45,468 bases of DNA from positions 1-45,468 of the forward strand of contig WFTQ01000110.1 in NCBI GenBank assembly GCA_015485355.1. The letters are read 5' to 3'. This document shows, piece after piece, positions 1 to 45,468 of the stretch. Numbering within the stretch: the stretch's first letter is position 1; the number at the start of each line of letters is the position of its first letter. This stretch comes from a bacterium. GTDB taxonomy: Bacteria; Calditrichota; Calditrichia; RBG-13-44-9; J042. The position numbers and the translations under genes were made by a program. The notes under the pieces were generated by a model. The model made no database searches. It saw only the letters and a list, made by a program, of their open reading frames with translations, and was not told the origin of the DNA.

Positions 1-249
1 GATGGCCTGGATGGCCCCCACGGGATTCCGCTGAGTGCGCCGGCCCAGCGCCAGTTCCCCATATAAATACGGTAAACAAATGAATCCCACCGCCAGAAGA
101 TAGATGACCACAAAGGCGGCTCCACCATTCTGCCCGGTGACGTAGGGAAAACGCCAGATGTTCCCCAGACCAATCGCCGAACCCGCCGCCGCAAAAATAA
201 ACCCCAGTTTGGAACTAAACTGCCCCCGATGCTCATTCCCTGCCTGCAT
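1..249 (-). CDS. Neurotransmitter:sodium symporter (NSS/SNF family), N-terminal part
   Basis: This gene runs off the left edge; only the first 83 residues are present. The family imports amino acids or related amines across the inner membrane, driven by sodium. Residues about 15-45 carry the TM1 signature of NSS transporters (GSAIGLGNIWRFPY, then NGGAAF), which forms the unwound sodium and substrate site. TM2 follows at about 44-62. The ATG at 249 is preceded by AGGAG at a spacing of 7, so the start is well supported. The gene is divergent from the amidase at 658. The substrate cannot be told from the N-terminus alone. Confidence 0.93.
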   Translation of the reverse strand, partial: MQAGNEHRGQFSSKLGFIFAAAGSAIGLGNIWRFPYVTGQNGGAAFVVIYLLAVGFICLPYLYGELALGRRTQRNPVGAIQAI

Positions 250-410
250 ATGGCCACTCCTGTTGTATTGACTTCCTCGATTTAGCTCCCCATTAAGCGC
301 ACATTCACGCTTCCCGATGCAATCGTTGCCTCCGTTTTGCAAAATCCAAATTTAAAAATAGGATGTAGCGGGAAATTTATCAATATCTGTTTTCTTTTTC
401 CCGTTTAACC

Positions 411-450
411 CTTGGGGCGTCCGGGTTGATGTTCCGCCCGACGCCCCAAG
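411..450. other. Strong hairpin in a divergent intergenic region (250-657)
   Basis: A perfect 11-bp inverted repeat, CTTGGGGCGTC at 411-421 and GACGCCCCAAG at 440-450, can extend inward by three more GC pairs after one bulged base. It lies between two divergent genes, where no terminator is needed, and has no adjoining T-run. It could be a protein-binding palindrome, a leader structure or a dispersed repeat. The rest of 250-657 shows no convincing gene; short open frames there look non-coding. Confidence 0.5.
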
Positions 451-596
451 CCGACCGTGTAAACCATCCCCTTTGAGGGGCAATTCCCGAACCCAGGCTT
501 GAAACATACAAAGCCGGAAAGGGGGCGTCCCGTGCGCTCCCTCCAGGTTCGCGGATCAATTTCACCCGATGATCTGAATTTGGAACCGGCAAAGTA

Positions 597-625
597 TAGG
601 TTTTTTGCTCAAAATTCTGTATAAT
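597..625 (+). promoter_or_regulatory. Candidate promoter of the amidase gene
   Basis: A perfect TATAAT box lies at 620-625, 32 bases before the ATG at 658. The hexamer 17 bases further upstream (597-602, TAGGTT) matches the -35 consensus poorly, so the call rests on the -10 box and its position. Confidence 0.4.
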
Positions 626-657
626 CGAGACGGTGAATAGGCCATGGCGAGGAACGA

Positions 658-2817
658 ATGATGCGCACAGAAACCCTCATCGGGAGAGACGCCCACGGTG
701 TTGCCCATATACGTGCCGGACATAGAATTGATGCGTTCTGGGCTCAGGGCTATGTTCACGGGCGGGATCGGGGATTGCAACTGCTGCTGATGCGGATTCT
801 GGGAAAGGGCCGAAGCTGCGAGCTGTTGGAGGATAGCGATGCTCTGTTCGCCCTGGACCGCTTCTTTCGGCGAATGAACTGGCGGGGACACACAGATGCG
901 CAGCTCAAATTGCTAACAGCCGAAGAGCGGCTCATTCTGGAGGCCTATTGCGATGGGATTAACGCAGCGCTGAAAAAATCCCCTTGGGAACTCAAACTAC
1001 TGGGTTATTCCCCGGAACCCTGGCATCCCGAAGACAGCCTGATGATGACCCGCATGGTAGGCTATTTAACCCTGGCGCAATCCCAGGGGGAGATTGAACG
1101 TTTATTGATCGAGATGGTGCAGGCGGGTGTGCCCCAAACGCATCTGGAAGCACTTTTCCCGGGATTATTGGGGGGACTGGACAGGGACTTACTCCAGCGG
1201 GTGAGGCTTCAGGAACGGATCGTCCCGCCGGAACTATTGTGGCAACTTCCGGCTCCCCGCATGATGGCCTCGAACAACTGGGTGGTTGCCGGGACCAAAA
1301 CCGTTTCCGGAAAACCCATTCTGGCGAACGATCCTCATCTGGAAGTCAATCGGCTTCCGAATGTGTGGTATGAAGTGGTGATGGAGATGGGCGGACGATT
1401 TGCCGTGGGTGGGTCCATGCCGGGCTTTCCCGGTGTTCTCATCGGCCGGAACTCCGACCTGGCCTGGGGAGCCACCTATGCGTTCGTGGATGCGCTGGAC
1501 TCCTGGGTGGAAAAATGCCGTGAGGGCCGATTTTACCGCGAAGGCGAGGGCTGGAAACCGTTTCGGCAAAGGAAAGAAGTCATCGGCCGCAAAAAGCGAG
1601 GAACGGAAGAGATCATTTTTTATGAAAACGATCATGGTGTTCTGGAAGGAGACCCCCATCAGGAAGGTTATTATGTAAGCAGCCGATGGGCCCCCGGCGA
1701 CGGCGGAGCCCATACCATTTCTTCCGTACTAAGCCTGCTGGAAGCCTCAACCGTGGAAATGGGCATGGAGCTGGTGCGAAAGATTGAAACGGCCTGGAGT
1801 TTCGTCTTCGCCGATACCCGGGGCAATATCGGATTCCAAATGTCCGGGCGGGTCCCCCGTCGGCGGGAAGGGGTAAGCGGCCTGGTGCCCTTACCGGGCT
1901 GGATCCCCGACAACGACTGGCAGGGTTACCAACCTCCGGAAGATCTACCGCATGCCTTTAACCCCCGAGAGGGCTACCTGGTCACCGCCAATCACGATTT
2001 GAACGCCTACGGAAACATCCACCCGATTAACATGGCCATGGGTTCATATCGGGCGGATCGTATCGCCTTCCTCTTGCAGCAAAGCGACCAGTGGACGGTA
2101 AACGACATGTTCCGCGTGCAGTATGATGTGTATTCCCTGCAGGCAGAACGATTCATGAAGCATTTGCGGCCCCTACTTCCGGACACCCCGAACGGTCGCC
2201 TGCTTAAAACATGGGATTTCCACTACGATGCGGATTCCCGGGGAGCCTTTTTATTCGAACAATTCTACAAGGAGTTGTTCCGGCAAGTATTCGGGCGTGG
2301 GGGCATGGGCGAGTCGGTGGTCGATCATCTGGCCCGAGAAACCGGTGTTTTTGTCGATTTCTTCGCCAATTTCGATCGCATATTGTTATCCGAACAGTCC
2401 GTATGGTTCGCAGGAGAGAGTCGAAGGTCGATCTACCGCCGGGCCTGGGAAGCGATCGCCACCCTCACCCCACGCCGCTGGGGAGAAGTCCAATCCTTCA
2501 CCCTAAGCCACATGCTTTTTGGGGGCAAATTGCCTCGCTGTCTGGGCTTCGACCGCGGCCCTCTGCAAGGGATCGGCAACCGGGCCACCATTCATCAGGG
2601 ACAGCTCTATCGAAGCGCAGGGCGGGTAACGACCTTCATGCCTTCCTACCGATTCGTCACGGACTTGGAAGACACCTGTCTGTACAGCAATCTGGCCGGC
2701 GGCCCTTCTGATCGGCGCTTTTCTCGCTGGTATTGTTCCGAACTGGAACTGTGGAAAAACGGGATTTACAAGAAACTCCAGCCTCGCCCGGAGGATCAGC
2801 TAAAACCGTTTCCCTGA
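658..2817 (+). CDS. Penicillin amidase (penicillin acylase) family N-terminal-nucleophile hydrolase
   Basis: The 719-residue protein belongs to the penicillin acylase family of Ntn hydrolases, which cleave amide bonds of acylated small molecules such as penicillins, N-acyl-homoserine lactones and cyclic lipopeptides. The N-terminal part (GVAHIRA near residue 16, GYVHGRDRGLQ near 32) is the alpha-chain pattern. The motif ASNNWVVAG places the likely nucleophile at Ser205, where family members cleave themselves into alpha and beta chains. The ATG at 658 has a weak AGG upstream. Family members are usually exported, but no signal peptide is visible here, so this one may be cytoplasmic. It stands alone with a TATAAT box upstream. 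The substrate is not predictable; peptide or lipid amide turnover and AHL degradation are both possible. Confidence 0.9.
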   Translation: MMRTETLIGRDAHGVAHIRAGHRIDAFWAQGYVHGRDRGLQLLLMRILGKGRSCELLEDSDALFALDRFFRRMNWRGHTDAQLKLLTAEERLILEAYCDGINAALKKSPWELKLLGYSPEPWHPEDSLMMTRMVGYLTLAQSQGEIERLLIEMVQAGVPQTHLEALFPGLLGGLDRDLLQRVRLQERIVPPELLWQLPAPRMMASNNWVVAGTKTVSGKPILANDPHLEVNRLPNVWYEVVMEMGGRFAVGGSMPGFPGVLIGRNSDLAWGATYAFVDALDSWVEKCREGRFYREGEGWKPFRQRKEVIGRKKRGTEEIIFYENDHGVLEGDPHQEGYYVSSRWAPGDGGAHTISSVLSLLEASTVEMGMELVRKIETAWSFVFADTRGNIGFQMSGRVPRRREGVSGLVPLPGWIPDNDWQGYQPPEDLPHAFNPREGYLVTANHDLNAYGNIHPINMAMGSYRADRIAFLLQQSDQWTVNDMFRVQYDVYSLQAERFMKHLRPLLPDTPNGRLLKTWDFHYDADSRGAFLFEQFYKELFRQVFGRGGMGESVVDHLARETGVFVDFFANFDRILLSEQSVWFAGESRRSIYRRAWEAIATLTPRRWGEVQSFTLSHMLFGGKLPRCLGFDRGPLQGIGNRATIHQGQLYRSAGRVTTFMPSYRFVTDLEDTCLYSNLAGGPSDRRFSRWYCSELELWKNGIYKKLQPRPEDQLKPFP

Positions 2818-2839
2818 ATTCCAACGGTGGTCCGCTTTC

Positions 2840-2859
2840 CCCCGCACGTCTCCGCGGGG
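2840..2859 (+). terminator. Weak GC hairpin after the amidase gene
   Basis: CCCCGC at 2840-2845 pairs with GCGGGG at 2854-2859 around an 8-base loop, 23 bases after the amidase stop codon. No U-tract follows, so it may be a transcript-end hairpin rather than an efficient terminator. Confidence 0.25.
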
Positions 2860-2944
2860 ACATTCATTGCCGGGCAACCGGCTGACGGAGGCCCGATACA
2901 TCGTGACGGTTTTCTGGCGTGGAACCAGGGTAAAGGAATGCATC

Positions 2945-3817
2945 ATGAGCGTTTTCATCCATCACACCAATAAGGCCTACGCCTTTGTTGAACGGTTCTG
3001 GCATGCCACAAGCACCTGGAAGGTCATCGTGAGTTTTACCATTTTGATCTTCTTGTTTGCGATCGGAATCATTGAACTGAATCGGCAGCATTGGTTACCC
3101 GAAAACCTGGCAGCGTCCCTACCCGAAAATCATTTCTATGCGGTTCACCTGGCCTTCTCCATGCTCCTGGTCATCGAAGTGGTGGGTCTGGTTTTTGTTA
3201 TTGCCCGTAGTGTAGCCGATTCCGTGGGAAAACAGTTTGAAATCCTCTCACTCATCCTCCTGCGTCAGGCTTTCGAAGCTTTCGTGGAATTCGAAGAACC
3301 CGTGCGCTGGGTGGAATTCAACCGGCCGGTGGTGGAAATTCTCGTAAACGCCGGGGGGTCTCTTCTGATTTTTATTGCTCTGGGATTCTACTATCGCATC
3401 CAGAAACATCAACCGATCACCGACAACGAAGAGGAACAATTCCGCTTTGTGGGGATGAAAAAACTGGTTTCCCTTGTATTACTGGCCGTTTTCACCGCCC
3501 TGGGCATTGATCATACCCTTAAGTACTTTACCCAAGAGGAGGTGTATTCTTTTTTTAATACATTTTACACCATCCTGATCTTCTCGGATGTGTTGCTTAT
3601 GCTGATTTCCCTGCGCTATTGCTCCACCTATCATGTGGTATTTCGGAATTCGGGTTTCGCCTTCGGCACCGTGGTCATCCGCCTGGCCCTGACCGCACCC
3701 CCCATTTTCAATGTCGTCCTGGGTGTAGGAGCCGCCGGCTTTGTCATTTTGCTCACCCTGGCCTACAACATTTTCTCGCCCGAAATCGCCAAAGAAGACC
3801 GCATTCGTATCATCTGA
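2945..3817 (+). CDS. Multi-pass membrane protein of unknown function
   Basis: This 290-residue protein is not recognised as a named family. The chosen ATG at 2945 has AAAGGA seven bases upstream; an in-frame extension back to 2867 lacks a good ribosome site. Hydrophobic stretches, likely five to seven helices, lie near residues 23-42, 65-88, 133-150, 180-198, 213-235 and 243-275. A conserved-looking loop between the second and third helices is rich in Glu, Phe and Arg, with the text FEILSLILLRQAFEAF. The protein ends in a short charged tail. It follows the amidase on the same strand with a 127-base gap and may be a separate unit. No catalytic motif is visible; transporter-like or signalling roles are guesses. 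Confidence 0.8.
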   Translation: MSVFIHHTNKAYAFVERFWHATSTWKVIVSFTILIFLFAIGIIELNRQHWLPENLAASLPENHFYAVHLAFSMLLVIEVVGLVFVIARSVADSVGKQFEILSLILLRQAFEAFVEFEEPVRWVEFNRPVVEILVNAGGSLLIFIALGFYYRIQKHQPITDNEEEQFRFVGMKKLVSLVLLAVFTALGIDHTLKYFTQEEVYSFFNTFYTILIFSDVLLMLISLRYCSTYHVVFRNSGFAFGTVVIRLALTAPPIFNVVLGVGAAGFVILLTLAYNIFSPEIAKEDRIRII

Positions 3818-4018
3818 GGCCTCCCTTCTTCCCCTTTGAACGGCGAGCCGACGGAACACCCGTTCCGCCCCCCAATGATGAAGTGCCGCATAGGGGGGAT
3901 TTTCCTCCGCTCTGGAGAGCTCAGCCGTTTCCACTCTTCCCGATCCCACCCTTGCGCCGAATGGAAGGGCGATTTTCTTCGTCCGGCGGGCATCTGGAGC
4001 AAGGGCACCGGGGCGGCT

Positions 4019-4603
4019 TCAGGACTCTTTTTGGGAAGCCGATTGCTGTTCGGAAAAAATTTCCGCATGAAAAATAAAAATCTCGGTATCCGGATCCTGC
4101 CAACAATTTCCCGGCAATCCGGCTTTCAAACAGGTCTGGCTCAAAAACACTTCCCGATCCCACCCCCACTCGGTGGCAACTTGAGGCAACAACAAGCCCC
4201 TGTTATAGCCTTTTTTAATCAATATGCCGTGGGTACCGACCTCAATTTCTTCCGGTCGTTGTATTTTTTTCAGGGGAGAGAGAACCGAAATTTCAATATC
4301 AATTTTGTTCAGTTCCGAAGCCCGTAAGGGACTGAACCGCGGGTCTTGAAAAGCCGCGGCTACGGCCATCTCGATCACCGCCTGATACAACGGCTTAATC
4401 CCTTCCACCAGGCCGATGCATCCTCTCAACTGTCCCTCTTCATGCAGAGTAACAAAAACGCCCAGGTGTTCCTTCAGTTTGGGGAAAGAAGGCTCCGGTG
4501 GACGAAAATGGTGTTCTTGGAGTGCCGCGGAAATGGCCCGGCGAGCCAATTCCAGCAAGTATCTCTTCTCCTCCTCACTCAAACTTAAAACCCGTGTTGC
4601 CAT
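4019..4603 (-). CDS. amrA: AMMECR1-domain protein, AmmeMemoRadiSam system protein A
   Basis: The 194-residue protein is a full-length AMMECR1 domain, the size usual for bacterial and archaeal members. It contains the family hallmark LRGCIG near residue 65 and a following GI-rich stretch. The biochemical role of the family is not settled. In bacteria it is typically encoded with a Memo-family protein and a radical SAM enzyme. Here the Memo partner is directly upstream on the same strand (gap about 130 bases), but no radical SAM partner of that system is adjacent. The ATG at 4603 is preceded by AAAGGAG, which favours it over an upstream in-frame start at 4651. Confidence 0.92.
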   Translation of the reverse strand: MATRVLSLSEEEKRYLLELARRAISAALQEHHFRPPEPSFPKLKEHLGVFVTLHEEGQLRGCIGLVEGIKPLYQAVIEMAVAAAFQDPRFSPLRASELNKIDIEISVLSPLKKIQRPEEIEVGTHGILIKKGYNRGLLLPQVATEWGWDREVFLSQTCLKAGLPGNCWQDPDTEIFIFHAEIFSEQQSASQKES

Positions 4604-4733
4604 CGGGTACTCCTTTACACCTGGTCTGTAACAATGCTCTGCCCATTCCAACTCCCTGAAGACAAAGCCTTTGGGTTCGCCCGCTTACCCTTGCTTCAGG
4701 GTACCATCCCCAAAAGAGAAGGACATCGGGTCA

Positions 4734-5564
4734 TCAATAGATGATGGCGGACAGATACCCCACAACATTGGATTTTTCCCCGGTTATGTCCCCTGTGTTT
4801 CGGTAAAGCAACACCTTCGCTTTGGAAGCCCCCATGGTTTTGGCCACCCGCATCACCACGGCCGTGGGCCCATAACCACACATTTCACACCGGTCTTCGT
4901 ACACGTCTGTCAGCAATTGCTCGGGATTGAACGCATTAACGTTGCCGATGACGACCTGATCCAGCATTCGGGCCTCTTGATCGGAATGATTGTGGGATAG
5001 ATCCGTACTGGCAATCAACAAACAGTTTTCGGCTTTGAGTAAATCGCTTAACACCCGGGTTAACAAGTCGATGTATTTCTGACTCTGGTTTCCCATCATG
5101 ATGGGTACCACCTGAATAGAATCTTGCACCCATTTCAGAAAAGGCAACTGAGCCTCCAGGGAATATTCGCCCGAAGAGTAGCCTTTTTCCGATAAGCGAA
5201 TGTCAGGATGAGCAAAGGTCAATCGATCGACCACCGACATTTCGATGGACAGGTCACCGATGGGTGTACGCAATCCGCGTCCCGGATAGATGGAAATGAA
5301 ATCAAACGTTTCTTCGTGGCTGGGGGCAACGATCACGGCAAAATCGTATTTGGGTTCCATAATCTGCCGGTAGGCTCGTGCGGCGACTCCCCCGGAATAC
5401 AGATATCCGGCATGGGGGACGATCAACCCTCGAATGGGCTGGGGCACATCGACGATGGGAGAATTCTCCAGCAGTAAACTCAAATCTCGTTCCAGAACAA
5501 ACTTGTCCGCCGGATAAAAAAAGCCGGCCATACTCGCAGGTCGGATCTTGTCTCGCGACGTCAT
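4734..5564 (-). CDS. amrB: Memo-family protein, AmmeMemoRadiSam system protein B
   Basis: The 276-residue protein matches the Memo/AmrB family, which has the fold of metal-dependent extradiol-type dioxygenases. The histidines and cysteine of the family site are visible in PHAGYLYSGG, APSHEE, STDLSHNH and CGYGPTA. Human MEMO1 binds iron or copper through these histidines and the cysteine. The N-terminal pattern RPASMAGFFYPAD is typical of the bacterial form. The start at 5564 has AGAGG upstream; a longer in-frame extension to 5885 lies in sequence that does not look coding. The gene pairs with amrA downstream, which supports joint function, though the reaction is unknown. Confidence 0.93.
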   Translation of the reverse strand: MTSRDKIRPASMAGFFYPADKFVLERDLSLLLENSPIVDVPQPIRGLIVPHAGYLYSGGVAARAYRQIMEPKYDFAVIVAPSHEETFDFISIYPGRGLRTPIGDLSIEMSVVDRLTFAHPDIRLSEKGYSSGEYSLEAQLPFLKWVQDSIQVVPIMMGNQSQKYIDLLTRVLSDLLKAENCLLIASTDLSHNHSDQEARMLDQVVIGNVNAFNPEQLLTDVYEDRCEMCGYGPTAVVMRVAKTMGASKAKVLLYRNTGDITGEKSNVVGYLSAIIY

Positions 5565-6090
5565 TTCGGCCTCTCTGGTATTTCGTCGATAAGTAAATAT
5601 AACAATGAAATCGATGTAATAAAAAAAATTCTCCGTCGGATTGTCAGGGCAGGATTTCGGATACGGTGCCCCGAAAAACTGGGAGGGTGAAAACCTTATC
5701 CCGCCCGGGATACTCCCGATTGCAAACCCTCGTTTTTCAGAAGGAGTGATTGGATCGGGGACGTCATCGGAAACCGGTACGGCCAACCATCCGCATGAAC
5801 CGATTCGGTTCGATATGGTGGACACCCGGATTCCGTTTTCCTCGATTCTCCTTCTCTCCGAATCAATACCGGCGAACCCGGTCACGGTGCGGACCCACCA
5901 ACGGGTAATTTGGCCGGGATTTCCACCCGGAAGGGAGAGCCCCGGGCCTCATGGGCCATTCAACCCGCGCAAGCCAGTGGCCCCATCCGGTGCCGACATT
6001 CCATACGGAATCGGGAAGGATGTGAACGTTATTTCGGATAGGGAAACCAAAGGCTTCCACCCCGAGCCTGCCATCGAACCGGGCCGGATG
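5565..6090. other. Gene-poor stretch, possible decayed coding sequence
   Basis: No gene here is convincing. A minus-strand open frame (5863-6111) has an outer-membrane-barrel-like composition rich in aromatics and glycine (for example NVGTGWGHWLARVEW), but it has no ribosome site and stops early. It could be a remnant or chance. The AT-rich part at 5585-5640 probably holds the promoter of the Memo gene, which reads leftward. Confidence 0.3.
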
Positions 6091-6127
6091 AAAAGGCCTC
6101 GCCCTTTTCACAAAGGAGAGGCCTTTT
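6091..6127 (-). terminator. Strong intrinsic terminator after the RNase Y gene
   Basis: AAAAGGCCTC (6091-6100) and GAGGCCTTTT (6118-6127) form a perfect 10-bp stem, and the loop can form an inner CCTTT/AAAGG stem. The flanking A and T runs allow termination on both strands. It lies 24 bases beyond the RNase Y stop codon. Confidence 0.8.
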
Positions 6128-6150
6128 GACGGAATACTCTCTGGTTTACA

Positions 6151-7755
6151 TTATCCGGCACTAACATCCTGGACGGTGGAGGTATTGCTTTTTCCGGGAA
6201 TGAATTCATCGGTTGAGCTTTGTTCGATAAGCCGGCGGATGACGGTCACCTTAATCTGCCCCGGGTATTCCATGGTTTCTTTAATTTTACGGGCGATATC
6301 GGAGGCCAGCATGTCGACTTTGAAATCGTCCGTTTCTTCAGGGACCACAATCACCCGCACCTCGCGTCCGGCGGAAATGGCGTACGTTTTGGCCACGCCT
6401 TCAAAGGAATTACCCAATTCCTCCAGCTTTTTAATACGCTGAGTATAGGCTTCCAGGGATTCGCGCCGCGCACCGGGCCGGGCCCCACTGATCCGGTCGG
6501 CCGCGGTGACCAGCACCGAGATCGGGGAGATGGGATCGGCCTCCTCGTGATGCGCCAGAATGGAATTGATGACCACCGGATGTTCCCGGCACCGGGTGGC
6601 CAATTCCACCCCGATGGTTACATGGCTGCCCTCGGAATCGTTGCTGACGGCCTTGCCAATATCATGGAACAATCCTGCGCGACGGGCCAGTTCGACATCC
6701 AGTCCCAGCTCGGCCGCCATGTGTCCCGCCAACCAGGCGACTTCTTTGGAATGCTGCAGGATGTTCTGGCCGTAACTGGTGCGATATTTTAATCGGCCCA
6801 GCCACTCCTTCATCTCCGGATGCACATTCTGAATATGCAACTCATTGAGCGTTTCCTCGGCCGCCTTTCGGATATTTTCTTCGATGATCTTTTGGGCCCG
6901 ATTGACTTCCGTTTCAATGGCCTTGGGATTGATGTTTTTGCTCTGAATGAGCCGTTCCATGGCCAGGCGGGCGACTTCCCGCTTGATAGGATCGAAGCTG
7001 GACATGACCACCGTTTCCGGGGTGTCGTCCACAATGACCTTTACCCCGGTAGCGGCTTCGAAGGCTTTGATGTTGCGCCCTTCGCGTCCTATGATCAGCC
7101 CTTTCCAGTTATCGTTGGGCAACGTTACCGATGTAAGGGTGGACTCCATGGTGTATTCCGTGGCCATCCGTTCGATGGCAAAGGCCATGATTTCCTTTGC
7201 CTCCCACCGGGCCCGTTCGATGGCATCGTTTTTAATCTCGATAATCTGTTGCGCCGCCTCCGATTTGGCCTCGGCAATCAGATTCTCAATCAGCTGCCGC
7301 TTGGCATCCTCCCGACTCAGGCCACTCATGTTTTCCAGCTTTTCGATCTGCTGTTCGATTATCTCGTTCAAGCGCCGCTGTTCCTCCTGAAGTTTTTGCC
7401 TCTCCTGATCGATTTCCTTTTGCAATTTCTTCAGGTGAGACGCCTGATCCTGAATCTGATTTTCCAGCCGTCGTAATTCCTTTTCCCGGCGCCGCAAGCG
7501 ATCCTCGCTGCGGGAAAGTTCATGTTCCCGTTGCTTCAATTGCCGCTGCAGCTTGTTGCGTTCCACCTGAACACGTTCTTTGGCCTTCAGGTAAGCCTCG
7601 CGTTCCAACTTTTCGGCGCTGCGCCGGGCCTGCTCCAAGATCTTCCTGGCTGTATCCCTGGCATGATTGATGCGGATTCGGGAGATTAAATGATGAATCA
7701 ATACCCCCAGGAGGATACCCGCAAGCGCTATCACTCCCATCTCGATCCAGCTCAT
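6151..7755 (-). CDS. rny: Ribonuclease Y
   Basis: RNase Y is a membrane-anchored endoribonuclease that starts mRNA decay. The 534-residue protein has the standard order: an N-terminal membrane helix (about 5-22), a long charged coiled coil (about 30-190), a KH RNA-binding domain containing GLIIGREGRNIKAFE (about 220-235), and an HD domain with HSKEVAWLAGHMA and FHDIGK (about 330-410) that binds the catalytic metals. The ATG at 7755 has AGGGG upstream; a GTG three codons earlier overlaps that ribosome site and is less likely. The length matches the family. The gene follows the hybrid kinase on the same strand with a gap of about 230 bases and ends at a strong terminator. Confidence 0.97.
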   Translation of the reverse strand: MSWIEMGVIALAGILLGVLIHHLISRIRINHARDTARKILEQARRSAEKLEREAYLKAKERVQVERNKLQRQLKQREHELSRSEDRLRRREKELRRLENQIQDQASHLKKLQKEIDQERQKLQEEQRRLNEIIEQQIEKLENMSGLSREDAKRQLIENLIAEAKSEAAQQIIEIKNDAIERARWEAKEIMAFAIERMATEYTMESTLTSVTLPNDNWKGLIIGREGRNIKAFEAATGVKVIVDDTPETVVMSSFDPIKREVARLAMERLIQSKNINPKAIETEVNRAQKIIEENIRKAAEETLNELHIQNVHPEMKEWLGRLKYRTSYGQNILQHSKEVAWLAGHMAAELGLDVELARRAGLFHDIGKAVSNDSEGSHVTIGVELATRCREHPVVINSILAHHEEADPISPISVLVTAADRISGARPGARRESLEAYTQRIKKLEELGNSFEGVAKTYAISAGREVRVIVVPEETDDFKVDMLASDIARKIKETMEYPGQIKVTVIRRLIEQSSTDEFIPGKSNTSTVQDVSAG

Positions 7756-7989
7756 CTCGATCACCCCTTGCTTATTTCACCTCGTTCAACATCTTGCTTC
7801 TGCTCGTGATCCTCGACTTCGGGATCCTTCGCTTTCACCCATTTAACGAACTAAAATAATTTTATTTTTCGGCAATACAAAATTTTTTTTCACATAAATG
7901 CCTTTTTCCCGGTAAAGGATTAAACCTTGGGGGACTGTCGAAAAAAGGCATGAAGGAAACCGGATATTCGGGAAACAGGCGGGCCGGCG

Positions 7990-10900
7990 TTATTCTTTCT
8001 CCGGGCGTAAAACGGCATGCAACACGCGGTTGACCGATTCGAAGGTAAACGGTTTGTGGATACGCCCCACAAACCCGAATTCTTCATAATTGGCCAGCAC
8101 ACTGTCGGTGGAATAGCCACTGGCGACCACCACCCGGGCCCGGGGATCCAACTGCAAAATTTTCTGAACCGCTTCCTTGCCTCCCATGCCGCCCCGAATC
8201 GTCAGGTCCATTATCACCACGTCATAGGGTTGTTTCTGCGCCATGGCTTGTCGATATTTACGAACAGCCTCTTCGCCGTCCCTGGCGGTGTCGACAGCGA
8301 TATTCATCATCCCCAGAAAATTCTTAAATAAGTCCCGAATGTACTCTTCGTCGTCCATCACCAGAGCCCGCAGGTTCCCATTGGTAGAGAGCTCCAGCAC
8401 ATGTTGTTCCGAGCGCTTCAAACGGGTTTCCGGTATGGCCGGCAAATAAATGATAAAAGTCGTCCCCTTGCCCAATTCCGATTCCACCAGAATCTTCCCT
8501 CCGTGTTTCTGGATGATCGCATAGGTCGTCGCCAATCCCAGCCCGGAGCCTTTTTGTTTGGTGGTAAAATAGGGATCAAAGATTTTGGTGAGGTTTTCCC
8601 GGGGTATGCCGATACCCGTATCGGAGAAGCTTAGTTTGACGAAGAATGGGCCTTCCAGCTCGGTCTCCTCGGGAGCCAGGTGCCGGATGGCATCCCGGGT
8701 ACAATTTTCGGCCTTGATGGTCAGTCTTCCCCCACCGGGCATGGCTTGCACCGCATTGATCACCAGATTGTTGATGACCTGATTCAGCTGTCCCGGATCG
8801 GCCTGCACGACCCATAAATCCTCATCGATAACCAGGTTACAGGCCACGCTGGAACCCCGAAGGGCGAATTCCACACTGTCGCTTAACATCGCTTTCAAGG
8901 AAAGCTCTTCCTTGACCGGTTCGCCCCCTTTGGCAAAGGTTAACAGCTGCTGGGTGAGATGGGAAGCGTTTTTGGTGGCTTCTTCAATTCCCTTCAGGTA
9001 TTTTTCAATATTCACGCCACTGGCATACATGATCCGTGCCAGTTGGGCATTGCCTAAAATCCCCGATAAAATATTGTTGAAATCGTGCGCAATGCCCCCG
9101 GCAAGCAATCCAATGGATTCCAGCTTCTGCGTCTTAATCATTTCATTTTCCAGCTGCCGTTCTGTGCTGATATCCCGAACCACCCAGACGTAGCCCGATT
9201 CCAGCACCGCTTCGTTTTTAATCTGCGCCCAGCCGATGCTCACCACCCGTTCATCCCGACGATGCCGGTTCTTCAATACAGCGGTGAAGTAACTGGTATT
9301 CTTGCCCCGCCTTTCCAGATGATGAATGTACTGGGGAATGAAAATGCGATCCCCGCTGGTCTCATCTTTCAGTTCCAGAATCTCATTGAGTTTTTTTCCG
9401 GTCGCCTTTTCGGAGGCAATACCAATCAATTTTTCCGCAGCGGAATTCAATAACAAGACGCGTCCTTCGGTGTCCGTTCGAACCACCCCATCGGCAATGG
9501 ATTTGAGTGTCACCGCCAGTTCTTCGCGCTCTTTGCGCAGGGAGGCCTGGACCCGCTTGCGTTCGTCGGTCTCCTTTTTCAGTAGCTGGTAGCTCAGCTC
9601 GATGGCTCGGGTACGCTCTTCCACCTGTTTCTCCAGCTCATCGGTCCGCTTGCGATGATACGCTTCTCTCCAGCGCACCGCCCCATATACCATCCCGCCC
9701 AACAGGGACAACGCCAGCAATACAAACCAGGCGGACTTCCACCAGGGCTTTAAAATGGTAAAACGGACCGTTTTGGTGGCCAGAATCTTCCCGTCGATGG
9801 GATTGATCAGAAATAAAGAAAAACGGTAAAAACCATCGGATAGGTTGGTGTAATTAATGAAGCTCAGGTTGTCGGCCAGCAGGGTATCCCGATTAACCCC
9901 GGTCAGATGGTAAGCATAACGCAGATCCGAAAAGGTTCCGTAATTGATGTGGGTCAAATAGATTTTCAGGTTGTTCTGCCGGGCACTGAACACGATTTCG
10001 TCCGGAAAAGGAAAGGTGAGGGTGGTATCCGCGGTGGTGATTTTGGTGATGTAAAACCACGGTAAATCATCGGTCTCCGCCGTCTTTTTTTGGTAGTGCA
10101 CCAGCCCTTCCACGCCGCCGAACCATAAATGGTCATCGTTCTGGTAAAGAACGGCCCCCATGTTGAATTCCGTGGTGATCAATCCCTGTCGTCTGTTGAA
10201 AATTCGAATGCGTTTTCCGTTAAATTGAAACAGCCCTTTGCTGGTAAGCAACCAGATGCCGTTCCGCCGAGTGGGGAGCACGTCCCAAATGGTGTGTTTC
10301 AAAATCAACTCCTGAGAAAGTGCGGCGCCGTCCCATTTAAACAATCCCTGGGAGGTGGCGATGAAGAGGTTTCCATCGGGATCTTTCCGGATCGCAAAGA
10401 TTTTGTGCACCGGTAAATCGGTTTGAAAGGCGACCCAGGTGGTATCCCGCAAAACAAACAGCCCCCTTCCATTGGTCCCCAGCCAGAGCCGTCCCCGGCG
10501 GTCCACGGCCATGCCCCAGAAGGAGATAAACTGCCCCCGCAGGTTGTACGTAATGTCTTTCATCCGCCGGCCATCGAATACATAGGCTTCCCGCTGCGTC
10601 AGAATAAACCACCGCCCCGCATCGGGTATAATGCGCCGAACCGTGCGGTTTTGGAACATCCGGGAAAACCGACTCTCCACCAGATGATCGTTGCGGATTA
10701 TAAAGAGTCCCCTGCTGGTTCCTACCCACAGCTCGTTGCCGACATTGGCCAGGTCGAAGATGGAGTTTTCCCCGAAAACGTCTTCAAACTGGTTCAGGCG
10801 TATAAAGCGATCGCCTTGCAACCGATACAATCCGTCGTTGCGGGTGGCCACCAAAAGACGGCCCTGGGGGTCGCGATGAACGGCCCGAATATAGGCCGTT

Positions 10901-11970
10901 TTGAATCCGTCCTGGGGCCCAAAATTCTCGAAGTTGCGATTGGGAATCACCACCAACCCGCGGTAGGTTCCCATTAAAAAGGCCCCCGAGCGATCGATAA
11001 AACTCGTTTTGGAGAATAGGCCCGGTAAAGGTCGAATCATCTCCACGATCCGATGATCGCGAACATGCACCACGCCACCGGGATTCGAGGCCAAATTGAT
11101 CCAGATATCTTTCCCATCCCGGGAATAAACCGAGGCGACAAACACCGCGCCCAAGCGCCGATAAAAGTCCCGGGTGAATTGAGAATGTTTCCATACAAAG
11201 AGTCCCCGGGATGTACCTATCCAGACCTCTCCGTTGGGTAACGGCAAAATGCTGCGGATTTCGTTCGATGGCAAACCGTTCTCGGTGGTCAGGGTCAGGA
11301 CCTCTCCATCCGGTGAAAAAATGTGAACGCCGTTCTGATAGGTTCCCGCCCAATATCGCCCGGCATAATCCTTCGCCGCAGTTATGATCGGTCCCCGAAG
11401 TTCTTCCCGGGGATGCCGCAGATGCCGCACCACCGTATCGTTACGAAAAACAAATAATCCCTCCGGCTCCGCCGCCAGCAGAATTTCCCCATCGTGAGTA
11501 CGGGATAAAAAATTCAACCGCTGATTGACCGATGTGACGCTATAGGCAATCGGTTCGGCATGCGCATTTCTCACCCGCCATAACCCGTTTACCAGGGTGG
11601 CCACCCAGATTTCTCCCGGGCGATTCTCGGCCAACCCGGTCACCAGACGAAAAGGGTAACCGGTTTCTTCGTTGTACACCCGAAAGGTGGAGCCGTTAAA
11701 CCGGGCAATGCCCTCATTGGTGGACAGCCAGATAAATCCGTAAGTATCTTGAATAATCCCCGATACGATCGATTGGGGCAACCCATCGTCCACGCTGTAA
11801 ATCTTAAACGGGTAATTGGCAATCCGAATCGTTTCTGCATCACCGGAAACCACAAGAAAGGGTAAAAACCCGATAAGGATGGCTGTTCGACTCAACCCGA
11901 AACGCTGTATTACACCGATCACCATTGCAATGCATTTTCGCTTCGATTTTTTTTCATTGTTTTTAATCAT
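7990..11970 (-). CDS. Hybrid histidine kinase with periplasmic two-component-regulator propeller
   Basis: This 1326-residue protein has a signal or anchor helix (about 27-43), and a periplasmic seven-bladed-propeller region of repeated units of the type GFIWLSTNEGIARFNG (about 45-640). A Y_Y_Y domain follows (about 660-732), then one membrane helix (about 742-767), a coiled coil, a PAS domain (about 815-935), HisKA with His962 in GIAHDFNN, an HATPase domain (N box near 1067, GLGLA near 1146) and a C-terminal receiver with Asp1255. The propeller/Y_Y_Y layout is that of sugar-sensing hybrid systems of Bacteroidota, but here there is no DNA-binding output domain. The ATG at 11970 has only a weak ribosome site. 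The gene lies downstream of the pilus operon and HisA-like gene on the same strand. The ligand is unknown. Confidence 0.93.
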   Translation of the reverse strand: MIKNNEKKSKRKCIAMVIGVIQRFGLSRTAILIGFLPFLVVSGDAETIRIANYPFKIYSVDDGLPQSIVSGIIQDTYGFIWLSTNEGIARFNGSTFRVYNEETGYPFRLVTGLAENRPGEIWVATLVNGLWRVRNAHAEPIAYSVTSVNQRLNFLSRTHDGEILLAAEPEGLFVFRNDTVVRHLRHPREELRGPIITAAKDYAGRYWAGTYQNGVHIFSPDGEVLTLTTENGLPSNEIRSILPLPNGEVWIGTSRGLFVWKHSQFTRDFYRRLGAVFVASVYSRDGKDIWINLASNPGGVVHVRDHRIVEMIRPLPGLFSKTSFIDRSGAFLMGTYRGLVVIPNRNFENFGPQDGFKTAYIRAVHRDPQGRLLVATRNDGLYRLQGDRFIRLNQFEDVFGENSIFDLANVGNELWVGTSRGLFIIRNDHLVESRFSRMFQNRTVRRIIPDAGRWFILTQREAYVFDGRRMKDITYNLRGQFISFWGMAVDRRGRLWLGTNGRGLFVLRDTTWVAFQTDLPVHKIFAIRKDPDGNLFIATSQGLFKWDGAALSQELILKHTIWDVLPTRRNGIWLLTSKGLFQFNGKRIRIFNRRQGLITTEFNMGAVLYQNDDHLWFGGVEGLVHYQKKTAETDDLPWFYITKITTADTTLTFPFPDEIVFSARQNNLKIYLTHINYGTFSDLRYAYHLTGVNRDTLLADNLSFINYTNLSDGFYRFSLFLINPIDGKILATKTVRFTILKPWWKSAWFVLLALSLLGGMVYGAVRWREAYHRKRTDELEKQVEERTRAIELSYQLLKKETDERKRVQASLRKEREELAVTLKSIADGVVRTDTEGRVLLLNSAAEKLIGIASEKATGKKLNEILELKDETSGDRIFIPQYIHHLERRGKNTSYFTAVLKNRHRRDERVVSIGWAQIKNEAVLESGYVWVVRDISTERQLENEMIKTQKLESIGLLAGGIAHDFNNILSGILGNAQLARIMYASGVNIEKYLKGIEEATKNASHLTQQLLTFAKGGEPVKEELSLKAMLSDSVEFALRGSSVACNLVIDEDLWVVQADPGQLNQVINNLVINAVQAMPGGGRLTIKAENCTRDAIRHLAPEETELEGPFFVKLSFSDTGIGIPRENLTKIFDPYFTTKQKGSGLGLATTYAIIQKHGGKILVESELGKGTTFIIYLPAIPETRLKRSEQHVLELSTNGNLRALVMDDEEYIRDLFKNFLGMMNIAVDTARDGEEAVRKYRQAMAQKQPYDVVIMDLTIRGGMGGKEAVQKILQLDPRARVVVASGYSTDSVLANYEEFGFVGRIHKPFTFESVNRVLHAVLRPEKE

Positions 11971-12132
11971 CGAATATTTCTCGGGAAATGTTATTACAAA
12001 AATTGGAGAAGTTCCGCCTTCCTTCCCGTTTTATGTAATTTTCGGAAGGCCTGTGTGGCCCCCGTTGGGAGATACTTCCAAACCACAGGCGCAACCCGGC
12101 CGATGAGGGTAAACACCTTTTCTTGATGGGCA

Positions 12133-12169
12133 AGCCGCCGGTGGCGGCTGGGAAGGCGGATGAACCGCC
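12133..12169. repeat. Two adjoining GC-rich palindromes between hisA-like and kinase genes
   Basis: AGCCGCC (12133-12139) pairs perfectly with GGCGGCT (12143-12149) around a 3-base loop, and GGCGG (12155-12159) pairs with CCGCC (12165-12169). They lie 44-80 bases beyond the HisA-like stop codon. There is no clean U-tract. They resemble the CCGCC/GGCGG palindromes at 25846 and 31491, so they may be dispersed elements serving as transcript ends. Confidence 0.45.
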
Positions 12170-12212
12170 CCCGGCAGGAAGTTGGATCAGGAGAAGGGCT
12201 CTGGAAAGCGAT

Positions 12213-12956
12213 TCAGGATTTTCGGGTACGGCGATATTTCTGGATCTGATTCAATAAATCCATGTTGTCCGAGAATATGGCCTTTCCCACAATGATAGAA
12301 TCCACACGATACCGTCTCAATTTTTCCAGGTTCTGGATATCTTTTACAGAACGCACTCCTCCGGCAATGGTCAGCATGGCCCGGGTGTATTCTGCAATTT
12401 CCTTAATTTTTTCGAAATTAATGCCCTGCATGGTGTGCACCCGCTCGATATCGGTGAAAATAATTCGGTTGACCCCCTGGGATTCGACCATGCGGATGAA
12501 TATTTTAATCGGCATTTCCACGCTCTTTTGCCAGCCCAAGTAACGGATCTGATCTCCCAGAATATCCAGACTCACGGCAATACGTTCGGGGGTAAAATTG
12601 CGCACGATTTGATAAAGCAGATTGGGGTATTGCACTGCCAGGGTTCCTAAGACAACCTGTTCGACCCCCACCTGCAGCAATTCGTCGATTTGCACCAACT
12701 GGCGGATTCCTCCCGCGACCTGCACCGGGATTTTCACCCTCCGGACAATTTCCTTGATAATGGGGACGTTGTTTTGACCCTGCTGCAGCGCCGCATCAAT
12801 ATCCACGATGTGAAGCTTATCCACCCCGCGCTGTTCCAACTCCAGGGCCACGCCTAAGGGATCGTTCCAGGTGTCCGCTTCGGGACAAGGGACATCGGCT
12901 CCCTCCCCGAAAAACACCTTTGCCCCCCGAAGGTTTATGGCCGAGATCACCAGCAT
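12213..12956 (-). CDS. HisA-like (beta/alpha)8-barrel protein with substituted catalytic residues
   Basis: The 247-residue protein aligns over its length with HisA, the ProFAR isomerase of histidine synthesis. It keeps the phosphate-binding loops VAGGIR (about 80) and IAGGVRS, and the second catalytic aspartate in AVSLD followed by a GW pair. The first catalytic aspartate, Asp8 in the usual AIDL, is Asn8 here (SAINL). The normally conserved RDGT loop reads RVHT. In characterised HisA the Asp-to-Asn change at this site abolishes activity. No other his gene is near; the gene follows pilT by 58 bases, so it probably belongs to the pilus transcript. The ATG at 12956 lacks a clear ribosome site but sits at the family's usual start. 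A new reaction or a binding role is more likely than histidine synthesis. Confidence 0.85.
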   Translation of the reverse strand: MLVISAINLRGAKVFFGEGADVPCPEADTWNDPLGVALELEQRGVDKLHIVDIDAALQQGQNNVPIIKEIVRRVKIPVQVAGGIRQLVQIDELLQVGVEQVVLGTLAVQYPNLLYQIVRNFTPERIAVSLDILGDQIRYLGWQKSVEMPIKIFIRMVESQGVNRIIFTDIERVHTMQGINFEKIKEIAEYTRAMLTIAGGVRSVKDIQNLEKLRRYRVDSIIVGKAIFSDNMDLLNQIQKYRRTRKS

Positions 12957-13014
12957 GCCAGTCCAGTGTATTTTTGAGTAAAATAATTGCCCGTTCCGGA
13001 AAAAGCAAACCCAA

Positions 13015-14022
13015 TCAGGGGTTCATCACGCCCTGAAGACGTAACCGTTGCAGGCACTGTTCCATGGTTTGCATGCCCTGTGCCGCATTGGTTTGCATGA
13101 GCGTGGGCAGTTGATAGGTTTTCTTTTCCCGAATGAGATTTCGCACCGCGGGATTGGCGATTAAAATCTCCTGGGCCGCCACCCGGCCCAGGGGTGTCCG
13201 CGCCGGAACTAACCTCTGAGAAATCACCGCCAACAAACTCTCCGCCAGCATGATCCGCATCTGCTGCTGTTGAAATTCCGGAAACACCCCAACGATTCGT
13301 TCAATGGTTTCGGCCGCCGAATTGGTATGCAGGGTCGAGAGCACCAAATGGCCCGTTTCGGCCGCCTCCAATGCCGCCTGAATGGTTTCCAGATCGCGCA
13401 TTTCCCCGACCAGGATGACGTCGGGATCCTCCCGCAGGGCGGCCCGCAACGCGGTGGCAAAACCCCGCGTATGGAGCCCCACCTCTCGCTGCTGGATCAA
13501 CGCCTTGAGGGGTTCGTAGACGTATTCGATGGGGTCTTCGATGGTAATCATATGTACCGGACGGCTGCGATTGATTTCTTGAACCATGCTGGCCAGGGTG
13601 GTCGATTTGCCCGATCCGGTCGGGCCGGTCACCAGAACCAAACCCTGGGGCGCATCCACCAACTTCCGGAATACCGGGGGAAAGCCCAACTCCGCAAAAG
13701 TGGGAATGCTTACCGGAAGAATCCGAACGGCCAGCGCCCATCCATTGTACTGATAAAACACGTGAATCCGCAACCGCACCTGTTTGTACGAACAGGAATA
13801 ATCATATTCCTTTGCCGGACCCTCTTCGGAAACCATGACCATCTGAAATTCTTTGCGGATCAGATCCGCCACCTCCTGCCGCGAGATGATGACGTCGGTT
13901 AAACGGCCGATCTGCCCACCCACCCGCACCATGGGCACCCAACCGCTGGAGATGTGCAAGTCAGAGGCCCGCCGCTGAATAGCCGCTTCCAGCAACTCCC
14001 GAAACCAGGACGTTTGAAACAT
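13015..14022 (-). CDS. pilT: Type IV pilus retraction ATPase PilT
   Basis: PilT is the hexameric cytoplasmic ATPase that powers pilus retraction and twitching. The 335-residue protein shows an N-terminal PAS-like domain beginning with RRASDLHIS, Walker A GPTGSGKS (about 128-135), the Asp box ITIEDPIEY, Walker B DVILVGEMRD, the His box HLVLSTLHTNSA and a C-terminal helical region. The C-terminus (MNP) is short. The ATG at 14022 has GAGGGGGG upstream. It follows pilQ by 9 bases in the pilus operon. The presence of both PilB and PilT means the pilus is a dynamic, retractable one. Confidence 0.97.
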   Translation of the reverse strand: MFQTSWFRELLEAAIQRRASDLHISSGWVPMVRVGGQIGRLTDVIISRQEVADLIRKEFQMVMVSEEGPAKEYDYSCSYKQVRLRIHVFYQYNGWALAVRILPVSIPTFAELGFPPVFRKLVDAPQGLVLVTGPTGSGKSTTLASMVQEINRSRPVHMITIEDPIEYVYEPLKALIQQREVGLHTRGFATALRAALREDPDVILVGEMRDLETIQAALEAAETGHLVLSTLHTNSAAETIERIVGVFPEFQQQQMRIMLAESLLAVISQRLVPARTPLGRVAAQEILIANPAVRNLIREKKTYQLPTLMQTNAAQGMQTMEQCLQRLRLQGVMNP

Positions 14023-14031
14023 GTACCCCCC

Positions 14032-15330
14032 TCAGGGACTTTGAATGATCCGTGGTGTAATGAAAATCAATAAATCCGACTGTTCCTTCCGGACACTCTT
14101 ATGGCGGAAAAAATATCCCAACAAGGGGATATCTCCCAGCAACCAGACCTTATCGGTCACTACAGAGGTGTTTTCCTTGATCAATCCGCCTATCACAATG
14201 GTTTGACTATCCTGCACCGTAATGGTGGTTTCGACTTCCCGCTTGGAAGTTATCGGCTGGGGAAAATCACTGGGACCGGTATAACCAATGATTTCTTCCA
14301 AAACCGGATGCACCCGTAAAGTGATCTGTCCGTCGGTGTTGATTCGGGGAATGACCTCCAGATACATGTTTACCTCTTTTTCGCGATAGGAAATCAAATC
14401 GCCGGAAATCCCCCGGCTGACTTCCGGAATGGGCACAATGGTCCCGATTTTGATGACCGCCTTATGATTGTTCAGGGTGGTCACCCGGGGATTGGACACC
14501 AGCCGGGAACGATTATCCCGGGCCAACATGCTTAAAGTGGCCTGCAATTGCTCGACCGTTAATATGCCCCAGCGGAGATTCCCGGAACGATCGGGTAAAT
14601 CGTACCAGGCCGCTAAAGGATTCAGAGTGGTTTGACCGGTCGCGGTATTTTCGTAGGGTAAGGTGTTTTCGGCTCCCGTGGCCCCGACGGTTACCTGGTT
14701 GGGCAGCCGCAATCCCACCTGCCGTTCATCGCCCAGGATGGTTTCGATGAGACGCACTTCGATTTGCAATTGCTCGCCCGGCACATCCAGTTGCGCCAAC
14801 ACGGTGGCAATCCGATCGATGTTTTCCTGGAAATCGGTAATGATTAAAATGTCTGAGCGGCGTCGATTCTCATCCTTTTCGGGCTCGGATACCAACACCT
14901 CAATTTCTCCCCGATCGGACAAAAGCGGTGTCAGGGTCGGTTTGATCCGGTAGGCATCCACGTAATTCAATCGTATCACCCGGGTGAATAATTCGCCTGG
15001 AACCCGTAGATCATAAGGTTTTACCAGTATAAAATTGTTCGTCAAGACATAATGGGCTCCAATGGGCTTGAGCACCGCGGTCAACGCCTCTGCCAGGGTA
15101 ACCTCCGTCAGTTGCAAGCTGAGCGTTCCGCTGACCGAACCACCGACGACCAGATTCAATCCGTACTGCTGGGAAAGCATCTGCAAAACGGTTTTTACGT
15201 CGGTATCGGCCATTTTCAAGGTCACCCGCTGCTGCAATTGCTCCCGAAGATCACCGGCCGGTGCCCGTTGTATCGGACCCCACCAGGCTACGAGGAAAAT
15301 CAGTCCCACCATCCCGAATCGTTTCATCAT
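14032..15330 (-). CDS. pilQ: Type IV pilus secretin PilQ (short form)
   Basis: PilQ forms the outer-membrane pore for the pilus. The 432-residue protein has a signal peptide (about 1-25), an N0/STN-type domain (about 35-105), a secretin N domain (about 115-185) and a C-terminal secretin domain (about 240-425) with the conserved VPIPEVSRG gate-region motif and IGGLIKE. It is much shorter than proteobacterial PilQ, and the peptidoglycan-binding AMIN domains are missing. The chosen ATG at 15330 lies downstream of AGGAGGAAGAG; a TTG seven codons earlier includes the ribosome site and is unlikely. The gene is 17 bases after pilP. Confidence 0.94.
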   Translation of the reverse strand: MMKRFGMVGLIFLVAWWGPIQRAPAGDLREQLQQRVTLKMADTDVKTVLQMLSQQYGLNLVVGGSVSGTLSLQLTEVTLAEALTAVLKPIGAHYVLTNNFILVKPYDLRVPGELFTRVIRLNYVDAYRIKPTLTPLLSDRGEIEVLVSEPEKDENRRRSDILIITDFQENIDRIATVLAQLDVPGEQLQIEVRLIETILGDERQVGLRLPNQVTVGATGAENTLPYENTATGQTTLNPLAAWYDLPDRSGNLRWGILTVEQLQATLSMLARDNRSRLVSNPRVTTLNNHKAVIKIGTIVPIPEVSRGISGDLISYREKEVNMYLEVIPRINTDGQITLRVHPVLEEIIGYTGPSDFPQPITSKREVETTITVQDSQTIVIGGLIKENTSVVTDKVWLLGDIPLLGYFFRHKSVRKEQSDLLIFITPRIIQSP

Positions 15331-15347
15331 CGTCGTTCTCTTCCTCC

Positions 15348-15830
15348 TCAAGGCATTTCCAGAGTCACGTAACGGTTTCCCCGGTTCAATATCACCCGTC
15401 CAGGTGCAATGCTTACCACCCGAAATCCATGCAACGTTTCCCCTTCCCGAACAAAACGATCGTTGATCAGGGCGATGGCCCCTCCTTTTCCGATACTGAC
15501 CGCTTTTAACCGGAACGGGGATGGGGGTTGGCTTTCCGAAAGTCTCACGTGAACCACAGAACCCGGGTTACCGGATCGGCGAGGCCCTTGAAACGGATCC
15601 CGCTTCCACACGCCCGGTTTATAGGGCAGGGGCGTCCCTACCGCGGTGTTCGATGAATCCACCATCACCGTATCCGCGGGGGGCTCATTTGCGGCGGCTG
15701 CTTCCGCGGCACCGGTGTACGCCTTCCTGTAATCGTCAAAATTGCTCACGAAATCGAACAGGGCGTATACGACGACCACACCCAAAACGATGAGCAGGCG
15801 TTTCTCTTTTTTACTAAGATTCCTGATCAT
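15348..15830 (-). CDS. pilP: PilP-like pilus assembly protein
   Basis: The 160-residue protein has an N-terminal membrane helix (about 12-28), an Ala/Pro linker, and a small C-terminal beta domain (about 75-160) like the PilP/GspC HR domain, with the pattern FRLKAVSIGKGGAIALIND and later GETLHGFRV. In the family it links the inner-membrane PilMNO platform to the secretin. Proteobacterial PilP is a lipoprotein; here a membrane helix replaces the lipobox. It overlaps pilO by 17 bases and precedes pilQ, which is the canonical order. Confidence 0.82.
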   Translation of the reverse strand: MIRNLSKKEKRLLIVLGVVVVYALFDFVSNFDDYRKAYTGAAEAAAANEPPADTVMVDSSNTAVGTPLPYKPGVWKRDPFQGPRRSGNPGSVVHVRLSESQPPSPFRLKAVSIGKGGAIALINDRFVREGETLHGFRVVSIAPGRVILNRGNRYVTLEMP

Positions 15831-16401
15831 TTTCCACGCCTCTGGTGTTTACAATAAACACCTTGCTGGTGATGCGGGCTTCCAGTAAAAAGGGCGGTCG
15901 TTGCAACCGCTGCAGATCAATCCCGACCGGCAATTGTTCGAAAGGCAGTTTGTTCCAGTCCTGAATGAATTTCCCGATCTGGAAATACGAACCGCGGACC
16001 CGCCATTCCAGGTACAATGGATGAACCCGGCTCGAATCGGTCCGGGTGGCCTCGAACCGTTGCAATTGGGGATCGGCCCCCAATACCCGCAGTCGAAGGG
16101 GGAAAGCCAGCCCGGCGGTTTCCTGCAACGCCCGGGGGAATTCCCGCAGGGAAATAAAATGCTCTTCAACCTCCTTCAACCGTCGGGAAAGGCTGTCGAC
16201 CTGTTGCAGCAGACGATCCAGGGAACCCTGATTTGCCAGAAAATAGCTGCGTTCGCTCTCCAGCTTCTGAATCTGATGGACAATTTCTTCCCGCTCCCAC
16301 ACGGCCTGTTTATATCCCATCAGATATAACAGGCCGAAGCTCATCACCCCCGCCATACCTATGCCCAACAACCAGCGGATCTGTTTTTTTTGCACATTCA
16401 T
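15814..16401 (-). CDS. pilO: Type IV pilus inner-membrane protein PilO
   Basis: The 195-residue protein has the PilO layout: a short cytoplasmic N-terminus, one membrane helix (about 10-28), a periplasmic coiled coil (about 35-85) and a ferredoxin-like beta/alpha domain to the C-terminus, with YFQIGKFIQDWNKLP typical of the family. PilO pairs with PilN to form the alignment complex. The start overlaps the pilMN stop by 4 bases (ATGA), so translation is probably coupled. The end overlaps the start of pilP. Confidence 0.9.
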   Translation of the reverse strand: MNVQKKQIRWLLGIGMAGVMSFGLLYLMGYKQAVWEREEIVHQIQKLESERSYFLANQGSLDRLLQQVDSLSRRLKEVEEHFISLREFPRALQETAGLAFPLRLRVLGADPQLQRFEATRTDSSRVHPLYLEWRVRGSYFQIGKFIQDWNKLPFEQLPVGIDLQRLQRPPFLLEARITSKVFIVNTRGVENDQES

Positions 16402-18200
16402 CGAAACGCCACCAGGTTAAACCGATAGTGATTATTTTCGGGCAGGACGCCCTTTTCAATTAATTGAACCGAGCGAAAAACGGAAGCTTCTTTCACCCGA
16501 TTCATCCACCCCAGCAGCAGCGATTCACTGGCGATGGGACGCAAGTGAATCTTCCCGATCAATTGAATCGCCGTGCGGCTGTTTTCTGGAACGGGCACCT
16601 CCACAGGAAATTTTTCCTCCCCATCATCGAGGTGATAGATATGCAATTCGTCCAGCACCATTTCCGGAGGCAGTTGTTGGCTGAAATACTGAAGCAGGGG
16701 AAGGATTTCGGTGCGCTTTGCCAGGTAATGTTCCAGTTCCTGGAGGCGATTCTGATAACGCACCTTTCGGGTCAGGGCCGCCCGAAATTCGCGGTTGCTG
16801 CCGGCCAGTAGAGCGAACTGGTGTTGCAGGGATTGAAAATTCCGTCGGTACAGGTCCACCTCCTCCCGGACCTTGAGCGCCAGGCTGCCGACAACGATAT
16901 TGGCCAGCACGAAAATGCCTGCCAGAGCCAGATTCACTTTTTTCAGCAAGCGGGCCCGCCGCACTTCGGGGGGAACAAAACTCCGGCGCAAGCGGGTGTA
17001 GGCCGGAAAACCGATAAAACCAATGAATTGACTGGGATGGGGTACCGGGGTTCCGCCTACAGGAAAATTGGGAATCAAAGGCAAAATGGGCATGGAAAGT
17101 TCCCGGGAAAGAAACGCTATCAGCTCGGGCGAATTGGCCCCCAAACCGGAAACAAATATGTTGTCCAGCCCGTAGCATTCCAGATGCTTATGGGCATATT
17201 CCAGGGTGCGCAAAATTTCGGCATATAAACCTCCTACAGGAACCATCGTTTTTAAATGATAATCCGCCAGGAACTTTTCCAGACGTTCTCCTACGGGATG
17301 CTCCCTCAAAGGGTGGTGGCTTTCGTCCAGACGTTTAAAAAACGGTTCGTGGATGCGCCCATTATGGCCCGCCGTTGATTCCATCTCTTGAACCCCAAAA
17401 GCCATCTGACGGCAAAACACCGGTCGCCCCTTCCGATACAAGAACAGCAAACTGCTTATTTGCCCCACATCGATGAACAGCGCATTCGAAGCATGAGCAA
17501 CCATATCCCCATACGACTGCAATAACACCAGCTGGCGGGGAATCAGCAACTCCGGATGAATATGGAAGGGAGCAAATATTTTGATCAGCTGTTGAATGAT
17601 TCGGCGGGGAACCAACACCACCAGGATGCGTTGCTGCTGAATCACATCCTCTTCGAAGGTCCCCATTATCCGGTACAGCCAGATGAACCGATCTTCTTTA
17701 AATCCTTCCACTTCACTTTTCAGCTGAAAATAGATGGCCTTTTCCAGTTCCTGGGTCTCGCTGACCACCGGAAACACCATTTCCATGCTGGTGACCGCGG
17801 GATGAGAGAAGCTGACCCACACTTCCATGGGCGTTTTGTAGTGGTGTTTGAGAATATTGGAGACGGCTTCGGCCCAGGCATTCTCCATTACCTGGCCGGA
17901 GCTGCGAAACGTTTCCGCCCCCGCTTTTTGTAAGGCCATCTGTTTGCCCAAGCGCTGGAGCAAGGCATAGACGACCCGGTCTTCCTGAAAATCCAGAGCC
18001 AGGATTTTTCTCGCCAGCCATCCCGGGAGTCCCCAAGAAGGCCGGAAAAAGCCATCCCGGATTTCCACCCGCGACGTTTCCCGGGGCGCTCGGGAATCCG
18101 TCCCGGAACGCCGTAACACTCCACCCTGCAAGAAAGCTCCCGGCAGTCGTTGCAAGCGGTTCAAAGTTTTCCGAAAATTGATCGGCCAATCCATCTTCAT
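16398..18200 (-). CDS. pilMN: PilM-PilN fusion protein
   Basis: In most bacteria PilM (actin-like cytoplasmic ATPase fold) and PilN (membrane protein) are separate, PilN binding PilM through its N-terminal tail. Here both are in one 600-residue chain. Residues about 65-400 are PilM-like, with a degenerate first phosphate motif (LALDFQEDR), a second one in FIDVGQISSLL and an adenosine-type motif in IFVSGLGANSPEL. A membrane helix follows at about 418-438, then a coiled coil and a PilN domain (about 440-600). There are no stop codons or frame breaks across the junction. The basic N-terminal 60 residues are extra. It begins 22 bases after the minor pilin gene and overlaps pilO by 4. Confidence 0.9.
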   Translation of the reverse strand: MKMDWPINFRKTLNRLQRLPGAFLQGGVLRRSGTDSRAPRETSRVEIRDGFFRPSWGLPGWLARKILALDFQEDRVVYALLQRLGKQMALQKAGAETFRSSGQVMENAWAEAVSNILKHHYKTPMEVWVSFSHPAVTSMEMVFPVVSETQELEKAIYFQLKSEVEGFKEDRFIWLYRIMGTFEEDVIQQQRILVVLVPRRIIQQLIKIFAPFHIHPELLIPRQLVLLQSYGDMVAHASNALFIDVGQISSLLFLYRKGRPVFCRQMAFGVQEMESTAGHNGRIHEPFFKRLDESHHPLREHPVGERLEKFLADYHLKTMVPVGGLYAEILRTLEYAHKHLECYGLDNIFVSGLGANSPELIAFLSRELSMPILPLIPNFPVGGTPVPHPSQFIGFIGFPAYTRLRRSFVPPEVRRARLLKKVNLALAGIFVLANIVVGSLALKVREEVDLYRRNFQSLQHQFALLAGSNREFRAALTRKVRYQNRLQELEHYLAKRTEILPLLQYFSQQLPPEMVLDELHIYHLDDGEEKFPVEVPVPENSRTAIQLIGKIHLRPIASESLLLGWMNRVKEASVFRSVQLIEKGVLPENNHYRFNLVAFR

Positions 18201-18222
18201 GCTTTCGCTCCGAAAAGAAACC

Positions 18223-19248
18223 TTAGTGCAAAACCCATTTTTGAATATCGTAAACCACCAGGGGACTTTCGTTAAGGGAGTTTTTCAGGAACTCCCGAAC
18301 CCGCTGCGGATGGTAATACACCACCAGTACCCCACCTGGTTTTCGCTTCTTTTTTTGGTCATGACCTTCCCCGTGCTCCCGCGAATGTTCGCCCCGTTCA
18401 TCGTCTTGCTCGGAGTCTTCTTCAAGCTCTCTGTCTTTTCCCCATAGCAGGGTCACATTCCCCGCCATAATCAACATCCCGGGCAGCCGGATTTGCCGGT
18501 TTCCTTTTTCCTTGGTCGAAGAGATCACCACCGAAGCCTCCCGGGGGGCATATATGCCCCACCAGTTCCGGTACAGATGAGCACGGGACAGTTTCAGAAA
18601 GTCGGCCGAAATAACAACATCCCCCTCCACATAGGCAAACACTTTTCCCGCACGCACCGGCCTCCGAAGTCGTAAATCATTGACCACCCGATACTCGGTT
18701 TCCGGGCCCAGGAAATCCTTTCGTCGGCCCTGCTCTTTAAAATATGCCGGATCAAAGCGGGGCAAAACCGGGGCTTTTTCCAGAATATACGCCCCCGGTT
18801 TACGCGACGCTTTTGCCAACGACAAGACCTTTACCCCCTCCACCTCGCCACCGGCCACTACGGCATACCGGGAAAAATCCACAAAACGGGCTTCCAGGAT
18901 CATGGTCCGCGAAAAACCGTGGGCCGTTCCCCGGGAAGTCAGGCGCAAACGACCGCCGCCGAACAGTTCCAGTTGGATATGGGTGTTTTGACTGTCCGGC
19001 CACACCAGGTTCTCCTGCCAATCACGCGGCGATTCCCATCCTTCCTGCAAAAACCGTTTGATGCCATACTCCAACCCCGACACCGCCAGGTAATAGGCCT
19101 GACGCGCCGAAGCATCCCGAATGTGGGACTGGGTTTCCACAGACACCAGCGTGGACAGCGTGATGCCGAACAATACCAGAAAGGTAATGATGATGAGTCC
19201 CTGAATAAGCACCCCACCCCGTTGAGATTTCCAGTCAATGGGCCACAT
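18223..19248 (-). CDS. PilX/GspK-like minor pilin with charged insert
   Basis: The 341-residue protein starts with a pilin-like N-terminus: SQRGGVLIQGLIIITFLVL, a Gly then hydrophobic helix but without the usual Glu5, and the SARQAYYLAVSGLEYG pattern of PilX/GspK-type proteins. The globular part is long. Residues about 268-303 form a hydrophilic insert of alternating acidic, His and Lys residues ending in KKKRK. The ATG at 19248 has AGGAG upstream; an earlier in-frame start lies inside the preceding gene. It overlaps that gene by 14 bases. A likely role is as a tip or priming minor pilin; the specific ligand, if any, is unknown. Confidence 0.75.
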   Translation of the reverse strand: MWPIDWKSQRGGVLIQGLIIITFLVLFGITLSTLVSVETQSHIRDASARQAYYLAVSGLEYGIKRFLQEGWESPRDWQENLVWPDSQNTHIQLELFGGGRLRLTSRGTAHGFSRTMILEARFVDFSRYAVVAGGEVEGVKVLSLAKASRKPGAYILEKAPVLPRFDPAYFKEQGRRKDFLGPETEYRVVNDLRLRRPVRAGKVFAYVEGDVVISADFLKLSRAHLYRNWWGIYAPREASVVISSTKEKGNRQIRLPGMLIMAGNVTLLWGKDRELEEDSEQDDERGEHSREHGEGHDQKKKRKPGGVLVVYYHPQRVREFLKNSLNESPLVVYDIQKWVLH

Positions 19249-19726
19249 GGAACCACTCCTGTCGCTTCCAGCGAAAGGCGTTTCGCTGAAATTGAAGGAC
19301 AATTTGAATAAAAGCCACCTGCTCCGCTTTCCTTACTTCCTGCTTTTTCGCATTCAAAAAGCGAAAAGGATACCTCTCCAGATGGGTCAACAGAAGCTGA
19401 CCGTTACGGTAAAGTTTTCCCTTGCGAAAATAGTAAACCACGGGGGTGGCGTACGAACGGTGCAGGCGCACCTGATCATCCCGGATTTCCAGAATGTCTC
19501 CCCTTCGGAGACCGGAGAAATCCCGCTGGAATATCATCCCGGCCCGATCGGCTTCCGTGGCAAAAAAAGAGCGCTGAAATATATCGGCGATCATCCGGGC
19601 ACTGACATTCATAAACCCGATCGACACCGAAAGGATAATCCCCATCAACACCATCACGAATACCATTTCCAGCAGGCTGCCACCCTCTTGGCCGCGGAAC
19701 CGGGATATTGCGGTATACCCTTTCAT
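19235..19726 (-). CDS. Minor prepilin (PilW/GspJ-like)
   Basis: The 163-residue protein has a class III signal peptide: EGGSLLEMVFVMVLMG, with Gly at the cleavage site, Glu5 after it and a hydrophobic helix (about 16-38). The rest is a beta-rich domain typical of minor pilins. The ATG at 19726 overlaps the upstream stop codon (ATGA), so translation is probably coupled; upstream in-frame starts would lie within the preceding gene. It is one of three minor pilin genes in a row, which are expected to prime pilus assembly. Confidence 0.85.
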   Translation of the reverse strand: MKGYTAISRFRGQEGGSLLEMVFVMVLMGIILSVSIGFMNVSARMIADIFQRSFFATEADRAGMIFQRDFSGLRRGDILEIRDDQVRLHRSYATPVVYYFRKGKLYRNGQLLLTHLERYPFRFLNAKKQEVRKAEQVAFIQIVLQFQRNAFRWKRQEWFHVAH

Positions 19727-20139
19727 GTCTGGTACCGGGTTAAATAGACGATGAAACGAGCCACCGTGCCCAGCCTGGAGTGATGCACCCAAACCGTCAC
19801 CTGCCACAAGGGTACCCCGGCTTTTCCCCAAGCAGGGAAATAGACCACCCTGGTGATCCGCTGATAACCTCCGGTGAACCGTTCTTTACCCTCAAAAGTG
19901 CTGATGGTTTTATACCAGTCGGGATGTGCGGTTTTAAATGCCAGAATCTCTTCCAGCCGCTCCTGGGCCAGGCTTTCCGCCCGTCGCTGGATTTCGGTGG
20001 TCGTGTGGGTGGCCACACTCCGGGTCATCAACATCAGCAACGACGGCAGGGCAACCCCAAGCAATGTCATCAAAACCACCATTTCCAGCAGGGTCGCCCC
20101 ACGCTGTTGTCGCCATCCTCCCTTCATCCACCCATCCAT
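19723..20139 (-). CDS. Minor prepilin (PilV/GspI-like)
   Basis: The 138-residue protein has a prepilin signal RGATLLEMVVLMTLLG with Gly at the cleavage site and Glu5, preceded by a short basic leader. The region AESLAQERLEEILAFK after the helix is characteristic of PilV/GspI-type minor pilins. It sits 10 bases after the main pilin gene and overlaps the next minor pilin by 4 bases. The exact class is inferred from order and pattern. Confidence 0.85.
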   Translation of the reverse strand: MDGWMKGGWRQQRGATLLEMVVLMTLLGVALPSLLMLMTRSVATHTTTEIQRRAESLAQERLEEILAFKTAHPDWYKTISTFEGKERFTGGYQRITRVVYFPAWGKAGVPLWQVTVWVHHSRLGTVARFIVYLTRYQT

Positions 20140-20149
20140 TTACCCATTA

Positions 20150-20515
20150 TTAAAACTTATGGCCATTGGGGCATTTCACAATCACCCGCAGGGAATTGTC
20201 GTTGGCCGAGATGGTGTAGCTCTTATTTCCCTTGGGGCATCGGGGAACCCGGCCTTCGGCGAAATCGGCGCCGCTCAGCGTTTTGGCAATGTTGCTCAAC
20301 TTGACATCTTTGTTGCGCATCACTTGCTTGGAATACTTCATCAGTATGGCGTTTTCGATGGATTTTTGGTTGGCTAAACAGGCCTTGCGCTGAGACTCCG
20401 CCGTCATGCTGATATATTTGGGCACCGCGACCGCAACCAGCAACCCCAAAATCACCAGCACAAACACCAGCTCGACCATCGAAAAACCTTTTTGATTGGA
20501 AAGCAAACGTGTCAT
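20150..20515 (-). CDS. pilA: Type IV prepilin, probable major pilin
   Basis: This 121-residue prepilin has leader MTRLLSNQKG, cleavage before Phe, Glu5 (FSMVELVFVLVILG) and a classic N-terminal helix. The C-terminal part has two cysteines (CP and CPNG), likely a disulfide that closes the D-region. It is small, as in GspG-like or short pilins. AGGAGG lies 7 bases before the ATG, the best ribosome site in the operon, in keeping with high expression. Calling it the major subunit is an inference from its ribosome site and its simple, short form. Confidence 0.88.
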   Translation of the reverse strand: MTRLLSNQKGFSMVELVFVLVILGLLVAVAVPKYISMTAESQRKACLANQKSIENAILMKYSKQVMRNKDVKLSNIAKTLSGADFAEGRVPRCPKGNKSYTISANDNSLRVIVKCPNGHKF

Positions 20516-20584
20516 TACTCGTCCTCCTTAAAATGATTGGTGGTAATAGATTGAATTTTTTTCTATTTAAGAAACAGGCTATGC

Positions 20585-21790
20585 CTATTTCATCATACTG
20601 ATCAAATCCCACATTGGTAATAACAGGGCCATGGCCAGCACCAACACCATCCCCCCCAGAATGACGGTTAAAACCGGCTCCACCATTGTGCTTAAATTGT
20701 TCACCGTGTCGCTCACCTCTTTGTCGTAATATGCGGCCACCTGACTCAACATACCCTCCAGGGCCCCGCTTTCTTCTCCGATGCGAGTCATCTGGACGGC
20801 AAATTGGTCAAAGATGCGGCTGTTTTCCATGGTGGCGGCCAGGGTCTCGCCCTTTCGAACGCCTTGAATCATTCGCTCAATTTCTCGACGGAACACGCGA
20901 TTTTCGGTAGCGGAACAGACGATTTCCAAGGCCTGGACCAGAGGAATGCCCGTACGAAAGAGGGTGTATAACATTTTCGTGAAGCGGGCCATTAATGCCT
21001 TTTGCACCAACGCCCCAAAGATGGGAATAGAGAAAAGAAAGGATTCCAGATGGTATCGACCCTCTTCGGTTTTATAGGCATACACCAACAGCGCTCCGAA
21101 AGCAACTACGCCAAGGCCACCCAACCAGCCGTAATGCAATAATCCATCCGAAACGGCCAACAACAGGCGGGTGATCAAAGGCAATTCGGTTCCACTCGCT
21201 TCGAATAGGGGCGCAAATTTAGGAATAACCAGAGTGGTAAAAATAAAAAAGGCCGCTCCAATGGCGATCAGGGTAATCATGGGGTAACGCAACGCTTTTT
21301 GCACATCTTTTTTGATGCGATATTCATCCTCCAACAGGCGATGGAGGTAGTGCAGGGTTTCTTCCAGGGTACCGCTGATTTCTCCCACGCGAATGGCATG
21401 GACATAAATTCGGGGAAAAACCCGGGGATGCTTTTCCATGGCACCGGAGAGCGACCCGCCTGCGGCCACATCCTGAATGAGAACACTCATAAACTCCCGC
21501 AGGACTTCGTCCTTGCTCTGATGCCGAATGGCTTTAAGACTGGCCAGAATGGGGACCCCGGCTTTTAACAGGGTATGCAACTGGCTGGTAAACTGAGCGA
21601 TCAACCGGGGTTTAAACCGATATTGCCGCGGACGGGTGGAACGCGGAGTGGTGTCCACAACCTGAATATCGATCGGAAAAAGGCTCTGCGCTTTTATTTT
21701 GCTGATGGCCTCTTCTTCACTATCGGCGATTAAGATGTCTTCATAGAATTTGCCATCGGCGGTCATGGCTTTAAACAGAAACTGGCCCAT
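20585..21790 (-). CDS. pilC: Type IV pilus inner-membrane platform protein PilC
   Basis: The 401-residue protein has the GspF/PilC layout: two repeated helical GspF domains (about 70-190 and 270-395), each followed by membrane helices (about 170-190, 215-240, 375-395). Typical patterns are FTSQLHTLLKAGVPIL and LYTLFRTGIPLVQALEI, and the C-terminal GGMVLVLAMALLLPMW. PilC couples ATP hydrolysis by PilB and PilT to subunit insertion and removal. GGAGG precedes the ATG at 21790. The gene is 17 bases after pilD. Confidence 0.96.
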   Translation of the reverse strand: MGQFLFKAMTADGKFYEDILIADSEEEAISKIKAQSLFPIDIQVVDTTPRSTRPRQYRFKPRLIAQFTSQLHTLLKAGVPILASLKAIRHQSKDEVLREFMSVLIQDVAAGGSLSGAMEKHPRVFPRIYVHAIRVGEISGTLEETLHYLHRLLEDEYRIKKDVQKALRYPMITLIAIGAAFFIFTTLVIPKFAPLFEASGTELPLITRLLLAVSDGLLHYGWLGGLGVVAFGALLVYAYKTEEGRYHLESFLFSIPIFGALVQKALMARFTKMLYTLFRTGIPLVQALEIVCSATENRVFRREIERMIQGVRKGETLAATMENSRIFDQFAVQMTRIGEESGALEGMLSQVAAYYDKEVSDTVNNLSTMVEPVLTVILGGMVLVLAMALLLPMWDLISMMK

Positions 21791-21807
21791 GGGTGAATCC
21801 TCCGACC

Positions 21808-22575
21808 CTATAGCACAATACGCCAGTACCACTGAACGATGACGGTTCCCCAGAGAACAAAAACGATCAGAGCGATAGACATGAAAGGCCCCAGTGGGAT
21901 GTAATCCTTGCGTTGACGCCGCCCCAGAAGTTGCATCAGCATCAACGCCAGAAATGCGATGAAAAAACTAAAAAACAATGCATAAATAATCATGTGTCCT
22001 CCTAAATAAAATCCCGCTACGGCGGCTAACTTCACGTCTCCCATCCCCAATGCCTCCTTACCGAATACCACCCTCCCCAGTAGCGCCACCAACAGCATGC
22101 CTCCACCGGCGCCTAATGTCCCCCAAAACGCCTCTCCAAACGGCACCACCCGAAAAAATGCATTTTCCACAATCCCGGCGATCATTAAAAATCCCAATAT
22201 ACGATTGGGAAGGATCTGATGCTCCAGATCGATAAAGGCCAGAACAATCAAACTATAGGCAAAGGTCAAATAAAACACGAAGGCGCCTCCCAGACCCAAT
22301 TTCACATAGGCCAGTGCGGTAATCACCCCGGTCAGTGTTTCGATCAGAGGATAACGGAGCGAGATGGCGGCGCCACAGAAATGACATCGGCCTTTCAGCC
22401 AAAGAAAAGACAACAGGGGTATTTTGAATTTCCAGGGCAAAGGGGTGCGACAGGCCGGACAGAAAGAATGGATTTTTACGATGGAGATTTTCCTTGGTAT
22501 CCGATAGACACAGACATTCAAAAAGCTCCCGACAATAACCCCATAAATAAATGTTAGAGCAACAAAGGGTTCCAT
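21808..22575 (-). CDS. pilD: Prepilin peptidase PilD
   Basis: PilD is the inner-membrane aspartic protease that cleaves prepilin leaders and N-methylates the new N-terminus. The 255-residue protein has the N-terminal GSFLNVCVYRIP motif, a four-cysteine zinc-type pair (CPAC and CHFC) and both catalytic aspartates, in AFIDLEHQILPN and LGMGDVKLAA. About seven to eight membrane helices are visible. The length and motifs are standard. It lies 36 bases after pilB-REC. Confidence 0.96.
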   Translation of the reverse strand: MEPFVALTFIYGVIVGSFLNVCVYRIPRKISIVKIHSFCPACRTPLPWKFKIPLLSFLWLKGRCHFCGAAISLRYPLIETLTGVITALAYVKLGLGGAFVFYLTFAYSLIVLAFIDLEHQILPNRILGFLMIAGIVENAFFRVVPFGEAFWGTLGAGGGMLLVALLGRVVFGKEALGMGDVKLAAVAGFYLGGHMIIYALFFSFFIAFLALMLMQLLGRRQRKDYIPLGPFMSIALIVFVLWGTVIVQWYWRIVL

Positions 22576-22611
22576 CCTTAGGTTATTCCATTCCTTCCCG
22601 GCGGTTATCGA

Positions 22612-24777
22612 TTAAAATTTCGTTTTTAAAAACCGTTCGATCCGTGCCAGTAAAATGTCTGGATGGAACGGTTTGATTAAATAATCGTCGGCACCCAGTT
22701 CAAAGCCTTTAATTTCATTTTCCGAACCTTCCATAGCGGTGAGAATGATGACCGGTATGGTGGAATAGGCCAGGTCAGAGCGTATGATCTTTAAAAATTC
22801 GAATCCATCCATCCGGGGCATCATGAGGTCCAGCACAATCAGATCCGGGCGTTGCTTTTTAACGATATCGAGTGCCTCCCGCCCGTCTTCGGCTTCCAGC
22901 ACCTGCCACTCTTTACGGGTTTCGATCTGTTTGCGGATCATCATACGCATTACCCGATCATCTTCGACCAGTAAAATCTTCGGGAGCTCGGTTCCGGAGC
23001 GGGGGGCCTGTTCCGTTTTATTTTCGGGCAAAACCGCTGCCGCCGCCGGGGGTGGCGTCACCGAGGGTCGGGGGGCACGGGTCTCGGCCTCGTAAATGTT
23101 AACCACCCGTTGGATTTCCGCGAGATCGGTAATACCTTCGGCTATTAGAACCAGCGCTTCGTCCACCAAGGAACGGAAACCGCCGGCTTGAGCCAGCTCC
23201 CGCAATTCCGGCAAGGGGCGCTCTTCGGCCAGGGCAGCCTTCAATTCCCGATCCAGAATTAAAATCTCGTATATCCCGATTCGCCCTTTGTAACCGGTAT
23301 AATTACAAGCTGCACAGCCTGCGGCATGGTAGAAGCGGGGTTGTAAACCCAGCCGTTCCATGCGCTCGTGCCATTGTTGGGCGTCCTCAGCCGGCCCCTC
23401 TTCTTTGCATTCCCGGCACAGCTTGCGAACCAACCGTTGAGCAATGATGGACCGCAATGCATCGGCCACCTTAAAACTTTCCACACCCATATCCATCAAT
23501 CGAGTGATGGTGGCCAGAGTATTGTTGGTATGTAAGGTGGATAGTACCAGGTGCCCGGTCAGGGCCGCCTGGATCGCTATTTCCGCCGTCTCGCGGTCCC
23601 GAATCTCCCCCACCAGAATAACATCCGGATCCTGCCGCAGAAACGATCGTAAAGCGGTGGCAAAAGTGATGCCCGCCTTCTCGTTGACCTGCACCTGATT
23701 GATCCCATCCAGCATATATTCGATGGGATCCTCGATGGTAAGAATGTTATTCGCCACCGATTTAATCTGATTCAGTGCGGCATATAACGTGGTGGTTTTT
23801 CCGGAACCGGTGGGACCGGTTACCAGAATCATACCGTCTTTATAGGAGAAACACTGCTTTAACTTTTCCAGGTTTTCCCGCCGCAATCCCAGTTGATCGA
23901 AGGACACCAGCGCTTTCCGCCGATCCAGGATGCGGATCACGATCTTTTCCCCGTAAGTGGTGGGCAACACAGAGACCCGCAGGTCGATATCCACATCCTC
24001 CAGATACACTTTGGCCTTTCCATCCTGAGGTTTGCGGGTCTCGGCAATATTCAGATTGGAGATAATTTTAATGCGGCTGACCAATGCAGCATGGGAATTC
24101 CGGGGAACTTCCAGAATCTTCTGCAATACCCCATCAACGCGAAAACGCACCACAACCACGTGCTCGGTGGGTTCGATATGAATATCCGAAGCCTCCTTCT
24201 CGATGGCATCCCCAATGATCAGGTTGACCAATTTTACCACCGGCGCATCGTCCAGGCTGCCATCGTCCCCGGCGATTCGGATCTGATGCCGCACTTTGGC
24301 CTTGTTCACTATGGAATTGATGAATTTGTCCGGGGAATAATATTCACCGATCTTTTGCTGCAACTGGTCCCGAAAGGCAAAGTACGGTTTGATGTACTTC
24401 CCGGTAATAAAACGCAATTCCCTCTCCACGGTCAGATCAAACGGATTGGCAAAAGCCACATGCAAATAATGCCCTTCTACCGAAAAGGCCAATACACTGT
24501 ATTTCTGACAAATTTCCTCGGGAACAATCTCGATGGCATGGGCATCGATGGGACAGACGTCCAGATTGACCAGGGGAATCTGGAAAACCCGCTCCAGATA
24601 GTCCACCAATCGAGCAGCCGGCACAATTCCCTGTTGGACCAGAAAGTTCCAAAACAATTCCTGGGACTCGTACCAGCGGGTGATGTCCATTAACTGTTCA
24701 TGGTTCAACACCCGATTCTTCAGCAACGATTCGACAAACCAGGGATCGGGAAATTTTTGTAATAGTTGAACTTCCAC
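22612..24777 (-). CDS. pilB: Pilus extension ATPase PilB fused to a receiver domain
   Basis: The first about 565 residues are a full PilB/GspE ATPase: MshEN-type N-terminal domain (about 1-150), Walker A GPTGSGKT with Lys327, Asp box LTIEDPIEY, Walker B DVILVGEIRD, HTNNT, and the zinc tetracysteine CREC and CAAC. A Pro/Ala-rich linker (about 570-600) leads to a C-terminal receiver domain (about 605-721) with the acidic pair VEDD, phosphorylatable Asp650 in LDLMMPRMDG, and the KPF lysine. Such a fusion means phosphorylation could act directly on pilus extension. The GTG at 24777 has no ribosome site but sits 8 bases after a good -10 box, so the mRNA may be nearly leaderless. It is the first gene of the pilus operon. 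Confidence 0.95.
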   Translation of the reverse strand: MEVQLLQKFPDPWFVESLLKNRVLNHEQLMDITRWYESQELFWNFLVQQGIVPAARLVDYLERVFQIPLVNLDVCPIDAHAIEIVPEEICQKYSVLAFSVEGHYLHVAFANPFDLTVERELRFITGKYIKPYFAFRDQLQQKIGEYYSPDKFINSIVNKAKVRHQIRIAGDDGSLDDAPVVKLVNLIIGDAIEKEASDIHIEPTEHVVVVRFRVDGVLQKILEVPRNSHAALVSRIKIISNLNIAETRKPQDGKAKVYLEDVDIDLRVSVLPTTYGEKIVIRILDRRKALVSFDQLGLRRENLEKLKQCFSYKDGMILVTGPTGSGKTTTLYAALNQIKSVANNILTIEDPIEYMLDGINQVQVNEKAGITFATALRSFLRQDPDVILVGEIRDRETAEIAIQAALTGHLVLSTLHTNNTLATITRLMDMGVESFKVADALRSIIAQRLVRKLCRECKEEGPAEDAQQWHERMERLGLQPRFYHAAGCAACNYTGYKGRIGIYEILILDRELKAALAEERPLPELRELAQAGGFRSLVDEALVLIAEGITDLAEIQRVVNIYEAETRAPRPSVTPPPAAAAVLPENKTEQAPRSGTELPKILLVEDDRVMRMMIRKQIETRKEWQVLEAEDGREALDIVKKQRPDLIVLDLMMPRMDGFEFLKIIRSDLAYSTIPVIILTAMEGSENEIKGFELGADDYLIKPFHPDILLARIERFLKTKF

Positions 24778-24785
24778 TTTCTGTT

Positions 24786-24814
24786 TGTATATTTTATGGT
24801 AAAGTAATTGTCGA
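24786..24814 (-). promoter_or_regulatory. Sigma-70-type promoter of the pilus operon, probably near-leaderless
   Basis: On the minus strand TCGACA (24809-24814) and TATACA (24786-24791) are separated by exactly 17 bases. The expected start of transcription is within about 0-3 bases of the pilB GTG codon at 24777. No ribosome site precedes that codon. Confidence 0.55.
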
Positions 24815-24842
24815 TACCCCAGGGGAAAAGATTAATTGAAAT

Positions 24843-25811
24843 ATGGAAAAACCTTTAAAAGTCACCATTCAATCGCCCAATCCCGAACGACTGGACAAAG
24901 CGCTTCACAAGGCACTGCCTCACCTGTCCCGGCGGCATCTTCGCCGACTCATCGAGCAGGGAAGTGTTTACCTCAACAACAAGCGGGTGCGCAAACAATC
25001 GAAAATGCTCATCCCCAGTCAGGCCTACACGGTACAAATCTACGATTACGATGGGAGCGACATCGATGCCTTGGCCCGGGAGGTTTGCTGGGAAGACCGG
25101 ATTCTGTATCGGGATGACCACCTGTTGGCGATCAACAAACCCGCGGGCATCCCCTCCGCCCCTACCCGGGAATCGGCGGTTCACAACCTCTATGCTTATC
25201 TAAAAAAGGCCGGTATCCTGGATACAATCTATTTTCCTTTTCACCGTCTGGACAAGGGCACCACCGGCGTTTTGCTCATCCCCCTCAGCCGCTTAATGAC
25301 CCGGGAGCTGAACCGCCAAATGCAGCAAAACCGGATTCAAAAGGTCTATTTTGCCCTGGTAGAAGGCGTACCCGAGAAGGCCACCTGGACGATCGAAGGA
25401 TACATGGCCCCTCCCAGGGGGCTTCAGCAGCCGGCTAAATTTTCCCGGACTCAACAGCCGGGTTATTTGTATGCTCGCACCGAATTCGTCGCCGAACAAA
25501 CTTCCCCCAATCACCCTGTGTCCCTGGTGCGGATTCTACCGCAAACCGGACGCACGCACCAGATCCGCCTGCACCTGCAAATCAGCCGGCTTCCCGTCCT
25601 GGGCGATACGATCTACCGGTCCGGAGCTTCCCCACGCATCACCGTTCCCCACCTGATGCTTCACTGTTTCGAAATGCAATTCTATCACCCGCTCTTGCGG
25701 AAAACGCTTTCAATCTGCGCCCCTTTGCCAGCCGAATGGGTGCATCTGAGCCGACTATTGTTTCCTGACTTTGACGACCGCTTCTCCCGACTGCAGACGT
25801 CCACCCCCTGA
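24843..25811 (+). CDS. RluA-family pseudouridine synthase
   Basis: The enzyme converts uridine to pseudouridine in rRNA or tRNA. The 322-residue protein has an N-terminal S4 RNA-binding domain (about 13-75), the motif I/II core with catalytic Asp137 in HRLDKGTTGVLL, and motif III RTHQIRLHL near residue 240. The length suits RluA/RluC/RluD-type enzymes. The target site cannot be assigned without comparison. It is transcribed away from the pilus operon. The ribosome site is weak. Confidence 0.93.
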   Translation: MEKPLKVTIQSPNPERLDKALHKALPHLSRRHLRRLIEQGSVYLNNKRVRKQSKMLIPSQAYTVQIYDYDGSDIDALAREVCWEDRILYRDDHLLAINKPAGIPSAPTRESAVHNLYAYLKKAGILDTIYFPFHRLDKGTTGVLLIPLSRLMTRELNRQMQQNRIQKVYFALVEGVPEKATWTIEGYMAPPRGLQQPAKFSRTQQPGYLYARTEFVAEQTSPNHPVSLVRILPQTGRTHQIRLHLQISRLPVLGDTIYRSGASPRITVPHLMLHCFEMQFYHPLLRKTLSICAPLPAEWVHLSRLLFPDFDDRFSRLQTSTP

Positions 25812-25845
25812 TTCGCCCCGCCCAATCTGTTTTCACCCGTCGTGA

Positions 25846-25857
25846 CCGCCCCGGCGG
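25846..25857. repeat. CCGCC/GGCGG palindrome after the pseudouridine synthase gene
   Basis: CCGCC (25846-25850) and GGCGG (25853-25857) are separated by two bases, 34 bases after the stop codon. It belongs with similar GC palindromes in other intergenic gaps of this window. The remainder of 25812-26107 shows no gene apart from the promoter at 26053. Confidence 0.35.
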
Positions 25858-26052
25858 AAACCCGATCCTCAATCAGGAAAAGGGAATACGCTTTTGTCAA
25901 TCGATCATCGGTACCGGGAAGGCCCTCCGCCTTTTACCGGCGCCGCCTCTCCCGGGTTGTTGAGTGCTCCTGGACCGCCTATAGGGACGGCATCGGCATC
26001 ACCCGGTAGGCATTCCCAAACACAAGCGGGATTTACGCTTAATTTTAATCGG

Positions 26053-26081
26053 TTGAAATTATCGCCTCTCCGGCCTATATT
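26053..26081 (+). promoter_or_regulatory. Sigma-70-type promoter of the surface-polymer cluster
   Basis: TTGAAA (26053-26058) and TATATT (26076-26081) are separated by 17 bases. The expected transcription start is about 20 bases before the ATG at 26108. This is the best sigma-70 match seen in the window. Confidence 0.65.
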
Positions 26082-26107
26082 CCTTGCCTTGAATTCAGGG
26101 AGTGAAC

Positions 26108-27799
26108 ATGCGAAACCGTATCGGGTGTATCATCATTCTGGTTTGGCTGACGATGGAAGTGTCGGCACAGAATCCCGTCAGCGTTCCCATTGGCCATCCG
26201 GTTTACCCATTCCTGGACCGCATGGAAACCCTGGGAATACTCCCCAACCTGCTGGATGGGGTCCGCCCTTTACCCCGTAGCACCGTCGCCCGGTGGCTGC
26301 TACAGGTGGATCGAGAACGATTTCAGTTGACCCGCATCGACCGGGAACGCCTGGACAATTTTCTAATGGACTTCCGCTGGGAGATCGATCCCACCCGGCG
26401 ATACCCCGAACTGCCGGAAAATCGCAACTGGTATAGTCCCCTCTCCAGCTGGGGACAATTGAAGAAAGACCTGCGCCGGTTTCTCCAGCGCAACCAGCCC
26501 GAAGAAGAGTTTCACACCCTGGTATGGGAAGACAGCAGCAACAGTTTCTATCTGGATCTGATCCAGGACTATACCTACGAACGCCGAAACGACGGCACCT
26601 ATCGGGTGTTAAACATGCAGAGTTATGCGATTCGGGGGACCATAGGGAAAAATTTCGGATTTGCAGCCAGGGCCAGTCAGGCGGCGCTTTTCGGTGAAAA
26701 ATTCTACCGGGAAGCGCATCCGGAGGTGAAAGGTACTTTTCTCCAGGATCACGGCAAGGTCACCTACTTCGATCGTTCCGGCGGGGAACTGGCCCTGACG
26801 TTGCCCTATTTTCAGGTACGGTTTGCCCAGCAATTTGTGCAGTGGGGACTGGGGGAATCCGGTCAGTTCATCATTTCCGATTATGCAGATCATTTTCCTT
26901 ATTTCCAACTTCAAAAGCGCTGGCGACGGGTAACCTTTTCCTTTATTCACGGCAAATTAGTGGCCGAGGCTTCCGGGGACTCCCTGGCAGGGCGTCCCTA
27001 TTATCCCGATAAATGGATCGTGGCCCACCGTCTGGAAGTCTCCCCCTGGGACCGCTTATCCCTGGCTTTCACCGAATCCTATATCTATGGCAACCGGGGC
27101 ATCGAGTGGGCCTACCTGTTGCCCTTGAACATGTACCGGGCCACAGAACACTATTTACTGGATCGGGACAACAAAACCATCGCCCTGGATGCCGAACTAC
27201 GACTTCAGCGGGGACTGAAACTCTACGGCACCATCTTTCTGGACGAATTTAAACAAAGCCAACTGTTTACCAACTGGTACGGGAATAAACACGCCTTTAT
27301 GATCGGTCTGTGGAACACCGATCCCTTCCGCATTCCCAATTTCAGTATTCGCCTGGAATATGTGGCCATTATGCCCTGGGTGTACACCCATAAATATGCC
27401 GTGAATCGTTACGTGAACAACCTGCAACCCCTGGGATATTGGGCGGGCCCCAATTCCGAGGTCTGGTATTTCCATGTAAAAAAAGATGTTCATCGCCGGC
27501 TCATCGGGGGATTCCGTTTCCGCCAATGGAAACACGGGGAAAACTATCCCAACGAAAACATCGGGGGAGATATCCTGCTGGGATACAATGTGCTTCTGGG
27601 AGATCAGAAAAAACGTCGCACCACGCGTAAATTTCTGGAAGGCATTCTCCGAACAGAAAAGACCATTCAATTCTATCTGCGGTACGAGGTTTTTAACGAC
27701 CTGTTTATCAGCCTTCAATGGCAGAGGCAGCGCATCCAACGGCTGAATCAAAAAACCCATATAACGGAATGGCGTTTTGGCTTTCGCTGGGATTACTGA
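26108..27799 (+). CDS. Outer-membrane beta-barrel protein, capsule-assembly Wzi-like
   Basis: The 563-residue protein has a signal peptide (about 1-20, ending SAQ). After it comes a helical N-terminal region of the type YPFLDRMETLGILP, seen in Wzi-like proteins of Bacteroidota and related phyla. A long series of amphipathic, Tyr/Trp/Arg-rich strands follows, ending in a Phe/Trp/Tyr pattern (FGFRWDY) typical of barrels. Wzi of Escherichia coli is an outer-membrane lectin that holds capsule on the cell. The assignment rests on overall pattern rather than a catalytic motif. The start is at ATG 26108, with GGGAG five bases upstream. The next gene overlaps it by 23 bases. Confidence 0.65.
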   Translation: MRNRIGCIIILVWLTMEVSAQNPVSVPIGHPVYPFLDRMETLGILPNLLDGVRPLPRSTVARWLLQVDRERFQLTRIDRERLDNFLMDFRWEIDPTRRYPELPENRNWYSPLSSWGQLKKDLRRFLQRNQPEEEFHTLVWEDSSNSFYLDLIQDYTYERRNDGTYRVLNMQSYAIRGTIGKNFGFAARASQAALFGEKFYREAHPEVKGTFLQDHGKVTYFDRSGGELALTLPYFQVRFAQQFVQWGLGESGQFIISDYADHFPYFQLQKRWRRVTFSFIHGKLVAEASGDSLAGRPYYPDKWIVAHRLEVSPWDRLSLAFTESYIYGNRGIEWAYLLPLNMYRATEHYLLDRDNKTIALDAELRLQRGLKLYGTIFLDEFKQSQLFTNWYGNKHAFMIGLWNTDPFRIPNFSIRLEYVAIMPWVYTHKYAVNRYVNNLQPLGYWAGPNSEVWYFHVKKDVHRRLIGGFRFRQWKHGENYPNENIGGDILLGYNVLLGDQKKRRTTRKFLEGILRTEKTIQFYLRYEVFNDLFISLQWQRQRIQRLNQKTHITEWRFGFRWDY

Positions 27800-28898
27800 C
27801 AGCTTCATTTTCTCCTGGATATTCGCCGCCATTGCCGGCATCTATTTTCTGACACTTTTTGGGGTATTCATCGGGCTTATGCGGTTAAGAGACCCCCGGT
27901 CCACGGATGCGCCCGGCGTCAGCGTAGTGATCGCTGTGCGCAATGAAGCCGAGCACATCTCTGCCTGTCTGGAAAGCCTGGAACGGCTGGAATATCCCCG
28001 GGAACGATTGGAAATCATTTTAGTGGACGACCACTCCCAGGACCACACGCCGAGTCTGATCCGCCGGACGGCCGATAGGTACGCCCACTGGAAATTCCTT
28101 GCTTTGAATCAAAAAAGCCGGACCCTGCGAGGCAAAAAAAATGCGCTGCTTCAGGGGATTGCCGCGGCTAAGGGCGAGATCATCTTCACCACAGATGCCG
28201 ATTGCATAGTACCCCCCGGCTGGATCAAACACATGGTACGCTATTTCGAGCCGGGAGTATCCATGGTACTGGGGTATTCCCCCCTTTTACCGGGAAAAGG
28301 CTGGTGGCATCCGATTCTGGCCTTCGACAACCTCTTTTCGGCCATCGCCGCCGCTGCACCCACCCAATTGGGACACCCCATTACCAGCGTCGGACGGAAC
28401 CTGGCTTATCGTAAAACGGCCTACGAAAATGTGGGCAGTTTTCTGGCCCTTAAAAAATTCCGCAGCGGAGACGACGTTCACCTTACTGAGCGGTTCCGAT
28501 ACATGAAGGCAGGAAAGATCGTTTTTTGCGCTCATCCGGATACGTTTGTCCCCACCATTCCACCCGGCAGTCACAAAGAAATCCTGCACTCCCAATTGCG
28601 CAAACACAGCAAAATATTTAAACAAACTCCCTCCGCCATCGCTGTTTCTCTGGCAATATTTCTATCCTATTGCTGCTTAACGTTCTTTCCGCTGATTGTC
28701 CCTCAGTATTTCATTCCCTGGACCTATGTCATGGCGGCCAAATTTTTACTGGAATTCGTGGATTTAACCCTGGCCGCTTTTATCTTCCACCAGAAGGCAC
28801 TCATCAAATACTTTCCTCTGATGCAAATTGTTTACCCGTTTTATATATTTTTGTTCAGTGGATTGGGCGCACTGGATCGATATCGCTGGAAGGAATAA
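27777..28898 (+). CDS. Membrane-bound family 2 glycosyltransferase
   Basis: The 373-residue protein has an N-terminal membrane helix (about 8-35), then a GT-A fold domain: VSVVIAVRNEAEHI (about 49), VDDHSQDHT, the DXD motif in TTDADC, and an acceptor-site acidic motif GDDVHLTERF. Two to three C-terminal membrane helices (about 285-365) follow. Such enzymes transfer sugar from a nucleotide- or lipid-linked donor onto a lipid or polymer at the cytoplasmic face. The only suitable start is TTG 27777 inside the end of the upstream gene, with GGA eight bases before it. The overlap suggests translational coupling. Confidence 0.9.
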   Translation: MAFAGITDSFIFSWIFAAIAGIYFLTLFGVFIGLMRLRDPRSTDAPGVSVVIAVRNEAEHISACLESLERLEYPRERLEIILVDDHSQDHTPSLIRRTADRYAHWKFLALNQKSRTLRGKKNALLQGIAAAKGEIIFTTDADCIVPPGWIKHMVRYFEPGVSMVLGYSPLLPGKGWWHPILAFDNLFSAIAAAAPTQLGHPITSVGRNLAYRKTAYENVGSFLALKKFRSGDDVHLTERFRYMKAGKIVFCAHPDTFVPTIPPGSHKEILHSQLRKHSKIFKQTPSAIAVSLAIFLSYCCLTFFPLIVPQYFIPWTYVMAAKFLLEFVDLTLAAFIFHQKALIKYFPLMQIVYPFYIFLFSGLGALDRYRWKE

Positions 28899-28901
28899 TC
28901 T

Positions 28902-29831
28902 TTGTTGAAAACACCATTGGGACAACGTTGGCTGTATTGGAGCCAACTCTCTATCAGTCTGGGGCTGATGGGTTGGATTGTTGTTCAGGTCAACCCGTCG
29001 ACCATGTTGGCTTTTTATCCCCGACTTTCGCCGGCAACCTTATTCTTTCTGGTCATGGCAACCGTGGCGAATATAACCGTACAATTCTGGCGCTGGCGAT
29101 GGTTGATTCGGGAATATTCCACCGATTTTCGTCCTCAAGATCTCCTGCCCTCCTTTTTTGCCGGTTTTGCTTTTCGGCTGATCCTGCCTGGTGGTCACGC
29201 CGAAATCACCAAAATCTTTCTTCTGCCGGGACGGAAACGGGGCAAGGTGCTGGCCTTCGGAATGGAACGATTTTTCCAGACGTTCATCAAACTATTGTTT
29301 CTGGTGGCGGCACTGGCCGTTCTTTTTCCCCGTTACCGCTTGCCGGCTGGCCTCCTGGTGATGGTCTTACTGGCCTTCTACTTCTGGGCTCCCTCGCTTT
29401 CATTCTGGAAAAAAATCGAAGAAAAACCCGGCAACGGCCGTCGAACCTTCGTTCAGAATTTCTATTACTCGGGGCTCATGTTTCTGTGCCTGAGTGCCCA
29501 ATATTACCTGATCTTTCGGAATCCCTACCCCTTAAAAGGGTCATTAATCCTGGCCACCACGGCACTCTTGTGGAGTAGTGGTCTGGTACCCTTTACGATT
29601 TCCGGAATGGGTATTCGGGAATGGCTGGCATCGTATCTGTTCCCCCTCCAGGGCATAACGGCGGCCGATGCGGTTGCGGCCACCCTGTTCATCTTTTTCC
29701 TGAACAGCATTCTTCCCGCGGTTATCGGGGTGTATTACATTCATCGGCGACGCCATCACCTGAAAGACATTCCTCCCACCATAAGAGATTCCGTGCGGCA
29801 ATTGAAGGACCGGCTCCGTTCCAGCCGGTAA
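28902..29831 (+). CDS. Flippase-like integral membrane protein (LPG synthase TM / UPF0104 family)
   Basis: The 309-residue protein has about eight membrane helices and the family patterns WRWRWLIREY near residue 65, AGFAFRLILPGGHAE near 90 and SGMGIREWLA near 235. This domain occurs in MprF-type lysyl-phosphatidylglycerol synthases and in stand-alone proteins found next to glycosyltransferases, where it is thought to move or synthesise modified lipids. It starts at TTG 28902 or 28905 with AAGGA upstream, three bases after the glycosyltransferase. Its function here is inferred from context. Confidence 0.85.
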   Translation: MLKTPLGQRWLYWSQLSISLGLMGWIVVQVNPSTMLAFYPRLSPATLFFLVMATVANITVQFWRWRWLIREYSTDFRPQDLLPSFFAGFAFRLILPGGHAEITKIFLLPGRKRGKVLAFGMERFFQTFIKLLFLVAALAVLFPRYRLPAGLLVMVLLAFYFWAPSLSFWKKIEEKPGNGRRTFVQNFYYSGLMFLCLSAQYYLIFRNPYPLKGSLILATTALLWSSGLVPFTISGMGIREWLASYLFPLQGITAADAVAATLFIFFLNSILPAVIGVYYIHRRRHHLKDIPPTIRDSVRQLKDRLRSSR

Positions 29832-30063
29832 ACCACCGGCAAAAACTCCGGAACCTTAGACCGGGCAACGCATTTAAGACGAAACAACCTGGAAACGAAG
29901 CATGGAAAAACCGCTTTCCGGTAGGTTGCCCGATAAAACGGCAAGGCACTGCTTCAGCGCAACGTTCAATTTCCCCGGCTTCCCGGGTCGACGGCGTCAC
30001 GGCAGACCGGCGTTTTTGCTTCACCATCGCTATATTGACGATCCCCAGCCAACGAGTCGATCC

Positions 30064-31185
30064 ATGACGGCCTTGACTCCCCAAATGGATGCCTCCTTCC
30101 GTCCCACGATATGGAGGCGCTGGTTGAACCTGCCTTTCCGATCCCTACTTCGAGAATGGCGTTTCTCCGGTGTTCGCTGGAACCTGCCCCGCATTCTCAA
30201 TCTTATCCAGATTTTGCTTTCCCTGTCAATATCTCGCATCATTCGTCGACCGGTGGTCTGGGGTATCCCACCCCTGCTCATGATAGAACCCACTAACCTC
30301 TGCAATCTGAAGTGCCCCATGTGTCCGTCGGGCAACGGGACCATGACCCGGCCACGGGGCAAATTGGATATCCGGTGGTACCTCAAACTGCTGGACGAGA
30401 TCGGCGATCGCCTGATACAAATCCAACTCTGGAACCAGGGGGAACCGTTTATTCACCACCAGTTGTTGCATCTGATTCGTCATGCAAAACGAAAAGGGAT
30501 TATGGTGATCACATCCACCAATGGTCACTTCCTGCACCGGGATGAACAGGTCAAGGCGCTGGTCCGATCGGGACTAAGCAAACTGATCTTTTCTCTGGAT
30601 GGCACGCATCCCGATACCTATGCCCGCTACCGGGTGGGGGGAAATTTTCATCGGGTTCTGGAAGGCCTCCGGCGACTGGTACGGATCCGGCGGGAACTTC
30701 GTTCGGCAACCCCCATCATCGAACTGCAATTCCTGGTGCTTCGCTACAATCAACAGGAAATCGCCCGCCTCATTCGGCTGGGGCGTCAACTGGGAATCGA
30801 TCGGATCGTTTTGAAGAGCGTGCAAATCTACTCCCGGGAACAGGCGGAGACGTTTCTGCCGGATGATCCGCGATTTAACCGCTATCGGTGGAAATCCCCA
30901 GAAGTGTTCCTCAAAGGACGATTACCCGATTGGTGTAAACGCCTGTGGTTGAATCCTGCTATCAACTGGGATGGAAGCTTTTCTCCCTGCTGTTTTGACA
31001 AAGACGCCCAATGGGCCGTGGGGAACTTGTTTCGGGAAGGACAGCCCTTTGTGAAATTGTGGAAAAGTCCCGCCTTTCAACAATTTCGGGTTCTGGTGCT
31101 CTCCCGTCGGAGGGAAATTTCCATTTGCCGTAACTGCACCGAGGGGCTTCCCCAGCCCTATACTTACGTCGTCGAATTGTCCTGA
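30064..31185 (+). CDS. Radical SAM/SPASM-domain protein
   Basis: Counting from ATG 30064 the protein is 373 residues. The radical SAM cluster motif CNLKCPMC begins at residue 80, after IEPTNLC. The C-terminal part has a SPASM-type set of cysteines (WCKR, then DGSFSPCCFD, then ICRNC) for one or more auxiliary clusters. The GNF...VLEGL and SLDGT patterns are typical. SPASM enzymes modify peptides, proteins or sugars and lipids. The start is uncertain: an in-frame ATG at 29902 with GGAAAC upstream would add 54 residues, but that stretch does not look coding. It is the last gene of the surface cluster. No small peptide substrate gene is evident nearby. Confidence 0.85.
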   Translation: MTALTPQMDASFRPTIWRRWLNLPFRSLLREWRFSGVRWNLPRILNLIQILLSLSISRIIRRPVVWGIPPLLMIEPTNLCNLKCPMCPSGNGTMTRPRGKLDIRWYLKLLDEIGDRLIQIQLWNQGEPFIHHQLLHLIRHAKRKGIMVITSTNGHFLHRDEQVKALVRSGLSKLIFSLDGTHPDTYARYRVGGNFHRVLEGLRRLVRIRRELRSATPIIELQFLVLRYNQQEIARLIRLGRQLGIDRIVLKSVQIYSREQAETFLPDDPRFNRYRWKSPEVFLKGRLPDWCKRLWLNPAINWDGSFSPCCFDKDAQWAVGNLFREGQPFVKLWKSPAFQQFRVLVLSRRREISICRNCTEGLPQPYTYVVELS

Positions 31186-31500
31186 GGCGGTTTCCCTTCC
31201 CTGGTCCCCGCCGGGCTTAATTCATGGCCGTAACGCAACGCACATGCTTCCGTTTCCCTCCTGTCGGGGAGATCGAAGGTGATTTTCCCTGTCACCAGCG
31301 GCCCGATTCCGGGCCCATCCATCTTTATATCCCCTGCATTGGGAAAGCATGTCGACGGCGTTTTCCACGGCGGTAGCACGCACCGCTGCAACAATCATGG
31401 GGATGGGGCCTCCTTGAGAAAAAACCGAATTCCCATCGAGCCGATGGTTGGGAATGATAATTCCACCATTTACGATGTGGATACCTGGGTTCCGCCTGTG
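31186..31500 (-). pseudogene. Possible frameshifted gene remnant in a 500-base gap
   Basis: The gap 31186-31683 has no intact gene. On the minus strand one open frame (about 31330-31500, containing NSVFSQGGPIPMIVAAVRAT) and a second frame (about 31190-31350, containing GIGPLVTGKITFDLPDRRE) are both protein-like and would join by a single frameshift near 31320-31350. No ribosome site or family could be recognised, so this may be a decayed gene or chance. Confidence 0.25.
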
Positions 31501-31509
31501 GCAGGCGGA
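31491..31509. repeat. Perfect TCCGCCTG/CAGGCGGA palindrome
   Basis: An 8-bp perfect stem (31491-31498 with 31502-31509) and 3-base loop lie in the gap between two convergent genes. There is no U-tract. It resembles the CCGCC/GGCGG palindromes near 12133 and 25846. Confidence 0.45.
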
Positions 31510-31627
31510 CACCTACCGCCGCGCCTTTTGGCAAGGAGAGCGGCCCGCTCGGGAAAACCTTGGGGTTTTGGGCGGCCGATCTGTAACATTGTGGTTTGCA
31601 TTGGCAACCGGATGGTACAAACACGAA

Positions 31628-31654
31628 CAGCCGACCCGCTGAACGGATCGGCTG
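31628..31654 (-). terminator. Terminator hairpin after the HAO gene
   Basis: On the minus strand CAGCCGA-T-CCG pairs with CGG-G-TCGGCTG around a 5-base loop. A G-T wobble there becomes an A-C mismatch on the plus strand, so the hairpin fits the minus direction better. It lies 29 bases beyond the HAO stop codon and is followed by a moderately U-rich run (TTCGTGTTTGT). Confidence 0.55.
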
Positions 31655-31683
31655 CTGTGGCTGTTACAACCCGTGGGGGCGGG

Positions 31684-33306
31684 TCAGTAACCTGATGTGC
31701 CTTTCTGAAAAGGTATATCAAAGGACTTCAGATTCAATTTCTGCTGGGGATACAACTCTTTCAAATCGATCTTCAAATTCTTCATCAATTCCTCATGCAA
31801 TTCCGGTAACGGATAAATTCGACCGATCTCTTTGTCTTTATTCTGATAGATTTCCTCGTACATGGCCCATTGTTTGTCGGTTAATAACCCTTTTTCGTAG
31901 GCGGCCTTTACATTCTGGTACACAATTTCCCAATAATCGGGAATGCGGTCCATGGGCAGTTGCCCCCGATACATCAGAGCCGACGGCCCCCAGGTGCTGC
32001 CCGGAATGTCGTACAAAGCATACATGATGAATTTATTGGGATCCTTACTATTCATCCATTCTTTGGCTTCCGGTACTCCGTGTTCCGCCCCGTATTCGAT
32101 AATTTTAATCAGGTTTTCCTGCAATTCCCAGATGCCATGCCATTGCGTATAGTCGGCCCCCATCATCTGAGCCCCATGGCGGAAACGGCGCCCTTCGTGG
32201 TGCCAATTCCGATAGGCGATCTGTTCCACTTCTTCATCATAGCCCTCTTTAGGCCAGTTGGTAATGAACTCGCCTTCATACATAAACCGATCCGTTTTTA
32301 TAACGTTATATTGCTTTAAAAGATTCATCCAATCGATGGTGGCCTTCCAGATTTCGTTGTATTGCAGGTTTACCAGATCGGCCACCAGCAGATAGCGATC
32401 AGTAAAGCTCTGGGAATGGCACTGGTAGCACACTCCTTCCATATTGGCGCGTTTTTCCTGCCAGGGAATGCCTCCCCAGTATTCCTGGGTTCGCACCGAA
32501 AACGGCGCCTGGCTTTCCCAGGTCAACCGGTTGCTGACGTTGTGCGTGGATTGCTGATTGGTGCGGGTGGCACTCATGTGGCAGGTGGCACAGGTAGGCG
32601 CACTAAAGGGCACCGGATCCCCGGGGGGATAGTTCCAATCCCACTCATCCCCATGGGCCACATACATATTCCCATGTTTGGACTCCAGGTAAATTTCGAT
32701 ATGGGGATGATCCGGTCCGATATGACATTCGCCGCAGGTCTCCGGATGCCGGGCCTGTTTCAAAGAAAAACGATGCTTAGAATGGCAGGCATCGCACTCC
32801 CCGATACTCCCATCCGGCCAGTAATTGCCGATATTATGGCACTGCTCGCATCCATGCTTGGTGGTAAGGGTCGGCTGAAAGACGTTGCGATCGGAACCCT
32901 TCAGGGCCATCATAATTTGGGCCGCCGCATGTTTACTGTTATTAAACTCTTTCACCTGATCTTCGTGGCACTTGTTGCAATCCTTCGGGGTGGGATGCTT
33001 GCCGATTAAAAATTCGCTTTCCGGACAACGAAAGGCGTCAAAATCGTCCGCCGCCGCCTCGTGACATTCGTTGCAACCTATACCCATCACCGCATGACGA
33101 CTTTCCTTCCATTCATCAATCAGCTTCACCGCAACGCCCCGTTTTTCGTGGCAATTAATACATTTCGCCGTGGTTTCATCGATCTCAATTTCGGGTTTAA
33201 AGGTGCGCGTCTTCTTCATCTCGACTCCCGCCACGATCAGCAAAGCCACAATCAGCAAGACACTGAAAATCCCGATTAACCATTGCTGTGCTTTTACAAT
33301 ATCCAT
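31684..33306 (-). CDS. hao: Octaheme cytochrome c of the hydroxylamine oxidoreductase (HAO) family
   Basis: The 540-residue protein has an N-terminal membrane anchor (about 8-28) and eight CxxCH heme motifs at residues 49, 78, 110, 153, 171, 191, 239 and 293, the number and crowding of the HAO family. A helical C-terminal domain (about 300-540) follows, with GADYTQWHG near 383. Aerobic nitrifiers use HAO to oxidise hydroxylamine; HAO-family proteins of epsilonproteobacteria without the crosslinking tyrosine reduce nitrite or hydroxylamine. With nap genes upstream and no nrfA in view, nitrite reduction to ammonium is the likelier role. Whether the P460 crosslink tyrosine is present needs an alignment. 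AGGAGG precedes the ATG. The cytochrome b gene ends 47 bases upstream. The membrane anchor suggests quinol-pool or complex attachment. Confidence 0.9.
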   Translation of the reverse strand: MDIVKAQQWLIGIFSVLLIVALLIVAGVEMKKTRTFKPEIEIDETTAKCINCHEKRGVAVKLIDEWKESRHAVMGIGCNECHEAAADDFDAFRCPESEFLIGKHPTPKDCNKCHEDQVKEFNNSKHAAAQIMMALKGSDRNVFQPTLTTKHGCEQCHNIGNYWPDGSIGECDACHSKHRFSLKQARHPETCGECHIGPDHPHIEIYLESKHGNMYVAHGDEWDWNYPPGDPVPFSAPTCATCHMSATRTNQQSTHNVSNRLTWESQAPFSVRTQEYWGGIPWQEKRANMEGVCYQCHSQSFTDRYLLVADLVNLQYNEIWKATIDWMNLLKQYNVIKTDRFMYEGEFITNWPKEGYDEEVEQIAYRNWHHEGRRFRHGAQMMGADYTQWHGIWELQENLIKIIEYGAEHGVPEAKEWMNSKDPNKFIMYALYDIPGSTWGPSALMYRGQLPMDRIPDYWEIVYQNVKAAYEKGLLTDKQWAMYEEIYQNKDKEIGRIYPLPELHEELMKNLKIDLKELYPQQKLNLKSFDIPFQKGTSGY

Positions 33307-33353
33307 ATCGACCTCCTGATAAGATTAACGTGTTATCTTCATTTTCCTCCATT

Positions 33354-34406
33354 CTACATCGCAATTGTTTCCCAGATGGTTAAAACCAGAGTGATAATCA
33401 GCGTCAAGCCGCCGACGGCAAAACTGGTTTTGATCTGGGTTTCCTTGTTGCGCGCAATTAGGGGTTCGATGAAAGGCCAGAACGTCATGGCCACCATGAA
33501 AGCCGCGGTAAGGTATATGCCCAGCTTTAGCGGCACCAGCTTGAGAAACCGGTAAGTGGGATAAAAGTACCACTCCGGTTTAATATGAGCCGGGGTGACC
33601 GTAGGATCGGCCGGCACTCCGATACCCGGCGGTAAAATGACGGTCAAAGTGCTGAGCAATGTGAGCAAGAACAGGCTGGCAATGATGATTTTGTAGAAAT
33701 GATGGGGATAAAAAGAATAATAGCCCTTAGGAAAGCCCTCGGGTTCGGAGACCCCGTGAAGCCGTAGAATAACAATGTGCAGCATGATCAAAAAGATCAG
33801 CACCGGGGGCAAGAACCCGACATGGATGTAGTAAAAACGGGTCAGGGTATTGGCGGTGACCTCTTCTCCACCCCGCAGAAACAGGAATATCCATTGCCCG
33901 ATAAGGGGAACTTCTCTGATCAGGTTGGTTCCCACCGTTGTGGCCCAATAGCTAAGTTGGTTGTATGTCAACGAGTACCCGGTAAAAGCCAGACCCAGGG
34001 TGACCAGAAACAGCATTACCCCGATGATCCAGTTCAGTTCTCTGGGTTTTTGGTACGCCCGGGTAAAGAACACCCGAGTCATGTGCAATAGCAGGGCAAT
34101 AATCATTAAATTGGAGCCCCAACGATGCAGTCCCCGCACCCAGAACCCCACACGCACGTCCTGGGTAATATGCCGGATGCTTTCGTACGCCATTTCGGGA
34201 GAGGGCACAAAATAAAACATCAACAGAATGCCCGTGATAATCTGAAAACCGGCCAGGATCAAGGGAGTGGCTCCCATACAAAAGAACCACTTCTTCATAT
34301 GAACCGGAATGGGTTCTTTAATAAAAATGCGTTCGTTAAACTCCACGAATTTTTGATAATCGATGGGAAAACGTTCTTTCAACCAGTCTTTCCAGCTCAT
34401 GTCCAT
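33354..34406 (-). CDS. Cytochrome b of a menaquinol/b6-type Rieske complex
   Basis: The 350-residue protein combines the four-helix cytochrome b core and a subunit-IV-like part with the Qo motif PEWY at 277-280. Heme-ligand pairs are His94/His108 and His195/His210; the 14-residue spacing of the second pair is of the b6 type. Cys43, in WFFCMGA, sits where cytochrome b6 and Bacillus QcrB bind the extra heme ci covalently. The protein would oxidise menaquinol and pass electrons to the Rieske protein. It overlaps the Rieske stop codon by 10 bases; ATG 34400 is an alternative start. No cytochrome c1 or f gene is next to it; the octaheme HAO gene follows. Confidence 0.93.
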   Translation of the reverse strand: MDMSWKDWLKERFPIDYQKFVEFNERIFIKEPIPVHMKKWFFCMGATPLILAGFQIITGILLMFYFVPSPEMAYESIRHITQDVRVGFWVRGLHRWGSNLMIIALLLHMTRVFFTRAYQKPRELNWIIGVMLFLVTLGLAFTGYSLTYNQLSYWATTVGTNLIREVPLIGQWIFLFLRGGEEVTANTLTRFYYIHVGFLPPVLIFLIMLHIVILRLHGVSEPEGFPKGYYSFYPHHFYKIIIASLFLLTLLSTLTVILPPGIGVPADPTVTPAHIKPEWYFYPTYRFLKLVPLKLGIYLTAAFMVAMTFWPFIEPLIARNKETQIKTSFAVGGLTLIITLVLTIWETIAM

Positions 34407-34861
34407 GGCCCCCTAATTTTCTCTTCCACGTAGATAAACACCAATTTTTTATCCACCTCGACTTTGAATTCATCCAGTGGGCGTGGGGGCGGACCACTCA
34501 CCACGGTGCCGTCTTTGTCGAACACGCCCTTGTGGCAGGGACAATAAAAACGCCCTTTTTCCTCTTCCCAACGGACGATGCACCCCAGATGGGTGCAAAT
34601 CCCCGAAAACACTTTATATCCCGAATCCAGGTGCACCACATAGACGGGCTTTCGGCCAATGGCAATTTTTTTGGCCTTTCCTATGGGGATCTCGCTCTCT
34701 TTACTGACCAGGTATTTGTGGTATTTTTTCTTTTCCAGCGGAGGGAAGAGGTAGAGCACCACGTTGCGCAAAAATCCCAGAATCGCCAGGGTTAACGCCC
34801 CAAGGATGCCAAAGTTCTTTAAAAAACTTCTCCGGGATTGTTTTGCCTCTTCTTTACTCAT
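34397..34861 (-). CDS. Rieske iron-sulfur protein
   Basis: The 154-residue protein has a twin-arginine-like start (SRRSFLKN, residues 9-16) and one membrane helix (about 18-40). Its Rieske fold carries the [2Fe-2S] ligands Cys89/His91 in CTHLGC and Cys107/His110 in CPCHKG; Cys94 and Cys109 would form the stabilising disulfide. It transfers electrons from quinol at the cytochrome b Qo site to a c-type cytochrome in the periplasm. AGGAGG lies seven bases before its ATG, inside the end of napH, which it overlaps by 8 bases. Confidence 0.95.
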   Translation of the reverse strand: MSKEEAKQSRRSFLKNFGILGALTLAILGFLRNVVLYLFPPLEKKKYHKYLVSKESEIPIGKAKKIAIGRKPVYVVHLDSGYKVFSGICTHLGCIVRWEEEKGRFYCPCHKGVFDKDGTVVSGPPPRPLDEFKVEVDKKLVFIYVEEKIRGPWT

Positions 34862-35762
34862 TATTCACCTCCTTTTTTGACCTCTCTGTTTTCGATGCCG
34901 ATTCGCCGACGGCGATCTTTGTTCGGCCATGGGATGTGAAACCCAAAACCAGTGCCCGACCCCATTGCCGGCAAACGACCACACATTCGCCACAATTCAT
35001 ACAATAGGGGTAAATGTCCGCTCGTCGGGGATCCAGGTGGAACGGACAGGCATTGCTGCAGGGTTTGTGGGATCCCCGAACCCTGCAGGCTTGACATTTT
35101 TGGGGGAAATATTGCACCCGTAACGTCCTTCGGTGCATGGCCAATGCCAGGGTGGCTCCCACGGGACAGATATACTTACACCAGAACCGCGAGCGGGTCC
35201 CTACCTCTAGAACCAGCAGAATCCCCACCAGCACGATTTCGATTCCCACGCTGTTTTGAACAATCCAATCGGACAACTGGCCGGAAATCAATCCTGGCAT
35301 GGAAAGGTAGGTCATCAGCGGTACCCCCAGGATAGTCATTATCACCAGGATGCCGGCAAAGATCACCCAGTAGCGGTAAGCCGGCGGGTTGGTGAATCGG
35401 ACACGGGTTCGCGCCGGCAAGCATTTTTCCCCGATCTTTTGAGCAAATTCCCCCAGTAGATTAAAAGGGCACATCCAGCTGCAGAACACTTTTCCCAGAA
35501 AGGCGGCCAACAGAAAGGGAACGGCGGCGGCTATCAACCAGGGAAAAGCAAATTGACCCGTAAGCAGGATCCCTTGAATCACCAAGGCCGGATCCATTAC
35601 GGTCAATTGACCGATCGAAAAGCTATAGAGCGTTCCTGCAACGGCATGGATGCCGGAGGTATTCAGCAGAGGAACGCCCACCAGCACGGCCAGTACCAGC
35701 CATTGACAGACGCGGCGGTACCGGTGCATATGCCGATTGAGGTGCTGGATAGGATCGGTCAT
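34854..35762 (-). CDS. napH: NapH-type membrane quinol dehydrogenase subunit
   Basis: The chosen start (ATG 35762, AGGA eight bases upstream) gives 302 residues; a longer in-frame reading would overlap the preceding gene. The protein has four to five membrane helices, the two CxxxCP motifs typical of NapH (Cys94/98 and Cys195/199, in CSWMCP and CKYICP) and two C-terminal [4Fe-4S] clusters (Cys223/226/235/239 and Cys254/257/260/264). NapH works with NapG to carry electrons from menaquinol to periplasmic nitrate reductase. It begins four bases after the napG-like gene. The C-terminal clusters are predicted to face the cytoplasm. Confidence 0.92.
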   Translation of the reverse strand: MTDPIQHLNRHMHRYRRVCQWLVLAVLVGVPLLNTSGIHAVAGTLYSFSIGQLTVMDPALVIQGILLTGQFAFPWLIAAAVPFLLAAFLGKVFCSWMCPFNLLGEFAQKIGEKCLPARTRVRFTNPPAYRYWVIFAGILVIMTILGVPLMTYLSMPGLISGQLSDWIVQNSVGIEIVLVGILLVLEVGTRSRFWCKYICPVGATLALAMHRRTLRVQYFPQKCQACRVRGSHKPCSNACPFHLDPRRADIYPYCMNCGECVVVCRQWGRALVLGFTSHGRTKIAVGESASKTERSKKEVNNE

Positions 35763-35766
35763 TTCA

Positions 35767-36273
35767 TCAATCCTCAAAATGTCGACTAAAAACCCGAATG
35801 GATGCCGGCTCTGTGGGACACACATTTTCGCAAATACCGCATCCCACGCATTTTTCCGGATGGACCACGGGATAAATCTCCTCCTTAAGGGTAATGGCTT
35901 CTCGATAAATGGGACAGCGCTCGTAACAGGCGCGGCACAAAACGCCATTGTAGGGTAAGCAACCGGCCGTATTGATCGTTGCGGTGCCCATCTTCACCTC
36001 GGCCATCTCGGTGATGGGCTCCAGGGCATCGGTCGGGCAAACAGCCGGACATTTCAGACACAGGTAACAAGGGACTTGCCGGGGATAAATGACCGGGGTA
36101 CCCATTTTCAATCCCCATTCCCCATGCGTCATCCGAATCGTCCCATAAGGGCATACCTGAGCGCATTTGCGGCATCGGATACAAAGCCGCTGGAAGACGG
36201 CCTCCGGCAGAGCGCCCGGCGGACGCAAAGGGGGGTGAAGATTTGCCAGCTTTTTCAGTAACCGCCAGATCAT
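35767..36273 (-). CDS. napG: NapG-like four-cluster ferredoxin without Tat signal
   Basis: The 168-residue protein binds four [4Fe-4S] clusters through motifs at Cys31-41, Cys69-79, Cys105-120 and Cys142-152, the arrangement of NapG/NapF ferredoxins. NapG normally has a twin-arginine leader and acts in the periplasm with NapH; here the N-terminus is short and basic without RR, so export is doubtful. It could be a cytoplasmic partner of NapH or act in NapA maturation, like NapF. GAGGG precedes the ATG. It lies four bases before napH. Confidence 0.85.
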   Translation of the reverse strand: MIWRLLKKLANLHPPLRPPGALPEAVFQRLCIRCRKCAQVCPYGTIRMTHGEWGLKMGTPVIYPRQVPCYLCLKCPAVCPTDALEPITEMAEVKMGTATINTAGCLPYNGVLCRACYERCPIYREAITLKEEIYPVVHPEKCVGCGICENVCPTEPASIRVFSRHFED

Positions 36274-36295
36274 ACCCTCTGCTGCTCCCCCTAAA

Positions 36296-36565
36296 TTATT
36301 CCACGGGTGGGTACGGCTCCTGATCCGGTACCTCGTCCTCGAAATTGATATACGCCGGAAATACCCCGATTACACCCTCGATGGAACGGCTGATGCGATT
36401 GGAAAGCCGCTCCAAACCACTCGTGGATTCGGATTCCAACACCGCAATGATGTTATTGTCTTTATGCACGCCGTAGGTGGTTACCTGCGACAACCGTTTC
36501 AGTGCCTGCAACACCTCCGATGTTTTCTCCGGTAAAGTTACCACCACAACACCAGCAATGGGCAT
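36296..36565 (-). CDS. napD: NapD chaperone
   Basis: NapD is the cytoplasmic chaperone that binds the Tat leader of NapA and delays its export until the molybdenum cofactor is loaded. The 89-residue protein has the ferredoxin-like beta-alpha-beta pattern, with AGVVVVTLPEK at the start, VLQALKRL, and IIAVLESES, and the usual length. GGAGG precedes the ATG at 36565. It is three bases after the upstream ferredoxin gene. Confidence 0.92.
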   Translation of the reverse strand: MPIAGVVVVTLPEKTSEVLQALKRLSQVTTYGVHKDNNIIAVLESESTSGLERLSNRISRSIEGVIGVFPAYINFEDEVPDQEPYPPVE

Positions 36566-36568
36566 CGC

Positions 36569-37210
36569 TTACGCCTCCCTTTTTTCGGGTTTGGGAAAGG
36601 ATGGGTCTGTCTGTCGATCTTCGGGGACAGGCTGCGGCACGGCCGGCGCTCGAATTGCGATGGCCGGAGGATCCTGCACACACACCATCACACATATGCC
36701 GCACCCCGTGCAGTGTTCCGGGGCAATGGTGAGTCGTCCCCGAACGTCCCTGTAAACGGCCCGCCCCATGTGGGGACAGTGGTTCAGACAGGTCTGGCAA
36801 AAACCCTGTTGTTCGTCCAGACAGGTGGAAGCGTCGAATTCCGCAGTCCCCAATTTGAAACGGGTTTTCCAATGGCCCAGGGCCCCCGATGCACAGGCCT
36901 GAATGCAGGGAAAATCGTGGCACAGGTAACAGGCTTGTTGGCGGGGATCGATCATCGGATATCCAAACAACGGGCTCGCTTCATCCTGGCACACGCGAAG
37001 GGCGAAATGGGGGCAGGCGGTTACGCAGGCATGGCATCGGCTACAGGCCGAAAGAAAGGATCGGCAATCCCTCGCCCCCGGTGGCAACAGAACCGACTCC
37101 GCTCGTGGGGAAAGACCCTCCGCCTGAGCTTCCGCCACACCCTGCCGAATCCAACCCAACACTTCCTTAAAAAAGGCTTTTCGGGTGATCGATTTTTCCA
37201 ATGGGTCCAT
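36569..37210 (-). CDS. Second four-cluster ferredoxin (NapF/NapG-like)
   Basis: The 213-residue protein carries four [4Fe-4S] motifs: Cys56-66, Cys94-106, Cys130-145 and Cys167-177. The start MDPLEKSITRKAFFKE resembles NapF or the post-leader region of NapG, but there is no Tat leader. The C-terminal tail is Pro-rich and charged. A duplicate of the downstream NapG-like protein or a NapF homologue aiding NapA assembly are both possible. It follows napA after a strong terminator-like hairpin at 37237-37274. Confidence 0.8.
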   Translation of the reverse strand: MDPLEKSITRKAFFKEVLGWIRQGVAEAQAEGLSPRAESVLLPPGARDCRSFLSACSRCHACVTACPHFALRVCQDEASPLFGYPMIDPRQQACYLCHDFPCIQACASGALGHWKTRFKLGTAEFDASTCLDEQQGFCQTCLNHCPHMGRAVYRDVRGRLTIAPEHCTGCGICVMVCVQDPPAIAIRAPAVPQPVPEDRQTDPSFPKPEKREA

Positions 37211-37236
37211 CTTTCTTGCCTCTGGCTTCAGGGTTT

Positions 37237-37274
37237 AAAGAAAAGGGTGAGGGGTTGGTCGACTCCCCTCACCC
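37237..37274 (-). terminator. Intrinsic terminator between napA and the ferredoxin gene
   Basis: On the minus strand a perfect 10-bp stem, GGGTGAGGGG and CCCCTCACCC (37265-37274 with 37245-37254), with a 10-base loop is followed by TTTTCTTT (37237-37244). It starts 20 bases after the napA stop codon and leaves only 26 bases to the next ATG. Downstream genes must depend on read-through or an internal promoter. Confidence 0.85.
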
Positions 37275-37293
37275 CCCGGAGGAGCGTCCGGCA

Positions 37294-39564
37294 TCAGGCC
37301 TTATAAATGCGCGCTGCAGCCACTTTGTACTCCGGTTCTTTGGAACCGGGGTCAAAGGCATCGATGGTCAGCAGATTGGCCAGCCATTCCTTCCAGTGCC
37401 AGGGGATAAACAGGGTGCCTGGCTCGGGGCGGTCGATGACCCGGGCCTCGATTTCCAACTTCCCCCTTCGGGTTTCCACGACCACGGTATCCCGATTGGC
37501 AATGCCCAGCTTCCGGGCATCCTGGGGATGAATTTCCACATAGGCTCGGGGCACCGCACGGGCCAGCTCCAGCACCGCCCGCGTCATGGTTCCGGTGTGC
37601 CAGTGTTCCAGTACCCTTCCGGTGGTCAACGCGTAGGGAAAATCTTTGTCCGTGGGTTCCGCCGGGGGTTTGGCGGGACGGGCCCAAACCACGGCCTTTC
37701 CGTCCGGTTTGCCGTAAAAATACATCCGACGCCCTTTCTTTTTCTCCTCCGGCAGCTCATCAAAGAAGGGATCGCCCTGGGTATACCGTTTGTAAGTACC
37801 CGGATGCGTTTCGCTGGGCACCGGCCAGACCAACCCTCGCTCTTTCTTCAACCGGGCATACGTGGCGCCGCTCAAATCCATATCCCGCCCTTTGGTCAGG
37901 CTGATATATTCGTTCCAGATATCCTCGGCGGTGCGATACTTTTCAAATTCTTTTTTGAATCCCATGCGCATGGCCAGATCGCGTAGAATCCAAGCGTCCC
38001 ATCGCGCTTCTCCCATGGGCTGAAGCACCTGCGGCATGTACTGCGATCGGCGCTCCGTACACCCATATACCCCTTCCTTTTCGGCCCAGAAGGCCGCCGG
38101 CAGGAGCACATCGGCAAAATCGGAAGTGGCCGTGGGGTAAAACGATTCCGCCAGCACCACAAATTGCTCTTTCAGGCCCTTCCAGAATTTTTGGGCATAG
38201 GGGAGGGACTGCGCCGGATTGGTACACATGATGTAGATGCCCTTGATTTTACCCTCGTTCAGGGCTTCAAACATGGCGATGGTATGTTTGCCGGGCTTGG
38301 GTTGAATGTTGCCGACCGGCACGCCCCAGACTTTTGCCACCTCCTCGCGATGTTTGGGATTGGTCACCTTCCGATGTCCGGGCAGCAAGTGACACAAGCC
38401 ACCCCCTTCACGCACACCACCGCAGGCATTGGGCTGACCGGTTAGAGAGAACGGATCGCTACCGGGCACCCCGATCTTGCCGGTGAGCAGATGCAGGTTA
38501 TGAATTAAATTATTGGCCCATACACCGCGCGTCCGCTGGTTGATCCCCATCGTCCACATGCTCATGGCGGTTTTCGCCTGTCCAAACATGCGGGCCGCCT
38601 TGATGATGTCGCCTGCCGGCACACCACTAATGGCCTCCGCCTTTTCCGGGGTGTAGTCTTCCAGAAATTGCTGATAGGCCTCAAAAGTAATGTCCTTGCC
38701 GTCGTTGCTCTTAAAATTCACATGGTTTTTAATGAAATCCAGATCCGCATATCCCTCTTTGATGATCACATGGGCCATGGCATGCAGCACGGCCAGATCC
38801 CAACCCGGTTTGGGGAACAGGTGTATGTCCGCCACCTGATCGGTTGGAGTTTTGCGGGGATCGATAATCAGGATTTTCACGGTGGGATTTTTGGTTTTAT
38901 GGCGGACGATGCGCTCAAAAATAATCGGGTGGCACTCGGCAGTATTGGAACCGACCAGCAGGAACAATTCCGCATGCTCAATGTCCTGATAGGTGCCGGC
39001 GGGTTCGTCCAGTCCCAGACTACTCAAATAGCCTCCCACCGCACTGGCCATGCACAAGCGGGGATTCCCTTCCATGTTGTTGGTGCCGATGCAGCCCTTA
39101 AAGAGCTTGTTAGCCATATACGTCTCTTCCGTTTCCGCCTGCCCGGAGCCATAAAACGCCAGGGCATCGGGCCCATCGGTCTTTCGGATCTCATTGAATC
39201 GCCGGGCCACATAGTCCAACGCCTCATCCCAGCTCACCCGCTCGAATTTGCCGTTGCGTTTGATCATGGGATACAGCAGGCGGGTCTTGGCATAGATGAC
39301 TTTGTGCAGGAAAAACCCTTTCACGCAAATGTGGCCTTTGTTAATCGGGTTTTTCAGATCGCCCTTGATGGCCACCACCTTATCCCCTTTCTTGCCAATC
39401 ATCACACCACATCCCGTCCCACAAAAGCGGCATACGGATTTCTCCCAGGATACGGCATCGGCGAACAGTTTATTATCCATGCCGGGAATAAGGTTCACGC
39501 CGATGCTGGCCGCCGCCGCAGCCGCTGCCGAGGCTTTTAAAAATTCTCTTCGTTTTAAAGGCAT
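37294..39564 (-). CDS. napA: Periplasmic nitrate reductase catalytic subunit NapA
   Basis: NapA reduces nitrate to nitrite at a molybdenum bis-MGD centre. The 756-residue protein has a Tat leader (KRREFLKA, residues 4-11, then an Ala-rich h-region), the [4Fe-4S] ligands Cys45, Cys48, Cys52 and Cys80, and the molybdenum ligand Cys171 in RLCMASAVGG. The C-terminal molydopterin-binding region contains ALTTGRVLEHWHTGTMTR. AGGAGG precedes ATG 39564; an upstream start at 39627 would precede the Tat leader with a non-native extension. Length is close to monomeric NapA of Desulfovibrio. It follows napM by 10 bases. Formate dehydrogenase is a relative, but the Cys ligand context and the nap neighbours favour nitrate. 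Confidence 0.95.
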   Translation of the reverse strand: MPLKRREFLKASAAAAAAASIGVNLIPGMDNKLFADAVSWEKSVCRFCGTGCGVMIGKKGDKVVAIKGDLKNPINKGHICVKGFFLHKVIYAKTRLLYPMIKRNGKFERVSWDEALDYVARRFNEIRKTDGPDALAFYGSGQAETEETYMANKLFKGCIGTNNMEGNPRLCMASAVGGYLSSLGLDEPAGTYQDIEHAELFLLVGSNTAECHPIIFERIVRHKTKNPTVKILIIDPRKTPTDQVADIHLFPKPGWDLAVLHAMAHVIIKEGYADLDFIKNHVNFKSNDGKDITFEAYQQFLEDYTPEKAEAISGVPAGDIIKAARMFGQAKTAMSMWTMGINQRTRGVWANNLIHNLHLLTGKIGVPGSDPFSLTGQPNACGGVREGGGLCHLLPGHRKVTNPKHREEVAKVWGVPVGNIQPKPGKHTIAMFEALNEGKIKGIYIMCTNPAQSLPYAQKFWKGLKEQFVVLAESFYPTATSDFADVLLPAAFWAEKEGVYGCTERRSQYMPQVLQPMGEARWDAWILRDLAMRMGFKKEFEKYRTAEDIWNEYISLTKGRDMDLSGATYARLKKERGLVWPVPSETHPGTYKRYTQGDPFFDELPEEKKKGRRMYFYGKPDGKAVVWARPAKPPAEPTDKDFPYALTTGRVLEHWHTGTMTRAVLELARAVPRAYVEIHPQDARKLGIANRDTVVVETRRGKLEIEARVIDRPEPGTLFIPWHWKEWLANLLTIDAFDPGSKEPEYKVAAARIYKA

Positions 39565-39574
39565 GTTGGACCTC

Positions 39575-39955
39575 CTATTTAATTGTCGATTCATGCAATT
39601 GCAATGTGTGACCGGGATGACAATCAAAACAGCTGGTCACGTTAAGCTTGGTGAAGTCCACGGAATATCCATCGTGGCAGCCGGCACATTTGGCCGTGGT
39701 GGGCTTGATTTCAAAATCCACGGTACCGTCCCCATGGCACATATAACAGCCAAAATTCATGAACCCATGCTTGCTGCCCCGCCATTCGGTCACAATTTCG
39801 GGCGTTTCCTCCGCATGGCAATCCATGCAGCTCACATCGAACTCCACATCCGGATGCTTTTCGCCCTGAGTGCCCTCGGGTATCGCAAAAGACAACCCAA
39901 TAAACAAAATGCTCAGGGCCAATACGCCAAAGAGGGTGAGGAGATGATTTTTCAT
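39575..39955 (-). CDS. napM: NapM-type tetraheme cytochrome c
   Basis: The 126-residue protein has a signal peptide (about 1-24) and four CxxCH motifs at residues 43, 70, 90 and 109. Small tetraheme cytochromes named NapM are encoded next to napA in Desulfovibrio-type nap clusters, where they are thought to deliver electrons to NapA. This would fill the role of NapB or NapC, neither of which is seen here. GAGG precedes the ATG. It lies 70 bases after the porin gene, with a hairpin between. Confidence 0.9.
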   Translation of the reverse strand: MKNHLLTLFGVLALSILFIGLSFAIPEGTQGEKHPDVEFDVSCMDCHAEETPEIVTEWRGSKHGFMNFGCYMCHGDGTVDFEIKPTTAKCAGCHDGYSVDFTKLNVTSCFDCHPGHTLQLHESTIK

Positions 39956-39988
39956 TGTTCTACCTCGCGGTTTTGATTGACAATAAAG

Positions 39989-40012
39989 GGGAAGGGCACC
40001 CCGACCCTTCCC
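39989..40012 (-). other. Hairpin between porin and napM
   Basis: GGGAAGGG (39989-39996) and CCCTTCCC (40005-40012) form an 8-bp stem with an 8-base loop, followed on the minus strand by CTTTATTG. The downstream run is only partly U-rich, so this may be a weak terminator or a processing/stability hairpin that lets the porin transcript exceed that of the nap genes. Confidence 0.5.
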
Positions 40013-40025
40013 GGTGATTTTTGAA

Positions 40026-41492
40026 TTAAAACTTATACGTAATGGTCGCTTTTAATTCCCAGGCCGTTCCCTTATAGGTATTCGTACCGTTGATCAGAAA
40101 AGCGGCCGCATCGCCCGGAAAGAACCAGCCACCCCGCAGGGTCAGATCCAATTCCTTATACATCTTGTGGGAAATCTTAAAATCCACTTCCTGACCCAAA
40201 TCGGTGGCGGTTTCCGAATAATCGGGATTCCCCTCGGCATCCCATTTCGGTATGGGCTGGGTGGCCTTAAGGTAGTTGTAAGAAAGGAACAAAGACGTAT
40301 TCGGGATCGGCTTAAAGGTGGTGTTTAACTGGATGATCGTGGTGTTCTCCAGCTCGCGATACCCCCGCACATTGGGGGCTCCCAGCCCCTGAGGGGTGAT
40401 GCCTTCTTCGTCGGGCATAATGGAATCTTCCCATACCTCGGTAATGTAAAAGAAGCCGGAAGTGCGCAGCTTGTTCACATTCCCTTTTCCGCTGGTTAAA
40501 TCGTCATCACCGGAACCCATGCCAAATACGGCGCCGACCGATACCTTATCCGTTGCTGCATAGGTGGTCTTCAGGTAAATATTGTAGCCGCTGAGGTCCC
40601 CATTGTTGATGTCCCACATCTGCTTTTTCCCATGGGTGGTATTCTTGATTTTATCCTTTCCCGTCAGGTAGTCCAGCTCCCCTTTAACCGTCCATTTGTC
40701 CTTTTTAAAGGTTCCCGCCACGCCTACGGTCATCAAAGTGCTGATTTGGGGCGAAAAACGGGTCTTAAAGAATTGTAAATGATCGGGGACGTAGGCATTG
40801 TTATCGGCTATGGAAGCATCCCAATAGTACATGCCATACAGATCGTAGGTCAGCACCTCGGAGGCGTTGTTCATATTCAGGATGAACATGTGAGCATCCC
40901 GGGCATCGGTATAACCGCGCGCATCGGGCGAATACACCCGTTCATCGCTCAAGGCATCCACACCTTCGGAAACTTTGGCCCAGCTAAAGGTCACCTTTTT
41001 ACCTATCACCCTGTTCAAATCGAACTGAATCCCATCGTAATTATTGTCCACCATGATCCGGTTGCCCAGACCGTACCACATCCGGCCGACCCGAACATCA
41101 ATGGGGGTGTTGGGAACGGTGAATTCCACATACGCCTGATCTACATGCACCAGGAAGTTGGTATCCTTGAAATCGAACAGGGAACTTCCGCCGCGGGTCT
41201 GGGTTCGCTGAACACTGCGGAGCGCGTTATCGATGCCCCACCAGCCCTGAGCAAGGTCCATGCGGGTGACAAATCGTAGATTGTCATTCACCGCCCCTAC
41301 CACTTTAAAGCGAAGCATTTGCACTACATAATTGTCGTTGTAATTTTCGTTCGCCTTTCCTTTCTTCCCGAACCAGAAATCGTGTTGCGACTGTCCCCAT
41401 GCCGTGTACACACCGCTCACTTTAAATTCCGTGGCGAACGTAACCGTTATGAAGGTTAACAGGGTGATGACGATGGCTATGGCGTGTCTCAT
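40026..41492 (-). CDS. Outer-membrane beta-barrel porin
   Basis: The 488-residue protein has a signal peptide (about 1-20), alternating amphipathic strands rich in aromatic and charged residues, and the C-terminal Phe (TITYKF) recognised by the barrel-assembly machinery. AGGAGG is placed seven bases before ATG 41492; a start six codons earlier would include the ribosome site. It is the first gene of the nap transcript, so nitrate/nitrite passage across the outer membrane is the likely job. Exact family not identified. Confidence 0.82.
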   Translation of the reverse strand: MRHAIAIVITLLTFITVTFATEFKVSGVYTAWGQSQHDFWFGKKGKANENYNDNYVVQMLRFKVVGAVNDNLRFVTRMDLAQGWWGIDNALRSVQRTQTRGGSSLFDFKDTNFLVHVDQAYVEFTVPNTPIDVRVGRMWYGLGNRIMVDNNYDGIQFDLNRVIGKKVTFSWAKVSEGVDALSDERVYSPDARGYTDARDAHMFILNMNNASEVLTYDLYGMYYWDASIADNNAYVPDHLQFFKTRFSPQISTLMTVGVAGTFKKDKWTVKGELDYLTGKDKIKNTTHGKKQMWDINNGDLSGYNIYLKTTYAATDKVSVGAVFGMGSGDDDLTSGKGNVNKLRTSGFFYITEVWEDSIMPDEEGITPQGLGAPNVRGYRELENTTIIQLNTTFKPIPNTSLFLSYNYLKATQPIPKWDAEGNPDYSETATDLGQEVDFKISHKMYKELDLTLRGGWFFPGDAAAFLINGTNTYKGTAWELKATITYKF

Positions 41493-41600
41493 GAAACGAC
41501 CTCCTTTCATTTGTGATTTTTAGTGCAAATTAATTGACGCTCCAAAGGATTACAAAAGCCGTACCATTCTTTAGAATCGACCCTAATTCCTGAATAGTTA

Positions 41601-41616
41601 AGCAGATACCCCCCCA
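41601..41616 (-). promoter_or_regulatory. Candidate sigma-54 promoter of the porin-nap operon
   Basis: On the minus strand the sequence TGGGGGGGTATCTGCT has the invariant GG (-24) and GC (-12) with exactly 10 bases between, and matches TGG and TGC of the consensus; the CAC of the -24 box is absent. The transcription start would be near 41590, about 98 bases before the porin ATG. The divergent gene pair encodes an NtrC-class activator, which would be needed here. The remaining 41493-41902 gap holds no other gene. Confidence 0.45.
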
Positions 41617-41634
41617 ACGAACTTGTTCAATTCT

Positions 41635-41678
41635 TCACTTGAAGTGACGACATACGGTCACATTGATGGTATGCGGTC
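41635..41678. promoter_or_regulatory. Palindromes upstream of the nap promoter (possible activator sites)
   Basis: TCACTT-G-AAGTGA (41635-41647) is a perfect 13-base palindrome. An imperfect 10-base inverted repeat follows: GACGACATAC (41646-41655) with GTATGCGGTC (41669-41678), eight of ten positions matching. Both lie about 45-90 bases upstream of the inferred sigma-54 start, in the range used by NtrC-type activators, and before the divergent kinase gene. Confidence 0.4.
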
Positions 41679-41902
41679 GCTTCCCTCCTGGAACCGCGTT
41701 TTCCCCGGGTTTAGAATCGCATGGCGCGGATCCACCCGCTATCCCATCTGCCCTGTACCAATCCGGCCGAGGGCCGGGTATCGGAAAGCGGAAGAAGGAT
41801 CGCTACCGCTTAAAGGGGCATTCCCCTTTCGGGCCGCTCCCGGAAGCTTGAAAAAAAGCTTGCGCAAAAGTGAAAATTTTCCTCATATTAAAAGAAAAAA
41901 CC

Positions 41903-43822
41903 ATGCGGCTAACCACCCGGGTCATTTTAATCATCGTCTTAAGCGTAACCACCATCATTTCCATCATTTTTTATGTGCTCATGCAACGGTTTGAGAAACA
42001 GATGCAGGAAGACCTGCTGATTCGGGCACGTTCTATCTACAAAAATATTCTTATCGTGCGAAAATGGGTTTCTCGTTACAACGGGGTTTACGTCTTAAAA
42101 CTACCCGGGGTGAAATCCAATCCCTATTTGCCCCACCCCGACTTGGTCACCACTTCCGGGGATACCCTGACCCTGAAGAATCCGGCCTTGGTGACCCGGG
42201 AACTGAGCGAACTGAGTGGTTACATGGGCGGCAACTTTTCCTTCCACATGGCCAGCCTGAAATACATCAATCCGGCCAACAAGCCCGATGCATTTGAAAC
42301 CAGCGCCTTAATATATTTTGAAAGGGATACCAGCCGGGTCAAGCAGGGGGAGTTCTATCGGGTGGAACGGTATGACGAACACACGATTTTCCGCTACGTG
42401 GCCCCGTTATACACCGAGGAGTCCTGCCTGACCTGTCATTCGGCTCAGGGGTATAAGGTGGGGGATTTACGGGGTGGCATCAGCATTCTGGTCGACATGG
42501 ATCGCTATCAGCAGGCCAAACGAGCCAATATCGCCTTTCTGCTGAGCTCGGCCTTTTTTACCATCATTTTCCTGAGCATTTTAATATTTGTGGCGCTCCA
42601 GGGAAGCGTCATCCGTCCCCTGCGCAAAATCGAAGCCGCCGCCCGTAAAATCCAGGAAGGGGAGTACCAATTCCAGCTGGACGTTAAACAGCGGGACGAA
42701 ATCGGGAATCTGGCCCGTACCTTCGAGGTCATGCGGGACCGGATTCAGCAATACACCCGGAAATTAGAAGATTCGGAAAAAAAATACCGCAGCCTCATTG
42801 AACATTCGCTGGAAGCGGTCGCCATAGTCGACCCCCGCGGCGCCATCATCGATTGCAATTCCAAACTCTTGCATCTCACCGGCTACCAGAGCGACGCCAT
42901 AAAACATTTACGGCTGGAGGATTTACTGGACCTGGGGCATCGCAAGCAAATGGAGAAGGGTTCCGTGTCACAAGGGGATTCGGAGCGATTCGAAACCCTG
43001 CTGGTAACCAGGGACAAATTGCAAATTCCGGTGGAAATTTATCGTATTCGGGGCTTTTCTCTGGGAAGCAAGACCAATCTTTCGTTTGTTTATGTGCGCG
43101 ATTTGACCGAACGGAAAAAGCTTGAACAGTACACCATCCAGACGGAAAAGATGTTTGCCCTGGGGCAACTGTCTTCGGGCATTGCCCACGAAATCCGCAA
43201 CCCCTTGTTCGCCCTCAACAACAACATCGAGTATCTAAAAGAAAAATTCGGGGATCAGCCCGATTTTCAGGAAGTGTATCAGGAACTGCAGAACGGCGTG
43301 GTGCGCATTCAGAACATCGTTTCCGCGATCCTGGATTATGCGCGGCCCCATCAACCGGAATTCAAGCCGGTGGATGTGCATTCGGTGGTTCACAAAAGCC
43401 TGATGTTGGTGCAAAAACAATTTGAGAAATCTCGTATCCGAATCGTTACCGCATTCGCCGCCCGTTCCCGCCAGGTACAGGCCGATCCGCATCAGCTGGA
43501 ACAGGTATTCATCAACCTGTTTTTGAATGCCTTTCAGGCCATGGACGGGGCGGGAGAGTTGCGGATCACCACCCGCCATTTGCGCCATCATCTGGAAATC
43601 CGCATCGAGGATTCGGGCAAGGGCATTCCTCCAGAAGACCTCACCCGCATTTTCGATCCCTTTTATTCCAAATCGCCTAACGGTACCGGACTGGGACTGG
43701 CCATTGTCCAACGCATCCTGGATCAACATCACGCCCGATATCGGGTGGAAAGCCAGCTGGGCCTGGGAACAATCTTTGTGATCGCCTTACCGTACAAGCA
43801 GAGGAGAAACCATGCGGTTTAA
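41903..43822 (+). CDS. Sensor histidine kinase with c-heme-binding DUF3365/Tll0287-like domain
   Basis: Counting from ATG 41903 the protein is 639 residues (an in-frame GTG at 41870 is possible, but neither start has a strong ribosome site). It has a membrane helix (about 5-25) and a periplasmic DUF3365/Tll0287-like domain with a CLTCH heme motif at 175-179. A second membrane helix (about 210-235) leads to HAMP (about 237-290), PAS (about 300-410), HisKA with His429 in GIAHEIRNP, and HATPase. A covalent heme in the sensor suggests redox, gas or nitrogen-oxide sensing. It overlaps the regulator gene by 11 bases and is divergent from the porin-nap operon, its likely target. Confidence 0.92.
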   Translation: MRLTTRVILIIVLSVTTIISIIFYVLMQRFEKQMQEDLLIRARSIYKNILIVRKWVSRYNGVYVLKLPGVKSNPYLPHPDLVTTSGDTLTLKNPALVTRELSELSGYMGGNFSFHMASLKYINPANKPDAFETSALIYFERDTSRVKQGEFYRVERYDEHTIFRYVAPLYTEESCLTCHSAQGYKVGDLRGGISILVDMDRYQQAKRANIAFLLSSAFFTIIFLSILIFVALQGSVIRPLRKIEAAARKIQEGEYQFQLDVKQRDEIGNLARTFEVMRDRIQQYTRKLEDSEKKYRSLIEHSLEAVAIVDPRGAIIDCNSKLLHLTGYQSDAIKHLRLEDLLDLGHRKQMEKGSVSQGDSERFETLLVTRDKLQIPVEIYRIRGFSLGSKTNLSFVYVRDLTERKKLEQYTIQTEKMFALGQLSSGIAHEIRNPLFALNNNIEYLKEKFGDQPDFQEVYQELQNGVVRIQNIVSAILDYARPHQPEFKPVDVHSVVHKSLMLVQKQFEKSRIRIVTAFAARSRQVQADPHQLEQVFINLFLNAFQAMDGAGELRITTRHLRHHLEIRIEDSGKGIPPEDLTRIFDPFYSKSPNGTGLGLAIVQRILDQHHARYRVESQLGLGTIFVIALPYKQRRNHAV

Positions 43823-45209
43823 GATTCTCATATTGGACGACGAAGAACTGGTCTGTAAATCGCTGAAACGCCTGATTCAGGACTCGGAAAAGGAGGTATT
43901 TATCGCCACCCGGGTCGATCAGGCCGAAGCCCTGCTGCAGCAACACCGCATCGACCTGTTGTTACTGGATTACAAATTGGACGGCATCGACGGGTTACAC
44001 GTGCTGGAAAACTTTCTGGAGCAATTTCCCGACCTGGCGGTGATCATGATCACCGCTTACGGCAATGTGGAAACCGCAGTAAAGGCGATGAAGCTGGGCG
44101 CATACGATTTTATTCAGAAAAAGGAGCAACCGGCGTTTATCCGTTTTACCATTGAACGGGCGCTGGACAACCTGCGATTAAGAAAAGAAGTCGAAGAATT
44201 ACAGGCAGCGTTTCAACAGGAGCGGCAACTGCCCCAGATCATTTCCGCCTGCCCCACCATGAAACGGATGCTGGAAATGGCCCGGGAATTCGCCCAGACC
44301 GATACGACGATTCTGATCACCGGGGAAACGGGAACCGGAAAAAACCTCATTGCCCAATATATCCACTACAACAGTCCCCGATTCGATAAATCCTTTGTCA
44401 GCCTCAATTGCGGTGCCATTCCCGCCCCGTTAATGGAAAGCGAGCTCTTCGGGTATGAAAAGGGCGCTTTTACCGGAGCCGATCAGAAAGGTAAAATGGG
44501 TTTACTGGAGCGCGCCGACGGCGGTACGCTGTTCTTGGATGAAATCAGTGAACTGAGCCTGGATTTGCAGACCAAACTGCTCCACGTACTGGAGACCCGG
44601 GAGTTTTATCGCGTCGGTGCGGTTCATTCCACCCGGGTGGATGTGCGCTTTATTGCGGCCACTAACTCCGATCTTCGTCAGCTGGTTGAAGAGAAAAAAT
44701 TTCGGCTGGACTTGTATTATCGATTGAACGTGGCCACCTTAAATATCCCGCCGCTGCGAGAAAGGAAGGAAGACATACTGCCGTTAACCAAATACTTCAT
44801 CGAACACTTTAATCGAAAATTCCATAAACAGGTGAGCGGCATCAGCGAAGCGGCCGAGCATTTTCTTCTCACCGCTCCCTGGAAAGGCAACGTGCGCGAG
44901 TTGAGAAACTACATCGAACGAGCCATGTTGTTGAAAAAAGGCAACCGGATCGACGTGGAAGATTTCTGGGGCACCGGCATGTACCCTGCCGAGACCTCTT
45001 CCGAGGTGGAGTCCGCCTTAACCCTTCATTTGCCGTTGACACCGGGGAAAAACCTCTTCCATGAAGCCCAGAAAAAACTGGTCGAAAAAGCCCTGGAACT
45101 GGCCGAAGGGAACATTTCCCGGGCGGCCCGTTTATTGGGGATTCCCAGAACCACCCTGAACTACTACCTGCAGCGTTTTCGTATCCCCCGCCCTTCCCGG
45201 ATGGAATAA
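43812..45209 (+). CDS. NtrC-class sigma-54-dependent response regulator
   Basis: The 465-residue protein has a receiver domain (about 1-120) with Asp53 in LLDYKLDG, and a sigma-54 AAA+ domain with Walker A GETGTGKN (about 173-180, Asn where Ser or Thr is usual), the sigma-54-contact motif GAFTGA (about 218), Walker B GGTLFLDEI and the Arg finger region. A Fis-type helix-turn-helix ends it (about 425-460, GNISRAARLLGIPRTTLNYY). GAGGAG precedes the ATG inside the kinase gene. It should activate sigma-54 promoters when phosphorylated; the adjacent nap operon is the obvious candidate. Confidence 0.96.
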   Translation: MRFKILILDDEELVCKSLKRLIQDSEKEVFIATRVDQAEALLQQHRIDLLLLDYKLDGIDGLHVLENFLEQFPDLAVIMITAYGNVETAVKAMKLGAYDFIQKKEQPAFIRFTIERALDNLRLRKEVEELQAAFQQERQLPQIISACPTMKRMLEMAREFAQTDTTILITGETGTGKNLIAQYIHYNSPRFDKSFVSLNCGAIPAPLMESELFGYEKGAFTGADQKGKMGLLERADGGTLFLDEISELSLDLQTKLLHVLETREFYRVGAVHSTRVDVRFIAATNSDLRQLVEEKKFRLDLYYRLNVATLNIPPLRERKEDILPLTKYFIEHFNRKFHKQVSGISEAAEHFLLTAPWKGNVRELRNYIERAMLLKKGNRIDVEDFWGTGMYPAETSSEVESALTLHLPLTPGKNLFHEAQKKLVEKALELAEGNISRAARLLGIPRTTLNYYLQRFRIPRPSRME

Positions 45210-45468
45210 TTCTCCCGCCGGGGAAAACACCCCACGGGGGAAAGACCCGTCTTCCATCAGCCTGACCACAAACAGAGGATCGATTTTCCTTTGCAAAGGA
45301 CGGCCAAGCTCTTGCACCCGCCGAAGAGCCCAACCCCCAGGAACCGATCCATCCCCGGCGCGATATCCCCTTAACCGATACATGCCCTCCCCGACTTTCA
45401 CCCTGAACAGACCCTTTTGTCTGGAAAAGCGTTCATAAAACAGGCCCTCTTACCCCCTGAAGCAATCC
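45210..45468. other. Right-edge stretch without a confident gene
   Basis: No convincing gene is seen. A minus-strand open frame from about 45449 to 45132 (containing GLFRVKVGEGMYRL) overlaps the regulator gene and lacks a good start; its codon pattern is not clearly coding. It might be the tail of a truncated or decayed gene. Confidence 0.3.

Follow-up and report, generated by a model that had tools for sequence, protein, structure and literature searches.

A Rieske/cytochrome b-linked octahaem HAO-family cytochrome as candidate nitrite reductase in a predicted nitrate-respiration operon of a Calditrichota bacterium

Introduction

To predict whether nitrate ends up as ammonium or as gas, genome surveys rely on counts of nrfA, nirS and nirK. 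The closest described relative of the locus analyzed here is the Caldithrix abyssi cluster Cabys_2564-2556, which runs from napM to epsilonHao in the same order as in the window, i.e. the whole stretch of 45,468 nucleotides that was analyzed (contig C110), with neither NapC nor NrfA (PMC5317091). For this cluster, the Rieske/cytochrome b pair was described as a possible quinol oxidase and the HAO as the presumed nitrite reductase, the cross-linking tyrosine (Tyr467 of N. europaea HAO) was published as absent from the C. abyssi HAO, and in culture C. abyssi converts nitrate to ammonium (PMC5317091). In Kuenenia, the HAO-like octahaem protein Kuste4574 co-migrates with a Rieske/cytochrome b complex (PMC12954380), and a related HAO (HAOr) without the tyrosine link makes NO, slowly (PMC12485887). 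For eNOR, Gln at the position of the cross-link Tyr and a cupredoxin subunit II encoded upstream serve as criterion (PMC8756737). On the regulatory side, sigma54 determinants were reported for nap promoters of Desulfovibrio (PMC5701242).

Since the same cluster and the same proposed pathway have been published for C. abyssi (PMC5317091), our core finding is not new, and the joining of the Nap and Rieske/cytochrome b/HAO modules in one cluster, put forward in a first-pass annotation of this DNA, has to be credited to that work. While the layout itself is known from C. abyssi, an exchangeable HAO position, a Rieske-cytochrome b-HAO triple in many phyla, and a conserved promoter are new here.

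Results

Ten intact and co-directed genes on the minus strand (31684-41492) follow each other in the order porin, napM, napA, NapG-like ferredoxin, napD, second ferredoxin, napH, Rieske, cytochrome b and octahaem HAO-family cytochrome (Table 1). From the porin to the HAO gene, the intergenic gaps are 70, 10, 83, 3, 22, ~4, −8, −10 and 47 bp, and most starts are preceded by Shine-Dalgarno-like sequences. Gene calls, motifs and recurrence in relatives confirm the tightly spaced minus-strand cluster of the first-pass annotation; of its gene starts, that of the porin (41492) was kept, while those of NapA and NapH were corrected to 39564 and ~35762, respectively. The complete order is also shared by six further genomes of the phylum (L033-L037, L039), to which partial loci at the ends of contigs can be added, and the arrangement is therefore not due to chance. 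Locus L033 of genome G001, most likely C. abyssi and of the same class, has a gene-by-gene match to the window that extends to the porin and the divergent kinase and regulator genes. Those relatives of the window that carry a name are Calditrichota MAGs. The ten genes likely form a single operon. Matches of a terminator scan of the window were weak inside the cluster, the scan being no better than chance overall; attenuation by a hairpin in the porin-napM gap (39989-40012) is conceivable.

Table 1. Features of the cluster and its flanks (positions of the window)
Feature	Position	Strand	Evidence and remarks
Terminator-like hairpin, weak	31626..31656	-	~27 bp 3' of HAO stop; 14-pair stem, weak T tail
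Octahaem HAO-family cytochrome c, "type A" form, 540 aa, N-terminal membrane anchor	31684..33306	-	8 CxxCH; PF13447 100.6 bits; best PDB match 4qo5; tree position
Cytochrome b of Rieske/cytochrome b complex, 350 aa	33354..34406	-	PF00033 168 bits, PF00032 43 bits; four His as two H-X14-H pairs
Rieske [2Fe-2S] protein, TAT signal/anchor	34397..34861	-	PF00355; CTHLGC...CPCH; SRRSFL
NapH-like membrane ferredoxin (predicted quinol oxidation)	34854..35762	-	TIGR02163 96 bits, PF12801; start inferred from sequence and relatives
NapG/NapF-like ferredoxin without signal peptide	35767..36273	-	PRK09476 NapG 140 bits
NapD chaperone	36296..36565	-	PF03927 48.9 bits
NapG-like ferredoxin	36569..37210	-	PRK09476 97 bits
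NapA, catalytic subunit of periplasmic nitrate reductase, TAT signal	37294..39564	-	NF010055 NapA 718 bits; 82% identity to L033 (C. abyssi-like locus)
NapM tetrahaem cytochrome	39575..39955	-	4 CxxCH; 49% identity to L033 gene at napM position
Outer-membrane porin	40026..41492	-	NF033939, PF13372 (DESULF_POR1/Alginate_exp); conserved first gene of cluster
Sigma54-like promoter TGGTACGGCTTTTGTA	41551..41566	-	~59 bp upstream of porin; same kind of element in 17/21 loci
Two tandem TGAC-N8-GTCA-type palindromes, 19 bp apart, one degenerate; candidate activator site	41645..41679	-	Sequence comparison
Divergent sensor histidine kinase, Tll0287-like sensor domain, one CxxCH	41870..43822	+	PF11845 79 bits; conserved neighbour
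NtrC-family sigma54-dependent response regulator	43812..45209	+	PF00158 230 bits, PF00072, PF02954

Because NapA, NapG and NapH score below the NCBI strict equivalog cut-offs, they were assigned by best match, motifs and synteny. NapA carries a TAT signal, the cysteines of the N-terminal [4Fe-4S] cluster (CX2CX3CX~27C) and the Mo-ligand Cys in RLCMAS, and its best NCBIfam match is NapA, which supports the earlier prediction that Nap would make nitrite. Together with the tetrahaem NapM and with NapD, these features are those of a NapMADGH-type system; neither NapB nor NapC was found among the ten genes. The next two genes encode the Rieske cluster motif and the four haem-b histidines of a Rieske/cytochrome b pair. 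In the WFFCMG motif of the cytochrome b, some homologues (Zixibacteria, KSB1, Kryptonia) have Ala instead of Cys; we take this Cys to be at the position where cytochrome b6 binds haem c_i.

The HAO-family protein has eight CxxCH motifs and the conserved catalytic Asp-His pair, D199/H200 aligning with D267/H268 of N. europaea HAO, and its membrane anchor is conserved. Among solved structures, that of the octahaem cytochrome from Ignicoccus (4qo5) comes closest in sequence, with 232.7 bits to profile A4. Tyr386 is aligned with a Trp of 4qo5 and a Val of Kuenenia 6h5l, while operon orthologues have Tyr or, in several cases, Phe at this position; alignments with N. europaea HAO end before Tyr467. 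An AlphaFold2 model of the protein was discarded (mean pLDDT 47).

A putative control region precedes the porin gene. TGGYAY-N5-TTG was found here in 17 of the 21 loci, with an expectation of 0.4-1.3% per shuffled region. Paired palindromes (TGAC-N8-GTC-type, 18-19 bp apart, at most one mismatch each) were present in 10 of the 21 loci, two of which are near-identical, compared with 0-1 in 1000 shuffles. They lie 107-114 bp upstream of the sigma54-like element (113 bp in the window, with one half degenerate), and this near-constant distance of ~110 bp extends across several phyla. As testing followed the discovery of the motif in the same sequences, the near-constant spacing is the better evidence, and only conservation and spacing were given weight. 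The genome holds a single exact copy of the palindrome; elsewhere, only matches with two mismatches were found, near control level, so that no wider regulon was seen, and matches to the sigma54 consensus across the whole window were at chance level. The kinase/regulator pair is conserved beside the cluster in relatives. The combination of a conserved sigma54-like promoter near paired palindromes with a predicted haem-sensor kinase/NtrC-type regulator pair is new here.

For a search of the full genome (3.44 Mb, 98.7% complete) for nrfA, nirB, nirS and nirK, as suggested in the first-pass annotation, we used targeted family searches. Genome-wide, there was no match over the cut-off for NrfA (Cytochrom_C552, PF02335), no NIR_SIR protein (NirB/NirA), no match to the Hcp/prismane family and no true NirS or NirK. 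Three lookalikes were rejected: a NrfA-like match on C31 is an octahaem secreted cytochrome with a T9SS tail (20.8 bits, below cut-off), a NirS-like match on C91 is a YncE/YVTN beta-propeller without cytochrome c, and a NirK-like match on C109 is a CopA-like multicopper oxidase (87 bits vs the cut-off of 296). These absences favour the HAO as nitrite reductase. Within the window it is the only candidate, as had been claimed; in the genome as a whole it is the best one but has a possible alternative, a further octahaem HAO-family gene (416 aa) located at the edge of contig C84 (L043:291-1538). The C84 gene is followed by one for a NapH-like Fer4 membrane protein. Matches to PF03264 (NapC/CycB) were confined to large multihaem proteins on C47. 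On this contig (L107, L108), very large multihaem cytochromes with 17 and 19 CxxCH are fused to or adjoin cytochrome b-like membrane proteins.

The genome also encodes a clade II NosZ (878 bits vs the curated cut-off of 625) and, on C105 (L105:1150-2868), a haem-copper subunit that appears eNOR-like from GHPSQQ, with Gln replacing the cross-link Tyr in a by-eye reading made without alignment to a known eNOR. A cupredoxin (COX2-like) subunit gene is located just upstream, with SCO1 as a neighbour, and no NCBIfam model names the eNOR-like gene. A cbb3 oxidase and an aa3-type oxidase are encoded as well. Thus, the steps from NO to N2 are plausibly encoded while a canonical nitrite reductase is absent, and with this combination gene content alone cannot decide between ammonium and NO.

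Of 45 named loci with this HAO group, 35 have Rieske and/or cytochrome b genes that directly adjoin the HAO gene, a fraction that is not a census because the search patterns select for this group. These loci come from Calditrichota, KSB1, Zixibacteria, Gemmatimonadota, Neomarinimicrobiota, Ignavibacteriota, Kryptoniota and Chloroflexota, and from single Clostridiales and Proteobacteria bins. New here is that Rieske, cytochrome b and HAO form a conserved triple in at least eight phyla, whether nap genes are close by or not. In Ignavibacteria, kinase and regulator genes come after the triple, and porin-napM-napA-napD-napH after these, whereas no nap genes were found within the fetched flanks of the triple in Zixibacteria (L061; a stretch with masked runs) and Gemmatimonadota (L062). 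In two Kryptonia loci (L077, L102), porin and Rieske-cytochrome b-HAO flank another molybdopterin-type match (33% identity to NapA) in place of napMADGH.

The HAO and cytochrome b genes differ in their genealogies. The window HAO is 71-76% identical to those of a Zixibacteria bin, a Gemmatimonadota bin and two other Calditrichota, and 56-59% identical to the HAO of syntenic C. abyssi-type operons; for cytochrome b, identity is 73-77% to the C. abyssi-type operons and 58-61% to the Zixibacteria and Gemmatimonadota operons. In trees, the six "type A" HAOs group together with good support, whereas the accompanying cytochromes b are scattered, the conflict affecting the window (31684-33306) and L059, L060, L061 and L062. 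Forced agreement of the two trees was rejected both ways, with AU p-values (9e-6 to 1e-91) that are not strict because the groups were chosen after the trees had been seen. G003 and G001, coded as the same genus, have cytochromes b of 85% and HAOs of 57% identity. Base composition did not differ between the HAO gene and its neighbours. In the simplest reading, which is new here, more than one lineage has apparently had its HAO gene, but not that of cytochrome b, replaced by a deeply divergent type; alternatively, ancient duplication and loss or binning error in short contigs might account for the conflict.

Discussion

From gene content, order, conservation, motifs and the absence of the other known nitrite reductase families, we infer a nitrate-respiration operon, transcribed as a single unit, in which the HAO would reduce nitrite with ammonium as the likeliest main product, a reading that we consider somewhat better than evenly supported. 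In the periplasm, NapA would reduce nitrate to nitrite, drawing electrons from quinol through NapH/NapG, NapM or both. The Rieske/cytochrome b complex would also oxidise quinol, its electrons passing to the membrane-anchored HAO directly or via NapM, and the HAO could then carry out the six-electron reduction of nitrite to ammonium at one haem site. The haem-sensor kinase and the NtrC-type activator may switch the operon on from the sigma54 promoter. As far as nitrite reduction, this pathway is likely; the "full nitrate-to-ammonium chain" of the first-pass annotation says too much, as ammonium is a deduced product, Hcp is absent, and NosZ and the eNOR-like gene fit a route via NO as well.

For the operon reading with ammonium as main product we counted the families and motifs, the same order in relatives, the physiology of C. 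abyssi, the lack of NrfA, NIR_SIR, Hcp, NirS and NirK, the adjacency of Rieske/cytochrome b and HAO genes, the Asp-His pair, the co-migration in Kuenenia and the promoter spacing. Against it counts that the main support is the physiology of C. abyssi, whose likely locus holds an HAO only ~59% identical to that of the window; also the NO-making Kuenenia HAO, NosZ with the eNOR-like gene as the downstream half of denitrification, and the second HAO-family gene.

It is possible, though less likely, that the HAO is an NO-forming nitrite reductase and the operon feeds denitrification through Nap, Rieske/cytochrome b-HAO, the eNOR-like enzyme (NO to N2O) and clade II NosZ (N2O to N2). NO is the product of Kuenenia HAOr (PMC12485887) and was proposed for the Rieske/cytochrome b-linked Kuste4574 (PMC12954380), and the eNOR-like subunit with its upstream cupredoxin gene appears, by eye, to be in line with the published criterion (PMC8756737). 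The NosZ score and the lack of NirS and NirK point the same way, but C. abyssi, which carries the same operon, makes ammonium, and G001, its likely genome, has no NosZ match over the cut-off. Moreover, NosZ without Nir is common among bearers of clade II nosZ, and HAO type and NosZ do not pair cleanly in the phylum, type A occurring in G003 without NosZ and type B in G005 and G036 with NosZ. Quite unlikely is a role of the HAO in detoxifying hydroxylamine or NO from nitrate respiration, the Rieske/cytochrome b complex mainly serving NapM/NapA. It would fit with NapM and NapG/H using one common quinol pool, with the promiscuity of octahaem cytochromes and with the exchangeable HAO position, and the second paralogue beside the NapH-like gene could be the nitrite reductase; the triple, however, persists without nap nearby in Zixibacteria and Gemmatimonadota, which makes HAO, not Nap, the constant partner of the Rieske/cytochrome b complex. 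A reverse-HURM as proposed for Nautilia, with hydroxylamine made by HAO and converted to ammonium by a cytoplasmic Hcp, is very improbable: the association of HAO with Nap is that of Nautilia (PMC3701875) and Deferribacter (PMC6896113), but the genome has no prismane/Hcp match, the cluster no NapC/CycB, and PF03264 matches only the C47 proteins.

Tentatively, and on the unlikely side, the last position of the operon may be an exchangeable cassette, in which deeply different HAOs, perhaps with different products (ammonium or NO), stand behind the same Rieske/cytochrome b complex. Here, Rieske/cytochrome b-HAO would be the missing nitrite reductase of a denitrification by Nap, HAO, eNOR and NosZ without NirS/NirK.

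With the genes used in surveys absent, a quinol-linked octahaem enzyme common to relatives from many phyla is the best candidate, and its product decides between nitrogen retention and loss for these lineages. The conserved triple points to a way of reducing nitrite that, unlike that via NrfH or NapC, would conserve energy, and the cultured relative C. abyssi makes the question testable.

Among known systems, the C. abyssi cluster shares the order of napM, napA, ferredoxins, napH, Rieske, cytochrome b and HAO, the lack of NapB/NapC and NrfA, and the proposed pathway. Compared with the C. abyssi-like L033, the window HAO lies on a separate deep branch (~59% identity, vs 82% for NapA and 74% for cytochrome b), and its genome also holds NosZ and the eNOR-like gene. 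The Kuenenia R/b-3 complex (Kuste4569-4574; PMC12954380, PMC12485887) likewise has an HAO-like octahaem cytochrome encoded alongside Rieske/cytochrome b, with co-migrating subunits; unlike the window, it includes a further multihaem cytochrome as well as an NAD(P) oxidoreductase, has NO as proposed product and lacks a link to Nap. In NapMADGH-HAO of Deferribacter autotrophicus and the reverse-HURM of Nautilia (PMC6896113, PMC3701875), an HAO-family protein also replaces NrfA beside Nap, yet without Rieske/cytochrome b next to HAO and with Hcp and, in Nautilia, CycB instead. The octahaem cytochrome of Ignicoccus hospitalis (4qo5), closest to the window HAO among solved structures, is archaeal. 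Finally, the Desulfovibrio nap/nrf system (NrfS-NrfR, HcpR1; PMC5701242) is alike in two-component regulation and sigma54 determinants at nap promoters, whereas the window has tandem TGAC-N8-GTCA palindromes and a Tll0287-type sensor.
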